A model generated the notes under the pieces. That model saw nothing but the letters and a program-made list of their open reading frames with translations. It was not told where the DNA came from and made no database searches. Of a stretch of 64,000 nt of DNA, positions 1 through 64,000 are shown piece after piece; the first letter of the stretch is position 1, and the number at the start of each line of letters is the position of its first letter. The DNA is taken from positions 148,545 through 212,544 of the forward strand of contig NZ_JAENIJ010000002.1 in NCBI RefSeq assembly GCF_016595435.1. Direction: 5' to 3'. Made by a program: the position numbers and the translations under genes. Source of the stretch: Luteolibacter pohnpeiensis. Its GTDB lineage: Bacteria; Verrucomicrobiota; Verrucomicrobiia; Verrucomicrobiales; Akkermansiaceae.

Positions 1-563
1 ATATTCGTCGGCTCGCGCTCCGGCGTCTGCTTGAGATCGTAAAACGTCCCAACCAACGCGTTCGCATTTGGATCCGTCATTCCGAATGGATTGATGCTTC
101 CCCCGCCCCCCAGGCCGATCCCCATTCCGTCACCCACTCCCTTGCCATGGCCGTTGCCCAAGCCACCGCCGGAACCAGCTCCGCCCATGCCTGCACTCAT
201 GCCACCACCGGACGAAAGAGCTCCCAACGAATTCATCATCGATGTCATGTCGGGCTCAGGAAGGGTCATCGCACCAACCGCATCCAACGCCGCGATACGT
301 GGTGCATTTTGAGCGAGGCGTTGCTGCTGTTTTTGCTGCTGCGCTGTCGTGGAAGGAGACCCGCCACCACCCGCTGGAGGCAAAAAATCGATTTTCTTTT
401 CCGGCGGCTTGCTCACGCTCAACACCCAAAAAAGTCCGATCGCTAAAAGAATCACGTGAACAATGATCGAAATGGTAAGTGATCCACCGCCAGCCCTCCG
501 CCAGTAAGACATTTTCGGGCGTTCTTGGACCTCCGGAATCATTCCTTCGCTCTCAAAAGACAT
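1..563 (-). CDS. Membrane-anchored glycine-rich protein, TonB-like N-terminus (3' part beyond window)
   Basis: The frame is open from an ATG at 563 to the window edge, giving 187 residues of a longer protein. A short cytoplasmic N-terminus (about 28 residues) is followed by one hydrophobic helix at about 29-50, then a K/P/E stretch (SKPPEKKIDF) of the kind that follows the anchor in TonB-type energy transducers. Next come a glutamine-rich segment (about 74-86) and a glycine/methionine-rich linker (about 120-165). The last visible part reads GTFYDLKQTPE and may open a folded domain. Topology would be N-in with the bulk in the periplasm. Function is unknown. A TonB/ExbB-type partner could lie beyond the edge but is not visible. 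The gene call is firm, the product is not. Confidence 0.7.
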   Translation of the reverse strand, partial: MSFESEGMIPEVQERPKMSYWRRAGGGSLTISIIVHVILLAIGLFWVLSVSKPPEKKIDFLPPAGGGGSPSTTAQQQKQQQRLAQNAPRIAALDAVGAMTLPEPDMTSMMNSLGALSSGGGMSAGMGGAGSGGGLGNGHGKGVGDGMGIGLGGGGSINPFGMTDPNANALVGTFYDLKQTPEREPTN

Positions 564-735
564 AACAAATTTAAAATAATGGGTTTTCAAGACATGATGG
601 CAGCACCGTCACGACTCAACCCGTAACTATCACCCGATTTCAGCTGACTCAAAGAGAAACCTCTCCTTGTGGGCTGGAGATACGCGATTGTGCGGAGGAT
701 TCGATGTCTCATCGGCGTTTAGTTTCATTCGATTC

Positions 736-1560
736 GTGACTCAGGTGGAAATCCCGCTGCATGCTCCAGCCGTGTCCGATGCCTTGCTCCGCTTCAGTGG
801 AATCGCCCGCCTGTACGGCGTGCAAACGCTTGAAAAGTTCTTCCAATCCCGGGTTGCCATCATCGGCATCGGCGGCGTCGGTTCATGGGCAGTCGAATCG
901 CTGGCTCGCTCCGGCATTGGCCATCTCACCTTGGTCGACTTGGATGAAATCTGCGTGACAAATGTGAACCGGCAGCTCCACGCCATGGACGGTCAGATCG
1001 GACGCCAAAAAACCGAAGCCATGGCGGATCGTGCCCGATCCATTCACCCGGAATGCGATGTCAAAGTAATCCAAAGTTTCTTCAACGAGCGAACCGCCGC
1101 CGAAATCCTCGATCCGGGCTTTGACTGTGTGTTGGACGCGATCGATTCGATACGCCACAAAGCTCTCCTCATCGCAGAATGCCGCCGACGCGACATTCCC
1201 ATCGTCACCTGCGGCGGCGCGGGAGGCAAACGCGACGCGACGCGAATTCGTGTCAGCGACCTCGCCTACAGCGGCAAAGACGCCTTGCTGCACCAGCTAC
1301 GCCGCACCTTGCGCCAACAACACGGATTTGCCAAAACTCCGATCAACCAGAAACCCGACCCATTGGGGATCGATGCCGTTTATTCTGACGAGCCCCCCCT
1401 GTTTCCGCAGGCCGATGGCGGCGTCTCCTGCGATCGCCCGGAAAATGCAGACCTGCGGCTGAATTGCCATTCAGGCTACGGCACGGCCACCCACGTGACC
1501 GCCAGTTTTGGCCTTATTGCCGCCAGCCGCGTCCTGGAGCAGCTGGCAGCTAGCGTCTGA
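736..1560 (+). CDS. tcdA: tRNA threonylcarbamoyladenosine dehydratase (TcdA/CsdL, E1-like)
   Basis: This ThiF/MoeB/E1-type enzyme uses ATP to cyclise t6A at position 37 of ANN-decoding tRNAs. The 274-aa product has the Rossmann ATP site GIGGVGSW (about 44-51), followed by the family blocks LARSGIG, LVDLDEICVTNVNRQ, DAIDSIRHKALLI, TCGGAGG and SGYGTATHVTASFG. All align well with E. coli TcdA as I remember it. The start is uncertain: GTG at 736 gives a family-like N-terminus, while TTG at 667 would add 23 unrelated residues, and neither has a clear ribosome binding site. It runs divergently from the gene at the left edge and convergently with the bL36 gene. Confidence 0.92.
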   Translation: MTQVEIPLHAPAVSDALLRFSGIARLYGVQTLEKFFQSRVAIIGIGGVGSWAVESLARSGIGHLTLVDLDEICVTNVNRQLHAMDGQIGRQKTEAMADRARSIHPECDVKVIQSFFNERTAAEILDPGFDCVLDAIDSIRHKALLIAECRRRDIPIVTCGGAGGKRDATRIRVSDLAYSGKDALLHQLRRTLRQQHGFAKTPINQKPDPLGIDAVYSDEPPLFPQADGGVSCDRPENADLRLNCHSGYGTATHVTASFGLIAASRVLEQLAASV

Positions 1561-1616
1561 AGAAAAAATCAGACCCACCGTGATCAGTAAGTCGTTGATC
1601 GCTTTAGGCGAAACGC

Positions 1617-1648
1617 AAAAAAGCGATCTCATCGCACGAGATCGCTTT
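1617..1648 (-). terminator. Intrinsic terminator of the bL36 gene
   Basis: A perfect 11-bp inverted repeat, AAAGCGATCTC (1620-1630) and GAGATCGCTTT (1638-1648), has a 7-nt loop. On the minus strand the stem runs into six T (A-run 1617-1622 on the plus strand). This fits a Rho-independent terminator for the minus-strand bL36 gene, and the stem may also limit read-through from tcdA. Confidence 0.75.
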
Positions 1649-1690
1649 CGAAAATCTGAATCCCAGCGTGAATCGCCGGGCAATTCGTCA

Positions 1691-1855
1691 TTATTTTACG
1701 CCTTTTTTCGAAAGACGGGTGCCGACAGTTGCGCCCTGACGAGCTTTGAACTTCGGGTTGGATTTGCAAATGACGTAAACGGTTCCTTTGCGTTTCACGA
1801 CTTGGCAATCGGAATGACGGCGTTTCGCGGAAGCGAGGGAAGAAAGGACTTTCAT
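1691..1855 (-). CDS. rpmJ: 50S ribosomal protein bL36
   Basis: The 54-aa basic protein starts [14 protein letters not shown] and contains [17 protein letters not shown], the typical core and end of bL36. Only two cysteines are visible (near 18 and 31), so the complete Cys3His zinc ribbon is absent and this resembles the zinc-independent paralogue class. About 13 residues ([13 protein letters not shown]) extend past the usual RQG end. The ATG at 1855 matches the family start; an extension to 1918 exists but has no family support. The gene stands alone rather than upstream of rpsM, where many bacteria keep it; the uS13 gene at 47022-47390 has no bL36 gene beside it. Confidence 0.9.
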
Positions 1856-2053
1856 GACTGGAAATGGTTGAAGCGATGAGGCCGCAGGCACGACCGGGGC
1901 GCGAAAACTACCCATCACCCTTCAATTGTAAAGCCATTTCTTCTCCTACCCCGGAAAACAGGGATTTCATGCGGGGGATTTCGATATAAAAGAGACACCG
2001 GCTCGTCGCAATTTGCAAATTCGAGATACTCGCGATGCGCTACCATTCCCACC

Positions 2054-2923
2054 TCAACGTTTCCCCAGCAATTCCTGCTTCAATGAGACAGGGAGGTCGG
2101 CCGCTTGCAGCCATTTGGTCGCAGCAGCTTCATCTTCAAGGAGCCATCGTTTCGCGACCGATTGGACCCGTTTGGTGCGGTCATCCTGATTCCCGGTTTG
2201 ATTGGCCCACTCGATCGCCAACGCAATGTCTTTCCCATCCGCACTCGTTACGAATGAACCGATGGCCGAATCCTTGAATTCACCATCAGGCAAGGTAGCC
2301 AGCCAGGCAGATGTCTGATTCCAATCCTCCAGCCCCCAACGTCTGGAAACCGCTCGAAGGGCTTGATCACGCAAGTTCCCCTCACCAAAATTAGCAGCCC
2401 AATGAGCAGCGCTACTTGGATCTGATTCGAGCCAGTAATTGATCACCGCCAACGCAGCCTTGTCCTGCTCTTCACCTGGAGGCAAACCTGCCACCCATTT
2501 CGCCGCGTCCTCAGACGAAAGGTTTCCCGCACCAAGCTCCTGCAAGAGCAATTCAAGCGGATCCGACACATCCTGCTCTTTCTTTTTCGCTCCAACAACC
2601 TCGCGAGAAAGCATATGGGTTCGCCCATCAGATTGAATTGCCTGGTCCAGTTTCACTCGAAGCGATGAAACCTCCTCATTTAGTGCGTCAATCCTCGCCA
2701 TGATTTTCATCGCGTCATCTTGACTACCCGGTTGAATCGAATTCAGCAATTCACCGCCAGATTCATTCTTAGATATGTCGTGAGAAGTGAGTTGCGCGGA
2801 CAATTCCAGGATACTCTGATGCATGCGCTGCATTTCGAGAATCTGATAACCCATCGCCAGCACCAGCACTAGTGCACCACATAGAGCTATCGGCAGAGCT
2901 TGGAATCGATTCACATTCATCAT
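2054..2923 (-). CDS. Membrane-anchored helical-repeat protein
   Basis: The 289-aa protein has an N-terminal membrane helix at about 9-28 (IALCGALVLVLAMGY), a helical and probably coiled-coil stretch (about 30-105) and a C-terminal region with a degenerate repeat. Repeat units carry a conserved Trp and LP: AKWVAGLPPGEEQ, WNQTSAWLATLPDG and TKWLQAADLP. This Trp/LP repeat is familiar from Verrucomicrobia and Planctomycetes and is predicted to form an alpha-solenoid in the periplasm. The same type of repeat occurs in the 18863-20080 gene. Enzymatic motifs are absent. It lies 58 bp downstream of the FG-GAP gene pair on the same strand and could be cotranscribed. Function is unknown; a protein-binding scaffold is a guess. 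Confidence 0.75.
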   Translation of the reverse strand: MMNVNRFQALPIALCGALVLVLAMGYQILEMQRMHQSILELSAQLTSHDISKNESGGELLNSIQPGSQDDAMKIMARIDALNEEVSSLRVKLDQAIQSDGRTHMLSREVVGAKKKEQDVSDPLELLLQELGAGNLSSEDAAKWVAGLPPGEEQDKAALAVINYWLESDPSSAAHWAANFGEGNLRDQALRAVSRRWGLEDWNQTSAWLATLPDGEFKDSAIGSFVTSADGKDIALAIEWANQTGNQDDRTKRVQSVAKRWLLEDEAAATKWLQAADLPVSLKQELLGKR

Positions 2924-2981
2924 GAATTGGCCAATTTAAAAGGCGATACGGATGTAAACCATTCAAAATGGCAAATCAAGA

Positions 2982-5735
2982 TTACTCTAGCGCGTTGAAT
3001 TTAATCCTGACAAAGCGTCGATTTGCAGTTCCCGATCCAGAAATATCCGAAATCACATAGCGATATGATCCACCTTCTTCATCGAGCAATTCGGGAGTTG
3101 CATTGAGTGATTGCCATGATTCGAGGTCATCGCTCACTTCCGCTACAGCCTCAAGCCCACTTCCCGTCAGTTCCACCGGCACGGTGAATGTCCATTTCCC
3201 GTTCCCTGCAAAAGTCACCGGAACAGAAAAAGGCTGCGTGTTTACACTCAGAGGCGAAGTATTCTGTAAAGCTTCAGCAAAATTCGGAATACCATCTCCA
3301 TCAGGATCTGAATCCGGCCCGGAAACGGCACCTGTTAAACCGTAACTTCCCAGCCAGTCCTTGAGCTGTCCCAGAGGAAGTTTCACTTCTGGGTCTAACA
3401 GAAAAATTTCACCCAAGCCCGAGTTTAAGAGGAATTGAGGCCCCCCATCCCTCTCGATTTCTTTCATCACCAGACGCCCTGATCTGATTGAATACATCTG
3501 GAGGATGGATTGCGGATGCCATATCAAAGATCTATTTTGGTTTTCATACCATGTGATATCAGAGTATAAATACCAATATTGTTCATACCATACACTAGTT
3601 ACACAAAGAAAGTCCAGATCGCCATCATGATCGAAATCAACTGGTGGAAAAACTAGATTATCCGGAACGGGCCCTGAGAAAACCACTTTAGCCACACCAT
3701 CCTTATCGCTGGAGACACTGGAAAGTGTCGGATGGTCAGAATCAGGAGAATCGAACCACATCAATGATCCTTTTCCACTCTCACCACTCAACCAAGTGGG
3801 TTGCTCATTGCTAAGGTATTCCCACTTGATTACCTGATTCTGAGAATTAATTTTCCCCCAACCAATCACCTGCCCGAGCGGACATGGATAAGCAACCACA
3901 TCTTTGATGCCATCGCTATCCATATCCGAGAAAACCAAATCTGCGGGAGCCCCAATATCATACAGAGTCGATATAGAGCCAGCTTGATCAGCAGGAAGCC
4001 ATTTCAGCAGGCCAGCTTCCTGGAAAAACAGATTGCCCTGCTCAATCAGGACAGGTTTTAGCGCTTGCGAAGAAGAAGTCATGACAATCCCAGGAGCAAA
4101 TCGTCGACCGCCTAGATTCTGGAGATAACGGATTTCACCAGATTGATCATTTAGGACGGCGAGATCCTGAAGACCGTCATGATCAAGATCACCGACTACT
4201 GAATTATTCTTAGGAGATAACGATAGACTCTCAAAAATCACAGAATCTGCAGAATCAAAGACACTCAGTTTCGGAGAATCTAGGAAATCAGAAATGATTG
4301 AGACCCTACCACTAACCAAGCCAGCAAGAGCAGTGTCGTATTGAGTCCCGATTAAATCATAACTCCCGTCTGCATCTATATCTGATATTTGATAGTCCCG
4401 TATCGACATAAAAGGACCGACTAGTGTTTTCCATTCCGGATCACCACTTCTCAAGGATTGATTGGAAGCCCAAATTATTATATTTTCGGATTCAATAGAG
4501 GAATATAATCCATACCTCGTATACAAGGCACCACCGCATCGAAAAGCGACACCATCCTCACCCCCAAGTGCAATTTGCATCGGCACCATACCACCTAAGC
4601 CTCGATACGGCAATATGCACTCAGAGGCAACATACCATTGCCCATCTTCACCAAATCTATAAATTTTCAGGGAATCATTCAAATAACCGAAACTATTCCC
4701 ATCAGTATAATCATACTCATAAAACCTTACCCATATTTCATCGCTAAATCCCACACCTGGAGACATTTTTATGACAGATTCAACCAGCTCACCCTGAGCA
4801 GGCATAATAGGAGGGCAATAATCCTCTGGGGCAAACTTAAGATTACCATCCACCACCGACTGAGTTCTAAATATCAGACTCCTCCAATCAACATCATCAT
4901 CCTCATCTTCTTCAGGCTGCATAACAAGAACAGGATAATCTTCTCCAACAATGTATACAGCGATAGGCGCATGGCGGAAAGGATCATACAATTCAAAGGA
5001 ATCCGCCACCCCGTCAATCACCTCATTATTATAAAATCGACCATCTCCTCGATTGCGAGCGATATTAATCTCCCCCGAAACCGTATAATACATATCTTGA
5101 TCCCCATCATTATCCGCATCGAAAAACCCAATCATGTCATCATCATAAATTCCATATTCCGGCAGTTCATTTAGAGCTAGACCATCAACCATCAATGGTT
5201 CTACAATCAATACACCATCAGAACTCAATCTTACCAAGTATTTACCAATACCACCATCATTAGGGTTCGCCATTACAAATTGTTCACGATCACCGGTAGC
5301 ACCGGAAATAACGGCTTGTACTTCTGCCACACCATTCATAACTGAAGGCAATGGCACGGTGAGAGGAGTTTTAATGTCGAGACTGCTAAATGAAAGAATC
5401 GTTGGATTTACTCCGCTTACCAACTCTTTGATTCCATCGCCATCCAGATCGACTAAAACTGGTGCCAAATCACATTTGCCTCGTTCCCCGAAGTCAATTG
5501 TCTTCGGTAGAGCAAACTGTCCATCCCCTAGATTCTCGCTCCAAACAACCAAGGTGTTCTGGCCGTGCATGATTAGATCATCATCACCATCCTGATCAAA
5601 ATCATTAACCTGAAGATCGTTTACAACCAATGGGAAGGCGGTAATCTCCCGATATTTACTAAAATCAACTTGTGCATATCCACATTTGACAGCAACCAAC
5701 ATGGTCAGCACCACAGCATTAAGCAGCTTAATCAT
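2982..5735 (-). CDS. Secreted FG-GAP/VCBS repeat protein with verrucomicrobial C-terminal module
   Basis: The 917-aa product begins with a signal peptide (about 1-21, MIKLLNAVVLTML...GYA). At least seven Asp-rich calcium-loop repeats of FG-GAP/VCBS type follow, including DFDQDGDDDLI, DLDGDGIKELV, DADNDGDQDMY, DIDADGSYDLI, DLDHDGLQDLA, DMDSDGIKDVV and DFDHDGDLDFL. These suggest an integrin-alpha-like beta-propeller. Near the C-terminus is DSDPDGDGIPNFAEAL, a motif often placed before a terminal domain. The last 70 residues (VAEVSDDLESWQSL ... RRFVRIKF) match the end of the neighbouring protein. The start overlaps the upstream stop by 8 nt, so translation is probably coupled. The region is AT-richer than its surroundings. 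The ligand is unknown. Confidence 0.85.
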   Translation of the reverse strand: MIKLLNAVVLTMLVAVKCGYAQVDFSKYREITAFPLVVNDLQVNDFDQDGDDDLIMHGQNTLVVWSENLGDGQFALPKTIDFGERGKCDLAPVLVDLDGDGIKELVSGVNPTILSFSSLDIKTPLTVPLPSVMNGVAEVQAVISGATGDREQFVMANPNDGGIGKYLVRLSSDGVLIVEPLMVDGLALNELPEYGIYDDDMIGFFDADNDGDQDMYYTVSGEINIARNRGDGRFYNNEVIDGVADSFELYDPFRHAPIAVYIVGEDYPVLVMQPEEDEDDDVDWRSLIFRTQSVVDGNLKFAPEDYCPPIMPAQGELVESVIKMSPGVGFSDEIWVRFYEYDYTDGNSFGYLNDSLKIYRFGEDGQWYVASECILPYRGLGGMVPMQIALGGEDGVAFRCGGALYTRYGLYSSIESENIIIWASNQSLRSGDPEWKTLVGPFMSIRDYQISDIDADGSYDLIGTQYDTALAGLVSGRVSIISDFLDSPKLSVFDSADSVIFESLSLSPKNNSVVGDLDHDGLQDLAVLNDQSGEIRYLQNLGGRRFAPGIVMTSSSQALKPVLIEQGNLFFQEAGLLKWLPADQAGSISTLYDIGAPADLVFSDMDSDGIKDVVAYPCPLGQVIGWGKINSQNQVIKWEYLSNEQPTWLSGESGKGSLMWFDSPDSDHPTLSSVSSDKDGVAKVVFSGPVPDNLVFPPVDFDHDGDLDFLCVTSVWYEQYWYLYSDITWYENQNRSLIWHPQSILQMYSIRSGRLVMKEIERDGGPQFLLNSGLGEIFLLDPEVKLPLGQLKDWLGSYGLTGAVSGPDSDPDGDGIPNFAEALQNTSPLSVNTQPFSVPVTFAGNGKWTFTVPVELTGSGLEAVAEVSDDLESWQSLNATPELLDEEGGSYRYVISDISGSGTANRRFVRIKFNALE

Positions 5736-8385
5736 AATTCAAAATCCCAATACGAGCAAAAAATTTCCGAGACACATCCGAACTGAGAGTAAGCGGGACT
5801 TGATACCAAAAGAATTCATTATCTTCTTGAACAAAGTCCGGCTCAACATCGATCACCCGCCATTCCAATAAGTCCTCACTGATTTCCACTCTGGCATGGA
5901 TATTCGATGATTCGAGTGACACTGGCACTCCAAACTTCAAGATCTGTGTAGATTCCTGTGAAGATTCCAGCTTCGATGTTGTGCCAGCTATGGGAGATGG
6001 AGTTAGTAAAACAATCTTCTTTGCAAGGTCATCCAATTCGATCTTTTCGGACACCACCGAGTCTTCCTGCGTAAGACGAGTGTCGAGTTGAAGGACTTCG
6101 CCAATTCGATTTGCCACTAAAATCCGTGATTGCTGGTTTCCCAAGTTTGAGCGAGTCAGTACTAAATTAGGCTCTGAACTCAAAATCCGGAGCTGGCCAA
6201 GAATTTCCTCATGATTGACCCATGTACCCGCTTCGTGCTCAGACCAATAAACATTCGTAGTTACTGTATCCGGAGTCGATGGCCCTGTAACAGTATCAGA
6301 ACTAAATCGTAACAGGTCTGTGTCACCATCTCCGTCTACATCAACCGCAGCAACTGCGATCGTTGAGCCAGGAACAAGGCAATCTGGATAGGATAAGGGA
6401 GAAATTGCGCCATTCTCGATTCTGCAACCGAGCCAGATCACCCTAGATTGCTCGAAACTTAAACCCGCATGATAAAAATCATGTGATCCATTACCTTCCA
6501 GATCTCCGGGCACAAGATTCGGAATGGATACATCTTCTGGAACTTCCATGATTGCCTCCATTGAATTCAAATACGTCCCGGAAGCATCCATTTTACCCAA
6601 AGCAATCTTATTCCCAAATACGGAAGGATAAAACAAGAAGTCCCTAACCCCATTTTGATCCACATCCTCGCTACTTAAAATTACCTCCGCGTTCGTCCCC
6701 GGGTATCCGATTAATCGCGTCGACCGGTAAGATCCAACCAATCCATACCAAAACAATCTGCCCTTTGAACTCACAATCACTGAATCCGCCTCATCATGCT
6801 CTTTCCGAATAAAGCGAGGCGATTCAACAATTTCCGGATATGCAATACCTGCGGTTTGACTGTTCGCACTATAAAAATCCCCATTACCCATATTCTCCCA
6901 TTCACGCAATAAATAACTCATACCAACCTCATCCACATAGTTAGCTGGACGATATGTATGAAATACGAAATCGGGATCACCATCAGCATCCCAATCATCG
7001 AGAATGTATTCCTGAAAGTTCTCCAAGCGCTCCCTCAATTTTATCATATTTGTCGATCCACCATCCGGAAGTATACACAGTGTATTCGATCTACTTGGAC
7101 ATCCTATAAAATCATCTCGACCATCACCCGTTAAATCGATCCACTGTGCCTGCTGCAGCTCTCCGAAGGGCCCCTCAAGCAATTCGCCTTCCAGAAACTG
7201 AGAAGAATCCGGATTATCCTCAAGTCCGGAGGTTTCATATTTCATCAAGCATTCAGCCCCTTCTATATCCTCCGAGAGATTGGACTGGAAACAAGTAATC
7301 ATGGCAGTCCGGCTTTTGAGCTCAAATAACTCTCCAGTTCCCACCTCTCCCAGAGGCAATTCTACTTTGAAGATTGGGATACCGTCTCCGCGCCTACCCC
7401 ATATCCTTACTCTCTCGACTGAATTAACGTCATTTCGATCTCTGCATCTAAAAGATATTCGAGCCTCGTAAGCCGAAGTCATATCTTGATAATAAATCCC
7501 CGTTAGCTGACCAGGAAATTCCTCTAAAGCCGGAGTTTCATAGAAAAATTTGTTAGTTTGCCCACTCGGATTATTGGCTAAATATACTCGTGTTACAAGT
7601 TGCCCTTTATAGTCTCCATCACTTGCTATTTCTTCAGTTGCAAACATTCGCAGTGCGATCCAATTTGGAGATGACAACTGAGCAACGATAATATAAATAG
7701 GAACTTTTTCCGTAAGCAGAGTCGGATCATCAAATCCAGTTTCCGCACCGCGAAATAAATAAAATCCACTCAGTTGGATATCTCCAAGACTCGCGTGATT
7801 TAGAGCGACAAGTAGGTCCAGCTTACCATCTCGGTTAACATCACCGTAAGCGACCAATTTTTCGTCAGGAGTGCTTTCAGTCCGCAGAACCCCGGACGGG
7901 GTCTGCAGCGCAGTCCTCCCCGTCCCAGTAATGACTTGCCATTCACCGGTTTCGCGTTCCCGACCGATTACGCAATCGCTAATTCCCGTGATGAGGTCAC
8001 AGCCTTCTGTAGGCTCAAATGCCTCAGCTTTGCCATAGCGCCGATAGAGATTTGGAATTCGCCAGCCGGAATAATGAATGTCCGGAAAACCGAGATGATC
8101 AAAATCCAGCAACAACGGTTTTCGGCCTTCCGTGTGGAATTCCCCGGTATCGATCCATTTCAGCGATCCGAATTCCCCGTTGGCCGATCCTTCCTTCCAG
8201 CCAACGTAGTCGTTTCTCCTGCCCGTGATCAGAAAATCCTCATCCCCATCGCCATCCAGGTCCTGCAGTAAGACCGGCCCGAGACCGTCCGGTTGGCGGG
8301 AAATGATTCCGAAATATTCGAGCTCCATCGCTCCGTGAGCGAGGCCGAAAATCAAAAGGTAAAAATACAGGATACGTTTCAACAA
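5728..8385 (-). CDS. Secreted FG-GAP/VCBS repeat protein, paralogue of the downstream gene
   Basis: The 885-aa product has eight recognisable calcium-loop repeats (DLDGDGDEDFL, DFDHLGFPDIH, DVNRDGKLDLL, DLTGDGRDDFI, DWDADGDPDFV, DVDQNGVRDFL, DLEGNGSHDFY, DVDGDGDTDLL). Its C-terminal module (ARVEISEDLLEWRVI ... RKFFARIGI) corresponds to the end of the 2982-5735 protein. No ATG sits before the signal peptide. I chose the TTG at 8385, which gives the plausible leader LLKRILYFYLLIFGLAHGA; a TTG at 8463 would add 26 polar residues. The stop overlaps the start of the next gene by 8 nt, so the two form a coupled pair. Both are predicted extracellular or envelope-exposed beta-propellers of unknown ligand. 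Confidence 0.82.
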   Translation of the reverse strand: MLKRILYFYLLIFGLAHGAMELEYFGIISRQPDGLGPVLLQDLDGDGDEDFLITGRRNDYVGWKEGSANGEFGSLKWIDTGEFHTEGRKPLLLDFDHLGFPDIHYSGWRIPNLYRRYGKAEAFEPTEGCDLITGISDCVIGRERETGEWQVITGTGRTALQTPSGVLRTESTPDEKLVAYGDVNRDGKLDLLVALNHASLGDIQLSGFYLFRGAETGFDDPTLLTEKVPIYIIVAQLSSPNWIALRMFATEEIASDGDYKGQLVTRVYLANNPSGQTNKFFYETPALEEFPGQLTGIYYQDMTSAYEARISFRCRDRNDVNSVERVRIWGRRGDGIPIFKVELPLGEVGTGELFELKSRTAMITCFQSNLSEDIEGAECLMKYETSGLEDNPDSSQFLEGELLEGPFGELQQAQWIDLTGDGRDDFIGCPSRSNTLCILPDGGSTNMIKLRERLENFQEYILDDWDADGDPDFVFHTYRPANYVDEVGMSYLLREWENMGNGDFYSANSQTAGIAYPEIVESPRFIRKEHDEADSVIVSSKGRLFWYGLVGSYRSTRLIGYPGTNAEVILSSEDVDQNGVRDFLFYPSVFGNKIALGKMDASGTYLNSMEAIMEVPEDVSIPNLVPGDLEGNGSHDFYHAGLSFEQSRVIWLGCRIENGAISPLSYPDCLVPGSTIAVAAVDVDGDGDTDLLRFSSDTVTGPSTPDTVTTNVYWSEHEAGTWVNHEEILGQLRILSSEPNLVLTRSNLGNQQSRILVANRIGEVLQLDTRLTQEDSVVSEKIELDDLAKKIVLLTPSPIAGTTSKLESSQESTQILKFGVPVSLESSNIHARVEISEDLLEWRVIDVEPDFVQEDNEFFWYQVPLTLSSDVSRKFFARIGILNYD

Positions 8386-8505
8386 ACGATCCAATAGAAA
8401 ATGCGTCGCACTTCGGCAAGACCCACATCGGATTATTTGTAGAAAGGCATTTTCCCACAGCAAGCAAGCGCCCGGATTAACGGACGCTTGCTATTGGGAA
8501 TTCGA

Positions 8506-11500
8506 CTAACTCCGGAAAGTCCGGATATCGAAGGGCCGGAGGACGATGGATTCGCCGTTGTCGCCGTCGGTGTTGATGCGTTCCAGCAGGTCAGTTTCCT
8601 GCAGACCATCGATCGGCAAGGTCCGGGAAAGATCGACTTTGACCTCGCGACCGTAGCTTTCGAGCCAACGGGCGACGACGCCATCGCCGTCCTCGGCACG
8701 TTTGAAGGCTTCAAGCGTGACACCTGGCTTGTTGGCAGAAAGCCAGCATGCACTCGATTCCGACATCGTGCCCTCGCGCACCAGCAGAGGTGTATTCAGT
8801 TCGGCGGCTGCTTCCACCACTCCACCTTCGACGCCAGCTCCGGCATGCGGGAACAAGCTGAAGGTCCAGCGGTGTTGGCCGATGTCGGCATTCGGATCCG
8901 GTGCACCGGCACCTTTCAGCAAAGTCAGGCGGACTCGGCCACCGAGGACATCGCAGCCGAAAATTCCGTCGTTCAACAACGCCGCACCGCAATCGCTTTC
9001 GCTGAGGTCGAGCCAACGCTGCATCGAAACCTCGAACCGTGCCGCATCCCAGCTGGTGTTGCGATGCACCGGACGACGGACGTTGCCGGATTGGATCTCG
9101 AACAGCGCGTGATCCGAACGGATCGACAGCGGGAACGAAACCTTGAGTGCCTTGTTGCGCTCTTTCCAATCGACGAAGGTTTCGAAATCGAGGCGGCTGG
9201 TTCCGGCGCGCATCACGATCCGTTGGGTCATGGTGGAGGTGCCGAAGCTGCGATCAAATTCCAGTACCACGCGCAGCGGTTGTTGCTCGACGACTTTGCC
9301 GGTCGCGCCCTGGCCGACGACCTCGTAGTCTTCCATGGCGGACGCCTCGATGTCCCACGCGCTCCAACGGTTCGGGTAGTCACGCAGCAGGTGAAGCTCG
9401 TTGCCAGTTCCGGCAAGAAACTCGCGGCCGGTTTGGAGATCGGTCACGGATTTCAAGGTGCCGTCCGTGGCGATTTTCACATCGATCAAGCCGTTCGAAA
9501 GTTCCCATCCGCCGGAAATTTCCTTCAGCTGAACTGCTTCCGGCACATCGCTGGTTTCAGCCACGGTGGCATAACCGCAGGCAGGCACCTGCACGTAGGC
9601 GAGCTTTCCGTCCGGCAATTCCACGACTTCCGCGCGATCGTGTGCCAGCGTGTTGAAGGCGACGTGCGATCCGGCGGTCGGTTGCAGCAAGCGTTGCAGA
9701 CCCGCTTCGCGCACAGTCAGGGCGATTTTTTCAATCACCTCGTAATCGCGACGGCTGTCATCGTAAACGCGGCCAATCGACGAACCTGGAAGGATGTCGT
9801 GGAATTGGTTGAGGAGCAGCAACTTCCAGGCGCGATCGAGCGTCTTCGCGGTTGGAGAGTTTTCTTTTTCCGGGCCGTGTCCATCGACGTCCCAGATGAC
9901 GCGCTCCGGTGCCGGATCGGTCTCCACCAACTCACCGGGAGCGAGCAACGAGGTCACTGCGTCGAAAAATTCCGCGTCGCGCAGCAGCAACTCGCAGCGG
10001 CGGTTCATGCGCTTGTTGTGCGACTGGCTGGTGTAGGTGCCGCGGTGCAGCTCCAGGTAAAGCTCGCCGCTCCAAACTGGCGGTTCCTCGATTTCCGCCT
10101 CGGCGGCATCGAAGAATCCACGCACGGTTCCCATTTCGACGGACGGCATGCCTTCCAAGTTTTCGAACCGGCGAATGCGCTCGATCATCTCGATCGATGG
10201 GCCGCCGCCGCCGTCGCCGTAACCGAATGGCATGAGCGAGTGGCTCGCCTGATCCTTTTGGGCAAACTGGCGCTCGGCGCGGGTCAATTCCTTCGCCCAG
10301 ACGCGGGCGTTGTAGGTATCAACCGGCGGGAAGTGGCTGAAAATTTGGGTGCCATCGATCCCTTCCCACATGAACGTGTGATGCGGGAACTGGTTGGTAT
10401 CGTTCCAGGAAATCTTTTGCGTGAGGAAACGATCGACCCCGGCTTTTTGCAAAATCTGCGGCAGCGCGGCCGAGTAGCCGAACACATCGGGAAGCCACAG
10501 GTCTTCGGTTTCGACGCCGAACTCGCGTTCGAAAAATGCCTTGCCGTGGATCAACTGGCGAACCAGCGATTCACCCGATGGCACGTTGCAATCGGGCTCC
10601 ACCCACATGCTGCCGATCGGCTCCCATTGGCCGCGCTTCACAGCTTTTTTGATGCCTTCAAAAATCGAGGGATAAAGCGCCTTCATCCACAGATATTGCA
10701 CCGGCTGCGAGCAGCTGAAGCGGTAGTCCGGGTAGCGCTCCATGTAGGACAGCGCGGTCGAAAAAGTGCGGGCGCACTTGCGGATGGTTTCGCGCAATGG
10801 CCAGCACCAGGCGGTGTCGATGTGGGCATGGCCGGTGGCGGTGATGCGGTGCACGGTGTCGCCGTTTTTCGCGGCCAGCAGCGGTTTCAAAATCGCGCGG
10901 GCTTCGGGCAACCAAGCACTGCTGCCGACTTCCATTTTGCGGCACGCTTGATCCAGCCCACGCATCAGGCGGGCGCGGCGAGTGCCTTCGATTGGCAGCT
11001 CCAGCATCGTTTCGCGCAGCACGCGGAAATCCATGAGAAAGGCGAACGCTTCGGGATCGGCAACTGCCAGGCAGGCTTCTTTCAGCCGGAACAGGCGTTG
11101 CTCGGGGTCGACCGGAGCTTTGCCGTAAGGCCAGTGCCACTCGACCACCGGGTTGGCGGCAGCCTCGACGTAGAAATCGACCGACTTGCCGAACTCGACC
11201 GGGATGGCGCTGCGATAACGGCTGACCGCGATCACCGGTTTGCCGTCTTTCCAGACCAGACCTTCGCGACCGAATCCTTCTTCGTCTTCAAAGCTGAGAT
11301 CGACCAAAGCGACCACGGTTTTGCCTTTCCAAGCGGCCGGAATCTCGCCGCTGAAACGGAACCACGCGGTGCCCCATTCCTTGCCCCAGAGCACCCCTTT
11401 CTCGACAGGTGCGAACTCATTTGCCACCGCCACGTCATAGGTGACGGGTTCGCCTGCGGCCTCCCACATCGCCGCACTCAACGGCGCGCGTTCCGGGTAT

Positions 11501-11568
11501 AGCAATGGCATGATGAAGCGGGCTTCCGCCATCTCGATTCGGGTCTCAATTTTTGCTCTGGTTTCCAT
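8506..11568 (-). CDS. Alpha-mannosidase, glycoside hydrolase family 38
   Basis: This 1020-aa protein hydrolyses alpha-mannosides, judged by family. The GH38 zinc site GHAHIDTAWCWP is at about 246-257 and the nucleophile block LWLPDVFGYSAALPQI places the catalytic Asp near 361. A second carboxylate/His block, DVDGHGPEKENS, follows, then a helical domain and the long beta-rich C-terminal part with family elements DGTLKSV and RIVMRAGTSRLDFET. The N-terminal about 200 residues form the beta-rich domain seen in cytosolic class II mannosidases. A signal peptide is lacking, so it is probably cytoplasmic. The ATG at 11568 (METRAKIE) was chosen; a TTG at 11619 would add 17 residues. No sugar transporter or other glycosidase is adjacent, so the substrate is unspecified. 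Confidence 0.93.
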   Translation of the reverse strand: METRAKIETRIEMAEARFIMPLLYPERAPLSAAMWEAAGEPVTYDVAVANEFAPVEKGVLWGKEWGTAWFRFSGEIPAAWKGKTVVALVDLSFEDEEGFGREGLVWKDGKPVIAVSRYRSAIPVEFGKSVDFYVEAAANPVVEWHWPYGKAPVDPEQRLFRLKEACLAVADPEAFAFLMDFRVLRETMLELPIEGTRRARLMRGLDQACRKMEVGSSAWLPEARAILKPLLAAKNGDTVHRITATGHAHIDTAWCWPLRETIRKCARTFSTALSYMERYPDYRFSCSQPVQYLWMKALYPSIFEGIKKAVKRGQWEPIGSMWVEPDCNVPSGESLVRQLIHGKAFFEREFGVETEDLWLPDVFGYSAALPQILQKAGVDRFLTQKISWNDTNQFPHHTFMWEGIDGTQIFSHFPPVDTYNARVWAKELTRAERQFAQKDQASHSLMPFGYGDGGGGPSIEMIERIRRFENLEGMPSVEMGTVRGFFDAAEAEIEEPPVWSGELYLELHRGTYTSQSHNKRMNRRCELLLRDAEFFDAVTSLLAPGELVETDPAPERVIWDVDGHGPEKENSPTAKTLDRAWKLLLLNQFHDILPGSSIGRVYDDSRRDYEVIEKIALTVREAGLQRLLQPTAGSHVAFNTLAHDRAEVVELPDGKLAYVQVPACGYATVAETSDVPEAVQLKEISGGWELSNGLIDVKIATDGTLKSVTDLQTGREFLAGTGNELHLLRDYPNRWSAWDIEASAMEDYEVVGQGATGKVVEQQPLRVVLEFDRSFGTSTMTQRIVMRAGTSRLDFETFVDWKERNKALKVSFPLSIRSDHALFEIQSGNVRRPVHRNTSWDAARFEVSMQRWLDLSESDCGAALLNDGIFGCDVLGGRVRLTLLKGAGAPDPNADIGQHRWTFSLFPHAGAGVEGGVVEAAAELNTPLLVREGTMSESSACWLSANKPGVTLEAFKRAEDGDGVVARWLESYGREVKVDLSRTLPIDGLQETDLLERINTDGDNGESIVLRPFDIRTFRS

Positions 11569-11619
11569 GGTTTGGAGAAGGATGGGATTGGGAAAGTGGG
11601 GAAACAAATTGGGGATCAA

Positions 11620-11754
11620 TTACGAAACGGACGCTTTGATCTCGCTCAAACAAATAACGGATAAACACTGGCAGGCCAAAACCCGCGCCTCGACAGGGAA
11701 ACCCCGGAGGTCTTTTGCTGCAGATTTCGAAAACTCAATGCGGTAAGAGTCCAT
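11620..11754 (-). pseudogene. Truncated RelE/ParE-type toxin
   Basis: The reading frame opens with MDSYRIEFSKSAAKDLRGFP, the first strand and helix of RelE/ParE-superfamily ribonuclease toxins. After about 25 residues it loses similarity and stops at 44 aa, against about 85 for an intact toxin. The central sheet and the C-terminal catalytic Arg/Tyr-type residues are missing. The start lies inside the last 20 nt of the antitoxin gene, as in active operons of this kind, so this is a real locus that lost its 3' end by deletion or frameshift. A toxic product is unlikely. Confidence 0.6.
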
Positions 11755-11923
11755 CCGCAATGAGTTGCGATTTGAGTTCTGCGAGGGAGATCTGCTCTTC
11801 ATCCCGCCGCTCAGCGACTGCCGCAAAATCCACGGCGTCCTCCATGAGCTCGTCGTGTCCCTTGATGGGAATCACAACGGCAACCTTGTTGCCAAGATCG
11901 TCAGTGAAAAACTGAGTGCTCAT
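11735..11923 (-). CDS. Phd/RelB-type antitoxin
   Basis: The 62-aa acidic protein begins MSTQFFTDDLGNKVAVVIPI, the strand-turn-strand start of a Phd-like antitoxin subgroup that accompanies RelE toxins. It continues with a helix rich in Glu/Asp (ELMEDAVDFAAVAERRDEE) and a short tail (LKSQLIADGLLPH) that would bind the toxin. An in-frame ATG at 11953 would add 10 residues; I prefer 11923 because it matches the family start. The partner at 11620-11754 is truncated, so the antitoxin is probably an orphan remnant. Autoregulation through the N-terminal DNA-binding part would be expected from the family. Confidence 0.7.
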   Translation of the reverse strand: MSTQFFTDDLGNKVAVVIPIKGHDELMEDAVDFAAVAERRDEEQISLAELKSQLIADGLLPH

Positions 11924-11963
11924 GGAGGACGGGTAACGTAGATTTACCGCCATGTCGACAGGA

Positions 11964-13247
11964 TCATTTCACCTGACGCGCGCTGGCCTTGAGGCGCAGG
12001 GCGTTGAGGGAAATGAAGCCGGTGGCGTCGTCCTGATTGTAGGCTTCTTCCTGGCCGCCTTCCATGGTGGCGACGGCTTCGGAGTAAAGGCTGTGTGGTG
12101 AGCGGCGACCGGCGTTCATCACGTTGCCCTTGTAAAGTTTCACGCGCACTTCGCCGGAAACCGTTTGTTGGGTGTGAGTGACCAGCGCCTGGATGGCTTC
12201 GCGCTCTGGAGCGAACCAGAAACCATTGTAAACCAATTGCGCGTATTTCGGGATGAGTGAATCACGGATGTGCATCGCCTCGCGATCAACCACCAAGGTT
12301 TCGAGGTCGCGGTGAGCAGCGAGCAGGATGGTGCCGCCCGGGGTTTCATAAACGCCACGGGATTTCATGCCAACGAAGCGGTTCTCGACGATGTCGACCC
12401 GGCCCACACCGTGCTTGCCGCCGAGGGCATTGAGCACGCGCATGATGCCGTATGGGGTGAGCAAGGTGTAGCCGTCCTTTTCGCCGAGCACTTGGAAGTC
12501 ACCCAGCTCTGTGATCAATTCGGCCAGACCTTCCGCTTGCAGGCCGATCGCGTCGCCTTTTTCGAACAGAATCTGCACGTATTCCGGCTTGTCGGGAGCA
12601 TCCTCAGGAGCGGTCGAAAGCACATACATGTCGCGATCCGCCGGGGTCGTGGCGTCATACCATGGATCCTCCATGGCGCCGGCTTCGAAGGAAATGTGCA
12701 GGAGGTTGCGGTCCATCGAATACGGCTTCTTCATCGATGCCTTGACCGGGATGTTGTTGGCTTCCGCGTAGGCGATCATTTCAGCCCGGCCGGGGAAATC
12801 CTTGCGGAATGAGGCGTCGCGCCATGGGGCGATGCACTTGATTTGTGGTGCCAAAGAAGCGGCGGAAAGTTCGAAACGCACCTGGTCGTTGCCTTTTCCG
12901 GTCGCGCCGTGGGCGATCGCATCAGCTCCTTCAGCGAGAGCGACATCCAGCATGCCTTTGGTAATGCAGGGACGGGCGATCGAGGTGCCAAGCAGGTAGC
13001 GGCCTTCGTAAATCGCGTTCGCCTGCAGCATCGGGAAAATGTAGTTGCGGGCGAATTCCTCTTTCAGATCGCCGAGGAAATACTTCGACGCGCCGGTGTT
13101 GAGCGCTTTTTCCTCAAGGCCGTCCAGTTCTTCGCGCTGGCCGACATCGGCGCAGTAAGCGATGATCTCAGCGGAATATTTTTCCTTGAGCCATTTGAGA
13201 AGAACCGAGGTATCGAGACCTCCAGAGTAGGCGACGAGAATTTTCAT
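11964..13247 (-). CDS. argG: Argininosuccinate synthase
   Basis: It catalyses ATP-dependent condensation of citrulline and aspartate in arginine synthesis. The 427-aa product starts [15 protein letters not shown], which holds the N-type ATP pyrophosphatase loop SGGLDTS. It has the family blocks [60 protein letters not shown] (quoted in part: [19 protein letters not shown]) and [11 protein letters not shown]. Length is close to the usual 400-450. The ATG at 13247 is the family start although the frame stays open to 13331. It is divergent from the kinase gene with about 140 bp between the starts. The other arginine genes are not in the window. Confidence 0.97.
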
Positions 13248-13387
13248 TGCCGCGCAGGCAAGCATGATCCCGCGAGACGAGCAAGCGGAGAACGTCGGCA
13301 AAGTCCGCAGTTCCCCCATGATCCCCCGCAATTCTTCATTGCCGCCGGTGCGTTCCTGCGGTCAGTTTTCAAGTCGTCGCATTCATC

Positions 13388-15553
13388 ATGGAAGATCGTT
13401 ACGAAATCCGCGGACAAATCGGCCAGGGCGGGCTTGGCTCGGTCTACCGCGCCTTCGATAAGAAAATGAATCGCGAGGTGGCGCTCAAACGCATCACCCC
13501 CAACGACGATGCCCAACAACTTTCGAGCGCGACCGAACAGCTTTCGAAAGAAGCCGGAGCCCTGGCCTCGCTGCAGCACCCGCACATTGTCACCATCTAC
13601 GATGTCGGCAGCGACGACGAAGGCCCCTACGTCGTGATGGAGCTGATTTCCGGCAAAACGCTGGATGAATTGGTGGAAATCGCCCCGCTGACCTGGCCGG
13701 ATTTTCGTGAATTGGCGATGCAGACGCAGGAGGCGCTGATCGCCGCGCAAGAGCTGGACCTGGTCCACCGCGATATCAAACCCGGCAATCTGATGCTCAA
13801 ATGGCTGCCATCCGGGAAATTTCAGGTGAAAATCGTCGATTTCGGCCTGGCCCAGCTGATGCCGGAGCCGACCTTGCAGGACGTCGATGAAAACGACGCG
13901 GTGCTTGGTTCGATTTTCTTCATGGCGCCAGAGCAATTCGAGCGTGGATTCATCGATGGCCGCACCGATCTCTATGCGATGGGCAGCGTTTACTATTACG
14001 CGCTCACCGGGCTGCATCCATTTGACGGACAAACCGGGCAGGAAGTGATGGCCGCCCATCTGAATCACAGCGTCACTCCTTTGCAGCAACTGCGGCCCGA
14101 TTTGCCCAACTGGGTGTGTGACTGGGTGATGTGGCTGCTAAATCGCAAACCGGACGACAGACCCGCCACCGCGCGCGACTCGCTGAAGTTGTTCCTGATG
14201 AACGATGCGCAGCAAGGCCCGCCGACCAGCAGCCTGCGACCACCATCGGATCGGACCGATCCCGCCAGCGGCAAAACCGTCCCCTCCCCTCAACCGCTGC
14301 TTCCGCCGGAAGGTTCACAACCGAGCGTCCACACCACGCCAGTGACGCTTTCGGCTTCAGATTTACCCACCCAGCGCATGACGCCGGGGCCGACGACCCG
14401 ACTTGCGCCGACTCCAGTCAGGCGGCCGCCGAGCCGCCCGCTGCCACCGCGCCCGAAACCGGGCATGAGCAACGTCCAGAAAACCGTCATCGGAGTTCTC
14501 GCTCTGGTGGTGATCTGTGTGGCGGTGCTTTTCATCAGCAAGGCAAACACCCGACACCAGCAGGCGGAAATCCTCGATCAATTGCTGGAGAAAGGTTCGG
14601 AGCCAGGGACCAGGGAGCTGCCGGTCACCGAATCCGAGATTGGCATCCTGCTGCGAGCAACTCTGGAAACCAGTGACAACACCCGCCTGCAGAAAATCTA
14701 CCGCGACCTGTTGATCGCCACGCCCAAAAACGCTGCGGACTTGGACAAACGCATCGCCATTTTCGCCGGTGAACCGGATCTCCCGGACAAGGTTAGGGAG
14801 ACCTTGATCGGCGAAATCCTGCGCCAACGCGGCAAGCCATCCGCCGTGCAGCCCCTTCTCGATTACGTCAGCAAGACCAACGATGGAGCATTCGCCAACA
14901 TGGCGCTGGAGACCGCCCGGGCACTTGCCACGCAGCGCCAATGGGAGGATTTTCTGCAGCTTCTGCTCTACACCACGAGCGATGAAATCCGCGAAACCTC
15001 CGAGGCGGCCATCACCGAGCTGATCCTGGCGGCTCCCCTTCGCGACACATTTGGCGAGAAATTGGTGGCAGCCTATCAAGGCGCGGTGGATGCAAACGTG
15101 CGACTCGCGTTGATCCGATTAATGGGCCATGCGGGAGGCTCTCAACCGGGGCACAAAATCCGTGAGATTCTAAAATCCGGAACCGATCCGGAAAAGGCTG
15201 CCGCAGCGATTTCGGTGGGAGTCTGGCCGGATGACTCGATGTTTCTCCCGCTGGTCGACACTCTGAAATCCACCACCAACACCGGACTCCGAACCAGCCT
15301 CTTTGACTCGGCGTTCCGGCTGTTACTGGACCCGACTCATTCGCGCAAACCCGAGCAGGACGAACAGTTCTGGAAGTTACTCGCGGCAAACGCGGAAACC
15401 AGCCTGGAGCAGGATCAACTCGTCCGCAGCATCACCACCAACCGAAACGAGGCCTGGGTGGCAGATGTGCTGAAAACCATCATCAGCAACGGCAAAAGTG
15501 AAGCCGTGATCACCCGCGCCCAAAAGGCACTCGATGCGATGAGCGGGAATTGA
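13388..15553 (+). CDS. Membrane-anchored Ser/Thr protein kinase (PknB-like) with C-terminal helical repeats
   Basis: The 721-aa protein carries a complete Hanks-type kinase domain at about 5-270: glycine loop GQGGLG (12-17), ATP-binding Lys34 in VALKRI, catalytic HRDIKPGN (127-134), DFG (151-153) and APE (179-181). A Pro/Thr-rich juxtamembrane linker (about 270-355) leads to a membrane helix at about 364-386. The C-terminal 330 residues look like HEAT/TPR-type helical repeats and would face the periplasm. The layout matches bacterial receptor kinases, with a helical-repeat sensor in place of PASTA domains. The substrate and signal are unknown. It is divergent from argG and ends convergently with the cysteine desulfurase gene. 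Confidence 0.92.
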   Translation: MEDRYEIRGQIGQGGLGSVYRAFDKKMNREVALKRITPNDDAQQLSSATEQLSKEAGALASLQHPHIVTIYDVGSDDEGPYVVMELISGKTLDELVEIAPLTWPDFRELAMQTQEALIAAQELDLVHRDIKPGNLMLKWLPSGKFQVKIVDFGLAQLMPEPTLQDVDENDAVLGSIFFMAPEQFERGFIDGRTDLYAMGSVYYYALTGLHPFDGQTGQEVMAAHLNHSVTPLQQLRPDLPNWVCDWVMWLLNRKPDDRPATARDSLKLFLMNDAQQGPPTSSLRPPSDRTDPASGKTVPSPQPLLPPEGSQPSVHTTPVTLSASDLPTQRMTPGPTTRLAPTPVRRPPSRPLPPRPKPGMSNVQKTVIGVLALVVICVAVLFISKANTRHQQAEILDQLLEKGSEPGTRELPVTESEIGILLRATLETSDNTRLQKIYRDLLIATPKNAADLDKRIAIFAGEPDLPDKVRETLIGEILRQRGKPSAVQPLLDYVSKTNDGAFANMALETARALATQRQWEDFLQLLLYTTSDEIRETSEAAITELILAAPLRDTFGEKLVAAYQGAVDANVRLALIRLMGHAGGSQPGHKIREILKSGTDPEKAAAAISVGVWPDDSMFLPLVDTLKSTTNTGLRTSLFDSAFRLLLDPTHSRKPEQDEQFWKLLAANAETSLEQDQLVRSITTNRNEAWVADVLKTIISNGKSEAVITRAQKALDAMSGN

Positions 15554-15568
15554 TCCCGGCCTTCGGTT

Positions 15569-16717
15569 TCACGGTGAGTAAACCACCACCGGCCCCACTC
15601 CCGATCCTTGGATGCGGCGCAATTTTTCCACCGCCCGCTTCACTTGATCGGCAGCGGCCTGCGCTTGCTCCATCGTGTTCAACTTCGAAAAACTGAATCG
15701 CAGGCTGCTTTTGGCACGTGCTTCATCGATCCCCATCGCCAGCTGCACGTGCGAGGGTTTTTGCTTCCCGGTCATGCACGCAGACCCCGCCGAGCAGGCG
15801 ACGCCAGCTTCGTCTAACAAGATCAACAAACCCGCCGCTTCGCAGCCATCGAATGACAGATGGGACGTATTCGGCAAGCGATGCTCCAGGCTTCCATTGA
15901 CGGTGACCCCGGCGACCTGCTCCATCACCTTTTTTTCAAAGGCATTTCGCATTTCATCCAGATTTCCATAGTCAGGCTTGGCTGCGAACGCAGCGGCGAC
16001 TCCCATTGCTACGATGCTTGCCGTATTTTCCGTTCCACTGCGCCGCCCATCCTCCTGACCTCCACCGCGCAGCAACGGCATGAAGCGCAGGCCTTTCCTG
16101 ACATAGAGTGCGCCCATGCCCTTGGGGCCGTGGAATTTGTGTGCGGAGAGCGAGAGCAAATCGACTCCGGTTGCCTTGACATCGATCGGCATTTTCCCCG
16201 CCGCCTGGATGGCGTCCGAGTGAAACGGAAGACCCTTTTCCGCCGCCATTTTTCGCATCTCTGCAATCGGCTGAATCACCCCCGTTTCGTTATTCGCGGT
16301 CATGATCGAAACAAACGCCGCACCGTCTAACAATTCTGCGAAGGCCGTCAAATTCACCCGGCCATCGGCATCGACCGGCGCCAGCTTGACCTCACGCTGC
16401 AGCGACTCCGCATAGCGAAGGACCGCGCTGTGTTCGATCGCCGAAACCACCGCGTGCCCTTCCCCTGTCAAGCGATCCAGGGAATGCAGCGCCGTGTTGA
16501 CACTTTCCGTTCCGCCGCTGGTAAACAGAATTTCGCTCGGTTCGGCTCCGATCAAATCGGCCACTTGGCGACGCGCCTGATCGATCGCCTTGCGGGCCAG
16601 CTTCGCACTCGCATAAGCCCCGGACGGGTTTGCAAAACCATCGCGCAGCCACGGCAGCATCGCGTCCAACACCTCCGGCAACAGCGGCGTCGTCGCATTG
16701 GCGTCCAAATGAATCAT
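15569..16717 (-). CDS. Cysteine desulfurase (NifS/IscS family)
   Basis: A fold-type I PLP enzyme of 382 aa that removes sulfur from cysteine for Fe-S clusters or tRNA thiolation. It starts MIHLDANATTPLLPEVL, the normal family opening. The PLP lysine lies in SLSAHKFHGPKGMGALY, the sulfur-carrying cysteine in ACSAGSACMTG, and the cofactor-contact block is LFTSGGTES. No scaffold (IscU/NifU) or thiouridylase gene is adjacent, so the acceptor cannot be named and I give no symbol. The start, ATG at 16717, lies 60 bp downstream of the ParC-like gene on the same strand, so cotranscription is possible. Confidence 0.94.
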   Translation of the reverse strand: MIHLDANATTPLLPEVLDAMLPWLRDGFANPSGAYASAKLARKAIDQARRQVADLIGAEPSEILFTSGGTESVNTALHSLDRLTGEGHAVVSAIEHSAVLRYAESLQREVKLAPVDADGRVNLTAFAELLDGAAFVSIMTANNETGVIQPIAEMRKMAAEKGLPFHSDAIQAAGKMPIDVKATGVDLLSLSAHKFHGPKGMGALYVRKGLRFMPLLRGGGQEDGRRSGTENTASIVAMGVAAAFAAKPDYGNLDEMRNAFEKKVMEQVAGVTVNGSLEHRLPNTSHLSFDGCEAAGLLILLDEAGVACSAGSACMTGKQKPSHVQLAMGIDEARAKSSLRFSFSKLNTMEQAQAAADQVKRAVEKLRRIQGSGVGPVVVYSP

Positions 16718-16778
16718 GCCGCAGCATCCGATCCACCCGGCGTGTTTTCAACCTGGAAAATCCGGTTCCGTGGCGCCA

Positions 16779-18758
16779 TCAGCTGCCGCTGGTCGGATCG
16801 TAATCCTTCGGTGCGCGGACGATTTTTTCGATCGCGTGCTTGGTGACCACATTGCCGTTGCTGGAACGGCCCTTGATGCCGAATTCGGAGAACAACAGCG
16901 GGCGGATCAAATTCCGCATCCGCAGTGCCGGTTTGATGTGAACCAGCAGCATCTGCGCATCACTTTCCGCCTCCGAGGTGTGGATCGCAAAATACAGGAT
17001 TTTCGATCCCGGCGTCTCCTTGGTCAGGCTGTATTCCTTATCGCGGGTCACCCCGCCAACACGAAAACGTTTCGCCAAAATCGGCCCGCTGCGGCCATCA
17101 CGATAAATCAGCGAATAGATCAGCTCCTCATCCTTGCGGAAAATGGCGACGCGCAGCGGCTTGGCACCAACGAAGAATTTTTCGGCAATTTTCGTCACCC
17201 GCATCTTCGCATCGCTGGCGAAGATAATGACATCGTCCAGGCGTGAACACCGCTCCACCGGCTCTTCTTTCTTCAGGCCGTAACCGGCAAAACCGTTTTT
17301 CGCATCGAGATACAAGGTTTCGGTCAACGCGACGACCTGTGAGCGATCGACTTTTTCGAACGAAGAAATCTCGGTCCGGCGCTCGCGATCCTTGCCGTAT
17401 TTTTTCATCAGGCCCTCATACCAACGGATCGTGTAGCGGGTCAGATTCCGCAGATTCTTCTCGGTTTCTTCGATCAATTTCTCCAGAGCGAGAATTTCCT
17501 CATCCGCCTTGAACGAATCGTATTTCGAGATCCGCTTGATTCGGATTTCGGTAAGGCGGACCAGATCGTCCTGCGTCACCTCGCGCTTGAGCAATTTCTT
17601 GAACGGCTCCAATCCGTCGTCGATCGCCTTCAGAACGGCTTCCCAGGTTTCGCATTCCTCGATGTCCCGGTAGATGCGATTTTCGATGAAGATCCGCTCT
17701 AACGAACTGAAATGCCATTTGTCGGCCAGCTCGCCGAGTTTGATTTCCAGCTCCATGCGGAGCAGCTCGCGGGTCTGGTCCGCGGTGCGCTTGAGAATTT
17801 CGGAAACGCCGAGGAACTGCGGTTTGCCATCGACGATCACGCACGCGTTTGGCGAGATGCTCATCTCGCAATCCGTGAAGGCGTAGAGCGCGTCGCGTGT
17901 GGTTTCCGCATCGGCCCCGGCCGGGAGATAAACCAGGATATCCGCATTGGCAGCGGTGTTATCCTCGATCTTGGCGATTTTGATTTTGCCTTTATCCGCA
18001 GCGTTGACCACCGAATCCATCACGCCGCCAGTGGTGGTGCCGAATGGGATCTCGGTGATGCGCAGGATGCCTTTTTTCTCCATGGAGATGACGCCCCGGA
18101 CGCGCACTTTGCCGCCTCGCAGACCATCGCGATAATCGCTGGCGTCCATGATCCCGCCGGTGGGAAAATCCGGCAAAAGCGTGAACGGCTCATTGCGCAG
18201 CGCGGCAATCGACGCCTCAATCAGTTCGTTGAAATTGTGAGGCAAGACCTTGCAGGCGAGGCCCACGGCGATCCCTTCGACGCCTTGAGCGAGCAGTAGC
18301 GGGAATTTCACCGGCAAGGTTTCCGGCTCTTTGTTCCGCCCATCGTAACTCGGCAACCAGTTGGTGGTCTTAGGATTGAACACCACGTCCAGCGCGAATT
18401 TCGTCAACCGGGCCTCGATGTATCGGGGCGCCGCCGCGCCGTCACCGGTGAGGGTGTTGCCCCAGTTTCCCTGAGTATCAATGAGCAGATCCTTCTGACC
18501 CAATTGCACCATCGCATCACCGATCGATTGATCGCCGTGCGGGTGGTATTTCATCGTGTTTCCGACGACATTCGCCACCTTGTTGTAACGCCCGTCATCC
18601 AGCTCCTCCATCGAATGCAGAATCCGGCGCTGCACCGGTTTCAGGCCGTCATGCAAATGCGGCACCGCCCGCTCCAGAATGACGTAGCTGGCGTAGTCGA
18701 GGAAATAGTCCTGGTACATCCCCTTCAACGAGGAATGCTGGTCCGGGTCATGGGTCAT
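16779..18758 (-). CDS. parC: DNA topoisomerase IV/gyrase subunit A-like (ParC type)
   Basis: This is the DNA-cleaving subunit of a type IIA topoisomerase. The 659-aa product has the DGLKPVQRRIL block, KYHPHGDQSI, and the active-site tyrosine Tyr113 in AAAPRYIEARL, followed by the tower and coiled-coil gate. The C-terminal region is short and lacks an evident GyrA box, which argues for a ParC-like decatenase or relaxase rather than a supercoiling gyrase. Overall sequence style resembles the Bacteroidota-type ParC. The partner ATPase subunit is probably the ParE-like gene at 39459-41306, about 21 kb away. The assignment parC over gyrA is an inference. Confidence 0.85.
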   Translation of the reverse strand: MTHDPDQHSSLKGMYQDYFLDYASYVILERAVPHLHDGLKPVQRRILHSMEELDDGRYNKVANVVGNTMKYHPHGDQSIGDAMVQLGQKDLLIDTQGNWGNTLTGDGAAAPRYIEARLTKFALDVVFNPKTTNWLPSYDGRNKEPETLPVKFPLLLAQGVEGIAVGLACKVLPHNFNELIEASIAALRNEPFTLLPDFPTGGIMDASDYRDGLRGGKVRVRGVISMEKKGILRITEIPFGTTTGGVMDSVVNAADKGKIKIAKIEDNTAANADILVYLPAGADAETTRDALYAFTDCEMSISPNACVIVDGKPQFLGVSEILKRTADQTRELLRMELEIKLGELADKWHFSSLERIFIENRIYRDIEECETWEAVLKAIDDGLEPFKKLLKREVTQDDLVRLTEIRIKRISKYDSFKADEEILALEKLIEETEKNLRNLTRYTIRWYEGLMKKYGKDRERRTEISSFEKVDRSQVVALTETLYLDAKNGFAGYGLKKEEPVERCSRLDDVIIFASDAKMRVTKIAEKFFVGAKPLRVAIFRKDEELIYSLIYRDGRSGPILAKRFRVGGVTRDKEYSLTKETPGSKILYFAIHTSEAESDAQMLLVHIKPALRMRNLIRPLLFSEFGIKGRSSNGNVVTKHAIEKIVRAPKDYDPTSGS

Positions 18759-18862
18759 GCAGCGGAGACTTAGAGGACTGCGGAGGGGCAGGCAAGCAAC
18801 TTGACCGGGAAGCTGGTGGCTTTTGCAAAAAGCCCCGACAGAGCCTGGAATCCGTCAACCAG

Positions 18863-20080
18863 TCAACGCGTCGCTGGAGATTTCAAAATGCTCTTAGGAA
18901 CTAGCCGCATCAAGTCCGTCCGCATGGTTTCGTCAGGCAGGGACTCGATCCAATTTTTCGCACCAATCGGATCTTTTTTGACTAGATTTAAGCAAATGAT
19001 ATTCGCCATGTTGGCAGACTTCAGTTCATCACCGTGTTTATCGAACCACATGATCGCGCTTCCGATGTCATTTTGACACCAGTAGTCTACCGCCAGATAG
19101 GTCAAGTTGGGTTGATGCTGTTCCGTCCATTCAAGTGCAGCCACCGGATCTTTCTTGGCGTATGCTTGGATGACCCGCCGAGGTATTTCACTGCCCTGCA
19201 TCCAGTTTTCGCTCAAGTAAGGCACCACCCAAGCGGCCGTTTCCGCCGGCTGATACTCCTCTTTCACTTTCTCGATCTCCAGCGCGTAGCCCGCCTTGTC
19301 TGACACCGGCAAATCCGATTGATTGATCTTGGCAAACCATTGATTGATGCCTTCCTGGCCACCTTTTCGGTAAACCGCAGCCACCACCATTTTGAACTCG
19401 CCGCGCATTCCCAGGCCGGTTTTCGCGAGCCAAGCCACGGTTGCATCCGGGTCCACATTCGCCCAGCCACGAACCAGGCCGTAAACGTATGACCGATCGC
19501 CGCTTGCGATTTCTGGGCTCTCATCGACAAATTTCCGAGCGCTTTCCGCATCGACCTCCGTCCAGGCCGTCAGCGCCCGATCCCGAGCTTCGGTGATCGC
19601 TAACGAATCCCAACCCGCCCAGGTGTTGGTGCGCAGAAACTCCATGGCCGCAACCGGATCGCGCCTTCCCCAGCTCGTCCACATGCGCGACCACTCGCCT
19701 CCGGCATCAATCCCCTGCAGGTCGCTTTCCCGAACGAGAGCCACCATTTCCGGATATTGGCTCAACTCGATTCCTTGAACTAAATTCCAGAACTTCTCAT
19801 AGCGCTCCGTTTCTACCCGTTCGCGGAAAATTTCACGAACCCGATCTCCCAGATCTTGAGATGCAGTCTCTTCTGGCGCCACTGGTTCAGAAGAAGCCTT
19901 CACGTCATTCCCGGCTTCAGCTGCAGGTTTGGGCGCGGCAGCTGAAGATGCGGAAGTATCAGCAATCGAGCGAGAGCCCGGGATGACTTTCGGGCCAACA
20001 AAAACTCCGATGCCCGTGCCGAGGGCGAGTCCAAGAACCAATATCGCAAAGGATTTCCAAGGAGAACGGGACGATTTCAT
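18863..20080 (-). CDS. Membrane-anchored helical-repeat protein
   Basis: The 405-aa protein has an N-terminal signal-anchor (about 9-28, FAILVLGLALGTGIGVFVGP) and an Ala/Pro/Glu-rich linker. It then carries about eight degenerate helical repeats with a conserved Trp and alternating Asp-Pro starts: RRDPVAAMEFL, DPDATVAWLAKTG, KKDPVAALEWTEQH and KKDPIGAKNWIESLPDE. It shares this repeat type with the 2054-2923 protein. The bulk should be periplasmic. Function is unknown and no catalytic motif is visible. It stands alone between the ABC operon and the ParC-like gene on the same strand. Confidence 0.78.
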   Translation of the reverse strand: MKSSRSPWKSFAILVLGLALGTGIGVFVGPKVIPGSRSIADTSASSAAAPKPAAEAGNDVKASSEPVAPEETASQDLGDRVREIFRERVETERYEKFWNLVQGIELSQYPEMVALVRESDLQGIDAGGEWSRMWTSWGRRDPVAAMEFLRTNTWAGWDSLAITEARDRALTAWTEVDAESARKFVDESPEIASGDRSYVYGLVRGWANVDPDATVAWLAKTGLGMRGEFKMVVAAVYRKGGQEGINQWFAKINQSDLPVSDKAGYALEIEKVKEEYQPAETAAWVVPYLSENWMQGSEIPRRVIQAYAKKDPVAALEWTEQHQPNLTYLAVDYWCQNDIGSAIMWFDKHGDELKSANMANIICLNLVKKDPIGAKNWIESLPDETMRTDLMRLVPKSILKSPATR

Positions 20081-20198
20081 GAATGGGATATTTCCAGATT
20101 GGAGATTTCAAACTTCTGTGCTGTTGCCCATCTACGAAATGAGCAACTTAAAATCCAGCATCATTTGAAATATTCTCCATTCTCCAAAAACTAGCATT

Positions 20199-21884
20199 CT
20201 ATTTACTGATGCTCATGAATTTTGGCAGTGACTCTACACGTCTCGACCAAAACACATAAAGCTTGGATTTTCGTAACCATTCCATACGAGCGATCTCCTC
20301 TGGTGTTTTGACTTCTCCTAGATCGAAGGTCGTTTTGTAGCAACGACCCAGCATTACCAAATCGAACTGCATACTCGGTCTCTCACCGCTAGAGAGAGCT
20401 ACTGCATGTTTGCCTGATTGATCTATCGCAATCAACCAGGGCTGACCGTAGGCGTCTGGGATTGAGTCAGACATCTCTCCTCCGAGCCATGCCCCTTTCA
20501 ATTCCGAAAGGTCTTCGGTATATCGTTTGAGGGTAATACTGTAATGATTATCATGTTCCGAAAGCTTGCCAATCACAGCTTTTCCTCCGCCTGCGAGTCT
20601 ACTACTCCCACCCGAGGACAAGTCGAATATTCCGACTTCCTCTAATTTAAAAACCCCGGGTCCATAAATCCGTATCGGCAAATGTAAATCTGGCCAATAG
20701 ATTTCAGTCGACTCATCTACTGGCAGAGGCTGGGCATCCTCAGATTTAGCATATAGTGAATCTCTAGAGACTGACAAGTGGGTGGGAATTTGATCGTCCT
20801 TATTCCAAAAAGTAAATGTTTCATGCTGAGGGATAAGCCTTTCAAGTTGCGACCAGACAGCCGGCCTCCTACCCCAGTGCATTGTTCCATCCGCAGATCT
20901 GGAAACCACCAATCGTGTCCTCATTGAGCGATCTCCGAAATCAGGTTGATCAGGCACATCAAATAGTTGAACCCCGAAGTGGTCACCCGCTGCATCACGG
21001 CCCATCATGAACCAAATATCGGTAAATTCACCAGGTTTCAGCCCCGTTATAGAGACCATCTTTTCAATAGGAATCCACTTCTGATCCTTCGAAAAATCCG
21101 ACTTCATCTCTATTACCAAGCGATGCTGAGTTTGAGCAGATTCTCCCGTATAAAAACGTTCAGGCAATTCACCAAAATCGAGATAAGTCCAGACCCAAGG
21201 TAAAACTGCACCCACAAAACCACTTAGTAACACCCCAACAGAATAGAATCTCCGAACCGAAACCATCCACCAAATCAAAGGATACGATATCGCCGCAACC
21301 AAAATAGCAACTTCTACCGAGTCTAGAATATGCATTTTCTTGAAGATAAACCCATCAATAACCAGATTATTCTTTTCATATACCCCATATTGAAACTTGT
21401 TTTTACACCAAAACAATAGACTCACAGAGATCAATGGCACAAAAAAAACTGCTAAACAGCTCAACAACTTACGATACCCTCTTGAACCACATAGGCTAAA
21501 AGCCAACCCAGTCGCAGCCATCATCGACCATACTGGCACCGTTAGATAAACCATACCATAGCTAATGGCACGCCAACCAAAGTTAAATACCCAACAATAG
21601 ATCAATACAACCACAGCAATCCCAAGAAGAATCCATCCATACATGCCGAGCAATCTCCTAAATATCAGGCCATTCGCTACCGGCAAGGTTCGATGAAAAG
21701 ATCGATCATCAAACGGCGCAGCATCACGAACCATGCTCCAACTCAAGAGACTGATAATCAGCGACAAAGCAGGGATCATCTTCCAACCCCAAAGGTAGGA
21801 TTGATCATCGGGCCACAATATCGCAATGGCATAAGATAGAACAATAGTAATTCCAAGAAACCGAGTAAGCGGTGAGAATGGCAT
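20199..21884 (-). CDS. ABC transporter permease-like membrane protein with large soluble C-terminal domain
   Basis: The 561-aa product (ATG at 21884, four nt after the ATPase gene stop) has about seven hydrophobic helices in its first 235 residues, including ITIVLSYAIAILW, WILLGIAVVVLIYCW, TVPVWSMMAATGLAFSL and VGVLLSGFVGAVLPWVW. A beta-rich soluble region of about 325 residues follows. Position after a YtrA-type regulator and an ABC ATPase indicates the membrane partner of an exporter. Sequence similarity to ABC-2 permeases is weak by eye. The soluble part is expected outside the membrane. The gene is clearly AT-richer than the ATPase gene. The substrate is unknown. Confidence 0.7.
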   Translation of the reverse strand: MPFSPLTRFLGITIVLSYAIAILWPDDQSYLWGWKMIPALSLIISLLSWSMVRDAAPFDDRSFHRTLPVANGLIFRRLLGMYGWILLGIAVVVLIYCWVFNFGWRAISYGMVYLTVPVWSMMAATGLAFSLCGSRGYRKLLSCLAVFFVPLISVSLLFWCKNKFQYGVYEKNNLVIDGFIFKKMHILDSVEVAILVAAISYPLIWWMVSVRRFYSVGVLLSGFVGAVLPWVWTYLDFGELPERFYTGESAQTQHRLVIEMKSDFSKDQKWIPIEKMVSITGLKPGEFTDIWFMMGRDAAGDHFGVQLFDVPDQPDFGDRSMRTRLVVSRSADGTMHWGRRPAVWSQLERLIPQHETFTFWNKDDQIPTHLSVSRDSLYAKSEDAQPLPVDESTEIYWPDLHLPIRIYGPGVFKLEEVGIFDLSSGGSSRLAGGGKAVIGKLSEHDNHYSITLKRYTEDLSELKGAWLGGEMSDSIPDAYGQPWLIAIDQSGKHAVALSSGERPSMQFDLVMLGRCYKTTFDLGEVKTPEEIARMEWLRKSKLYVFWSRRVESLPKFMSISK

Positions 21885-21888
21885 AATT

Positions 21889-22791
21889 TTAGTGAGTTTT
21901 GATTCGATAACTGCGAGCAAGCGCGACGAAGATTTCCCGGAGAGTCATGGGACGTATTTCTTGTCGGACGGAGGATGGAAAAAGCTGAACCGACGCTGTG
22001 GAACTCTCGGGTCCGTTCGACTGGATATCGACATAGCGAATGGTTCGCCCTGCGGCCTGCAGGTTGATCCAGGTTTCAGGAAGATTCGCCGGCAATTCCA
22101 CCGCTTCATCGAACCAAAGCTCCACGTGGCGGAATCTCGACTGGAGGGTTTCCACATCTTCCTGCAAATCGATCCGGCCATTTTCCAATACGGCGATGCG
22201 GTCGGCAAAACGCTCCACTTCCTCAATGTCATGCGAGGAGATCCACACAGTCCAACCTTCCGTTTCGGTCAGTTCCAACAGACCTGTTAGAAATTCGTCC
22301 CGCACCAAGGGATCCAGCCCTGTGAACGGTTCGTCGAGCACGATGAGTTGTGGCCGATAAGGCAATGCAGCGAGCAAGGCGGCCTTCATTTTCTGACCGC
22401 GTGACATGTTCTGCAATTTGGTTTTCAGCGGTATTTCCAAATCCTTCAGCAGCTTTTTCTCAAAATCGCGGTCCCAGAAATCCCCATACATCGGCCGGAT
22501 AAAATCGAGCAGTTTGGGAACTGTCAGCCATTCCGGAAGTCTGCGATTTTCTGAAACGTAGCCAATGCGCCGCCATTGCTCCGGGCCAAGATCACGGGCA
22601 TCAGATCCAAGAATCTGGATTTTACCGGCATCCCGATCGATCAGGTTCATGGCGCATTTGATCGTGGTGCTTTTCCCAGCGCCATTGGGTCCCAGAAAGG
22701 CCGTCACCTTTCCTTCGGGTATATCGAGATCGACACCGCGCAGGGCATCCTTCCCATGGAATCGCTTCTGCAATCCGCGAATAGTTATCAT
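21889..22791 (-). CDS. ABC transporter ATP-binding protein
   Basis: The 300-aa ATPase has Walker A GPNGAGKST at 33-41, a signature-type motif NMSRGQKMKAALL (MSRGQ instead of LSGGQ), Walker B LIVLDEPFTGLDPL and the switch histidine in SSHDIEEVERFAD. The MSRGQK form and the GDFWDRDF block resemble ATPases encoded with YtrA-type GntR regulators. The ATG at 22791 (MITIRGLQKRF) was chosen; upstream codons belong to the regulator overlap. The gene sits 8 nt after the regulator stop and 4 nt before the permease start, so the three form one operon. The substrate is not predictable; in the family these systems often respond to envelope stress. Confidence 0.93.
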   Translation of the reverse strand: MITIRGLQKRFHGKDALRGVDLDIPEGKVTAFLGPNGAGKSTTIKCAMNLIDRDAGKIQILGSDARDLGPEQWRRIGYVSENRRLPEWLTVPKLLDFIRPMYGDFWDRDFEKKLLKDLEIPLKTKLQNMSRGQKMKAALLAALPYRPQLIVLDEPFTGLDPLVRDEFLTGLLELTETEGWTVWISSHDIEEVERFADRIAVLENGRIDLQEDVETLQSRFRHVELWFDEAVELPANLPETWINLQAAGRTIRYVDIQSNGPESSTASVQLFPSSVRQEIRPMTLREIFVALARSYRIKTH

Positions 22792-22798
22792 GATTTTG

Positions 22799-23176
22799 TT
22801 AGATTTGGTTCGATTGCAACCGCCGTAGCAATTGCTCCACTTCATCGATCGTTAGATGGAGCGATCGCGCTTCATCGAGAAACCGCCGCGCCGCCGGCTC
22901 CATCATCGCTAGCCGTTGTTCGAGCGATGGCAGCTGGGGTGCCTGAATGACCATGCCAATCCCGGGTCGACTGATCAGAAAGCCGAGATCCTTTAATTGC
23001 TGGATCACCTTGTGGCCGGTGGTTGGAGAAATTTTTAGTTCCTGCGCCAGCGCGCGCACCGAGGGAAATAGATCCCCTTCCCGCAACTCACCACTCGCCA
23101 GAGCATGATGCGCCGCGCGGACAATTTGGTCCGAGACCGGTTCGCCATCGCGTAGTTGGAATGAAAACGGAAGCAT
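22799..23176 (-). CDS. GntR-family transcriptional regulator, YtrA type
   Basis: The 125-aa protein has the GntR winged helix at about 10-78 (PVSDQIVRAAHHALASGEL, FPSVRALAQELKISPTTGHK). A short C-terminal helix pair takes the place of a large effector-binding domain, which is diagnostic of the YtrA subfamily. Such regulators usually repress their own ABC exporter operon. It is the first gene of the operon with the ATPase and permease. A candidate operator lies just upstream (23193-23215). The inducer is unknown; cell-wall-active antibiotics act in some family members. Confidence 0.92.
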   Translation of the reverse strand: MLPFSFQLRDGEPVSDQIVRAAHHALASGELREGDLFPSVRALAQELKISPTTGHKVIQQLKDLGFLISRPGIGMVIQAPQLPSLEQRLAMMEPAARRFLDEARSLHLTIDEVEQLLRRLQSNQI

Positions 23177-23192
23177 GTTGAATGTGTTATTT

Positions 23193-23215
23193 GTGTATCA
23201 CTACAACTGTTACAC
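23193..23215 (-). promoter_or_regulatory. Candidate YtrA-type operator
   Basis: GTGTATC and GTTACAC form an interrupted palindrome separated by 9 nt, with one mismatch in seven positions. The GTGTA...TACAC half-sites separated by 13 nt match the arrangement I know for YtrA-family operators. The site lies 17-39 bp upstream of the regulator start, where it would overlap the promoter. Binding by the adjacent regulator is inferred. Confidence 0.5.
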
Positions 23216-23365
23216 CTCAAGAACAATTTGCGATTTAGCGATCATTTCATCTGAATGCCAGATGCCTCAAAGCGCTGCGCCGCATGAGGAATGAAATTCC
23301 GGGGCGAGTTTCGCTGGCGGTTTGCTTTGTTTCCACGTATCGGAATCCACTAGCGCTACTTCCCC

Positions 23366-23857
23366 ATGAACCTCCTGATCCTGACTACCGGCGGCACCAT
23401 CGACAAAGTTTACTTTGACGCCTCATCCCAGTATGAGGTTGGCACGTCGACCGTTCCTGCCGTGTTCGAGGAAGCGGGCGTAACCTTGCCATGGCGACTC
23501 GAACCCCTGATGCGAAAGGACAGCCTTGAGCTCGACGACAACGACCGGGCTGCAATTCGCAAAGTGTGCGAGGGTGCCGCCGAGTCACACATTCTGATCA
23601 CTCACGGAACCGACTCGATGGCTGTTACCGCTGAAGCCCTCGTTGGAATTGCCGGAAAAACCATTGTGCTCACGGGAGCCTTGGCGCCTGCCAGGTTTCG
23701 TACAACGGACGCGATCTTTAACCTCGGGCTCGCGCTGGGAGCCGTGCAATCCCTCACTCCCGGCGTGTATCTCGCCATGAATGGCACGATTTTTCCCGCT
23801 GGAAAAGTTCGGAAGAATTATCAAGCAGGCCGCTTTGAGCGCACGGATACGCCATAA
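23366..23857 (+). CDS. Half-length asparaginase-like protein (N-terminal domain only)
   Basis: The 163-aa protein opens MNLLILTTGGTIDKVYFD, which holds the catalytic Thr motif TGGTID of L-asparaginases. It then has ILITHGTDSMAVTAEAL, the second catalytic block (HGTDS), and KTIVLTGALAPARFRTTDA. It ends at about residue 163, so the whole C-terminal domain of the usual 320-350-aa enzymes is absent. Short proteins of this kind are known as a separate group, so it may be a complete gene. Activity on asparagine, glutamine or a peptide amide cannot be decided. The TPR gene follows 60 bp downstream on the same strand. Confidence 0.85.
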   Translation: MNLLILTTGGTIDKVYFDASSQYEVGTSTVPAVFEEAGVTLPWRLEPLMRKDSLELDDNDRAAIRKVCEGAAESHILITHGTDSMAVTAEALVGIAGKTIVLTGALAPARFRTTDAIFNLGLALGAVQSLTPGVYLAMNGTIFPAGKVRKNYQAGRFERTDTP

Positions 23858-23917
23858 CTGGCAACCCGTTTATTGTTGCCGTTTTGCAAACAAACTGATC
23901 AGGTGGGAAAGGTGTCC

Positions 23918-24841
23918 ATGAACTTTCTCCGCTTCATCCCGTTGTTTTTCCTTCTTCAGCTCAGGAGCCAAGCCTGCATCAACGTTCCGGGCACTTCGCT
24001 CGATGGAAAATCAACCTTGCTCTTCAGTCATCCGGCCGGTGATTTGAGACGAGCGATGGACTCCGACCCGAGGTCGATGATGGATTTGATCTCGCATGAA
24101 TCCGGGCCAGATGAAGACCCGATCACTGAACTGGAAAAATCCGGGGTTCGGAAAATCCTGTCCGGCCACTTTGACGAAGCCATCGCCATTTTGACCGATC
24201 TTGAGGCCGAATTTCCCGGTCGCTACAGCACTGCTTCGAATCTAGGAACTGCATACGAGCTTCACGGCGATCTCGGTTCCGCCTTAAAATGGATCGAAGA
24301 AGGAATCCGGCGGAATCCCGAATCTCACCAAGGCACGGAATGGCTCCATGCCGCCATTTTGAAAACGAAAATCCTACTTCAGGATGATCCGGATTTCCTC
24401 AATCACCACCATCTGATCGAGCTCCCGGAGGCCATTTCTCCTCGATCCAAGTTGGTGATCCAAGGTGAAGAGCAATTCGCCCTGAACCTCCAGAACGCGC
24501 TGCATCATCAACTCAAGGAGAGGCTCGTCTTTGTTAAACCGACCGATCCCATTGTAGCGGACTTATTATATTCCTATGCTTTACTGGAAGCGCATTTGAA
24601 CTCCGTAGAACCTGCGATCGAGCTGATGGAACTATCGCGAGAATACGGCTATCCTAAGCCCGGTCAAATTGATCAGAAGATTGAGTTCTACCAATCATTG
24701 ATATTCTGGCGAAAGTTTCGATTCTATATGTGGATCGCTCTAGGCATCGCCCTCATGGTCACATTCCTCGTCTTTGCTTATCGCAAGAAATGGTTTTTCC
24801 TAACCCTCTCCGCTTATCAAAAGGCAAAGTCAGCACAATGA
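23918..24841 (+). CDS. TPR-containing exported protein with C-terminal membrane helix
   Basis: The 307-aa product starts at ATG 23918, preceded by a purine-rich GGGAAAGG ribosome site. It has a signal-like segment (about 2-18, FLRFIPLFFLLQL). Two to three tetratricopeptide units follow (GHFDEAIAILTDLEAEFPG, ASNLGTAYELHGDLGSALKW) and a C-terminal membrane helix at about 270-290 (MWIALGIALMVTFLVFAY) with a basic tail. Most of the protein would lie in the periplasm, anchored at its C-terminus. Function is unknown. It follows the short asparaginase gene closely and may share its transcript. Confidence 0.8.
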   Translation: MNFLRFIPLFFLLQLRSQACINVPGTSLDGKSTLLFSHPAGDLRRAMDSDPRSMMDLISHESGPDEDPITELEKSGVRKILSGHFDEAIAILTDLEAEFPGRYSTASNLGTAYELHGDLGSALKWIEEGIRRNPESHQGTEWLHAAILKTKILLQDDPDFLNHHHLIELPEAISPRSKLVIQGEEQFALNLQNALHHQLKERLVFVKPTDPIVADLLYSYALLEAHLNSVEPAIELMELSREYGYPKPGQIDQKIEFYQSLIFWRKFRFYMWIALGIALMVTFLVFAYRKKWFFLTLSAYQKAKSAQ

Positions 24842-24957
24842 TCAATCTTCCACTCTGGTATCGCTTCCGTAACAACTAGGATTACCAAAAAACGCATCAA
24901 TGAAATAAAAACTACTAAATTTGGATCATCATACGATGAGATCACTCGATACTAAAA

Positions 24958-24999
24958 CGCGATTACCGCAGCATAGAGCGATAATCGCGAAATCGTTTT
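24958..24999 (+). terminator. Possible intrinsic terminator
   Basis: Inverted repeat CGCGATTA (24958-24965) and TAATCGCG (24982-24989) with a 16-nt loop, followed by ATCGTTTTT. It lies about 115 bp after the TPR gene and before the converging PEP-CTERM gene. The long loop and distance make it a weak candidate. The remainder of this 215-bp gap shows no gene. Confidence 0.35.
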
Positions 25000-25056
25000 T
25001 AACCGTTAGATTTAGCTCTTCACCAGATTAAATTCAACAAGATAAGAATGTGAAAA

Positions 25057-25848
25057 TCAAACATTTGCGCGTTTACGTCTAACAAGACCAAACAATCCCA
25101 AAGCTGAAATCATTGCTGCTACAGATGGTTCAGGAACAGCATTGCCACTAAGCCCCATGATCGAAGTATAAAGCTGGTCATTTCCAGCTGAATCAATCGA
25201 AAAATCAATCGAGGTGACCTCCAAACCTTGATATGCTAATGGAATAGCGAGTTCATATTGGAATAATCTAGGCGGGGCTGGAGCATCGTTCCCATTGGTA
25301 TAATAAGCACGAGTTCCTCCAGAAGTGCCTGCATATACCGGACCAGCTGAGATTGCGACATCGTCGGAGCCGTACCAGTCGCCAGAAGCAAATGCCAGAA
25401 CGAGTGATGAACCACCTGAGAAATTTACAGTTGCTGTACCTGTAGCACTTCCGTTTGCGGATGCAGTCAGAACGTAGATTTCAGAATAGGCACTTGGAGT
25501 TACCATGGTCAATGTCCCTGAGGTGCCATTAATTAGTTGAAGAGTATTCAACTCATCATAACCTCCAAGAAGTTCAAATTCTACGGAAGGATCGCTCTCA
25601 CTAACAAATGATTGAAGGAGACCCGGATCACCGCCAAAACCAATTCCTTTCGCGAGGAAAGTGGATCCGTTAGCTACATCGAATGATGAGGTGGCATAAG
25701 TGGTTAAATCACCACCAGGATTGTAGCCTTCAACGATGATGTCCTGATTAGCACCAGTAGCAGCAATCGGAGTAGCAGCGTAAATGCTTGGAATTGTTAG
25801 AAACATTGCAGATAGCAATGCCATACGGGGAGCAGTGGCAATAGTCAT
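25057..25848 (-). CDS. PEP-CTERM sorting-domain protein
   Basis: The 263-aa protein has an N-terminal signal peptide (APRMALLSAMFLTIPSIYA), a low-complexity Gly/Ser/Thr/Ala body of beta type, and a classic PEP-CTERM tail: VPEPS, a hydrophobic helix (AAMISALGLFGLV) and terminal RRKR. By family such proteins are exported, processed by exosortase and attached to or released from the cell surface, often with exopolysaccharide. The exosortase is not in this window. The start is ATG 25848; a GTG or ATG further upstream is possible. It is monocistronic in appearance and AT-richer than its neighbours. Confidence 0.88.
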   Translation of the reverse strand: MTIATAPRMALLSAMFLTIPSIYAATPIAATGANQDIIVEGYNPGGDLTTYATSSFDVANGSTFLAKGIGFGGDPGLLQSFVSESDPSVEFELLGGYDELNTLQLINGTSGTLTMVTPSAYSEIYVLTASANGSATGTATVNFSGGSSLVLAFASGDWYGSDDVAISAGPVYAGTSGGTRAYYTNGNDAPAPPRLFQYELAIPLAYQGLEVTSIDFSIDSAGNDQLYTSIMGLSGNAVPEPSVAAMISALGLFGLVRRKRANV

Positions 25849-25960
25849 AGGGTATGAGTGAATTAGCAATACCCGTACCATTACCTATCATCATACTAAC
25901 AACTATCCACATGGAATTATTCATTATCCACCACAACAGATAGATATATATTGTTTAAAT

Positions 25961-27640
25961 TTACGCTCTCCGGGCGGTGAAGAAGATTTCCATCCGGTGG
26001 TGCAGGTCTTCGTAGAAGCGTTTCTTGATCGCCTCGAGCGCGGCGCGTTTGTCGCTTTCGGCAATGCCGATGGTTTGCTCCTCCAGTTTCATTTTCTCGG
26101 CAAATGAGCGCTCCATTTCGATCAAGGAATCGAGAAATTCACGGGCCGCGCGGGTGTGTTCAACGCCATCGACCAGCGCGTGTTCCAGTCCTTGGTTGCG
26201 GGTCACTGCGATCAGATTTCCGCTGGAAAGCTGTTGCATGTAGCGGCTGCGGCTTTGCTTGTAAGCGCGATGCTCGGAGTCGAAGGCGATTTCATCGCGA
26301 TCGACCAATGAGTCGTAGGGCCCGGGTTTGGTGAAAAATTTCACAATCAATGGAATGGTATCCACCAACATGAACAACGCGGTGAGAATGACATACGTGT
26401 AGAACGCAAACTTGCCGCCTTCGTTGCCCGCCTCGAACAACGCGTGCAGCGCCAGAGTCTGGGTGAGGATGTCCTTGCGAGGTTCCGCGCGCATCGCATC
26501 GAGCCGCTCGGATTCTTCGTTCACCACCGCAGCCAGCTCACCTTGCACCAGCTCAAGCTCCTTGATGCGGCTGTCGATCTGCTGCTTGATCGTTTCGCGC
26601 AGCGCATTCTGTTGAGTCACAAATTGATCGGCCTGATCCTCCTCGACCTTTTGCTTCAATGCCGCGACGCGATCCGCCTCGGCTTGGTTCGCAGCTTCGA
26701 TTTCTTTCAGCTTCTGCTCAAATGCAGCGATCGCCGAAGCTTCGGCTTGGCGCGACTGCGTTTGCAGATTCGCCTTTTCCGCCGTGAGGTGTTCCAGCAA
26801 TCCGCCGATCCGTTTGGATTCCTCGCGCCGTGGTTCGAGCTGGTCCGATCGTATCGACCGCGCACGCGGCCCTTCACCGGCGATCCCCGACCGTTGACCA
26901 TTCAGCTCGCGCTCAAATTCGGCCTGCCAAAATCCGAGCTCGGTTTGCAGCGTCGTGTATTGCGGAGTGAGTTCATCGATCTGCTTGTCGACCACCGTCA
27001 ATCGATCCCGAAAAGGTTCAGTGGCCTTATCGATTGATGCCTTCAGCTCTTTCTGCTGATCCTCCGTGATGCCGGGAATGGCAGCCGTAGCATCCTCTTT
27101 CTCCTGCAGGATGAACTTCGCCTGGAATGACTCATTCCAACGCTGGCGTTGTTCGGCGAGCGCGGTTTCCAGAACGCCGATCTGCTCGCGCACTTTAGAT
27201 TTTTCCTTCTCAAATCCGGACCGCACCACCTCAATTTCCGCCGCGCGATCCTTCTCGATCACCGAGGTCACCGTGTCGCGAAACAACAACAAGACCAGCG
27301 GGTGCGCGATCGTGATTCCCATCAGAATCGCCACCAGCAAGCGCAGCGAAAATTGCGCGCCCTTGCGGAAAATCGAAAGATACGGCCGGTAACCCGCGAG
27401 CAACGCGCGGTCGATCGTCATGATGATGAACGCCCAAACCGCCGCGACCGGGTAAATGACGCGGGGTTCCGAGGTGAGGGTCGACAGCGCGTAGGCGCAG
27501 GCGATGAACGCGAACGAGCAAGGCACCAGAACCGTCGCTCCGAACGCGACGTATTTCCGCTGCTCCCAGTTCGGGCATTGTTCGAGAGTTTCGGTTCCTG
27601 CTCCAGAGAGCCAGAAGAAGGCGCGTTTGATGGCGTGCAT
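25961..27640 (-). CDS. DUF4407 membrane/coiled-coil protein
   Basis: The 559-aa protein matches the DUF4407 layout: N-terminal RAFFWLSGAGTETLEQCP, two membrane helices at about 30-76 (ATVLVPCSFAFIACAYAL and VAAVWAFIIMTIDRALL), a third at about 98-119, a long charged coiled coil (about 125-395), a fourth helix near 408-430 (FAFYTYVILTALFMLVDTIP) and a helical C-terminal tail. The motif TIDRALLAGYRP is typical of the family. The coiled coil should be extracytoplasmic. The family has no established function. It is divergent from the dGTPase gene. Confidence 0.9.
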   Translation of the reverse strand: MHAIKRAFFWLSGAGTETLEQCPNWEQRKYVAFGATVLVPCSFAFIACAYALSTLTSEPRVIYPVAAVWAFIIMTIDRALLAGYRPYLSIFRKGAQFSLRLLVAILMGITIAHPLVLLLFRDTVTSVIEKDRAAEIEVVRSGFEKEKSKVREQIGVLETALAEQRQRWNESFQAKFILQEKEDATAAIPGITEDQQKELKASIDKATEPFRDRLTVVDKQIDELTPQYTTLQTELGFWQAEFERELNGQRSGIAGEGPRARSIRSDQLEPRREESKRIGGLLEHLTAEKANLQTQSRQAEASAIAAFEQKLKEIEAANQAEADRVAALKQKVEEDQADQFVTQQNALRETIKQQIDSRIKELELVQGELAAVVNEESERLDAMRAEPRKDILTQTLALHALFEAGNEGGKFAFYTYVILTALFMLVDTIPLIVKFFTKPGPYDSLVDRDEIAFDSEHRAYKQSRSRYMQQLSSGNLIAVTRNQGLEHALVDGVEHTRAAREFLDSLIEMERSFAEKMKLEEQTIGIAESDKRAALEAIKKRFYEDLHHRMEIFFTARRA

Positions 27641-27784
27641 GGATGCTATGGTTGGAAGCGTAGGATACTCACGGATTCATCATTGAATTGCAACTTCGTG
27701 GAAATTTTGCGGAATTTTCACCGATCTCCCTTCGCGCGTCATTCCGTCTCGACTTCGTGCGCTGGCTCGCGTCGGATACTGCCG

Positions 27785-29074
27785 ATGCTGAACCGATTTT
27801 ACGGGGCCTTTGACACCGAACGACGCTCTGGAATGCAGGATCAGGGCGATTACCGATCCCCGTTCCAGATCGATCGCGACCGGGTGCTGCACACCACCAC
27901 GTTTCGCCGGTTGCAAAACAAAACCCAGGTTTTCTGGAGTGGCGAATACGATTTCTATCGTACTCGGCTCACCCATTCGCTCGAAGTCGCGCAAATCGGC
28001 AAAGCGATTTCCCATTGGCTGAAAACCCGACCCGATGGACCGTTCAACGATGACTTTTTCATCGATCCCGATCTGGTCGAGGCCGTCTGCCTTTCGCACG
28101 ACCTCGGCCACCCGCCATTCGGTCACGCCGGCGAACGAACGTTGAACCACCTGATGCGCGACCACGGCGGATTCGAAGGCAATGCCCAAACGCTGCGCTT
28201 GCTGACCGATCGGATTTTCTCGGCGAAACGCACCGGGATGAATCCGACCCGCGCCTTTCTCGACGGAGTGTTGAAATACAAATCACTGTGGACCGAGCTG
28301 AAATCCGACGGCAAAGCACCCGCTCACCATTTCATCTACGACGAACAATTTTCCCATCTCGACTGGGCGATCGGCGGCAATGATTTCCCGATGGAGCTCA
28401 TCCCAGGAAAAACCCGCGACTCCTTCAAATCGATCGAGTGCCAGATCATGGACTGGGCGGATGACACGGCGTATTCGCTCAATGACTTGTCGGACAGCGT
28501 GCGCGCGGGATTTCTCCATCTCGAAAAAATCGAAGCCTGGGCGGAGCAACATCAGCACCCGACTGGCGAGGGCACCCCGCTCGGCGATCTGATGCGGGCG
28601 ATTCGTCGGAGAAAAGTCGATCCATTCGTCGGCGCGCGCATCGGCCGCTACATCCAGGCGACGCGGATCGAAACCGACGCCAATTTCCTCAGCGATACCA
28701 CCAATCGCTACAAATTCCGGCTGGTGATCGATCCGGCGGTGAAAGCCGAGTCCGCGTTGTTCAAAAAGCTCGCGTTCGAAGTCGTTTTCCTTTCCCCGCA
28801 GCTCAAGCAACTCGAGCACAAAGGCAGCCGCCTGTTGCGCCAACTTTGGGAGCTGCTTTACCAACGCTACGTGCTAAACGAATCGATCGACGGCCAGGAT
28901 TTCCAGCTCCTGCCTGCGGATTCCGCAGCGGAAATCCTCGCCGAACCCGATGCCGCCGGGCGGGCGCGCTTGGTGTGTGATTTCCTGTCCGGCATGACCG
29001 ATGGCTACGCGGCGCGAACCTACAAGCGGTTGTTTTCGCCCGATTTCGGCTCGATTGGTGACCTGATCGGGTAA
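27785..29074 (+). CDS. dgt: Deoxyguanosinetriphosphate triphosphohydrolase (dGTPase)
   Basis: This HD-domain enzyme hydrolyses dGTP (or other dNTPs in relatives) to the nucleoside and tripolyphosphate. The 429-aa product has FRRLQNKTQVF, the first metal ligand His64 in TRLTHSLEVAQIGKAI, the HD pair in CLSHDLGHPPFGHAGE (about 102-117), and DWADDTAYSLNDLSD for the last ligand. RSPFQIDRDRVLHTTTFRRL is the typical dGTPase opening. The frame is open upstream to 27149, but that part is antisense to the DUF4407 gene. ATG 27785 gives the family N-terminus. A recQ gene follows 88 bp later on the same strand. Confidence 0.95.
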   Translation: MLNRFYGAFDTERRSGMQDQGDYRSPFQIDRDRVLHTTTFRRLQNKTQVFWSGEYDFYRTRLTHSLEVAQIGKAISHWLKTRPDGPFNDDFFIDPDLVEAVCLSHDLGHPPFGHAGERTLNHLMRDHGGFEGNAQTLRLLTDRIFSAKRTGMNPTRAFLDGVLKYKSLWTELKSDGKAPAHHFIYDEQFSHLDWAIGGNDFPMELIPGKTRDSFKSIECQIMDWADDTAYSLNDLSDSVRAGFLHLEKIEAWAEQHQHPTGEGTPLGDLMRAIRRRKVDPFVGARIGRYIQATRIETDANFLSDTTNRYKFRLVIDPAVKAESALFKKLAFEVVFLSPQLKQLEHKGSRLLRQLWELLYQRYVLNESIDGQDFQLLPADSAAEILAEPDAAGRARLVCDFLSGMTDGYAARTYKRLFSPDFGSIGDLIG

Positions 29075-29162
29075 ATTTCCGACTTTTACTAATCATTTGA
29101 TCAGTTCAGTCTTGTGACAAAGATTGACGCCGGGCGGTCGAGGGATTGTCCTTTCTGCCGAC

Positions 29163-31286
29163 ATGCCATCCCCTGCCCCATCCAAATCGCTGCTGTCGAC
29201 GCCTCACGAGGCGCTGGCAAAGCACTTCGGATTTTCCGGGTTTCTGGATGGTCAGGAAAGCGTCATTTCCGAAATCGTTTCCGGTAAGGACGGGCTGGTC
29301 GTGATGCCAACCGGCGGCGGAAAGTCGCTGTGCTATCAAATTCCGGCATTGTGCTTCAGCGGCGTGACCCTGGTGATTTCACCATTGATCGCGCTGATGA
29401 AAGATCAGGTCGACGCGCTGGTCGCACGCGGCATTTCCGCGACGATGATCAACTCAACGCTAAGCTGGGCCGAACAACGCGAACGCCTGGACGACATGCG
29501 GGCTGGAAAGTGGAAGCTCGTCTACGTTGCACCGGAACGGTTTCGTGCGGAAAGTTTTCTCAATGCGATTCGCGGGGTCGAGGTTTCACTGTTTGCGGTC
29601 GACGAAGCCCACTGCCTCAGCCAGTGGGGGCACGATTTCCGCCCGGACTACCTCCGGCTCGGCAAGGCGTTGGAAAAAATCGGTAGTCCGCAATGTGTCG
29701 CGCTTACCGCTACGGCAACTCCCGTAGTTCGAGAGGACATCCGCAGCGTGCTCAAGCTGCGCAACCCCTTCGAGCGGGTCAGCGGATTTTCCCGTCCCAA
29801 CCTCGCGTTATCCATCACCGGGGTCGACAAGGCCTCGCACAAGGACGAGCGCATCAAATCGATCGTCGCCGCCCACCGCACCGGCATCATCTACTGCGCG
29901 ACCCGTAAGAAAGTGGATTCGGTTTCAGAAACGCTCGCAAGTTGGGGCATCAAATGCATCGCCTACCACGGCGGCATGAGCGATCAGGAGCGCGATCGCG
30001 CCCAGGAGATTTTCATCCAACGCAAGGTCGACATCGCGGTCGCAACCAACGCGTTCGGCATGGGGATTGATCGGCCCGACGTGCGATTTGTGATCCACTA
30101 TGAAATTCCGGGCAGTGTCGAAGCCTACTACCAGGAAGCCGGACGTGCCGGACGCGATGGCGAGGCTGCGGTGTGCGAAATGCTGTTCAACTATGCCGAT
30201 ACCCGGACTCAGGAATTTTTCATCGAAGGCGCCAACCCGACGGCTGCGACGATTCGTTCGATTTATCAATACCTGCTCAACGAGGCGGATCGTGAATACG
30301 AGGTGCATCGTACTTTGGACGAGATCGCTTCTGGCGCCGATGTGAAGAACCCAATGTCGGTGGGTAGCGGACTGACGGTGTTGGCGCGGTCGGGGTATAT
30401 CCAGCGCTTTGACGTTCCGGGCAAACGGACGCGAGGCACACGTTTGCTGAAACCTGAAGTGCTGACCAGCCAGCTGCAGCTCGATGAATCTTCAATCGAG
30501 GAAAAAGACCGGCGCGATCGCGAAAAGCTGAAGGCGATGGTCGAGATGTGTTACTCGCGGGTTTGTCGCCAGCAGTGGATTCTCACCTATTTCGGTGAAA
30601 ACGGTGGCAAGCCGTGTGGCAATTGCGACGTTTGCCGCGAGGAAGGATCGGACGAGATCCGTCCACCAACGACTGAAGAAGCATTGATCGTGCGCAAGGC
30701 GCTGAGCGGCGTCGCCCGCATGTCGCGCCGCACCGCAAATGGCTGGGAAGCGCGTTTCGGTCGCGGCCGGATCGTGCAAATGCTCGCCGGGAGCCGGTCG
30801 CAGGAAATTCTATCCGCAAAGCTCGATGAACTGAGCACCTACGGCATTCTGAAAGAAAAAGGCGCGGGGTATTTGAACGCGCTGATGCGGTCGCTGCACG
30901 ATGCCCGTTTGGTGATCACGATCAATGGCGACTATCCCCTGCTGACCTTAACGGATGAGGGCGAACAGGTGATGCGAGGCAAGAAATCGTTCTCGATGAA
31001 CTGGCCGGATACAGATGCGGGCCCAAAGCCTGACAGCTTGCAGGATCAGGGATTCGACGGGCAACTTTACTCAATCCTGCGGGACTTGCGGGCAACCATG
31101 GCACGCCAGGAAAACGTTCCGCCTTATGTCATTTTCGGCAACAAAACGCTGGAGGCACTGGTTCGCTATCAGCCGTCCAATTCCACCGAAGCCCTCGAAG
31201 TTCCCGGCATCGGCGTGGCGAAGGCTCAGCGATACCTGACGCCCTTCTTGCACGCGATCCAAAATTGGCAGCGCAGTCAGCGCTGA
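29163..31286 (+). CDS. recQ: RecQ-family ATP-dependent DNA helicase
   Basis: This 3'-5' helicase of recombination and repair has 707 aa. Visible in order: Walker A MPTGGGKS (about 48-55), SPLIALMKDQVD, DEAH box VDEAHCLSQWGHDFRPDY (about 146-163), TATATP, motif V/VI AFGMGIDRPDVRFVIH and YQEAGRAGRDG. The zinc-binding cysteines are in CYSRVCRQ and CGNCDVC, then comes the RQC winged helix, and a C-terminal HRDC-like domain carries EVPGIGVAKAQRY. The start at 29163 places the family motif near the N-terminus; the frame opens slightly upstream. Its stop directly abuts the converging RodZ-like gene. Confidence 0.96.
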   Translation: MPSPAPSKSLLSTPHEALAKHFGFSGFLDGQESVISEIVSGKDGLVVMPTGGGKSLCYQIPALCFSGVTLVISPLIALMKDQVDALVARGISATMINSTLSWAEQRERLDDMRAGKWKLVYVAPERFRAESFLNAIRGVEVSLFAVDEAHCLSQWGHDFRPDYLRLGKALEKIGSPQCVALTATATPVVREDIRSVLKLRNPFERVSGFSRPNLALSITGVDKASHKDERIKSIVAAHRTGIIYCATRKKVDSVSETLASWGIKCIAYHGGMSDQERDRAQEIFIQRKVDIAVATNAFGMGIDRPDVRFVIHYEIPGSVEAYYQEAGRAGRDGEAAVCEMLFNYADTRTQEFFIEGANPTAATIRSIYQYLLNEADREYEVHRTLDEIASGADVKNPMSVGSGLTVLARSGYIQRFDVPGKRTRGTRLLKPEVLTSQLQLDESSIEEKDRRDREKLKAMVEMCYSRVCRQQWILTYFGENGGKPCGNCDVCREEGSDEIRPPTTEEALIVRKALSGVARMSRRTANGWEARFGRGRIVQMLAGSRSQEILSAKLDELSTYGILKEKGAGYLNALMRSLHDARLVITINGDYPLLTLTDEGEQVMRGKKSFSMNWPDTDAGPKPDSLQDQGFDGQLYSILRDLRATMARQENVPPYVIFGNKTLEALVRYQPSNSTEALEVPGIGVAKAQRYLTPFLHAIQNWQRSQR

Positions 31287-31913
31287 TCATTCATGCACGA
31301 TGATGGCCCGTGGCACGGGCGACTCAGTTGGCTGCGCCGGTTGGCGGAGCGGGTGATGATTTTCCGCAGTCAGCGGTTGAATTGGCGGAAGGGATGAACT
31401 GGTCGCCGCCTTGATTTCCTCAGGTGGCGGGGTGGATTGCGTTTTCAGTTCGGTATCTTCTTTCTGGCCCGGCTCCGTTGAAACCTTCGGCTCATGATCC
31501 AACTTTTGCTCTAACCATTGATACCCCTTCACCCCGCCGAATACCAAGGCGCCGGAAATCAGGAGCAACCAAATGGAGGCAAAGCCGCCCATCGTCGCAG
31601 GCGCGGCGGTTTCACCCAGTTCCGGCTCATCTACCGTTTCCACCAATGGGCCTAACACCTGGCCAGCCACGTAGGAACCCGGCTCGAGTGCGTTGAGCCA
31701 CTCATCGGCATCGACCTTTAAAAATTCACTGTATTGCCGAAGGAAACTCTTGGCGTAGGTCGGGCTGGAAAAAAACGAAAAGTCTTCTGACTCCAAAGCT
31801 TCCACCACCGCGCGTGGAATCTTGGTCTGGTACATCACATCGATCACCTCCAGGCCAGCAGCCTCACGTGCTTCGATTAACGACCTACCGATCTGATACG
31901 AGTCACCATCCAC
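31287..31913 (-). CDS. RodZ-like helix-turn-helix membrane protein
   Basis: The N-terminal domain (about 6-80) reads YQIGRSLIEAREAAGLEVIDV and TYAKSFLRQYSEFLKVD, the HTH_25 fold of RodZ, which in that family binds MreB. A single membrane helix follows at about 112-130 (GGFASIWLLLISGALVFGGV), then a Pro/Glu/Thr-rich periplasmic tail without the beta-domain of full RodZ. I place the start at GTG 31913, giving 208 aa and the family-like N-terminus. An ATG at 32003 would add 30 residues but leaves only 10 bp to the divergent phosphatase start. Cell-shape function is an inference from the family. Confidence 0.75.
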   Translation of the reverse strand: MDGDSYQIGRSLIEAREAAGLEVIDVMYQTKIPRAVVEALESEDFSFFSSPTYAKSFLRQYSEFLKVDADEWLNALEPGSYVAGQVLGPLVETVDEPELGETAAPATMGGFASIWLLLISGALVFGGVKGYQWLEQKLDHEPKVSTEPGQKEDTELKTQSTPPPEEIKAATSSSLPPIQPLTAENHHPLRQPAQPTESPVPRAIIVHE

Positions 31914-32013
31914 AGCGCGGATCTTATCTTTAAAACAGCAATTGGCAAGATTCCTGACAGGGATGGCCAATGCGCATTTGACGTGGTCTCTAACTAAAAG
32001 CATGTTTCCGCCG

Positions 32014-32496
32014 ATGTCTTCGAAAAAACGCGTGCTTTTTGTCTGCACCGGAAACACCTGCCGTAGCCCGATGGCGGAGGGCTTGTTCACCAAACTCGTC
32101 GCGGATCGGAAGGATTTCAGTGTCGCTTCCGCAGGCGTGTCCGCCTACCCCGGCGATACAGCCAATCCGGAAACCGAGCTGATTTTGAAAAAACGCGGTG
32201 CTTCACTCAAAAACTTCACCAGCCAGCCGGTGACTTCCGAACTTTTGGACGAGGCAACTCACGTGTTTGCGATGACATCCAGCCACCTGGCGACCCTCGA
32301 AGCCAGATTCCCGGAACAATCCGAGAAATACCACCTGGCCTGTGATTTCGTTGAACTGCCCGGCCGTGGCATCGGCGCGGATGTTCCAGACCCCATCGGC
32401 ATGGGGCGCCGGGCTTACGAAGAAACGGCCGCGATTCTGGACGCGGCCTTGCCGATGATTCTCTCTTACATTGATCAAACTTGGAAAGACGACTGA
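32014..32496 (+). CDS. Low-molecular-weight protein tyrosine phosphatase
   Basis: The 160-aa protein has the catalytic P-loop VCTGNTCRSPMAEG with nucleophile Cys11 and Arg17 at the N-terminus. The general acid Asp is in VPDPIGMG near 128, with FAMTSSHLATLE between. This is the Wzb/YwlE/ArsC-fold group. Substrates may be phosphotyrosine, phosphoarginine (YwlE) or a polysaccharide-synthesis kinase (Wzb). Thr12 after the Cys resembles YwlE (CTGNTCRSPMAE), so a protein-arginine phosphatase role is possible but unproven. ATG 32014 was chosen; ATG 32002 is also in frame. It is divergent from the RodZ-like gene and convergent with sufT. Confidence 0.92.
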   Translation: MSSKKRVLFVCTGNTCRSPMAEGLFTKLVADRKDFSVASAGVSAYPGDTANPETELILKKRGASLKNFTSQPVTSELLDEATHVFAMTSSHLATLEARFPEQSEKYHLACDFVELPGRGIGADVPDPIGMGRRAYEETAAILDAALPMILSYIDQTWKDD

Positions 32497-32517
32497 CACG
32501 TCGCCTTTCCGGCTGGA

Positions 32518-33063
32518 TCAAATCATTCCCAGCTTCATTTTCCCTTCCTCGGAAATCATTTCCTGATTCCAGGCGGGATCCCAAACCAGCTCAACGCGTG
32601 CATCGTCAACGCCTTCGATGGTCATGATTTTCGCTTGAGCATCGGCAGCAATCACCGGGCCCATGCCGCAGCCTGGCGCAGTGAGCGTCATTTTCACGGC
32701 GACGATTTTTTTACCATCGAGCTCCTCAAGCACGCAGTCGTAGACCAAGCCGAGATTCACGATATCGACCGGGATTTCAGGATCGTAAACGCCTTTGAGC
32801 TGCGCCCAGACCTGCTCTTCGATCGGTGCATCGTGAAGGCGCACCGCCTCTGCCTGTTTTTTGGCTTCTTCCTCCAAATCGACGCCGAGGGCATCCGAAT
32901 CCTGAGAGGAAATCCGAGCAAGGCCTTGGGAAGTCGCGACCGTGAAAGTGCCGCCCAACCGCTGGGTGATGAACACCGGGGTGCCGGCTGGCAGGGTAAG
33001 CGAATCGCCGCTTGGGATTTGAATGGCAGACACCTCGCGGGTCAGGGTGATTTCCTCGTGCAT
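32518..33063 (-). CDS. sufT: Fe-S cluster assembly-associated protein SufT (MIP18/DUF59 domain)
   Basis: The 181-aa protein has a beta-rich N-terminal part (EITLTREVSAIQIPSGD ... LPAGTPVFITQRLGG), characteristic of the longer SufT form. A MIP18/DUF59 domain follows with YDPEIPVDIVNLGLVYD and the cysteine motif LTAPGCGMG. SufT helps maturation of Fe-S proteins in several bacteria. The ATG at 33063 begins MHEEITLTREV and fits the family; the frame stays open to 33174. It is divergent from the diadenylate cyclase gene. The cysteine desulfurase at 15569 could supply the same pathway, but the two are not linked here. Confidence 0.92.
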   Translation of the reverse strand: MHEEITLTREVSAIQIPSGDSLTLPAGTPVFITQRLGGTFTVATSQGLARISSQDSDALGVDLEEEAKKQAEAVRLHDAPIEEQVWAQLKGVYDPEIPVDIVNLGLVYDCVLEELDGKKIVAVKMTLTAPGCGMGPVIAADAQAKIMTIEGVDDARVELVWDPAWNQEMISEEGKMKLGMI

Positions 33064-33154
33064 GCGGCGAGTAAAACCTAGCCGGGCGCGCGCCGCAAGG
33101 GATGACTTCTTCGGCAACAAAGGTTTCCAAGTGACAGCCGGAACCGCACGCCCT

Positions 33155-34012
33155 ATGATCTGGACGTTACCCATGTGGCCCGAAATTCAAAAACATTGGC
33201 GCGACGGGATTGAGATCCTGGTCCTCGCCGTCTGCATTTACCAGATTTACCGTGCTTTCCGGGCCACGCGCGGTGCTCAGATTCTGGTCGGACTCGGCAC
33301 GATCCTGGTGGTGTTGACCCTGGTTTCCCAGGTTTTCCGCTTCGAGGTCATCTGGTGGCTCATCACCCGCGCCTCTGCGATTTTGGCGTTTGCCTTGATC
33401 GTCATTTTCCAGCCCGAGCTACGCGATGCCCTTGCCCGACTCGGCAGCAAGCGGATCTTTTCCTTTTCCAGCAGACGCAGACTGGCCTTCCTCGAACGGT
33501 TTGCGGATTCGGTGATCGCCTTGTCGAAAAAGCGTATTGGCGCACTGTTCGCGATCCAGCGCGATATCAGCCTGAAGAAATTCCTCGAAACCGGCGTGGT
33601 GCTGGATGCCCAATTTTCCCCCGAAATGGCGACTGCCGTTTTTTACCCGAAAGCTCCCTTGCACGACGGCGGCATGATCATCGCCGATGACCGCGTGGCG
33701 GGAGCCGCGTGCGTATTCCCCGTGACTCAGCGCGAAATGCGGGACCGCTCGACCGGTTTGCGTCACCGCGCCGCCATCGGTCTCACTGAAGAAACCGATG
33801 CCGTCGCTGTCGTGGTGAGCGAAGAAACGGGCGGGATTTCCATTTGCGTCGATGGTCGATTGGAACGAAATCTAACCGAAAAACAATTCCGCGACCGGCT
33901 GGCGGATATTTTCATAGCCGGCAAATCCCTTACTGAACCTGAAGATGACGAAGAACTGGATCGCGAAGATACTGTCACTCCTTCTCGCGATCGCGATATG
34001 GTTTCTGATTAG
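33155..34012 (+). CDS. cdaA: Diadenylate cyclase CdaA (DacA), c-di-AMP synthase
   Basis: This membrane enzyme condenses two ATP into cyclic di-AMP. The 285-aa product shows three N-terminal helices (IEILVLAVCIYQIY, GAQILVGLGTILVVLTLV, ASAILAFALIVIFQPELR). The DAC domain follows with FYPKAPLHDGGMIIADD (the DGA motif appears as DGG) and GLRHRAAIGLTEETDA (the RHR motif). ATG 33155 or 33173 could be the start. In its last 68 nt the gene overlaps a 44-aa CdaR-like gene in another frame. c-di-AMP in other bacteria controls K+ transport, turgor and cell-wall homeostasis. Confidence 0.95.
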   Translation: MIWTLPMWPEIQKHWRDGIEILVLAVCIYQIYRAFRATRGAQILVGLGTILVVLTLVSQVFRFEVIWWLITRASAILAFALIVIFQPELRDALARLGSKRIFSFSSRRRLAFLERFADSVIALSKKRIGALFAIQRDISLKKFLETGVVLDAQFSPEMATAVFYPKAPLHDGGMIIADDRVAGAACVFPVTQREMRDRSTGLRHRAAIGLTEETDAVAVVVSEETGGISICVDGRLERNLTEKQFRDRLADIFIAGKSLTEPEDDEELDREDTVTPSRDRDMVSD

Positions 34013-34079
34013 GGATCATCTGGACAACGATGGCGGAAACCTGGATCCGCCACGTGGCCAAATCGTCCCGGAGCCTTGA
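33945..34079 (+). CDS. Minimal CdaR/YbbR-like membrane peptide, 44 aa
   Basis: An ATG at 33945 inside the end of cdaA opens a 45-codon frame ending TGA at 34079. The peptide starts MTKNWIAKILSLLLAIAIWF, which matches the N-terminal membrane segment of CdaR/YbbR (a basic N-terminus, then a helix containing KxxSLLLAIxxWF). In many bacteria cdaR directly follows cdaA, and its YbbR repeats regulate the cyclase. Here the YbbR repeats are missing: only a short acidic/proline tail (about 24-44) follows the helix. The position, overlap and motif argue that it is translated. It is probably a helix-only CdaA partner or a degenerate remnant. Confidence 0.65.
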   Translation: MTKNWIAKILSLLLAIAIWFLIRDHLDNDGGNLDPPRGQIVPEP

Positions 34080-34091
34080 GCGATCCCGAAA

Positions 34092-34925
34092 TCAGCGAGC
34101 GCTGATCTGGATGTTGTCGATCAATCGGACATCGCCATAGAACACCGCGGTCGCCAGGACTGTTGGGCGATTTAGATCATCCACCGGCTGCAGCGTTTCC
34201 GCATCCACCAGCGATAGATAATCGATCCGGGTTAGCGGTGAGGCCGAAATTTCTTCACTCGCGATCTGCAAGATTTCCTCCTTGGTCAGCGCCTCACTGG
34301 CTTTCAGCAAGGCCTTGCGAATCCGTGGAGCATCCGCGCGCTGTTCTGCGGTCAATTTCACATTCCGCGAAGACATTGCCAAGCCATCCGCCTCCCGCAC
34401 GGTCGGCCCGCCAACAATCTCAACCGGGACATTCAGGTCGCGAACCATTCGGCGGATGATTGCCAACTGCTGGTAATCCTTCTCACCAAAAACCGCGATC
34501 TCGCAACCGGACAGCAGAAACAGTTTCAGCACCACCGTGCAAACTCCGTCGAAATGCCCGGGCCGGGTCGCGCCACACAAGGTCTGCGAAAGCGACTGTT
34601 CCAAAACGGTGATCGATCGATCCGGAAAATACATGGATGACACCTCCGGGGTGAAAACCACATCCACCCCTTCCGCCTCACAAACCGCCAAATCGGCTTC
34701 CATCGGCCGTGGATAACCCTCGAGATCCGATGCGCGATCAAACTGGATCGGATTCACAAAAATCGAAACGACCACCGTACCGGTTGGCCCGGCCAGCTCG
34801 CGCGCACGGCGGATGAGCGACAAATGCCCTTCATGCAACGCCCCCATGGTTGGCACCAATACCAATGGCTTAGGAAGTTTAGCCAGCTCCGCGCGCAGGG
34901 TGCTTCCGGTCTCAATCGTCTTCAT
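34092..34925 (-). CDS. panC: Pantothenate synthetase (pantoate-beta-alanine ligase)
   Basis: It joins pantoate and beta-alanine with ATP, making pantothenate for CoA. The 277-aa product (ATG 34925, MKTIETGSTLRAELAKL) has all family blocks: VPTMGALHEGHLSLIRRA (HIGH-type motif), SIFVNPIQFDRASDLEGYPR, PGHFDGVCTVVLKLF, GEKDYQQLAIIRRMV, LAMSSRN and the C-terminal YLSLVDAETLQPV. The frame continues upstream to 35027 but without family similarity. It converges with cdaA and its small overlapping gene. The window also holds the last CoA step, CoaE, fused to Rho at 60770-62704. Confidence 0.96.
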   Translation of the reverse strand: MKTIETGSTLRAELAKLPKPLVLVPTMGALHEGHLSLIRRARELAGPTGTVVVSIFVNPIQFDRASDLEGYPRPMEADLAVCEAEGVDVVFTPEVSSMYFPDRSITVLEQSLSQTLCGATRPGHFDGVCTVVLKLFLLSGCEIAVFGEKDYQQLAIIRRMVRDLNVPVEIVGGPTVREADGLAMSSRNVKLTAEQRADAPRIRKALLKASEALTKEEILQIASEEISASPLTRIDYLSLVDAETLQPVDDLNRPTVLATAVFYGDVRLIDNIQISAR

Positions 34926-35065
34926 GCCGGGAGCCTGCATCGACCTTCCCGACTCCGCAATTTCAGGGTGCAGCCAGGCGCGGAAAAATTTCCCCGATAC
35001 CCGAAAACCCCGGGTGGCACGGCTCATGCTATTTGCCGCGCGAAGGTCATCCTTCTCACCCCCAT

Positions 35066-35491
35066 ATGAGTATCATTGAAACTGAAATCGAAGCAGGTCC
35101 CGCTACTGAGACTGCGATCGAACCCCAGGCTTCGTCAGCCGGATCGACGACCAGAACGCCGGAAGTCGTTCTGGATGATGAATGGGATACCATGGCAATT
35201 GCCCGCTTGATTCGCTCGAAGTCGCATTACGATGAGACGCCGGCCTTCCTTTTTCTTGGGAAGAAGGAAGCCCGGCTTCTCTCGGAGCACCTCGCGAGCG
35301 CATTCGGCGAAGAATCCGTCGCCACTCTCCGCGACACCTACTACATGGGACTCGAAACCATCGTGCTCGATACCGAGACCCATCTTTCGACCGGTGGTCG
35401 AAAGGCCCTGCGCACGCTGCAAGACCCCATTTCCCGTCGCCCAGCCTGGCGCGACAACGATGTCGACACGCGTTGGCAATTTCGTGCCTGA
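35066..35491 (+). CDS. Conserved-looking hypothetical protein
   Basis: The 141-aa acidic protein (ATG 35066, MSIIETEIEAG) has an unstructured Thr/Ala/Glu-rich first third. A more ordered region follows: DEWDTMAIARLIRSKSHYDE, AFLFLGKKEARLLSEHLASA and TYYMGLETIVLDTETHL. The pattern suggests an alpha/beta fold. I do not recognise the family. A signal peptide, membrane helix and catalytic motif are all lacking. A strong terminator follows (35550-35591), which supports a real, separately transcribed gene. It starts divergently from panC. Confidence 0.6.
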   Translation: MSIIETEIEAGPATETAIEPQASSAGSTTRTPEVVLDDEWDTMAIARLIRSKSHYDETPAFLFLGKKEARLLSEHLASAFGEESVATLRDTYYMGLETIVLDTETHLSTGGRKALRTLQDPISRRPAWRDNDVDTRWQFRA

Positions 35492-35549
35492 TCATCCCTG
35501 ACCGCGGAATGTTGCCGCCACGCGCGCCGACCAATCCGCAACCATCCAC

Positions 35550-35591
35550 CCGGCTCCGGAAGACCTCGTTCTTCCTGAGCCGGTTTTTTTT
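35550..35591 (+). terminator. Strong intrinsic terminator
   Basis: Stem CCGGCTC-C-GGAAGA (35550-35563) pairs with TCTTCC-T-GAGCCGG (35570-35583) around a 6-nt loop with one mismatch, followed by eight T (35584-35591). It ends the transcript of the 35066-35491 gene and insulates the sigma-factor operon. Confidence 0.88.
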
Positions 35592-35641
35592 GATTTTGAT
35601 GTCACAAATCATGGCCTCACAATCAATAGGAGGCGAAAACC

Positions 35642-36181
35642 ATGAAATCCGCCGTCGCAGCTGCAAACTTCTCCATCATGGACCGATCCCGATTTTCCGA
35701 GCTGATCCGCGATCATCATCAACCGCTCATTGCCTATGCCCGCGTACTTTGCGGGCACCCGGATCGAGCTCGGGAAATCGTCCAGGATTCATTTGTCGCC
35801 GCCTGGCAATCGATCGGAAAATTCGACATCACCCGTGATTTCGGCTCCTGGCTGCGTGGCATTGTGCGGAACAAGTGGCGTGAAGATTGCCGGCGGCACC
35901 GACGCGAAGTCCCACTGGAGGAACCGGAGCTGGTGGGACTTGAGGAAGTCATCCGCCAATGGTGCGCCGAGAGTGGAGAATCCGGTTTGCTCGGGCGGTT
36001 GCACGATTGCCGGGCAAAACTTCCAGAGACCCTCTCATCCGCGGTTCAAGCCTACTATGATGATAGTAATTCCGACGGTGAATCCGCAGCTGCAGCCATA
36101 GGCATACCCGCAGCGACCTTTCGCAAACGACTCGAACGCGCGCGCACGGCGCTCCGCCAATGCCTCGAATCCAACGCCTGA
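35642..36181 (+). CDS. ECF-type RNA polymerase sigma factor
   Basis: The 179-aa protein has sigma region 2 at about 16-85 (FSELIRDHHQPLIAYARVL, EIVQDSFVAAWQSIGKFD, FGSWLRGIVRNKWREDCRR) and region 4 at about 122-175 (LPETLSSAVQAYY, AAIGIPAATFRKRLERART). An unusually good ribosome site, AGGAGG at 35628-35633, lies 8 nt before the ATG. The next gene starts 21 bp downstream and encodes a membrane protein with a cytoplasmic N-terminus, the expected position of an anti-sigma factor. Target promoters are unknown. Autoregulation of this operon would be typical for the class. Confidence 0.93.
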   Translation: MKSAVAAANFSIMDRSRFSELIRDHHQPLIAYARVLCGHPDRAREIVQDSFVAAWQSIGKFDITRDFGSWLRGIVRNKWREDCRRHRREVPLEEPELVGLEEVIRQWCAESGESGLLGRLHDCRAKLPETLSSAVQAYYDDSNSDGESAAAAIGIPAATFRKRLERARTALRQCLESNA

Positions 36182-36202
36182 AATTCCAGCCCTCTTTCCA
36201 GA

Positions 36203-38317
36203 ATGAACTCTCCATCGCCCGAAGACCGTCTGCTCGATGAACTGCTCCGTGAGCTGCATCAAGGGCCTGACGAAGCATTCATCCAACAACTCGAAGCCGC
36301 AGTGGATGCGGAGCCCCTGTCGCCTGCGAAGGTCCGCAGGAAAACGTCGCGTTTCTACCAACGCGCCGGGATCGCTGCTGCCCTAACTCTAACCGTTGGA
36401 ACCGCCATCTGGTGGGCAGTAATCAGCAACTCGAAACTCAGTCCCAGTTTGGCTCCAAGAAGTGAACCGAACTTGGTCCGTTCCAACTTGAACGAAGAGA
36501 TCAAGCACCCAAAAGAATATTTGCCCCCATCGCTCCATGACTTGAGCCTCCAACCAAGCGCGCCCCCACCTCCCCTACCCGCATCGGATTTCGCCGACCT
36601 CAAATACGACGAACCCACCCCCATCGCTCCCCCCTCCGATCTCGCTGCTAACGGGATCGGCACAGGCCATGGAGGTGGAACAGGTAGCGGAGCTGGAACA
36701 GGTAGCGGAGCTGGCTCTCGAGATGCCACGGGGAATCCATTCGGCATGGTCAGCCCCGACCGCCAGCCACGAGCAAGAATCGTTCCGCCTGCTGACGACC
36801 TGACGGCTACAGAGAGGAATTCCACCACCTACAAAGAATTGCGCGCTCGCGAACTCATTGGGCGCGATCAATACGAAAGAATTCTCGATCAATTCTGGAG
36901 ATCCACGCAGGATTCTCCGCTTTCCACCTTTTCCATTGATGTCGATACCGCTTCCTACAGCAACATCCGACGAATGATCCAAGAGGGTCGACCCGTTCCG
37001 GCTGATGCAGTTCGGGTCGAAGAATGCATCAATGCCTTCCGCTATTCCTACCCGCAGCCGGGGGGCGATGCGCCATTTGCCGTAGGTGCGACGATTTCCA
37101 CCTGTCCCTGGGCACCGTCACACCAACTCGTCCGCATTGCCCTGAAAGGCCGGGAGGTCGAAAACGCCAATCGACCCGCATCGAATCTGGTGTTCTTGAT
37201 TGATGTTTCCGGCTCCATGCAAAGCCCGGACAAGTTGCCCTTGCTCAAGCAATCGTTGATGACGCTGGTCGATCAACTGGACGAACGCGACCACGTGGCA
37301 ATCGTCGTCTACGCCGGATCGGAAGGAGTCGCGCTACCATCGACCGCACTCGATTCAACTGGACGCGAAGCGGTGGCGAATGCTCTGGCCAAACTCGAAG
37401 CAGGTGGATCGACCAACGGCGGAGCCGGCATTCAGCGCGCCTATGACTTGGCCACCGAGCAGAAAATCGATGGTGGCGTCAACCGCGTGATCCTCGCGAC
37501 TGATGGCGATTTCAACGTCGGCATCACCGGCAAGGAGTCATTGGTGGATCTGGTCAAATCCCGTGCGCAATCCGGAGTTTATCTCACGGTTCTGGGTTTC
37601 GGCACCGGCAACCTCAACGACGCGATGATGGACTCGATCACCCGCGATGGGAACGGCAACTACTTCTACCTTGATTCGGCGCGCGAGGCAAAAAAAGTGC
37701 TCCTGCAAAATCTGAGTGGCACTCTGGTCACGATCGCGAAGGACGTGAAAATCCAGGTCGAGTTCAATCCGGCGAAGGTCGGGCGCTACCGCTTGATCGG
37801 CTACGCCAACCGGGTCCTGCGCAACGAAGATTTCAACAACGACGCGGTCGATGCCGGCGACATCGGCGCGGGCCACACCGTCACGGCATTTTACGAACTG
37901 CAATCGCCGGAATTGATAGCAGCCACTGATGACCTGAAATACCAGACCAAGCCATCAGTCGGGCAGAATCCTTCGGCGTCCTCGGACGAATGGCTCACGG
38001 TGAAGCTCCGCTACAAGCATCCGGATGGCGACGTGAGCCGGAAAATCGAATTTCCCCTCAGCGGTGAGGCCAAACCGATCATCGACACCGACCCGGACTT
38101 CAAATTCGCTACCGCAGTCGCACTGTTCGGCATGAAACTTCGCGACAGGCCGGATACCCGATCAGTTTCGTGGAGCTGGATCCGGGATTTCGCCCAAACC
38201 GGACTTGGCAAGGACTCCAATGAGGAACGTTCGGAGTTCGTGGAGTTGATCAAAACCTTGATGAAATCCGGATCGCCGAAGCTTCCGGCACCAGCCGATG
38301 TGATTCGTGACCGCTGA
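36203..38317 (+). CDS. Membrane VWA-domain protein (YfbK-like), probable anti-sigma partner
   Basis: The 704-aa product has a short cytoplasmic N-terminus (about 1-52, PEDRLLDELLRELHQGPDE), a membrane helix at about 53-75, and a Pro/Gly-rich linker that includes an 18-bp tandem duplication. YfbK-type domains follow: ERILDQFWRSTQDSPLSTFS, SIDVDTASYSNIRRM, then a von Willebrand A domain with an intact metal site FLIDVSGSMQS (about 330-340) and ILATDGDFNVGI. The C-terminal region matches DUF3520. The N-terminal layout and location directly after the sigma-factor gene suggest it sequesters the sigma factor while its VWA domain senses an envelope ligand. That pairing is inferred. Confidence 0.88.
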   Translation: MNSPSPEDRLLDELLRELHQGPDEAFIQQLEAAVDAEPLSPAKVRRKTSRFYQRAGIAAALTLTVGTAIWWAVISNSKLSPSLAPRSEPNLVRSNLNEEIKHPKEYLPPSLHDLSLQPSAPPPPLPASDFADLKYDEPTPIAPPSDLAANGIGTGHGGGTGSGAGTGSGAGSRDATGNPFGMVSPDRQPRARIVPPADDLTATERNSTTYKELRARELIGRDQYERILDQFWRSTQDSPLSTFSIDVDTASYSNIRRMIQEGRPVPADAVRVEECINAFRYSYPQPGGDAPFAVGATISTCPWAPSHQLVRIALKGREVENANRPASNLVFLIDVSGSMQSPDKLPLLKQSLMTLVDQLDERDHVAIVVYAGSEGVALPSTALDSTGREAVANALAKLEAGGSTNGGAGIQRAYDLATEQKIDGGVNRVILATDGDFNVGITGKESLVDLVKSRAQSGVYLTVLGFGTGNLNDAMMDSITRDGNGNYFYLDSAREAKKVLLQNLSGTLVTIAKDVKIQVEFNPAKVGRYRLIGYANRVLRNEDFNNDAVDAGDIGAGHTVTAFYELQSPELIAATDDLKYQTKPSVGQNPSASSDEWLTVKLRYKHPDGDVSRKIEFPLSGEAKPIIDTDPDFKFATAVALFGMKLRDRPDTRSVSWSWIRDFAQTGLGKDSNEERSEFVELIKTLMKSGSPKLPAPADVIRDR
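36677..36712 (+). repeat. 18-bp tandem duplication inside the VWA gene
   Basis: Two exact copies of an 18-nt unit (GGAACAGGTAGCGGAGCT) lie head to tail, coding for GTGSGA repeated within the glycine-rich linker. The unit is in frame, so copy-number change would only alter linker length. Confidence 0.85.
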
Positions 38318-38508
38318 AGGAACCAAGGCAGGATCTGGACCAGTTCGATGGATACCGTTCAAAGTAACAGCCACGCAACCGATTGAAATAGGGAAAAAGG
38401 TTGATATCGCGGCAAAACTGGTCGATCTCCTAAGCAAGTTTCTGCTCAAGCGGCTCGATCCGCAACAGAAGCTCACGCCACGTCATCGAAGAAAACTGAA
38501 TTCCCTCA

Positions 38509-39435
38509 ATGCTCGCCTTTTCATCCTGCTGGAACAACAGCCGTCACTCCGATGGTGAGGCCATGATTGAGGAAATCGTTTCCCTCGGGTTCAAAAACAT
38601 TGAGCTCTCCCACGGCATGACCGTGGCGAAATATCCGGGCATCAAGAAAGCCTACGACGCGGGCATGTTCACCTGCTCCGGCGTGCACAACTACTTCCCC
38701 TCCCCCGTGGAAGTGATGATCGATGCGCCGGACGCCTACGAATTCACCTCCCACCGGCCTTTCGACCGCCAGCGGGCGATGGACATGACGCTCAAGACCT
38801 TGGACATCGCCGCCGAGTTCAAGGCGCATTACGTGGTCCTTCACATGGGCTCAGTGCCCATGGATTCCTCCAAATGGACGAAACGCCTGACCGCGATGGT
38901 GAATGAAGGCGGCCAACACACGACCGCCTACACCAAGGCCAAAATCAACTTCGTCAAGAAGCGGGAAAAAGTCGGCCCCTTGTATTTTCACCGTGCCATC
39001 AAAGCACTCACCACCATCGCCGAGCGTGCTGCGGAATTGGGCATCAAACTCGCCGTCGAGTCGCGCTCCAGATTCGAAGACATGCCAACCGAGCGCGAAA
39101 TGATTGAGTTGCAAAAGCACTTCGCCGACAACCCATGGGTCGGGTATTGGCATGATTTCGGCCACGTGCAGTTGAAGCACAACCTCGGATTGTTAGATCA
39201 TCAGCAATGGCTCGCCGACATGCAGCCATACATCATCGGCGGTCACGTGCATGATGTGCAATGGCCAGCGCGCGATCACCGCGTTCCCTTCAGCGGCACC
39301 TTGAAGTATGAAGACCTGCTGCCCTTTTTCCCGAAAGGCTGCCCGTTGATCTGGGAACTCAGCCCGACCCGCCGGTCGGAGGAAATCAAAGAAAAGCTGG
39401 CGATCTGGAAAAAGAAATTCCCAGAGCGCAGCTAG
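38509..39435 (+). CDS. Sugar phosphate isomerase/epimerase-like TIM-barrel protein
   Basis: The 308-aa protein belongs to the xylose isomerase-like/AP endonuclease 2 superfamily. Visible elements: GFKNIELSHGM, AHYVVLHMGSVPMD, KLAVESRSRFEDMPTEREM, VGYWHDFGHVQLKHNLGL and GGHVHDVQWPARDHRVPF. These contain the metal-binding His, Glu and Asp residues typical of the superfamily, ending in a strand with WELSP. The reaction is not predictable. The start at ATG 38509 (MLAFSSCWNNSRH) gives the typical first beta strand. The 190 bp between the VWA gene and this start contain no convincing gene. It converges with the ParE-like gene. Confidence 0.85.
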   Translation: MLAFSSCWNNSRHSDGEAMIEEIVSLGFKNIELSHGMTVAKYPGIKKAYDAGMFTCSGVHNYFPSPVEVMIDAPDAYEFTSHRPFDRQRAMDMTLKTLDIAAEFKAHYVVLHMGSVPMDSSKWTKRLTAMVNEGGQHTTAYTKAKINFVKKREKVGPLYFHRAIKALTTIAERAAELGIKLAVESRSRFEDMPTEREMIELQKHFADNPWVGYWHDFGHVQLKHNLGLLDHQQWLADMQPYIIGGHVHDVQWPARDHRVPFSGTLKYEDLLPFFPKGCPLIWELSPTRRSEEIKEKLAIWKKKFPERS

Positions 39436-39458
39436 ATTGGCGGATTCTCGAAGCCGAA

Positions 39459-41306
39459 TCAGGCGACCTGGCGATCGACATCTTCACGCAGGTTCTCGAT
39501 GATGAATTCCTGGCGATTCGGCGTGTTCTTGCCCATGTAAAAGGTGAGCAATTCCTTCACGCTTTTGCCTTCTTCATATTCCACCGGGTCGAGTCGCATG
39601 TCGGGGCCGATCATGAATTTGAATTCATCCGGCGAGATTTCTCCCAAGCCCTTGAATCGGGTGATTTCGGCATTCTTGCCAAGTTTCGACAATGCTTTCT
39701 GACGCTCCGCATCATCATAACAATAGATCGTCTCTTTCTTGTTACGCACCCGGAACAGCGGAGTTTGTAAAATATACAAATGCCCGTCGCGGATCAGCTC
39801 AGGGAAGAACTGCAAAAAGAAAGTGAGCAACAACAGACGGATATGCATGCCATCGACATCGGCATCGGTCGCGATCACCACATTGTTATATCTCAATTCC
39901 GAGATGCCATCCTCGATGTTCAACGCGGCCTGCAGCAACGCGAACTCCTCGTTTTCATAAACGATCTTTCGTGGAAGACTGAAGGTATTCAGTGGCTTAC
40001 CGCGCAATGAGAAAACCGCCTGCGTTTCCACGTCGCGGCTTTTGGTGATGGATCCGGAAGCCGAGTCACCCTCGGTGATGAACAGGGTAGATTCCTCACG
40101 GCGCTTGTGTTTGCTATCAAAGCGCACGCGGCAATCACGCAGCTTTTTGTTGTGCACCTTCGCCTGCCGTGAACGCTCGCGGGCCAGCTTTTGAATTCCC
40201 TTCAAATCCTTGCGCTCACGCTCCGCTGCCTGGATCCGTTTTTGAATCGCTTCAGCCGTTTGAGGATTTTTGTGCAGGTAGTTATCGAGATTCAGTTTGA
40301 GGAAATTCCCGATGAAGGTCCGCAGGGATTCCCCTTCCGGAGCTACGGTGGTGGAGCCCAATTTGGTTTTCGTCTGCGACTCGAACACCGGCTCGATGAT
40401 GCGCACGCAGATCGCCGCCTCGATGCCCGCCCGGATGTCCGATGGATCATACTGCTTTTTATAAAATCCGCGGATCACCTGAACCAATTGTTCCCGGAAT
40501 GCGGCCAAGTGGGTTCCACCTTGTGAGGTGTTCTGACCGTTGACGAAGGTATAATATTCCTCACCGCTTTCCTCGCTGTGGGTGAAGGCGATCTCGATAT
40601 CATTTCCAACCAGATGGATCGGCGGATAGAGCGCCTCGTTTTCCATCTCCTCCCGCAGCAAATCGAGCAATCCGTCTTTGGAGCGATATTTCGTGCCGTT
40701 GAACACGACTGTCAGGGCCGGATTCAGGTAGGAATAATACCGGCACATTTTTTCGACAAACGCCTCACGGAATTTCGCCTTGGCCGGGAAAATCGTGCGA
40801 TCCAGCTCGAACGCCAAACGCGTGCCGGTCTGGCCGTCGTCCTTCCGCGGATTTTTCATATCCACAGTCAGCTGGCCTTTCGAAAATTCGAGTGCCTTGG
40901 TCTTGCCTTCGCGCCACGCCTGGATTTCGAAAAATGTCGAAAGCGCGTTGACCGCTTTGATCCCGACACCGTTCAAACCGACGGATTTTTTGAAAGCCTC
41001 GCTATCGTATTTCGCACCGGTGTTGATCTGTGCGGCGCAGTCGTAAAGTTTCCCTAACGGAATCCCCCGCCCAAAGTCACGGACTTCAACACGGCCTTCT
41101 TCATCGATCGAGATTCGGACTTCCTTGCCGTGCCCCATGATGTGCTCGTCGATCGAGTTATCGACGGCTTCCTTGAGCAAAATGTAGAGGCCATCGTCCG
41201 GGGAACCACCGTCCCCCAGCTTGCCGATATACATTCCGGGGCGCATGCGAATGTGCTCCCGCCAGTCCAACGACTTGATGTCCGATTCCGTGTAATCCGA
41301 TGCCAT
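39459..41306 (-). CDS. parE: DNA topoisomerase IV/gyrase subunit B-like (ParE type)
   Basis: The 615-aa ATPase subunit shows the GHKL site [23 protein letters not shown] and [14 protein letters not shown]. The transducer lysine region contains [17 protein letters not shown], and the TOPRIM domain has [18 protein letters not shown] and [19 protein letters not shown]. The C-terminus has [14 protein letters not shown]. Length and the [16 protein letters not shown] opening resemble Bacteroidota-type ParE. The cleavage subunit is the gene at 16779-18758. A separate gyrase is presumed to be elsewhere in the genome. The start is ATG 41306, about 65 bp from the end of the SPS gene. Confidence 0.88.
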
Positions 41307-41371
41307 GAGAATGTCCTGAAGTTCCTAAACGGTCTGGCACGAGGGTGCAAGACCCGTGACGTCCCAAGAAC

Positions 41372-43585
41372 TCAGGGATGGAGTTCGTTTTGATCGACAG
41401 TCTCCTCGGCGACTGGGGAATCAACCGGCTTGGGTGGTTCTTCGCCTTCCAGAAATCCATAGTGATCAAGGCCTTCGAAAAATCCAGCCAGGCCAGGTTG
41501 CTGCGCCTGAAACAATCTCGGACGCTCCCTCACCATGCGCAGAACCCGGTCGGCATCGGACGGAACCGCCGATAAATTCCGGCCCCGCACCGCAGCGACA
41601 TCGTTGCCATAATTTCCAAAATAATAAATCCGCGCCGGATCAATCCCCCAGCGATGTTCCAGATACCGCAACGCCACATCCTTGCCGCTATGGATCGGAA
41701 TCACGTCCAGGAACGATCGGGCGGTGACGATGACTTTGGCCGCGACTCCCGCTTCCCGCAGCAAGCGCTGAAGAGCCCCCCGCGATGGCGCGCGATTCGG
41801 ATCTCTCAGGAAGGAGACCTTGAAGCGATGTTGAAATTTCTCTTCCTGCAGATAAATCCCATCCTGCGATGAAATGGCATCCAGAACCTTTTCCCGATCC
41901 CAACGCGAGGCGAGTTGCCCACGCCAGCGCTCGTCCAAAACACCCCGTCGACCGTAGCGAATTTCCGCGCCCAAGCCGGAAATGATGAATCCAGGTTCGG
42001 GCATGTTGCAGCGGGAAATCACTTCCCAAGCTTCGTCAAACGAAAGTCCCGTAGCGATGCCGAGGCCGATGTTTTGCCCATCGAACAAATGCCGCCACTT
42101 GGAAAGCAACTCTTCGGATTCGGTTTCAATATTCGGCAACAAATCCATCACGATCCAACGCTCGCGTTCCACAAGCGTTCGACGCGAACCACTGGTTCGA
42201 TGGATCGGAGTCTTGGGAAGAACCACTGCCTTCAGCTCGTTGAGATAATGGTCCACGTGAGCCGACCATGCGTAGTATTTACGAACCGCGGCATGACCGC
42301 GCGCGGCGAGTTCTTTTTGCTTTTGCGGATCTGAAATCACTCGTTCCAGACCATCGCCAATCTCCTTCGTATGGTAAGGATCGACCAGCTCGCCATTCTT
42401 GCAATTCGCGAGAATGTCCCGGGGTCCGCCATCATTGGTTGCAACCAGCGGCAATCCAGCGGCGGCTGCCTCTAACAAGGTCAGACCGAATGGTTCGGTG
42501 AATGCAGGATTCACAAAAACGCCGCCCCGCTCGGCGGCCCAACGGTAAAAGCCGGCAACCTCTTTCGATTCATGGCGCTTCGGATAGGCGATGCTGCCGT
42601 AGAGATCACCATCATCGATCGTTCGCAGCAGATCCCGCCAAACTCGCCGAGCACCTTGCGGCAGTTTTTCAAAGGTCTCACGATTGCCACCGATGAGGAT
42701 CAGGTTCGCATTTTCACGCAGCCAAGGATTTTCAGAAAACGCCTTCACCAATCCGGGAAGATTTTTTCGCTCATCCGCACGCGCGATTGTTAGAACTGGC
42801 GGCTTGGTTGGATCATTCAGGAAACGGCACAACTTGGCATCGACCGACTTCACCACATCCGGATCGCCCGGGCCATCGAAGCGACTCAAATTTACCCCTG
42901 GCGGGATCACACGCATGCGCTCTTCGGCATATTGGTGATAGAGTGAATATTGCTCTTCCACTTCCTGTCGCGTGCTGGTGCAGACCATGCTCGCCGCATC
43001 CAAGCTGAGTTCTTCCGCTTCGATCCGGGCTGATAGATTGTAGCGCTCTTCGATTTCTTCCTGTGTCGCCCCACTCTGTTCCAACTTCTGCCGTTTGACG
43101 CGACCGAGCGAATGACCGGTGAATACAAACGGGCAACCCAATACCGCCGACAGCTGCCGCCCCACATACCCCGCATCACCGTAGTGGGCATGAATGATGT
43201 CTGGCACCCGCTTTTCACGCCGAAAGTAGGCGAGCGTGCCATCGATGAAGGCATCAAGGTGACGCCATAAAACTTCTTTCCGCAAATAACGGCGCGGACC
43301 TGCTTCGATGCGGATGATTTCTCCACCGCCCTCCAGCTTTTCGCGAGCTTTCGAATAATCCGCCGAAACCCGCGGATCCATCACCTTGCGCGTCAACAAA
43401 CTCACCCGGTGAACCCGCTCGTCTTGCGCAAGCGCCTTCACCAACTCGACCACATACAGGCACTGGCCACCAGTATCGGGATCGCGACCAAGCTCCATAT
43501 TCTCCCCCCGGATCAACCCGTGGAGTGACAAATGGACGATATCCAGGCCTTTGCTTTTTCCGCTGCTCTTCTTGGGATCGCTCAT
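41372..43585 (-). CDS. Sucrose-phosphate synthase-like glycosyltransferase with degenerate C-terminal HAD domain
   Basis: The 737-aa product has a GT4 glycosyltransferase (about 13-465): LSLHGLIRGENMELGRDPDT (start of the donor/acceptor site GRDPDTGGQ), IIHAHYGDAGYVG, VFTGHSLGRVKRQKL, VIPPGVNLSRF and FVNPAFTEPFGLTLLEAAA with the E-x7-E pair. These are hallmark blocks of sucrose-phosphate synthase. The C-terminal part (about 475-715) is an SPP-like HAD fold, but the catalytic DxD position reads IVMDLLPNIE, so the second Asp is missing. It is probably not a phosphatase. A related product such as mannosylfructose-phosphate cannot be excluded. Its start overlaps the upstream gene by 4 nt (ATGA). 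Confidence 0.88.
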   Translation of the reverse strand: MSDPKKSSGKSKGLDIVHLSLHGLIRGENMELGRDPDTGGQCLYVVELVKALAQDERVHRVSLLTRKVMDPRVSADYSKAREKLEGGGEIIRIEAGPRRYLRKEVLWRHLDAFIDGTLAYFRREKRVPDIIHAHYGDAGYVGRQLSAVLGCPFVFTGHSLGRVKRQKLEQSGATQEEIEERYNLSARIEAEELSLDAASMVCTSTRQEVEEQYSLYHQYAEERMRVIPPGVNLSRFDGPGDPDVVKSVDAKLCRFLNDPTKPPVLTIARADERKNLPGLVKAFSENPWLRENANLILIGGNRETFEKLPQGARRVWRDLLRTIDDGDLYGSIAYPKRHESKEVAGFYRWAAERGGVFVNPAFTEPFGLTLLEAAAAGLPLVATNDGGPRDILANCKNGELVDPYHTKEIGDGLERVISDPQKQKELAARGHAAVRKYYAWSAHVDHYLNELKAVVLPKTPIHRTSGSRRTLVERERWIVMDLLPNIETESEELLSKWRHLFDGQNIGLGIATGLSFDEAWEVISRCNMPEPGFIISGLGAEIRYGRRGVLDERWRGQLASRWDREKVLDAISSQDGIYLQEEKFQHRFKVSFLRDPNRAPSRGALQRLLREAGVAAKVIVTARSFLDVIPIHSGKDVALRYLEHRWGIDPARIYYFGNYGNDVAAVRGRNLSAVPSDADRVLRMVRERPRLFQAQQPGLAGFFEGLDHYGFLEGEEPPKPVDSPVAEETVDQNELHP

Positions 43586-45654
43586 GATTTTTCGGGTTTA
43601 TCATCCATCACCGCATGATAGGCCGCGATGAACTCGGACGCCGACCATGCTTGGTAAGCCTTGCCCATCGGGCGTCCCGTCTCGCCATGATACCATTCAT
43701 TGAATTCCCATTGCTGGAAAATTCCCTGATGGCTCACTTCCGCAAGTTTCAGCAATTCCTTGCGGGCCACATCGCGCAACCCGAGCCGATGAATGAAGCG
43801 AACCCATTGCCCGCCTACCCAGCCCCAGATGCCACCATTGTGGTAATGGTGTGGCAAATTCAACAGGTTCACCGTGTAGTAGCTTTTCCAATCCGGATCG
43901 CCGGCATTCACCACCGGATAGAGATTTCTAACAGGAAACGGCTGGTTCACGCCAACGCCCCACATGAATCGGAATGCGACCTTCGCCTTCTCGAAATCCA
44001 GGACATTGAACAAAAAGGCCAGAATGTTTCCGGCCACATCGCATCGCCAATCGAACGAAAATGGCGTGACCTGAGCTAACAGGTAGCGGGAATCGCCGAT
44101 CGCTTTCTGCACCTCGTCGAAGCCAGCAACACCATCGGGACCGTTCCCCGTCGTCGGCCAGAACCGATCAAGAATCGCGGTCTTCACCCGCTCCGCTTTG
44201 ACGAAATAATGACTGGCTGCGGCCTTATCACCTAACAACTCCATCATTCGGCCGTAGCTGACATTGGCACGGCACCACAGCACCTCGTCATAAAGAACGT
44301 TGTAGCTCCGGTTGAAGAGATCCATCCAATCACCGGCTTCGGGAATTTCTAACAAGCCATCCTGATTGCTATCGTGCGCCTCAAGCCAGTTCATGACCTT
44401 GGCGATCGGATCGAGATACTCTTTCAAAAAATCGATCTCACCGGTTTTCTCGACGAAGGCGTGGAGTGCGATCACCACCCACATTCCACTGTCGATCGCG
44501 GCGATCCCGCCGACTCCGGAGTAATCCGGGACGCCGGTTGAGATGTGGACATTCGCAGGCACCTGACCATTTTCCGCCAAGTGATCCAGCAACGTGCGCA
44601 AGGTCATCCTCTGGCAATCGCGGAAACGATCATCGTGGCACGACAAGCTTCCCGTGATGGCCATCGCCCCATCGCGCCCCCAGACACTGTTGTAATTTTC
44701 ATCCGTTCCGGTGACTGAATTGTCCTTGATGGAACAAGCACTGAAACCCATCGGCGTGACACATTTCTCCAATGCCTCCAGCGCCTTGCCATAAGCCTTT
44801 TCGATAAACGCCGTCTCGCTTCCCGCGGTTCTGGCCTGCGGCTCGAACAATCGAATGATCTCCGGGTCATGCGCCTGGGTATCAATCGAAGTTCCGCAGG
44901 GGACGATCTGCTCGAAAACGCCATAATGCACCAGCCCCTCCAACACACCTGCCGCGCAAACTCCACTCGCCCGATACGCATTGGCATCGACCAGCGCCTC
45001 TAACAATTCCGGCTCCGCATTGTCAGGAGCAATACCGCGGACTGATGGCAGCAAAAACATCGACGCGTCATTTCCGGTATCGCCAGCGACCACAACCTCA
45101 TCCAGCCCGATCCCCAGGTGATTGCACAACCACTTCAAGGCGTTCGCCTTGTTCGCGCTTTTCGGCAAAACATCGAGATCGCGGGAAGACGAATAGATGA
45201 CCTGCGCTTCAACACCCGCGTCGAGCAAGGTGGTTCGCAACACATCAAGCTCCTCGCGTGTCCGCTGAAACCAAAACCAGCTGCTCTTCCAAGGATGCTG
45301 CTGTTCCGGCGGCTGTTCCTTGATGTCCGGCAGGCCCGAAACAATCTGCCTGACCACCCCCAGATCCCAACCTTCACTCAAAAGATCTTCAAATTCCTCG
45401 ACGACTTTTTCTTCACGCGGGTTCCACATCATCGTCCCCACCCCACCAATGAAATAATCCGGCGTGGGCAATCCTGCACGCTTCACCACGCGGATGGCAT
45501 CCTTGAGCAACCTGCCGGTGCTATAAACCAACACAGGTCGATTTTCTCCCTGTGCTTTCCAAGTTTCCGCAAAATCCGCGGTCGAATCAGGTTTTCCAAG
45601 TAGAGTCCCGTCCAAGTCCGAACAAATCAGACGGACGTCTTTATCTTTCATCAT
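43582..45654 (-). CDS. Sucrose-phosphatase-like HAD domain fused to an (alpha/alpha)6 glycosidase
   Basis: The 690-aa product begins with a HAD-IIB phosphatase (about 5-270) with an intact motif ICSDLDGTLLG, lid region FIGGVGTMMWNP and the acidic motif VVAGDTGNDASMF. This fits sucrose-6-phosphate phosphatase. From about 290 a second domain resembles six-hairpin glycosidases of the GDE/GH63/GH100 sort: YNSVWGRDGAMAITGSL, STGVPDYSGVGGIAAIDSG, IPEAGDWMDLFNRSYNVLYD, NLPHHYHNGGIWGWVGG and GKAYQAWSASEF. The fusion could dephosphorylate and then hydrolyse the disaccharide, or act on separate sugars. The gene overlaps the SPS gene by 4 nt. ATG 45654 or 45651 is the start. Confidence 0.85.
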   Translation of the reverse strand: MMKDKDVRLICSDLDGTLLGKPDSTADFAETWKAQGENRPVLVYSTGRLLKDAIRVVKRAGLPTPDYFIGGVGTMMWNPREEKVVEEFEDLLSEGWDLGVVRQIVSGLPDIKEQPPEQQHPWKSSWFWFQRTREELDVLRTTLLDAGVEAQVIYSSSRDLDVLPKSANKANALKWLCNHLGIGLDEVVVAGDTGNDASMFLLPSVRGIAPDNAEPELLEALVDANAYRASGVCAAGVLEGLVHYGVFEQIVPCGTSIDTQAHDPEIIRLFEPQARTAGSETAFIEKAYGKALEALEKCVTPMGFSACSIKDNSVTGTDENYNSVWGRDGAMAITGSLSCHDDRFRDCQRMTLRTLLDHLAENGQVPANVHISTGVPDYSGVGGIAAIDSGMWVVIALHAFVEKTGEIDFLKEYLDPIAKVMNWLEAHDSNQDGLLEIPEAGDWMDLFNRSYNVLYDEVLWCRANVSYGRMMELLGDKAAASHYFVKAERVKTAILDRFWPTTGNGPDGVAGFDEVQKAIGDSRYLLAQVTPFSFDWRCDVAGNILAFLFNVLDFEKAKVAFRFMWGVGVNQPFPVRNLYPVVNAGDPDWKSYYTVNLLNLPHHYHNGGIWGWVGGQWVRFIHRLGLRDVARKELLKLAEVSHQGIFQQWEFNEWYHGETGRPMGKAYQAWSASEFIAAYHAVMDDKPEKS

Positions 45655-45731
45655 TGATCGCAACCTAGCACCTTATTGCGTTCATTCAAATGCTTAAGAA
45701 ACCCGGTTCCACAGCCGACGGATCACGATAC

Positions 45732-45767
45732 AAAAAAAGCGCCTGGACGATGAAGTCCAGACGCTTT
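45732..45767 (-). terminator. Intrinsic terminator of the rpsM-rpsK-rpsD operon
   Basis: On the minus strand AAAGCGTCTGGAC (45767-45755) pairs with GTCCAGGCGCTTT (45748-45736) with one mismatch and a 6-nt loop, followed by a T-run (A 45732-45738 on the plus strand). It lies 25 bp after the uS4 gene and separates it from the sucrose operon. Confidence 0.88.
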
Positions 45768-45791
45768 GAAAACCAATAGACCTTTCGGCGA

Positions 45792-46403
45792 TTAGCGGGA
45801 GTAAAGCTCAACGATGAGCTGCTCGTTGACGATCGGTTCGATATCGGAGCGCTCTGGCACGCGGGCCATGGTTGCCTCCAATTTGTCGCGATCTACCGAG
45901 AGCCAGTCAACTTGTGGAGCTGCTTGGGTGAGATCCACCATGCGCAGTGCAAGTTGTTGGGAAGACGGTCTTGGACCGACCTTGATCACATCACCTGGCT
46001 TCACTTGGAAGCTGGCGATATCGACCGTGCGACCGTTCACCAAAACGTGACCGTGGTTTACCAACTGGCGGGCAGCTTGGCGGGTGTTGCCGAAACCTGC
46101 GCGGAACACGACGTTGTCGAGGCGGGTTTCAAGAAGTTGCAGAAGGATTTCACCGGTAACACCACGACGGCGGGCTGCCTCTTCGTAGTAACCGCGGAAT
46201 TGCTTCTCAAGAATGCCGTATTGGAAACGGAGCTTTTGCTTTTCACCAAGAGCGACGGAATATTCACTCTTCTTTTTACGGCCTGCACGAACACCGTGCT
46301 GACCTGGTGGGAAATTGCGGCGGTCGAGTGCTTTCGAAGGGCCGAAAAGCGAGACACCGAAACGGCGGCTGATTTTCGCGCGAGGACCTGTATAACGTGC
46401 CAT
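45792..46403 (-). CDS. rpsD: 30S ribosomal protein uS4
   Basis: The 203-aa protein starts MARYTGPRAKISRRFG, typical of the short-N-terminus uS4 class without zinc cysteines. It has KKKSEYSVALGEKQKLRFQY, the S4 RNA-binding domain LETRLDNVVFRAGF, QLVNHGHVLVNGRTVDI and the C-terminal VNEQLIVELYSR. It binds 16S rRNA early in assembly and, in other bacteria, regulates its operon by translation. It is the last gene before a strong terminator; rpoA and rplQ, which commonly follow, are absent. Confidence 0.98.
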   Translation of the reverse strand: MARYTGPRAKISRRFGVSLFGPSKALDRRNFPPGQHGVRAGRKKKSEYSVALGEKQKLRFQYGILEKQFRGYYEEAARRRGVTGEILLQLLETRLDNVVFRAGFGNTRQAARQLVNHGHVLVNGRTVDIASFQVKPGDVIKVGPRPSSQQLALRMVDLTQAAPQVDWLSVDRDKLEATMARVPERSDIEPIVNEQLIVELYSR

Positions 46404-46428
46404 GTTCTTAAATGGTTAAAATCTGGGA

Positions 46429-47001
46429 TTAGACGCGGCGCGCTTTCTTCGGACGGCAGCCGTTGTGAGGGATCGGGGTGACATCGCGAATCGAGAGGAT
46501 TTCGAGGCCAAGACCTTGCACGGCACGAACAGCGGACTCACGGCCGGAACCTGGTCCTTTGACACGCACGTCGACTTCTTTCAAACCGTGACCCATTGCT
46601 TGGCGGCATGCGTCTTGGGAAACCACTTGAGCTGCGTAAGCGGTGCTCTTGCGGGAACCTTTGAAGCCCATCTTGCCAGCGCTGGACCAGCCGATGGAGT
46701 TGCCGTTCACGTCAGTGACACTGACGATGGTGTTGTTGAAAGTGGCTGTCACGTGGACAATACCGCGAAGAACGTTCTTCGAGCCTTTCGCCTTGTGAAT
46801 TTTGACTTCTTCTTCGCCTCCGGCAATTTCGGCAAAGATGTCGCGTTTCGCTTCCTTTTTAGGAGCGCCTTCGACCGCTGGAGCCGCTGCCTCAGGGGCA
46901 TCGGCACCGGCAGTAGCCGGCGTGTTGGCGGGTGCTGGAGCTTCAGTGGGCTCAACCGCTGGCTTTACAGCGGCTTCTGGTTTCGTTTCTTCGTCAGACA
47001 T
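46429..47001 (-). CDS. rpsK: 30S ribosomal protein uS11 with long N-terminal extension
   Basis: The conserved core (from about residue 75) contains [55 protein letters not shown] and [18 protein letters not shown], all standard uS11. In front lies an Ala/Pro/Glu-rich segment of about 60 residues ([20 protein letters not shown] and onward) followed by [13 protein letters not shown]. Ordinary uS11 has no such part, making this protein 190 aa instead of about 130. The ATG at 47001 is 20 nt after the uS13 stop. No good alternative start is seen nearer the core, so the extension is probably translated. Confidence 0.96.
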
Positions 47002-47021
47002 GAGTGTAGATGAAAATGCTA

Positions 47022-47390
47022 CTATTTCTTAACGCCCACGGTCTTCTTCTTGCCCTTGCGTGTGCGGGCATTGGTCCGTGTGCGTTGGCCGCGGACTGGC
47101 AAGCCGCGCTTGTGGCGGATACCGCGGTAGCAGTTGATGGAAGTCAGGCGCTTCAGCTGTGATTGACGCTCCCGGCGCAGATCGCCTTCGACGAGAATCT
47201 GTTCAGTCTGAATCACTTGAGCAATACGCACAAGTTGATCTTCGCTGAGCTGTCCGGTCCGGATATTTGGGTCAATGCCGGCGTGTTCGAGAATTTTTGC
47301 CGCGGTCGGACGGCCAATGCCGAACATATACGGCAGAGAAGCTTCGATGCGCTTCTCGTTGGGGATTTCGATGCCTAGGATACGTGCCAT
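47022..47390 (-). CDS. rpsM: 30S ribosomal protein uS13
   Basis: The 122-aa protein starts [20 protein letters not shown] and contains [39 protein letters not shown] and the basic tail [21 protein letters not shown], all hallmark uS13. ATG 47390 is the family start; the frame remains open to 47423. It is first of a three-gene operon with uS11 and uS4. The usual upstream bL36 gene is not here but at 1691-1855. About 215 bp separate it from the divergent MoxR gene and must contain both promoters. Confidence 0.98.
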
Positions 47391-47608
47391 GATATGCGTG
47401 ATTTCGCGTGGCCGCGGGAACACGCCGGAACGCTCCGGCTTTTCCGCGGGGCGGGTGATTTAGCAGACATCAGCTCTCTGGCAAGCGGGAAATGGAAATT
47501 TCCGCAGATTCTTCCGCTCTTTTTCATGATCATTCCGCATGCTTCGCGCCTCGACAAACGAATCTCCTCACCTAGCCTGACTTAGCTTTCCGTACTCGAA
47601 AATCATCC

Positions 47609-48628
47609 ATGGAACCCAATTCTTCTTCCTATCAGCTCCCGCCGGACGATGTCGCCGCCATCGATGAACTTGGAAAATCCTATCAAGCGCTCCGTCAGGA
47701 ACTCGGCAAAGCCATCATTGGTCAGGAGGATATCATTGAGCAACTCTGCATCGCGCTGTTTGCCCGTGGTCACGCGCTGCTGATGGGGGTTCCCGGTCTC
47801 GCGAAAACCCTGCTGGTGTCATCCGTCGCCCAAACTTTCGATCTTTCTTTCAACCGCATCCAGTTCACACCGGATCTGATGCCTGCGGATATCACCGGCA
47901 CGGACATCATCCAGGAATCCGGTGTCGGCGGCAAACGCGAGTTCGAGTTCATCCGCGGCCCGGTTTTCGCCAATCTGGTTCTGGCGGATGAAATCAACCG
48001 CGCTCCCGCCAAAACTCAGTCCGCGATGTTGGAGGCGATGCAGGAAAACAAGGTAACGGTGCTGGGGAAAACCTACCCGCTGCAGCCGCCGTTTTTTGTC
48101 CTCGCGACACAGAACCCGATTGAACAGGAAGGCACTTACCCGCTGCCGGAAGCTCAGCTCGACCGCTTCATGTTCCTGATCGAGCTCGATTATCCCACTG
48201 CGGCCGATGAAATCCGCATCGCCCGCGAAACCACCGGCACCACCCGCAAGACCCTGGATCGCATCCTCAATGCGGATAAAATTCTCGCGTTCCAGCAATT
48301 GGTCCGTCGCGTGCCCGTTCCAGAGCATCTTTATGAATACGCGGTGAACCTGGTTCGCCGCACCCGCCCGAATCAACCGGAAGCTCCGCAGTGGCTGAAG
48401 GAAACCGTTGGCTGGGGAGCCGGACCTAGGGCCGTTCAATACCTGATTCTAGGAGCCAAATCCCGCGCCGCCCTGCGTGGTTCCTACATGGCCTCGCTTG
48501 AGGATCTGGAGGCCGTGGCCAGCCCGGTGCTCTCCCACCGGGTGATCACCAACTTCTCCGCTGAGTCGCAAGGCATGACTTCCAAGAAAATCGTCGAACG
48601 CCTGATCCGCGAAATGCGCGAAGAATAA
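47609..48628 (+). CDS. MoxR-family AAA+ ATPase
   Basis: The 339-aa ATPase has Walker A LLMGVPGLAKTLL, FTPDLMPADITGTDI, Walker B LVLADEINRAPAKTQSAMLE and ATQNPIEQEGTYPLPEAQLD with the sensor Asn/Arg residues typical of MoxR. These AAA+ proteins act as chaperones with VWA-domain partners. The genes downstream encode DUF58, BatA-like and VWA-like proteins, the common genetic neighbourhood for this family. The C-terminal lid helix region ends ESQGMTSKKIVERLIREM. The start is ATG 47609. The operon runs on through 53916 with short gaps. Confidence 0.95.
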   Translation: MEPNSSSYQLPPDDVAAIDELGKSYQALRQELGKAIIGQEDIIEQLCIALFARGHALLMGVPGLAKTLLVSSVAQTFDLSFNRIQFTPDLMPADITGTDIIQESGVGGKREFEFIRGPVFANLVLADEINRAPAKTQSAMLEAMQENKVTVLGKTYPLQPPFFVLATQNPIEQEGTYPLPEAQLDRFMFLIELDYPTAADEIRIARETTGTTRKTLDRILNADKILAFQQLVRRVPVPEHLYEYAVNLVRRTRPNQPEAPQWLKETVGWGAGPRAVQYLILGAKSRAALRGSYMASLEDLEAVASPVLSHRVITNFSAESQGMTSKKIVERLIREMREE

Positions 48629-48684
48629 TCCATCACCCTCTGGATCCGATTTAACCGCCTGATTTTTCCGCTTACTTTCTTACC

Positions 48685-48804
48685 ATGACTGCAACTGTCA
48701 CCAGCAAGGGCCAGATCACGATTCGACCGGTCCACAGGACCCGGCTCGATTTGAAAGCAGGCGATCAGCTGAAGTTTGACGAAGCAGTAGCAGCATCGGC
48801 ATGA
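48685..48804 (+). CDS. AbrB/MazE-type short protein, 39 aa, possibly truncated
   Basis: ATG 48685 opens a 40-codon frame that begins MTATVTSKGQITIR, the swapped-hairpin start of AbrB/MazE/SpoVT DNA-binding proteins, followed by TRLDLKAGDQLKFDE. The usual proline after TI is replaced by Arg. The frame ends at 39 residues without the usual C-terminal part. Its last codons overlap the start of the DUF58 gene by the ATGA junction (48801-48804), so it may couple translation to that gene. It is either a minimal DNA-binding subunit or a remnant of an antitoxin gene; no toxin gene is adjacent. Confidence 0.55.
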   Translation: MTATVTSKGQITIRPVHRTRLDLKAGDQLKFDEAVAASA

Positions 48805-49694
48805 GTCACTCTTTCCTCGACCACGATCTTTTGTCCCGATTGGGCTCGCTTCCGCTGGAGGCGCGCAGCCCGATGATGGGCAATGTGGCCGGCCGCCATC
48901 GTTCACCACACCATGGCTCGTCGGTCGAATTCGCGGAATATCGGAAATATGTGCCCGGTGACGATACGCGCCGACTCGACTGGAAGGCATTCGCCCGCTC
49001 CGACCGGTTTTACATCAAGGAATTTGAAGCCGATACTAACCTCCGCGCCTACTTTGTCGTGGATGCCTCCGGCTCGATGAATTTCTCGGGCGGAGCACCG
49101 CCAAAAATCGAGTTTGCACGCCGCATCGCCGCGTCACTCGCCTACCTGCTGGTGAACCAAGGCGATGCCGCCGGACTTTCGATCTGCACCGACAAACTGC
49201 ACCTTGAGGTCCCACCCAGTCGCCGCCCGGCTCATTTGGAACGTCTTTTCACCACGCTCGAAGCCCTCCAGCCATCGGGTGAAACCGGCCTGATCCCGGC
49301 ACTGCACACCATTGCCGAAAAAATCGGCCAGCGCGCCTTTGTGGTCATTCTCTCGGATCTGTTCACGGATTCCTCCGAGCTCGCGGACGCGCTGCAGCAC
49401 TTGCGCTACCGCAAGCACGACATTTCCGTATTTCACCTGATGGATCCGCTTGAGATCGGCTTCCAGTTCGATAGTCCACGGCGCTTCGTCGACCTCGAAG
49501 ACGGCACGGCCATTGTTGCCGAACCCAATTTGATCGCGGATGAATACAAGTCCGCCTTGCACGAGTTTCTCGCCACCGTCCGGGCGAAAACCCACGACGC
49601 GAACGCCGACTATCAACTGGTCACCACGGACACTCCACTCGAACCGCTGTTGCGTGATTTCCTCACCGCACGCCTGCCCAAGTCAAAACACTGA
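48801..49694 (+). CDS. DUF58 domain protein (VWA-like)
   Basis: The 297-aa protein carries the DUF58 signature SSVEFAEYRKYVPGDDTRRL and DWKAFARSDRFYIKEFE. A VWA-like fold follows with metal site VVDASGSMNFSG and FVVILSDLFTD. It lacks membrane helices and should be cytoplasmic or membrane-associated. In the family it pairs with the MoxR ATPase encoded upstream. The start ATG at 48801 overlaps the small AbrB-like gene by 4 nt, and the BatA-like gene follows 24 bp later. The client is unknown. Confidence 0.95.
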   Translation: MSHSFLDHDLLSRLGSLPLEARSPMMGNVAGRHRSPHHGSSVEFAEYRKYVPGDDTRRLDWKAFARSDRFYIKEFEADTNLRAYFVVDASGSMNFSGGAPPKIEFARRIAASLAYLLVNQGDAAGLSICTDKLHLEVPPSRRPAHLERLFTTLEALQPSGETGLIPALHTIAEKIGQRAFVVILSDLFTDSSELADALQHLRYRKHDISVFHLMDPLEIGFQFDSPRRFVDLEDGTAIVAEPNLIADEYKSALHEFLATVRAKTHDANADYQLVTTDTPLEPLLRDFLTARLPKSKH

Positions 49695-49718
49695 CGACCC
49701 GAAGCCACTGCCTACTGA

Positions 49719-51698
49719 ATGATATTCCTGAGTCCATTGTTTCTGTGGTTTGTGGCTGCCGCTGCGGTCCCGATCGCGATCCATCTTCTCAACAAACGCC
49801 GCCACAAAACCATCCCGTGGGCGGCGATGAGTTTCCTGCTGAAGGCAACTCGCGAGTCCCGCGGGAAAAAGAAGCTGCGTCACATCCTGATCCTCACCTG
49901 CCGCGCGCTCGCCTTGGCTGCGCTTGCTCTCGCCGCAGCGCGCCCGGTTGCCTCCGGCCTGCTTGGCTGGGGCGCCGGCCGACTCGACACCGTGGTTCTG
50001 ATCCTCGACCGATCCGCATCGATGGAAGCCAAACCTGGCGACGGACTGGCATCGCAGCGCGAGCTGGTGTTGGAAAAAGTGAAAAAAACCCTGGCTGACC
50101 TCGGCTCCCCCAGGTTGGTCCTGATCGACAGTGCGTCCGCCAGTCCGACAGACGTCCCCTCACCCGACACACTCGCCGAGCTTTCCTCCACCGCAGCCAC
50201 CGACAGCGAAGCTGACTTTCCCCGGTTGTTATCCAAGGCTGCCGAGTTTCTCACCGAAACGAGCGGCCGTTCTGAAGTCTGGATTGCCTCTGACTTGCAA
50301 AGCAGCAACTGGCATCCAGCTGATGAGCGTTGGGCCGCAGCTCGCGCCAGCTTGTCCAGCCTGCCCAAAGTGCCAGCCATCCGCATTCTATCGCTCACCC
50401 AAAATGGCGGCGCATCGAACACCTCCCTGCGCCTGATTTCATCGCGCCGCAGCGGCGACGAGCTTTTGTTAGATTTGGAACTGCTGCGTGACGAAAATGC
50501 CCGCGGCACCATTTCCATCCCGGTCACCAGCAGCTTGAATGGAGCGCGCACTACCGAGCTGCTCACGGTGCCTGGCCAATCGCTGAGATTTCAAAAACGG
50601 GTCACTCTCCCGGAAGGTAGCGAGTCTGGTTACGGCCATCTTTCCATCCCTGCCGATGGCAACCCGCGCGACAACGTCGCCTTCTTTGCCTACGGCCCCG
50701 CGATGCCGGTCCGGTCTGTAATCGTTTCCGCAGAGGGAGAAGCCGCGCAATATCTTGCACTGGCCGCTGCACCTCCCGGCTTTGGCGAGCAATCGGTCGA
50801 GCGGGTTGAGCCCGATCAATTTTCCGCAGTCGTCACCAACGACCTTTCGCTCATTCTCTGGAATGCTCCGCTGCCTGATGGAGCTGCCGCGGAAAGTCTG
50901 AACCGATACCTCAGCGCAGGTGGCCAGGTCCTTTTCTTCCCACCCGGCCAAGCGAGTTCGGAATCGTTTCTGGAACACAAGTGGTCTGCCCCGGTTGAGG
51001 CTGCCAGTGGCAAATTTCTCATCTTGAAGGATTGGAATCACGCTGACGGCCCGATGCGTGACGGCATCGACGGCACCTCGCTCCCAGCGGAACGGATGAA
51101 GGCAATCCGCTGCCAGATCCCGCAAGGCGACTCCGCTCCGCTTGCCCGCTGGGAAGATGGAGAACCCTTTCTAACAAGGCGCGTCACCGATCGCGGCATC
51201 GCTTGGTTCATCGGCTCAAAACCGGATTATACCTGGTCAAATCTTGGCGATGCCGATGTGCTGTTACCCGTCGTTCAGCGGATTCTTGAGCTCGGCGCGG
51301 CCCGCTTTGATGCTTCGCATACCGCCGAGATCGGCTCAGATGCCGCGGCTCTTCTTCCCGGCGAAATCCGCGAGCGAATCGATGACTACGGCACGCCCGA
51401 TCCAGCAAACGCCGCCTACGAAAGTGGAGTTTACCGGCTTGGTTCCAGAGTGGTCGCAGTGAATCGCCCGGCAGCCGAGGATGCCCCTGAGCTTCTAACA
51501 CGTGACGAACTGGATGACGTTTTGGAAGGCACTTCCTACACGCTGTTAGAACAAGCCGGACAAGCCACCACTGCCGATCTCAGCCGCGATTTGTGGATGC
51601 CATTTCTGATCGCGGTTCTCGCATTCCTGATTTTTGAGGCCATCCTCTGCTTGCCGAAAAAACGCGACCGCAGCACGCCGCTAGCCGCCACTTCCTGA
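49719..51698 (+). CDS. BatA-like VWA membrane protein
   Basis: The 659-aa product opens MIFLSPLFLWFVAAAAVPIA, then HLLNKRRHKTIPWAAMSFL, a typical BatA/aerotolerance-regulator N-terminus with a helix and a conserved R/K-W-A motif. A second helix (RALALAALALAAARPVASG) is followed by a VWA domain with LILDRSASMEAK. A periplasmic beta-rich middle leads to a C-terminal membrane helix (LWMPFLIAVLAFLIFEAILC). In the MoxR/DUF58 neighbourhood such proteins form an envelope stress or assembly complex. The next gene starts 8 bp later. Confidence 0.92.
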   Translation: MIFLSPLFLWFVAAAAVPIAIHLLNKRRHKTIPWAAMSFLLKATRESRGKKKLRHILILTCRALALAALALAAARPVASGLLGWGAGRLDTVVLILDRSASMEAKPGDGLASQRELVLEKVKKTLADLGSPRLVLIDSASASPTDVPSPDTLAELSSTAATDSEADFPRLLSKAAEFLTETSGRSEVWIASDLQSSNWHPADERWAAARASLSSLPKVPAIRILSLTQNGGASNTSLRLISSRRSGDELLLDLELLRDENARGTISIPVTSSLNGARTTELLTVPGQSLRFQKRVTLPEGSESGYGHLSIPADGNPRDNVAFFAYGPAMPVRSVIVSAEGEAAQYLALAAAPPGFGEQSVERVEPDQFSAVVTNDLSLILWNAPLPDGAAAESLNRYLSAGGQVLFFPPGQASSESFLEHKWSAPVEAASGKFLILKDWNHADGPMRDGIDGTSLPAERMKAIRCQIPQGDSAPLARWEDGEPFLTRRVTDRGIAWFIGSKPDYTWSNLGDADVLLPVVQRILELGAARFDASHTAEIGSDAAALLPGEIRERIDDYGTPDPANAAYESGVYRLGSRVVAVNRPAAEDAPELLTRDELDDVLEGTSYTLLEQAGQATTADLSRDLWMPFLIAVLAFLIFEAILCLPKKRDRSTPLAATS

Positions 51699-51705
51699 TA
51701 TTGCT

Positions 51706-53916
51706 TTGCTTCACCTCAACCCCACACCGCTCACCCTTGGCATCGGGATCACTTCGCTGATCGCGGTGTTGATTCTTTGCGTAATCTCCTGGCGGCGCTC
51801 AGCCCACCCCAGGCGGACTCTGTTGCTGGAAATCCTGCGATTTGCCATCGCCTGCGTGGTGGTCTTGCTGCTTTGGCAACCTGAATGGCGCACCACCATC
51901 AATCCGGACGCCAAACCAACCATCGCGATTCTCTGGGATCATTCGGATTCGATGACGACGGTCGATGCCAAGCTGCCGAAAATCCTGTCCGATGCCGAAG
52001 AAATCACCTCGCGCGCCGAGCTCGTCGACAAGACACTTGCCTCTGACCTGTGGCAACCACTCGCCGCCAATGGCAAAAACGAGATCGTAACCCTGCCCTT
52101 CGCCAGTGCTCCCGATGGTTCCGGTGAATCACAACTTGCCGGGACCGATATCAATGCCCCGTTGGCTCAAACTCTGGAAAAGCAGACCAACCTCCGCGCC
52201 GTGGTCCTGCTCACCGATGGTGACTACAATCTCGGCCAACCACCCGTCGCCGCCGCTCAGAAAATGCGGCTCCGTGGTGTGCCGCTTTTTCCCATCCCGA
52301 TTGGCAGCCAGACCCGCCTGCCCGACCTCGACCTCCTCGCCGTGTCCGCGCCGACCTACGGCATCGTTGGCGAGAATGTACAAATTCCGTTCACGGTGCG
52401 CTCATCGCTCGATCATCCCGTCCGGACCATCGTTCGGCTGCGCGATCAAAACGGCCAGGAACGCACCAAAGACATCATCATTCCACCGAATGCTGAAACC
52501 TACGAATCCATCTTGTGGAAGCTGGAGAAAGGAGGAGCCTCAACGTTGGAACTTTCCATTCCCGTCGCCGATGGTGAATTGCTCGACTCGAACAACTCGC
52601 GGAAATTCAACATCGCCGGAAAGCCCGAACGCATCCGCGTGCTGATCCTGGAAACACTGCCACGCTGGGAATACCGATTCTTGAAAAACGCCCTTTCCCG
52701 CGATCCTGGCGTTGAGCTCTCGTGCCTGCTCTTGCAACCCCAGCTTGGCCCTGGAGTTGGCGCTCACTACATCAGCAAGTTTCCTGAAAAAATCGAAGAC
52801 CTCGCCCAATACGACGTCATTTTCATCGGCGACATCGGCGTCGCCCCCGACCAGCTCACCAAGGAGCAATGCACACTCATCCGTGGCCTTGTTGAAAACC
52901 AAGCATCCGGAGTCGTGTTCCTGCCCGGTCGCCAAGGAAACCAATTCACCCTGCTCGACACCGACCTGGCCGATCTGATGCCGGTGACCTTGGATGAAAC
53001 CATGAAGCACGGATTTTCAGAATCCGTAGCCGCCCCACTCACTCTCACCACCGAGGGTCGCAGCTCATTGCTGACCATGCTCGGAAATAACGAGGAGGAA
53101 AATCCGGAAATCTGGCGTCACCTTCCCGGCTTTTTCTGGCACGCGCCGGTCGTGCGCGCAAAAGGTGGCACCGAAGTTCTCGCAACCCATGGCAACCGCC
53201 GCGGCCCCTATGGCCCGATCCCGCTACTGGTCACCAAAACCGCAGGAAGCGGCAAAGTTTTGTTCATGGGAATCGACTCTGCCTGGCGCTGGCGCCGCGG
53301 CGTTGAAGACCTTTACCACTACCGGTTCTGGGGCCAGGTCGCGCGATGGATGTCCTATCAACGCAACATGGCCGCTGGCCAGCGCGTGCGCCTGTTTTTC
53401 ACTCCAGAACGTCCCCAGCCGGGAACCACCGTCACCCTCAATGCGAATGCTTTCGACTCGAACGGTGCCCCGATGAAAACCGGCGCAGTCCATGTCGACC
53501 TCACCGCCCCGGATGGCAACACGCGGCGGATCGAATTGCAAAAAAACGAAACCGCCTGGGGGGCTTATTCCGGCAGATTCCGCATCGATTTACCCGGTGA
53601 ATGGAAAGTTCGCGCCACCACTACCGGTGCGGAAGATCAACCTCTGGAAACCACCATCATTTCCCAAGGCACCCAATTGGAAAAAACCGGGCAACCAGCC
53701 CGGCCTGAAGTTCTCGAAGAAATGGCCAAAGTTTCGCGAGGGCGCATGATTCAGCCCGCTCAACTGCCGGAGCTGATCAAAGAGATCAACGCCTTGCCCG
53801 AGCCTCGCCCGCTGGAAACCCGCATATCCCTGCTGTCCCAGTGGGCAACCCTCGCGGCAATCATCGTGCTACTTGGCGGATTCTGGCTCGGTCGAAAATT
53901 CAACGGGGCTTTTTGA
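51706..53916 (+). CDS. Membrane protein with VWA-like and glutamine amidotransferase-like domains
   Basis: The 736-aa product has two N-terminal helices (about 10-28 and 38-58), a VWA-like part whose metal site is altered (ILWDHSDSM instead of DxSxS), and VVLLTDGDYNLGQPP. A domain of class I glutamine amidotransferase fold follows (VLILETLPRWEYRFLKNALS, YDVIFIGDIG, LPGRQGN) that lacks an obvious nucleophile Cys. A beta-sandwich domain and a C-terminal helix (LAAIIVLLGGFWLG) complete it. The TTG start at 51706 follows the preceding stop by 7 nt. It is the last member of the MoxR/DUF58/BatA operon. Confidence 0.88.
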   Translation: MLHLNPTPLTLGIGITSLIAVLILCVISWRRSAHPRRTLLLEILRFAIACVVVLLLWQPEWRTTINPDAKPTIAILWDHSDSMTTVDAKLPKILSDAEEITSRAELVDKTLASDLWQPLAANGKNEIVTLPFASAPDGSGESQLAGTDINAPLAQTLEKQTNLRAVVLLTDGDYNLGQPPVAAAQKMRLRGVPLFPIPIGSQTRLPDLDLLAVSAPTYGIVGENVQIPFTVRSSLDHPVRTIVRLRDQNGQERTKDIIIPPNAETYESILWKLEKGGASTLELSIPVADGELLDSNNSRKFNIAGKPERIRVLILETLPRWEYRFLKNALSRDPGVELSCLLLQPQLGPGVGAHYISKFPEKIEDLAQYDVIFIGDIGVAPDQLTKEQCTLIRGLVENQASGVVFLPGRQGNQFTLLDTDLADLMPVTLDETMKHGFSESVAAPLTLTTEGRSSLLTMLGNNEEENPEIWRHLPGFFWHAPVVRAKGGTEVLATHGNRRGPYGPIPLLVTKTAGSGKVLFMGIDSAWRWRRGVEDLYHYRFWGQVARWMSYQRNMAAGQRVRLFFTPERPQPGTTVTLNANAFDSNGAPMKTGAVHVDLTAPDGNTRRIELQKNETAWGAYSGRFRIDLPGEWKVRATTTGAEDQPLETTIISQGTQLEKTGQPARPEVLEEMAKVSRGRMIQPAQLPELIKEINALPEPRPLETRISLLSQWATLAAIIVLLGGFWLGRKFNGAF

Positions 53917-54020
53917 GCAAGCCACATCTTGGGATTCCCTCAATTTGTGCAAATGCCTTGGAAGAATTCATTCTCAGCCGATGGTTGATCGCACCGCAGA
54001 CTTCAGCCTATTTTCATCAC

Positions 54021-54623
54021 ATGCTCATCTGCGATTCCCATTTCTCTGCCATCGACTTTGAATCGGCAGGTGCGGAGCGCGGGAAAACGGATACTCCCAT
54101 TCAGATCGGCATCGCCTGTTGGTCAGTTGAGAAAGGGCACACGGATGCTTACACCTCTTACCTTCATACCACGCAACCGATTCTGTGGTCCGCGCAAAAA
54201 GTTCATGGCATCACCGTCGATCATCTAACAAACGCGCCAACTCTTCTTTCTCTCTGGCCGGAAATCAAACTGAGACTCGGCGGCGCAATCGTGGTGGCTC
54301 ACGGCAAAGGCACTGAAAAAAAATTCCTCCGCGCATTCCCCGGGCACGGCTTTGGCCCGTGGATTGACACCCTGCTGCTCGCACGCACTGCCTGGCCGGA
54401 ACTCTCAAGCCACTCCTTGGGCGCGCTTTGCAAAAAGTTTGAACTCACCGAAAACATTCAACAACGGGTGCCCGAAAAATCCTGGCACGATGCGCTGTTC
54501 GACACCGTCGCTTCTTTGGTTTTGTTAGAACACCTGATCGATCAATTCGATTTAACCAAGCAACCACTCGATTTACTGCTACACCCGGACACCTCCATCT
54601 GGCATCAATCGCGCCGCTCATGA
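54021..54623 (+). CDS. DnaQ-like 3'-5' exonuclease
   Basis: The 200-aa protein has DEDDh exonuclease motifs: Exo I SAIDFESAG, Exo II VVAHGKGTEKKFL and Exo III SWHDALFDT. In Exo II the usual Asn and Asp (AHNxxFD) appear as Gly and Glu, which could weaken metal binding. The region LLARTAWPELSSHSLGALCKKF is typical of exonuclease X/DnaQ-type folds. The ATG at 54021 was chosen because the longer frame from 53841 overlaps the VWA gene end. It overlaps the next gene by 4 nt (ATGA), so the two are probably coupled. Confidence 0.85.
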   Translation: MLICDSHFSAIDFESAGAERGKTDTPIQIGIACWSVEKGHTDAYTSYLHTTQPILWSAQKVHGITVDHLTNAPTLLSLWPEIKLRLGGAIVVAHGKGTEKKFLRAFPGHGFGPWIDTLLLARTAWPELSSHSLGALCKKFELTENIQQRVPEKSWHDALFDTVASLVLLEHLIDQFDLTKQPLDLLLHPDTSIWHQSRRS

Positions 54624-55468
54624 AAGCCAACCCAAAACGCCAAAGATTCTTTCTCATCCTCTTTGTCCTCATCGGACTCGGCGTGGCGATTTTGATCTTA
54701 CGCCAACCGAGCGCACGCCCCACCACGCCGCGCATTCAGAAGGTTGAAAACGATCTAAAAAAAGCGAAGCAGCGGTATGATCAGAGAATCGCGGATGCTA
54801 AAAATCAGCAACCCGATCCCGATGTGGAACTGGTGCGCAACATTCTCGCTGAGAAACTGGCCAGTCGGACCTTCTCCTTTGCCACCGTATGCCAGGCGGT
54901 TTCCGGGAAAAAAGTCATTCCGTTGGACCAAAGCCCTGCTGGCCAAAAAGTGGTCGAGGCGATCAATGTCGCCCTATCGGAAATCCTCCCCCAACTGAGC
55001 CAAGCCGATTCTCCGGTGCGCCAGCTGCGGCGCATCAACGAGGCATCGCGCTTTTTCGAGGATGCGCTGCTCCAGAAACTCAACTCCACCGCCGGACTCA
55101 ACTGTGAAATCCCGCCGACTCGCGACGGAGTTCACCAGCGCTCCGGCTATCCCGATTTACGGATCGAAGATGAAGCGACTGGCGCGATTTTTTACCTCGA
55201 TCCCAAACTCGTCGAGCAAGGCTCAGCGGGAAGCACGTTTCGCAGTTTTTACTTCGAGCCCAAAATCGAAACGCTGAAGGTCAATGACGATGCCGTCCAT
55301 CTTCTGGTCGGCATTGAGCACGATGGAAAAACCGGAGCCTGGACATTCAGCGGATGGAGAATCGTCGATCTCTCCACCTTGCAGGTGCGTTTGAAGGCAG
55401 AATTCCAAGCATCGAACGCCGAGCTTTATCGAGAAACCGAGCTTTCCCTTCCAGCCGATAAGCACTAG
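54620..55468 (+). CDS. Membrane-anchored PD-(D/E)XK-like protein of unknown function
   Basis: The 282-aa product has an N-terminal membrane helix (about 10-28, FFLILFVLIGLGVAILIL) and a charged helical stretch (40-75). A C-terminal domain begins at about 135. There, RINEASRFFEDALLQKL (helix with Glu), GYPDLRI (176-182, Pro178-Asp179), YLDPKL (192-197, Asp194 and Lys196) and FRSFYF (207-212) follow the order of a PD-(D/E)XK nuclease fold. N-in topology would place it in the periplasm. I do not recognise a named family. It is coupled to the exonuclease gene by an ATGA overlap. The nuclease assignment is by motif only. Confidence 0.7.
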   Translation: MKANPKRQRFFLILFVLIGLGVAILILRQPSARPTTPRIQKVENDLKKAKQRYDQRIADAKNQQPDPDVELVRNILAEKLASRTFSFATVCQAVSGKKVIPLDQSPAGQKVVEAINVALSEILPQLSQADSPVRQLRRINEASRFFEDALLQKLNSTAGLNCEIPPTRDGVHQRSGYPDLRIEDEATGAIFYLDPKLVEQGSAGSTFRSFYFEPKIETLKVNDDAVHLLVGIEHDGKTGAWTFSGWRIVDLSTLQVRLKAEFQASNAELYRETELSLPADKH

Positions 55469-55480
55469 CTTTCCCTCCCC

Positions 55481-55912
55481 ATGACTCAAACACCCCGGCG
55501 CACCAGCGGATCCGTCGCCATGGACGACTACCTCGAGCAGATCCTCCATCTCATCGAGGAAAAAGGCTACGCGCGCGCCGTGGACATTTCAAAAAACCTC
55601 GGCATCTCCCAGGCAAGCGTCACCAACATGCTGCAACGCCTGCACGCCGAAGGTCTGGTGAACCACGAGAAATATCGCGGCACCATCCTCACCGAAGACG
55701 GACGCCGCATCGCCCGCGCGATCGTCGAGCGCCATGAAACCCTCACGCGCTTTCTGCGCCTGTTCAACATCGACGAAGAAACCATCTATCACGATGTCGA
55801 AGGGATGGAGCACCACGTCTCCCGGCCGACGCTCGATGTGATTCGTGCACTGGCCGAAACGCTCGAATCCGACCCAGAGCTGCTGGATCGGATTCGCAAG
55901 AAAAGCGGCTGA
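55481..55912 (+). CDS. mntR: DtxR/MntR-family metal-responsive regulator
   Basis: The 143-aa protein has an N-terminal winged helix (AMDDYLEQILHLIEEKGYARA, VDISKNLGISQASVTNMLQR) and the dimerisation/metal-binding helices with RHETLTRFLRLF and DVEGMEHHVSRPTLD, containing the Glu and His residues of the MntR Mn2+ site. There is no SH3-like domain, so it fits MntR better than DtxR/IdeR. It would repress Mn2+ uptake genes when manganese is sufficient; none are visible here. It ends convergently with ilvD, 13 bp away. Confidence 0.9.
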   Translation: MTQTPRRTSGSVAMDDYLEQILHLIEEKGYARAVDISKNLGISQASVTNMLQRLHAEGLVNHEKYRGTILTEDGRRIARAIVERHETLTRFLRLFNIDEETIYHDVEGMEHHVSRPTLDVIRALAETLESDPELLDRIRKKSG

Positions 55913-55925
55913 TCGCCGCCAGTTG

Positions 55926-57626
55926 TTAGAGGTATTTATCCGTCACCGCGCCTTCGCTGGCACTGGCAACGAGCTTGGCATATTTCGCCAGCACACCGTG
56001 GGTGTAGCGAGGCGCGGGTTGCACCCAGGCGGCTTTGCGCTTGGCGATTTCCTCATCGGAAAGCATCACGTCGATCCGGTTGTTCACCGCGTCGATTTTG
56101 ATTTCGTCACCATCTTCAAGAATCCCGATCGTTCCGCCGAGGAAGGCTTCAGGGGTGATGTGACCGACCACGAAGCCGTGGCTGCCGCCGGAGAATCGGC
56201 CATCGGTAATCAGCGCGACATCCTTGCCAAGGCCGAGCCCCATGATGGCGCTCGTAGGTCCAAGCATTTCGCGCATGCCTGGGCCACCTTTCGGGCCTTC
56301 CAGGCGAATCACGATGACGTCACCTTTGTTGATCTTCTTTTCGAGGATCGCCTTCATGCCGTCGTCTTCTGAATTGAAAACGCGAGCTTTGCCGACGAAC
56401 AACTCACCTTCCTTGCCGGAGATTTTCGCGACCGCGCCGCCTTCCGCGAGGTTGCCGTAGAGGATGCGCAGGTGACTGTCTTTTTTGATCGGGTTGTCGA
56501 TCGGACGGATGATCTGCTGCCCTTCCGGGTAAACCAGCGGGGACTTTTCCAAGTTCTCGCGCATCGTCCGGCCCGTCACGGTCATGCAATCGCCGTGAAG
56601 CAAACCCGCTTCCAAAAGCATTTTCATCAATGGAACGGTACCGCCGATTTTCACCAGGTCAGCCATCGCGTATTTTCCGGAAGGCTTCAGGTCGGCCAAA
56701 ACCGGAACACGCTTGCCGATCCGCTCGAAGTCATCGATCGAAATGTCGATGCCGGCCGAGTGCGCCATCGCCGGGATGTGCAGGGCAGCATTGGTCGAGC
56801 CGCCGAGCGCGATCAACACCGTGATTGCATTTTCGAAAGCCTCTTTGGTCAAAATATCGCGTGGCTTGATGCCAAGCTGGATCAGATTCAGCACCGCAGC
56901 GCCGGCATCGAAGCAATCACGCATCTTGTCGTCGGAAATCGCCGCTTGGGCCGAGCTGTTCGGCAGCGACATCCCGAGCGCTTCGATCGCACTGGCCATC
57001 GTGTTCGCCGTATACATTCCGCCGCAGGAGCCAGGGCCGGGAATCGCGCACGACTCGACGGTCTCAAGCTCATCGTCGGACATTTCGCCCGCTGCGTGTT
57101 TGCCAACCGCTTCGAAAACAGAAACGACATCGAGATCCTTTTCCTCGCCGCGAATCTTCGCGCAGCCCGGCATGATCGTGCCGCCGTAAACGAAAACCGA
57201 CGGGCGGTTCATGCGCGCCATCGCCATCAGACAGCCTGGCATGTTCTTATCGCAACCACCGATCGCGACAAAGCCATCCATGCCCTCGCAGCCGACCACG
57301 GTCTCGATCGAGTCCGCGATCACTTCGCGGGAAACGAGCGAGTATTTCATGCCTTCGGTTCCCATGGAGATCCCGTCGGAAATGGTGATGGTGTTGAAGA
57401 TCACCGCTTTACCGCCCGCAGCATCCGCGCCTTTCGCTGACTCCTCAGCAAGCTTGTCGATGTGAATGTTGCAAGGGGTGACCTGGCTCCAGGTGGATGC
57501 GATGCCAATGTGCGGCTTCGAGAAATCTTCTTTCTGAAAGCCCACGGCGTAGAGCATGGCGCGGCTTGGCGCACGGTCCGGGCCATCGAGCATTGGACTG
57601 GAAAAAGGACGGAGTGAGTCGTTCAT
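55926..57626 (-). CDS. ilvD: Dihydroxy-acid dehydratase
   Basis: It dehydrates dihydroxy-isovalerate and dihydroxy-methylvalerate in branched-chain amino-acid and pantothenate synthesis. The 566-aa product has the Fe-S ligand cysteines in VTPCNIHIDKL, GGCDKNMPGCLMA and GSCGGMYTANTMAS, plus DGISMGTEGM, GGSTNAALH, GPKGGPGMREM and the end motif TDGRFSGGSHGFVVGHITPE. The start is ATG 57626 (MNDSLRPFSSPML). A role in supplying ketoisovalerate for PanC is plausible. It appears monocistronic, converging with mntR. Confidence 0.98.
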   Translation of the reverse strand: MNDSLRPFSSPMLDGPDRAPSRAMLYAVGFQKEDFSKPHIGIASTWSQVTPCNIHIDKLAEESAKGADAAGGKAVIFNTITISDGISMGTEGMKYSLVSREVIADSIETVVGCEGMDGFVAIGGCDKNMPGCLMAMARMNRPSVFVYGGTIMPGCAKIRGEEKDLDVVSVFEAVGKHAAGEMSDDELETVESCAIPGPGSCGGMYTANTMASAIEALGMSLPNSSAQAAISDDKMRDCFDAGAAVLNLIQLGIKPRDILTKEAFENAITVLIALGGSTNAALHIPAMAHSAGIDISIDDFERIGKRVPVLADLKPSGKYAMADLVKIGGTVPLMKMLLEAGLLHGDCMTVTGRTMRENLEKSPLVYPEGQQIIRPIDNPIKKDSHLRILYGNLAEGGAVAKISGKEGELFVGKARVFNSEDDGMKAILEKKINKGDVIVIRLEGPKGGPGMREMLGPTSAIMGLGLGKDVALITDGRFSGGSHGFVVGHITPEAFLGGTIGILEDGDEIKIDAVNNRIDVMLSDEEIAKRKAAWVQPAPRYTHGVLAKYAKLVASASEGAVTDKYL

Positions 57627-57700
57627 CTGCGGAGAGCATTCAGCCTTTGGGAGTCATGCGTCAAGGAAACCGATACGCCACAGGCTCAAATCGAGGCATA

Positions 57701-57730
57701 AAAAAAGCCGTCCCGGTGGTCCGGGACGGC
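57701..57730 (-). terminator. Intrinsic terminator of ppdK
   Basis: Perfect 10-bp stem GCCGTCCCGG (57707-57716) and CCGGGACGGC (57721-57730) with a TGGT loop. On the minus strand it is followed by a T-run (A 57701-57706). It lies 26 bp downstream of the ppdK stop. Confidence 0.92.
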
Positions 57731-57756
57731 TTGGGAAGTTCTAGGAACTTGAAGAA

Positions 57757-60627
57757 TTACTTCTTCTTCGCGGCTTTCTTGGCAGCCTTCTTCGCTTTAG
57801 CTGGCTTTGCACCAGCCGATTCAGCGATGGCGGCTTGAGCAGCAGCGAGGCGGGCAACCGGCACGCGGTATGGCGAGCAGGAAACGTAAGCAAGGCCGAG
57901 CTTGTGGCAGAAGGTGACCGAATCTGGATCACCACCGTGCTCACCGCAGATGCCGAGCTTGATGTCCGGCTTGACCGAGCGGCCTTTTTCCACCGCGATT
58001 TCCATCAGCTGACCAACACCGGTGGTGTCGAGCGAGGCAAATGGGTTCTTCGGATAGATGTCGTTTTCCTGATAGCTGCTGAGGAACGAGCCCATGTCGT
58101 CGCGGCTGACGCCGAGAGCGGTTTGGGTGAGGTCGTTGGTGCCGAAGGAGAAGAACTGAGCGTGCTTCGCGATTTCGTCAGCGGTGAGCGCGCCACGTGG
58201 GACTTCGATCATGGTGCCGACGAGGTAGTCAAACTCGACACCCTTGTCTGCCTTCACTTCAGCTGCAACGCGGTGAATGATGTTCACTTGCAGTTCCAAC
58301 TCACGAGCGTAGCCGACGAGTGGGACCATGACCTCAGGCTTCACTGGGATGCCTTTCTTCACGCACTGGGCAGCAGCTTCGAAGATCGCTTGTGCCTGCA
58401 TCTCGGCGATTTCCGGATAGGAAATGGCGAGACGGCAACCACGGTGACCCAACATTGGGTTTTGCTCGTGGAGTTCGTGCACGCGGTGCGAGATTTCCTC
58501 AACCGGCACGCCCATCTTCTCAGCGAGGTCTGCTTGTGACTCCTCGGTGTTTGGAAGGAATTCGTGAAGTGGTGGGTCCAGCAAGCGGATGGTCGCTGGC
58601 TTGCCTTCGAGCGCCTTGAAGATGCCGAAGAAGTCCTTGCGTTGATGAGGAAGAAGCTTCTTGAGAGCTTTCTTACGATCCTCCTCGGTGTTGGCGAGAA
58701 TCATTTCGCGCATCGCGTCGATCCGGTCGCCTTCGAAGAACATGTGCTCGGTGCGGGTAAGGCCGATGCCTTCTGCGCCGAATGCCACGGCGTTCTTCAC
58801 TTGCTCTGGTGTGTCGGCATTGGTGCGGACGCCGAGGCGGGTCGCCTTGGAACACCATTCCATGAGTTGGACGAAGTTTTGGAACTTCTCGGTCTTTTGG
58901 GATGCCTTCTTGTTGTTGATGAGACCGGTGATGATCTCGGATGGCTCGGTTGCGAGTTCGCCACCGTAAACAGTGCCTGCGGTTCCGTCGATGGAGAGGA
59001 AGTCACCTTCTTTGAAAACCTGGTCGCCTGCGGTGACGGTCTTCTTGTCGTAGTCGACTTCGATTGCGGAAGCACCGCAAACGCAGACCTTGCCCATTTG
59101 GCGGGCAACGAGTGCGGCGTGGGAGGAAACACCACCACGAGCGGTGAGGATACCTTCCGCAGCGATCATGCCGCGAAGGTCTTCCGGGGAGGTTTCGACG
59201 CGAACGAGGAGAACCTTCTCGCCTTTCTCGGCAGCGGCAACCGCGCGGTCGGCATTGAGGTAGATCTTGCCGGAAGCAGCACCAGGACCCGCTGGGAGAC
59301 CTTTTGCGATCACGGTTGCTTTCTTCGCTTCGTTAATGTCGAAGACCGGAGCAAGCAATTGATCCAGCTGGTCAGCAGGGTTGCGCATCACAGCGGTTTC
59401 CCAGCTGATGAGCTTTTCCTTCACCATGTCAGCTGCAAACTTGAGAGCAGCAGCAGCGGTGCGCTTGCCGTTCCGGGTTTGGAGCATGTAAAGCTTTCCG
59501 TCTTGGATGGTGAACTCAACGTCCTGCACATCGCGGAAATGTTTCTCAAGGATCGCGCGGACTTTCATCAGCTCCTTGAATGCGGCAGGCAATGCTTCAG
59601 CCATGCCAGAAACTTCGTCTGGAGTGCGAACGCCGGCGACGACGTCTTCACCTTGGGCGTTCACGAGGAATTCGCCGTAGAGAACGTTTTCACCGTTCGC
59701 AGGGTTACGGGTGAAGGCCACACCGGAACCGGAGTTCGGGCCGGTGTTACCGAAGACCATCGCTTGAACGTTCACAGCGGTTCCCCATGCGGCAGGGATG
59801 CCGTATTTGCGGCGGTAAACGATCGCACGGTCGTTCATCCATGAACCGAACACAGCGCCGGCAGCACCTTCGAGCTGTTCCCATGGATCTTCCGGGAAGC
59901 CGTGACCGGTGCGGTCTTTGACGAGAGTCTTGAAGCGGGAAACCAGCTCCTTGTTGTCTTCAGCAGTCAGATCGGAGTCAACGATGTCGCTGCCGTATGC
60001 TTCGTGCTTGTATTTTTCGATCACCGCTTCGAATGGCTCGTGATCTTCATCTGGAGTCTTTTGAACGCCGAGAACCACGTCACCATACATTTGGATGAAG
60101 CGGCGATAGCAGTCCCAAGCGAAACGCTCGTTGTCGGTTGCCTTGGCCAAAGCGGCGACGGTTTTGTCGTTGAGGCCGAGGTTGAGAACGGTGTCCATCA
60201 TGCCCGGCATCGAATCGCGTGCACCGGAACGCACGGCGACGAGAAGTGGGAAGCCTTCGGAATCACCGAACTTGTAGCCCATGATCTTCTCCATGTTGGC
60301 GATACCCGCTTCCATCTGCGCGCGAAGCACAGCAGGATAAGTACGCTTGTTGTCGTAGAAGTAGGTGCAGACTTCCGTCGTCACGGTGAAACCGGCTGGA
60401 ACTGGAAGACCGATCTTGGTCATCTCAGCGAGGTTCGCACCTTTACCACCGAGAAGGGCTTTCATGCTACCATCGCCATCGGCTTTGCCGGCACCCCATG
60501 TGTAGACGTATTTCGTCGACTTGCCGGAGGTTGATTTCTTCGCTGCCGTTTTTTTCACCGCGGACTTGGCGGCTTTGGTAGCGCTTTTCTTGGCTGCGGG
60601 CTTAGCTGCCTTCTTCTTGGTTGCCAT
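57757..60627 (-). CDS. ppdK: Pyruvate phosphate dikinase with lysine/alanine-rich tails
   Basis: It interconverts pyruvate, ATP and Pi with PEP, AMP and PPi. The 956-aa product has the N-terminal ATP-grasp domain ([40 protein letters not shown]), the swivelling phosphohistidine domain with [15 protein letters not shown], and the PEP/pyruvate TIM barrel ending in [16 protein letters not shown] with the catalytic Cys. Unusual features are an N-terminal segment of about 45 residues ([20 protein letters not shown] and onward) and a C-terminal tail ([17 protein letters not shown]). Both are histone H1-like. ATG 60627 was chosen because the tail is directly read from it. A strong terminator follows. 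Confidence 0.95.
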
Positions 60628-60769
60628 CGTTGTATTGAATGTCGGGTTGTAGACTGGAGCCGGAGCCGACATAGAAAATACGTCCAACCTCCAGCGCAAG
60701 GCGCGGGAGGCTAGCAGCACTCAGATACGTGTCAATGGGACAGTTGCAAGAATCAATCTTTGGCGACGG

Positions 60770-62704
60770 TCAACGCAAGCCTCGAAGCACGAGTTCCGCG
60801 TTGGTTTTGGTCCCCTTCAGATTGCTCAGCAAACTGGTCAGCGCGTCGCCGATCGGAAGTTGCGCGAGTTGCTTGCGAATATCGACGACTTTCAAAAACT
60901 CATCCGGATGGTAAAGTCGATCATCGTTCCGCGTTCCCGACTGTGGAATGTGGATGGCTGGAAACACGCGGCGCTCCGCGAGTTCGCGATCCAATCGCAC
61001 CTCCATGTTGCCGGTTCCCTTGAATTCTTCGAACACCACATCATCCAAACGACTCTCCGTTTCGACAAGCGCGGTCGCTAGAATGGTGAGTGAACCACCT
61101 TCTTCCACATTGCGCGCCGTGCCAAAAAACTTGCGAGACTTTTGCAGTGCAGCCGGGCTCAAGCCACCGCTACCAATCGGGCCACCCTGCGATGCGGAGT
61201 TGTGACCACGAGCAAGTCGCGTCAAACTATCGAGCAGCAGAATCACATCCTTCTTCTGCTCCACCAGGCGCTTCGCCCTTTCCAAAACCAAGTCCGCCAC
61301 TTGAGCATGACGCTTTGCAGGCTCATCGAAGGTCGATGCAAAAACTTCAGCACCCACGGTCTCCTCGAAGTCAGTCACCTCTTCCGGGCGCTCATCCAGC
61401 AACAGAATCAACAACTCTGCTTCCGGATGATTCAGCTGAATCGAGCGAGCGATCTGCTTTAGCAAAATCGTCTTACCACCACGAGGCGGAGCAACGATGA
61501 TCCCGCGTTGGCCTTTACCAAGCGGCGCGATCAGATCGATCAATCGCACTCCGATGAAATCCGGGCCTTCACCTTCGAGGTGAATCCGCTCATTCGGAAA
61601 CAGCGGCGTCAAATGATCAAAATCTTTCGTTTGCTGAAATTCAGCAGCTGGAATTCCTTCGATTTCGAGGATCGCTTCCGTCGTCAAAAACTTATCCCTC
61701 TCCCGCGGAATTCTCGCCTTCAACTTCACCAGTTGACCCGGACGAATGCCGAACTCACGCAGCATGTTGGAGTGGATATGAATATCATCCGCGCCTGGGC
61801 GGAAACTCCGCAGCGGATCACGCAGCATCGCAAAGTTTTCCTTCGCAGGCTCCACCACCCCTTCGCAAACGAGCTCCGCCCCTTCGCGACCGTAAAAGCA
61901 CAGCAGCTCATAAATCAATTGGCTCTTGGTAATGCCGCCGGCAATCCGAGTCGGCACCACCTCCGCCATCGCCTGTAAATCCGACAAAGACTTCAATCGG
62001 AATTCATTGATATCGATCGAAGTCGGAATCGGAGCAGACGGCACTTGCACAGCTGCTGCTTCTGAAGCGGCCACATCCGTGTGTGGAGCTTCGCTCTCAT
62101 TGGTATTAGTCATCAGATAATCTTTGGAAAAACGGCCGACTTGGGCTTCGAGAACGGACAAAGGTCCCTCGTTCCAGAAAATCACATCAGCCTTGCGTAT
62201 CTTTTCTTCCACCGGCAACTGCGCGGACAAAACGTGTTCAATCAATGAATCATCAAACCCACCGCGCTCTCGAAGTCTTCGAATTTGGGTGGCACGTGAC
62301 GAGGCAACGACGAGGACTTGATCCTGACCGAAATCGAAACCGGTTTCAAAAAACAGGGGAACATCCGCAATGAATATCCCTGCGCCAGTATTCCGCGCTT
62401 CACGAAGAGAATCAAGACATTCCTTCCGCACCCGTGGATGGAGGATGCCTTCCAGCTGAAGACGAGCTTTTGCATCTCCGAAAACTCGCGATCGCAAAAA
62501 ATCCCGATTCACCCCGGTTTCCGTGAGCGCCTGGGGCCCAAATCCCTCGCCAATCTGCTCACGAATCCGTGGATCACCCTCCAGCAAACTCCGAACCGTC
62601 CGATCGCTATCAAACAAGACAGCGGTGGGAAGCTGGCTTAGCAGAATCTTTCCAACCGTCGACTTCCCTGACGCGATCCCTCCGGTAAGCACGCAAACTT
62701 TCAT
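60770..62704 (-). CDS. Dephospho-CoA kinase fused to transcription termination factor Rho
   Basis: One uninterrupted frame of 644 aa. Residues about 1-195 are CoaE: P-loop VLTGGIASGKSTVG (6-19), LFDSDRTVRSLLEGD, GILHPRVRKE, ADVPLFFETGFD and RLRERGGFDDSLIEH. Residues from about 225 are Rho: an N-terminal helical domain, a cold-shock RNA-binding domain (DDIHIHSNMLREFGIRPGQL), Walker A APPRGGKTILLKQI near 405, Walker B LILLLDERPEEVTDFEE, and the Q/R-loop regions DSLTRLARGHNSASQGG and LDRELAERRVFPAIHIPQSG. The linker holds an in-frame ATG at 62113 (MTNTNESEAPHTD) from which Rho alone could be made. The start at ATG 62704 fits CoaE. Confidence 0.93.
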   Translation of the reverse strand: MKVCVLTGGIASGKSTVGKILLSQLPTAVLFDSDRTVRSLLEGDPRIREQIGEGFGPQALTETGVNRDFLRSRVFGDAKARLQLEGILHPRVRKECLDSLREARNTGAGIFIADVPLFFETGFDFGQDQVLVVASSRATQIRRLRERGGFDDSLIEHVLSAQLPVEEKIRKADVIFWNEGPLSVLEAQVGRFSKDYLMTNTNESEAPHTDVAASEAAAVQVPSAPIPTSIDINEFRLKSLSDLQAMAEVVPTRIAGGITKSQLIYELLCFYGREGAELVCEGVVEPAKENFAMLRDPLRSFRPGADDIHIHSNMLREFGIRPGQLVKLKARIPRERDKFLTTEAILEIEGIPAAEFQQTKDFDHLTPLFPNERIHLEGEGPDFIGVRLIDLIAPLGKGQRGIIVAPPRGGKTILLKQIARSIQLNHPEAELLILLLDERPEEVTDFEETVGAEVFASTFDEPAKRHAQVADLVLERAKRLVEQKKDVILLLDSLTRLARGHNSASQGGPIGSGGLSPAALQKSRKFFGTARNVEEGGSLTILATALVETESRLDDVVFEEFKGTGNMEVRLDRELAERRVFPAIHIPQSGTRNDDRLYHPDEFLKVVDIRKQLAQLPIGDALTSLLSNLKGTKTNAELVLRGLR

Positions 62705-62768
62705 CTCAATGAGCAATTCAGCCTATGCATCCCACCCAGAACCGCAATGGGAAGTGCTGTGATGGCAT

Positions 62769-62801
62769 AAAAAAACAGGCGGGGAATTTCTTCCCCGCCT
62801 G
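62769..62801 (-). terminator. Intrinsic terminator of the secretin gene
   Basis: Perfect 11-bp stem CAGGCGGGGAA (62776-62786) and TTCCCCGCCTG (62791-62801) with a TTTC loop, followed on the minus strand by a T-run (A-run 62769-62775). It separates the secretin gene from coaE-rho. Confidence 0.92.
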
Positions 62802-62827
62802 TCGTCATGATGAATGAGTGATCCCGA

Positions 62828-64000
62828 TTAAGGATGACCACCAAGAAGGCTACCATCCATGGTATCGGTCGATGCTGGCATTGCAGCCACTTCATCTGCC
62901 TTACGGACTGCAGTTCCGGTAGGATCGATGATCTTCGCGGTCACGAAAACGATCAAGTTGCTCTTGATGCGATTCTCAGACTTCGACTGGAACAAGCGAC
63001 CGACGATTGGAATGTCACCAAAGATAGGCACTTTGTCTTCGACGTGTTGGACATCTTCGCGCATCAGACCACCGACTGCGACGGTGTAGCCGTCGAAAAT
63101 GGTAAGAGCGGTAGAAACGCGGCGGGACGAGAAGACAGGCATCTCGATCCGGTTGTCCGTGATCGTAACGGTCACAGGCTCACCAAGAACGTTGGAAGAT
63201 GGCGATTGGATCGGACTTCCGTAGTTGATGAATCCTTCGAACTCAACGATCTCAGGAGCAAAGCGGAGGTCGATCATCAGATCGTTTGCACCGATTGTAG
63301 GCTCGATTTCAAGGGTAACACCCGTGTTACGAGTTTCGAAAGCGGTCGGAGTTGCAGGAGTAACTGGGAAGATACCGGAGCTGCTTCCACCCAAGCCAAC
63401 GGAAGTGGTTCCGCCGGTAGCATCCACACTGTTTGGAAGTTCTGGGGGTTCGTATTCAGTTGGGTAGATAAATTCACGAATGATCTCGATCGTGGCTTTC
63501 TCCGTGGAGCGTGCCGTGATCGAAGGAGCAGTCATGAGGTCAGTTCCCTTCTTCTGAGCGAGACCGCGCATGATCATTTGCACTTGCCCGTCTGAGAAAA
63601 GACCGGTGAGAGCCATGATACCAGGAGCAGCACTTGAGCTTTCCGAAGTCCGGTTCGGGTTGTTGAGGATCGCATCGATACCGTCGCTGCTGATAGCAGA
63701 ATCACCGCTGCGAAGACCGCCAGTCACGATATTCGTAACGTTATCAGAGGAACCGCTGATACCGGAAACTGTCGTAAGAAGACCATCCTGAGACCCAACT
63801 GCGCTCACGAAATCACTACCAATTTTGGCAGCTCCGTTACCGATCGTTCCGCCACTTGCGAACACGCTGTTAGCGTTCAAGCCGAATGGAGAAACCAGCC
63901 AGTCGAAACCGAGTTCATCGGTGTTCTCTTGAGAAATCTCAACAAACTTGGTGGTGATGTTGACTTGCTTAGGACTCTTTTCCGAGTATGCCTCGACAAG
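62828..64000 (-). CDS. Secretin-family outer-membrane protein (5' part beyond window)
   Basis: The visible 390 residues run from the right edge to the stop at 62828. They start in a secretin N-domain (PKQVNITTKFVEISQENTDE, LGFDWLV) and continue through the beta-barrel region, with KGTDLMTAPSITARSTEKAT, TGVTLEIEPTIGANDLMIDL, RRVSTALTIFDGYTVAVGGL and the hallmark VPIFGDIPIVGRLFQSK. This is the GspD/PilQ superfamily pore of type II secretion or type IV pili. The C-terminal 25 residues are polar. A strong terminator follows. The arrangement recalls pilus/secretion loci of Verrucomicrobiota, but the neighbours are outside the window. Confidence 0.92.
   Translation of the reverse strand, partial: LVEAYSEKSPKQVNITTKFVEISQENTDELGFDWLVSPFGLNANSVFASGGTIGNGAAKIGSDFVSAVGSQDGLLTTVSGISGSSDNVTNIVTGGLRSGDSAISSDGIDAILNNPNRTSESSSAAPGIMALTGLFSDGQVQMIMRGLAQKKGTDLMTAPSITARSTEKATIEIIREFIYPTEYEPPELPNSVDATGGTTSVGLGGSSSGIFPVTPATPTAFETRNTGVTLEIEPTIGANDLMIDLRFAPEIVEFEGFINYGSPIQSPSSNVLGEPVTVTITDNRIEMPVFSSRRVSTALTIFDGYTVAVGGLMREDVQHVEDKVPIFGDIPIVGRLFQSKSENRIKSNLIVFVTAKIIDPTGTAVRKADEVAAMPASTDTMDGSLLGGHP

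Follow-up and report, generated by a model that had tools for sequence, protein, structure and literature searches.

The segment described here lies within a 64,000-nucleotide stretch of DNA from Luteolibacter pohnpeiensis (the whole of which is referred to below as the window), and is organised around a gene for a membrane-bound diadenylate cyclase, cdaA, the 3' end of which is overlapped across 68 nucleotides by a second frame on the same strand (Table 1). That frame, which is termed mini-CdaR in the following, starts with an ATG inside cdaA, ends with a TGA, and encodes a peptide of 44 residues (MTKNWIAKILSLLLAIAIWFLIRDHLDNDGGNLDPPRGQIVPEP) that is composed of a membrane helix (NWIAKILSLLLAIAIWFLIR) and a further 21 residues, most of which are polar. 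The convergent panC gene ends only 12 nucleotides past the mini-CdaR stop codon, so that the window leaves no room for YbbR domains at this position. Inspection by eye revealed no clear ribosome-binding site upstream of mini-CdaR, and a scan of the peptide against Pfam and NCBIfam matched no model at E values up to 10. In this genome, glmM is located on a different contig from cdaA and mini-CdaR.

Table 1. Features of the cdaA and mini-CdaR locus, with positions given in the window.
Feature	Position	Strand	Evidence or remark
cdaA, membrane-bound diadenylate cyclase, 279 aa	33173..34012	+	TIGR00159 5.3e-65, above cut-off; Pfam DAC 1.6e-36; CdaA_N 2e-12
mini-CdaR (helix-only CdaR homologue), 44 aa from ATG	33945..34079	+	present in 33/37 same-genus genomes; helix pN/pS 0.22
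CTG, candidate true start (48 aa)	33933..33935	+	ATG start here in 31/35 genus sequences
membrane-helix codons W5-R23	33957..34013	+	best-conserved positions W5, K8, L12, A15, W19, I22
cdaA stop codon, within mini-CdaR codons I22-R23	34010..34012	+	same peptide codon in 33/33 genus loci
tail motif PPRGQIVPE	34047..34073	+	predicted outside the cytoplasm, from the distribution of charges
panC (pantoate--beta-alanine ligase), convergent	34092..35027	-	TIGR00018 2.5e-87, above cut-off

A preliminary description of this sequence had noted a CdaR-like frame of 44 residues inside the end of cdaA, and had held that its position and motif argued against chance. Both statements were borne out by a search with the 44-residue query, which recovered the frame in 33 of 37 genomes of the same genus (the window's own included), a recurrence that speaks against a fortuitous open frame. 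None of these matches contained an internal stop, and all 33 loci (L001-L030 and L051-L053) were found to carry mini-CdaR at the end of cdaA and on the same strand; the four genomes that gave no match (G008, G015, G020 and G027) likewise gave no cdaA, and one of them (G015) harbors a partial mini-CdaR copy at a contig edge. The form common to the genus can be written as M-K-L-x-L-x-x-N-W-[IV]-A-K-x-L-S-L-L-L-A-x-x-I-W-F-L-I-K, followed by a variable stretch and by P-[RK]-A-x-x-V-x-[ED], and the window carries G in place of A within that tail pattern (P-R/K-A-x-x-V-x-E/D). The ATG start that had been proposed is present at 33945, but the usual start in the genus lies four codons upstream of it: among 35 genus sequences the codon at that place is ATG in 31, GTG in L029 and CTG in the window, and in L004 and L007 an ATG is found even further upstream. 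The window's gene may therefore begin either at CTG 33933 (giving 48 residues) or at ATG 33945 (giving 44). The comparison of relatives that had been suggested for the helix and the stop position found the helix, together with the placement of the cdaA stop within it, retained in all 33 genus loci.

The constraint acting on each reading frame of the overlap was estimated from 35 genus sequences (the 33 genus loci together with L102 and L103), across the 19 helix codons that extend from N-W to L-I. Over these codons the mini-CdaR frame gave a pN/pS of 0.22 (codon bootstrap 0.09-0.39), as against 1.47 (0.80-3.39) for that of cdaA and 2.37 (1.06-15.17) for the remaining frame, all of them pooled pairwise values from related sequences with partly saturated synonymous sites, for which it is the contrast between frames that matters. 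The cdaA frame gave a pN/pS of 0.25 over 262 columns and of 1.75 (1.03-3.64) over the final 26 columns of its alignment (24 of which were counted), and the entire mini-CdaR peptide gave 0.54, with weak constraint in its tail (0.70; 0.55-0.85). The helix of mini-CdaR is under purifying selection in the overlap and the cdaA frame there is not constrained, so that the peptide is the conserved element within it. The proposal that mini-CdaR arose as an open frame by chance, or reflects constraint on the CdaA C-terminus, can appeal to the fact that the helix codons of the genus lie almost wholly inside cdaA, and retains a vanishingly small probability given the lack of constraint on the cdaA frame (pN/pS 1.47-1.75) and the existence of other families, such as those of L033, L043 and L104, in which the match begins past the cdaA stop; because the same helix is encoded there beyond cdaA, its conservation is not a cdaA effect. 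Both versions of that proposal were rejected, on genus conservation and on the frame-specific pN/pS.

Beyond the genus, 22 additional genomes from the order were searched and 20 proved to have cdaA, and in 15 of those 20 the next gene encodes a protein that carries the CdaR helix and has no YbbR domain. These proteins are 50-96 residues long in 14 of the 15 cases, and 155 residues long, with a long N-terminal extension, in G040 (L034). The remaining five genomes possess cdaA without a mini-CdaR (four of family f3, at L032, L040, L045 and L048, together with G057, at L050), and a profile search of these five produced no match below E 0.7. The gene order in several families is cdaA, mini-CdaR and glmM; in some genomes of family f8 the first two genes are separated by 0.7 kb (L107) or 1.25 kb (L108), with mini-CdaR still directly before glmM. 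The corresponding intervals of three f8 loci (L107, L108 and L113), which span 0.2-1.25 kb, contain no clear long gene.

Across a sample of 288 genomes of the phylum, a profile built from 42 of the short sequences (A1, at E 0.01) matched 96 genomes, PF07949 (at E 0.001) matched 160, and TIGR00159 matched 280. The window's class accounts for 94 of the 288 by count of the genome listings, and within it A1 matched all 51 genomes whose CdaA match was strong (E below 1e-40), G276 (a special case described below) being one of them, and 0 of the 43 others; the matches of the 42 sequences that make up A1 are by construction, as are those of the 37 sequences that seeded a local mini-CdaR profile and were later recovered with it. 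All 36 of the class loci that were fetched have the helix either after cdaA or fused to it. The 43 genomes of the class without a mini-CdaR show mostly a weak DAC match, in families such as f7, f9, f13, f14, f16 and f17, and three show none; the families with the weak match probably rely on another type of cyclase.

PF07949 found no match in any of the 59 genomes of the genus and order, nor, at E 0.001, in any of the 94 class genomes; as the same genome search also missed G283, though Pfam then recognised its CdaR, and missed G249, G265 and G255, all of which have long CdaR-like frames, that model is incompletely sensitive, and the absence of YbbR domains therefore also rests on the shortness of the frames and on the identity of the next genes. 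Outside the class, A1 matched 45 genomes, with 44 of the matches directly after cdaA; the one that does not adjoin cdaA (in G113) was rejected as spurious. When all 44 adjoining loci were read, 38 matches proved to be the N-terminus of a longer CdaR frame, running 237-348 residues from match to stop except in G267, where the frame is cut by the contig end 117 residues after the match start. The six others, all from family f37 (L124, L125, L126, L128, L131 and L132), are helix-only, with a stop 41-49 residues past the match start, in a family that also holds CdaRs with a Pfam YbbR domain (L127 and L130).

A scan of named genomes, confined to the best 80 loci and hence not a census, yielded a helix-only form after or fused to cdaA in 52 loci, a longer CdaR frame (124-472 residues from the match) in 18, no match in five loci of other phyla and in two of Verrucomicrobiota (L181 and L200), and a locus cut by a contig end in three. 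The helix-only forms among these 80 came from Roseibacillus persicicus KCTC 12988, from MAGs of Prosthecobacter, Terrimicrobiaceae, Methylacidiphilales and Akkermansiaceae, from Candidatus Udaeobacter, and from one MAG titled Proteobacteria (L193), and the helix was present as a CdaA fusion in Verrucomicrobium sp. BvORR106. Records of Nitrospirae, Planctomycetes, Lentisphaerae, Atribacterota, Brevibacillus and Paenibacillus were among the 18 longer forms, of which L202 and L219 were checked for, and found to contain, a Pfam YbbR domain. Four short proteins (L099, L157, L213 and L155) have longer tails, of 87-113 residues from the match, that appear coiled-coil-like by eye.

That mini-CdaR is homologous to the N-terminal membrane helix of CdaR is supported by a profile comparison and by the common place of the two genes after cdaA. 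In hhalign, 48 of the short proteins were compared with 42 CdaRs of other classes and phyla, each cut to its first 110 residues, and aligned with a probability of 97.7% (P 2e-12, 39 columns), whereas control comparisons with reversed CdaR and with the CdaA membrane region gave 7.8% and 5.3%. Among 46 non-redundant short proteins, the residues W, K, L, A, W and I, which follow a 3-4-3-4-3 spacing on one face of the helix, rank with the best-conserved positions; the 42 long CdaRs also conserve K, L, A, W and I, but not the first W. Across short and long forms, the helix entropy profiles are correlated (0.81), and the helical periodicity is moderate, with 205 of 10000 shuffles equal to or exceeding the observed value. 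Descent from CdaA's own membrane helices, which was considered after MAFFT had placed the short proteins on the CdaA membrane region in a misaligned alignment (A3), was rejected on the same hhalign values (5.3% as against 97.7%).

Searches of the PDB with the A1 profile returned no meaningful match, and a long CdaR (L222) matched three chains, each of which starts past the helix of L222, so that no solved CdaR membrane helix was seen among the matches of either query. PF07949 matched none of 42 short proteins, and the Pfam and NCBIfam libraries as a whole gave none of those 42 a match with E below 0.02. By its lack of a PF07949 match, mini-CdaR is without a YbbR domain; and the failure of the libraries on the scanned set suggests that the family models miss the CdaR of an entire class.

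The preliminary description had offered two accounts of the short frame, as the smallest form of CdaR or as the remnant of a lost gene, and it is the former that is supported by the profile match and by the position after cdaA that both genes occupy. The latter, by which mini-CdaR would be the decaying stump of a full-length cdaR, is considered highly improbable: the long CdaRs that follow cdaA in other classes and phyla indicate that a loss did happen, and five genomes of the order have lost the helix as well, but the helix itself displays a pN/pS of 0.22, no genus match contains an internal stop, no broken copies were seen in the genomes sampled, a match accompanies every strong CdaA of the class (51 of 51), even in two genomes of 0.9 Mb (G094 and G115), and a second helix-only group exists elsewhere. 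The pattern that had been named as telling against the smallest-form account, full-length YbbR genes in sister species together with clear decay here, was found in its first part, as long CdaRs in other classes, but not in its second, as the window's gene is not decayed.

In several genomes the cyclase and the helix are joined in a single chain. In-frame fusions are found at L046 and at L167 (Verrucomicrobium sp. BvORR106), both of the Verrucomicrobium lineage, and at L088 (G153), the latter in the window's own family and in a single genome; in G053 the cdaA frame continues into the helix as one frame of 329 residues. A divergent CdaA on a very long branch (L115, in G276 of family f9) is fused to the helix and about 100 further residues, in which a Pfam scan found no YbbR domain, and one frame of 602 residues (L133, in G187 of family f21) combines CdaA with a long CdaR. 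A tree of 112 CdaA sequences, rooted at its midpoint and including long branches for L115, L139, L050, L088 and L218, places 52 loci of the class with a mini-CdaR and the five without one in a single clade (99/94), and the six helix-only loci of f37 in a separate clade (100/98), beside two longer forms of that family (together 100/99). The L088 fusion is separate from that of Verrucomicrobium, and all labels require five changes on the tree as compared with a mean of 45.7 after shuffling. The tree favours, as its simplest account, two independent miniaturisations and one later loss.

These arrangements also bear on the idea that mini-CdaR matters only for translation of the operon or for co-translational insertion, as a leader-like or coupling frame rather than as a protein partner. 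The overlap with cdaA in the genus and the proximity of glmM in other families would agree with such a role, which is nevertheless very unlikely: the position of the match start relative to the cdaA stop varies from -143 (L184) to +39 nucleotides (L116), and exceeds +39 in L034, L107, L108, L110 and L113, and yet the helix residues stay; the fused copies have no separate translation; and the constraint in the peptide frame is on amino acids.

The operon order in Firmicutes is cdaA-cdaR-glmM. Mini-CdaR corresponds to the CdaR/YbbR family (PF07949) in its placement after cdaA, and in several families before glmM, and in an N-terminal membrane helix with the common conserved residues K, L, A, W and I; it differs in having no YbbR domain, and in size, since nearly all of the short proteins have roughly 30-115 residues (155 in L034) and 40 of the 42 long CdaRs have 213-480. 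According to excerpts of two studies, the contact between CdaR and CdaA runs through their membrane domains (PMC10243994; similarly PMC8573169), and the second of these excerpts identifies the N-terminal membrane region as the contact region of CdaA in Listeria and calls the mode of CdaA regulation by CdaR unclear (PMC8573169). The excerpts available conflict on the effect of CdaR: loss of cdaR raised c-di-AMP in Porphyromonas (PMC9259658) and left it unchanged when S. aureus was grown in the standard way (PMC5207132), co-expression of the B. subtilis pair in E. coli raised it (as told in part of PMC8316131), and elsewhere CdaR is described as an activator or as a repressor. CdaA-CdaR fusions are described for some streptococci in an excerpt of PMC10243994, and resemble those reported here in combining cyclase and CdaR in one chain, whereas L046, L167 and L088 fuse only the helix and a short tail. 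Among the titles listed in searches of open-licence papers, none refers to a helix-only CdaR.

It is probable, on the comparative evidence assembled above, that mini-CdaR is a real gene derived from cdaR, which has kept the helix and a short tail and lost the YbbR domains, and the product of which packs on CdaA and sets its assembly or activity. Since the helix-only form retains the contact part of CdaR, we infer a one-helix subunit that packs against the cyclase; it most likely binds the membrane domain of CdaA, a contact that the excerpts describe for full-length CdaR and to which the natural fusions lend indirect support, and tunes or stabilises the enzyme. The mechanism so envisaged would comprise several steps: (i) mini-CdaR would be inserted in the membrane with its N-terminus inside and its tail outside; (ii) the one face of the helix formed by W, K, L, A, W and I, with its 3-4-3-4-3 spacing, would pack against the membrane helices of CdaA; (iii) that packing would set CdaA assembly or activity, in a direction that is not readable from sequence; and (iv) whatever the YbbR array senses would be dispensable for this core task, as the array has been lost. 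Several observations stand against such a role: the cdaA loci that have no mini-CdaR (the five genomes of the order, L181 and L200), the weak constraint on the tail, the wide intervals between cdaA and mini-CdaR in f8, the want of a clear ribosome-binding site, the moderate periodicity of the helix, the first W that long CdaRs do not conserve, the occurrence of the G153 fusion in one genome, and the conflicting reports on what CdaR does. KdpF, CydX and AcrZ are small one-helix accessory subunits, and mini-CdaR is similar to them by description in being a single-helix protein beside or working with a larger membrane protein; it differs from them in its derivation from a large multidomain protein.

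A related possibility is that mini-CdaR serves, in the manner of KdpF or CydX, as a stabiliser or scaffold, holding CdaA dimers together or recruiting GlmM, and does not regulate activity. The co-occurrence of mini-CdaR with cdaA in the class sample, the adjoining glmM of several families, and the 1:1 ratio that natural fusions would fix are all compatible with that role, which is regarded as unlikely, in that the glmM of the window's genome lies on another contig, so that a link to GlmM is not needed everywhere, and deletion of ybbR in S. aureus left the amount of DacA unchanged, according to an excerpt of PMC5207132.

As to the CdaR family at large, it is moderately likely that the helix constitutes its essential unit, that the window's class dropped the YbbR domains and kept the helix as a subunit, that a second lineage did likewise independently, and that the YbbR domains are an optional sensor. 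If that is true, the helix would be a general means of binding CdaA, and the extracytoplasmic array an accessory carried on it. The helix-only CdaRs, which arose twice independently on the tree, present the helix naturally detached from the YbbR domains, and lead to the prediction that it acts on CdaA by itself; the six conserved helix positions are offered as targets for mutation, and a comparison of helix-only with full-length forms is made possible.
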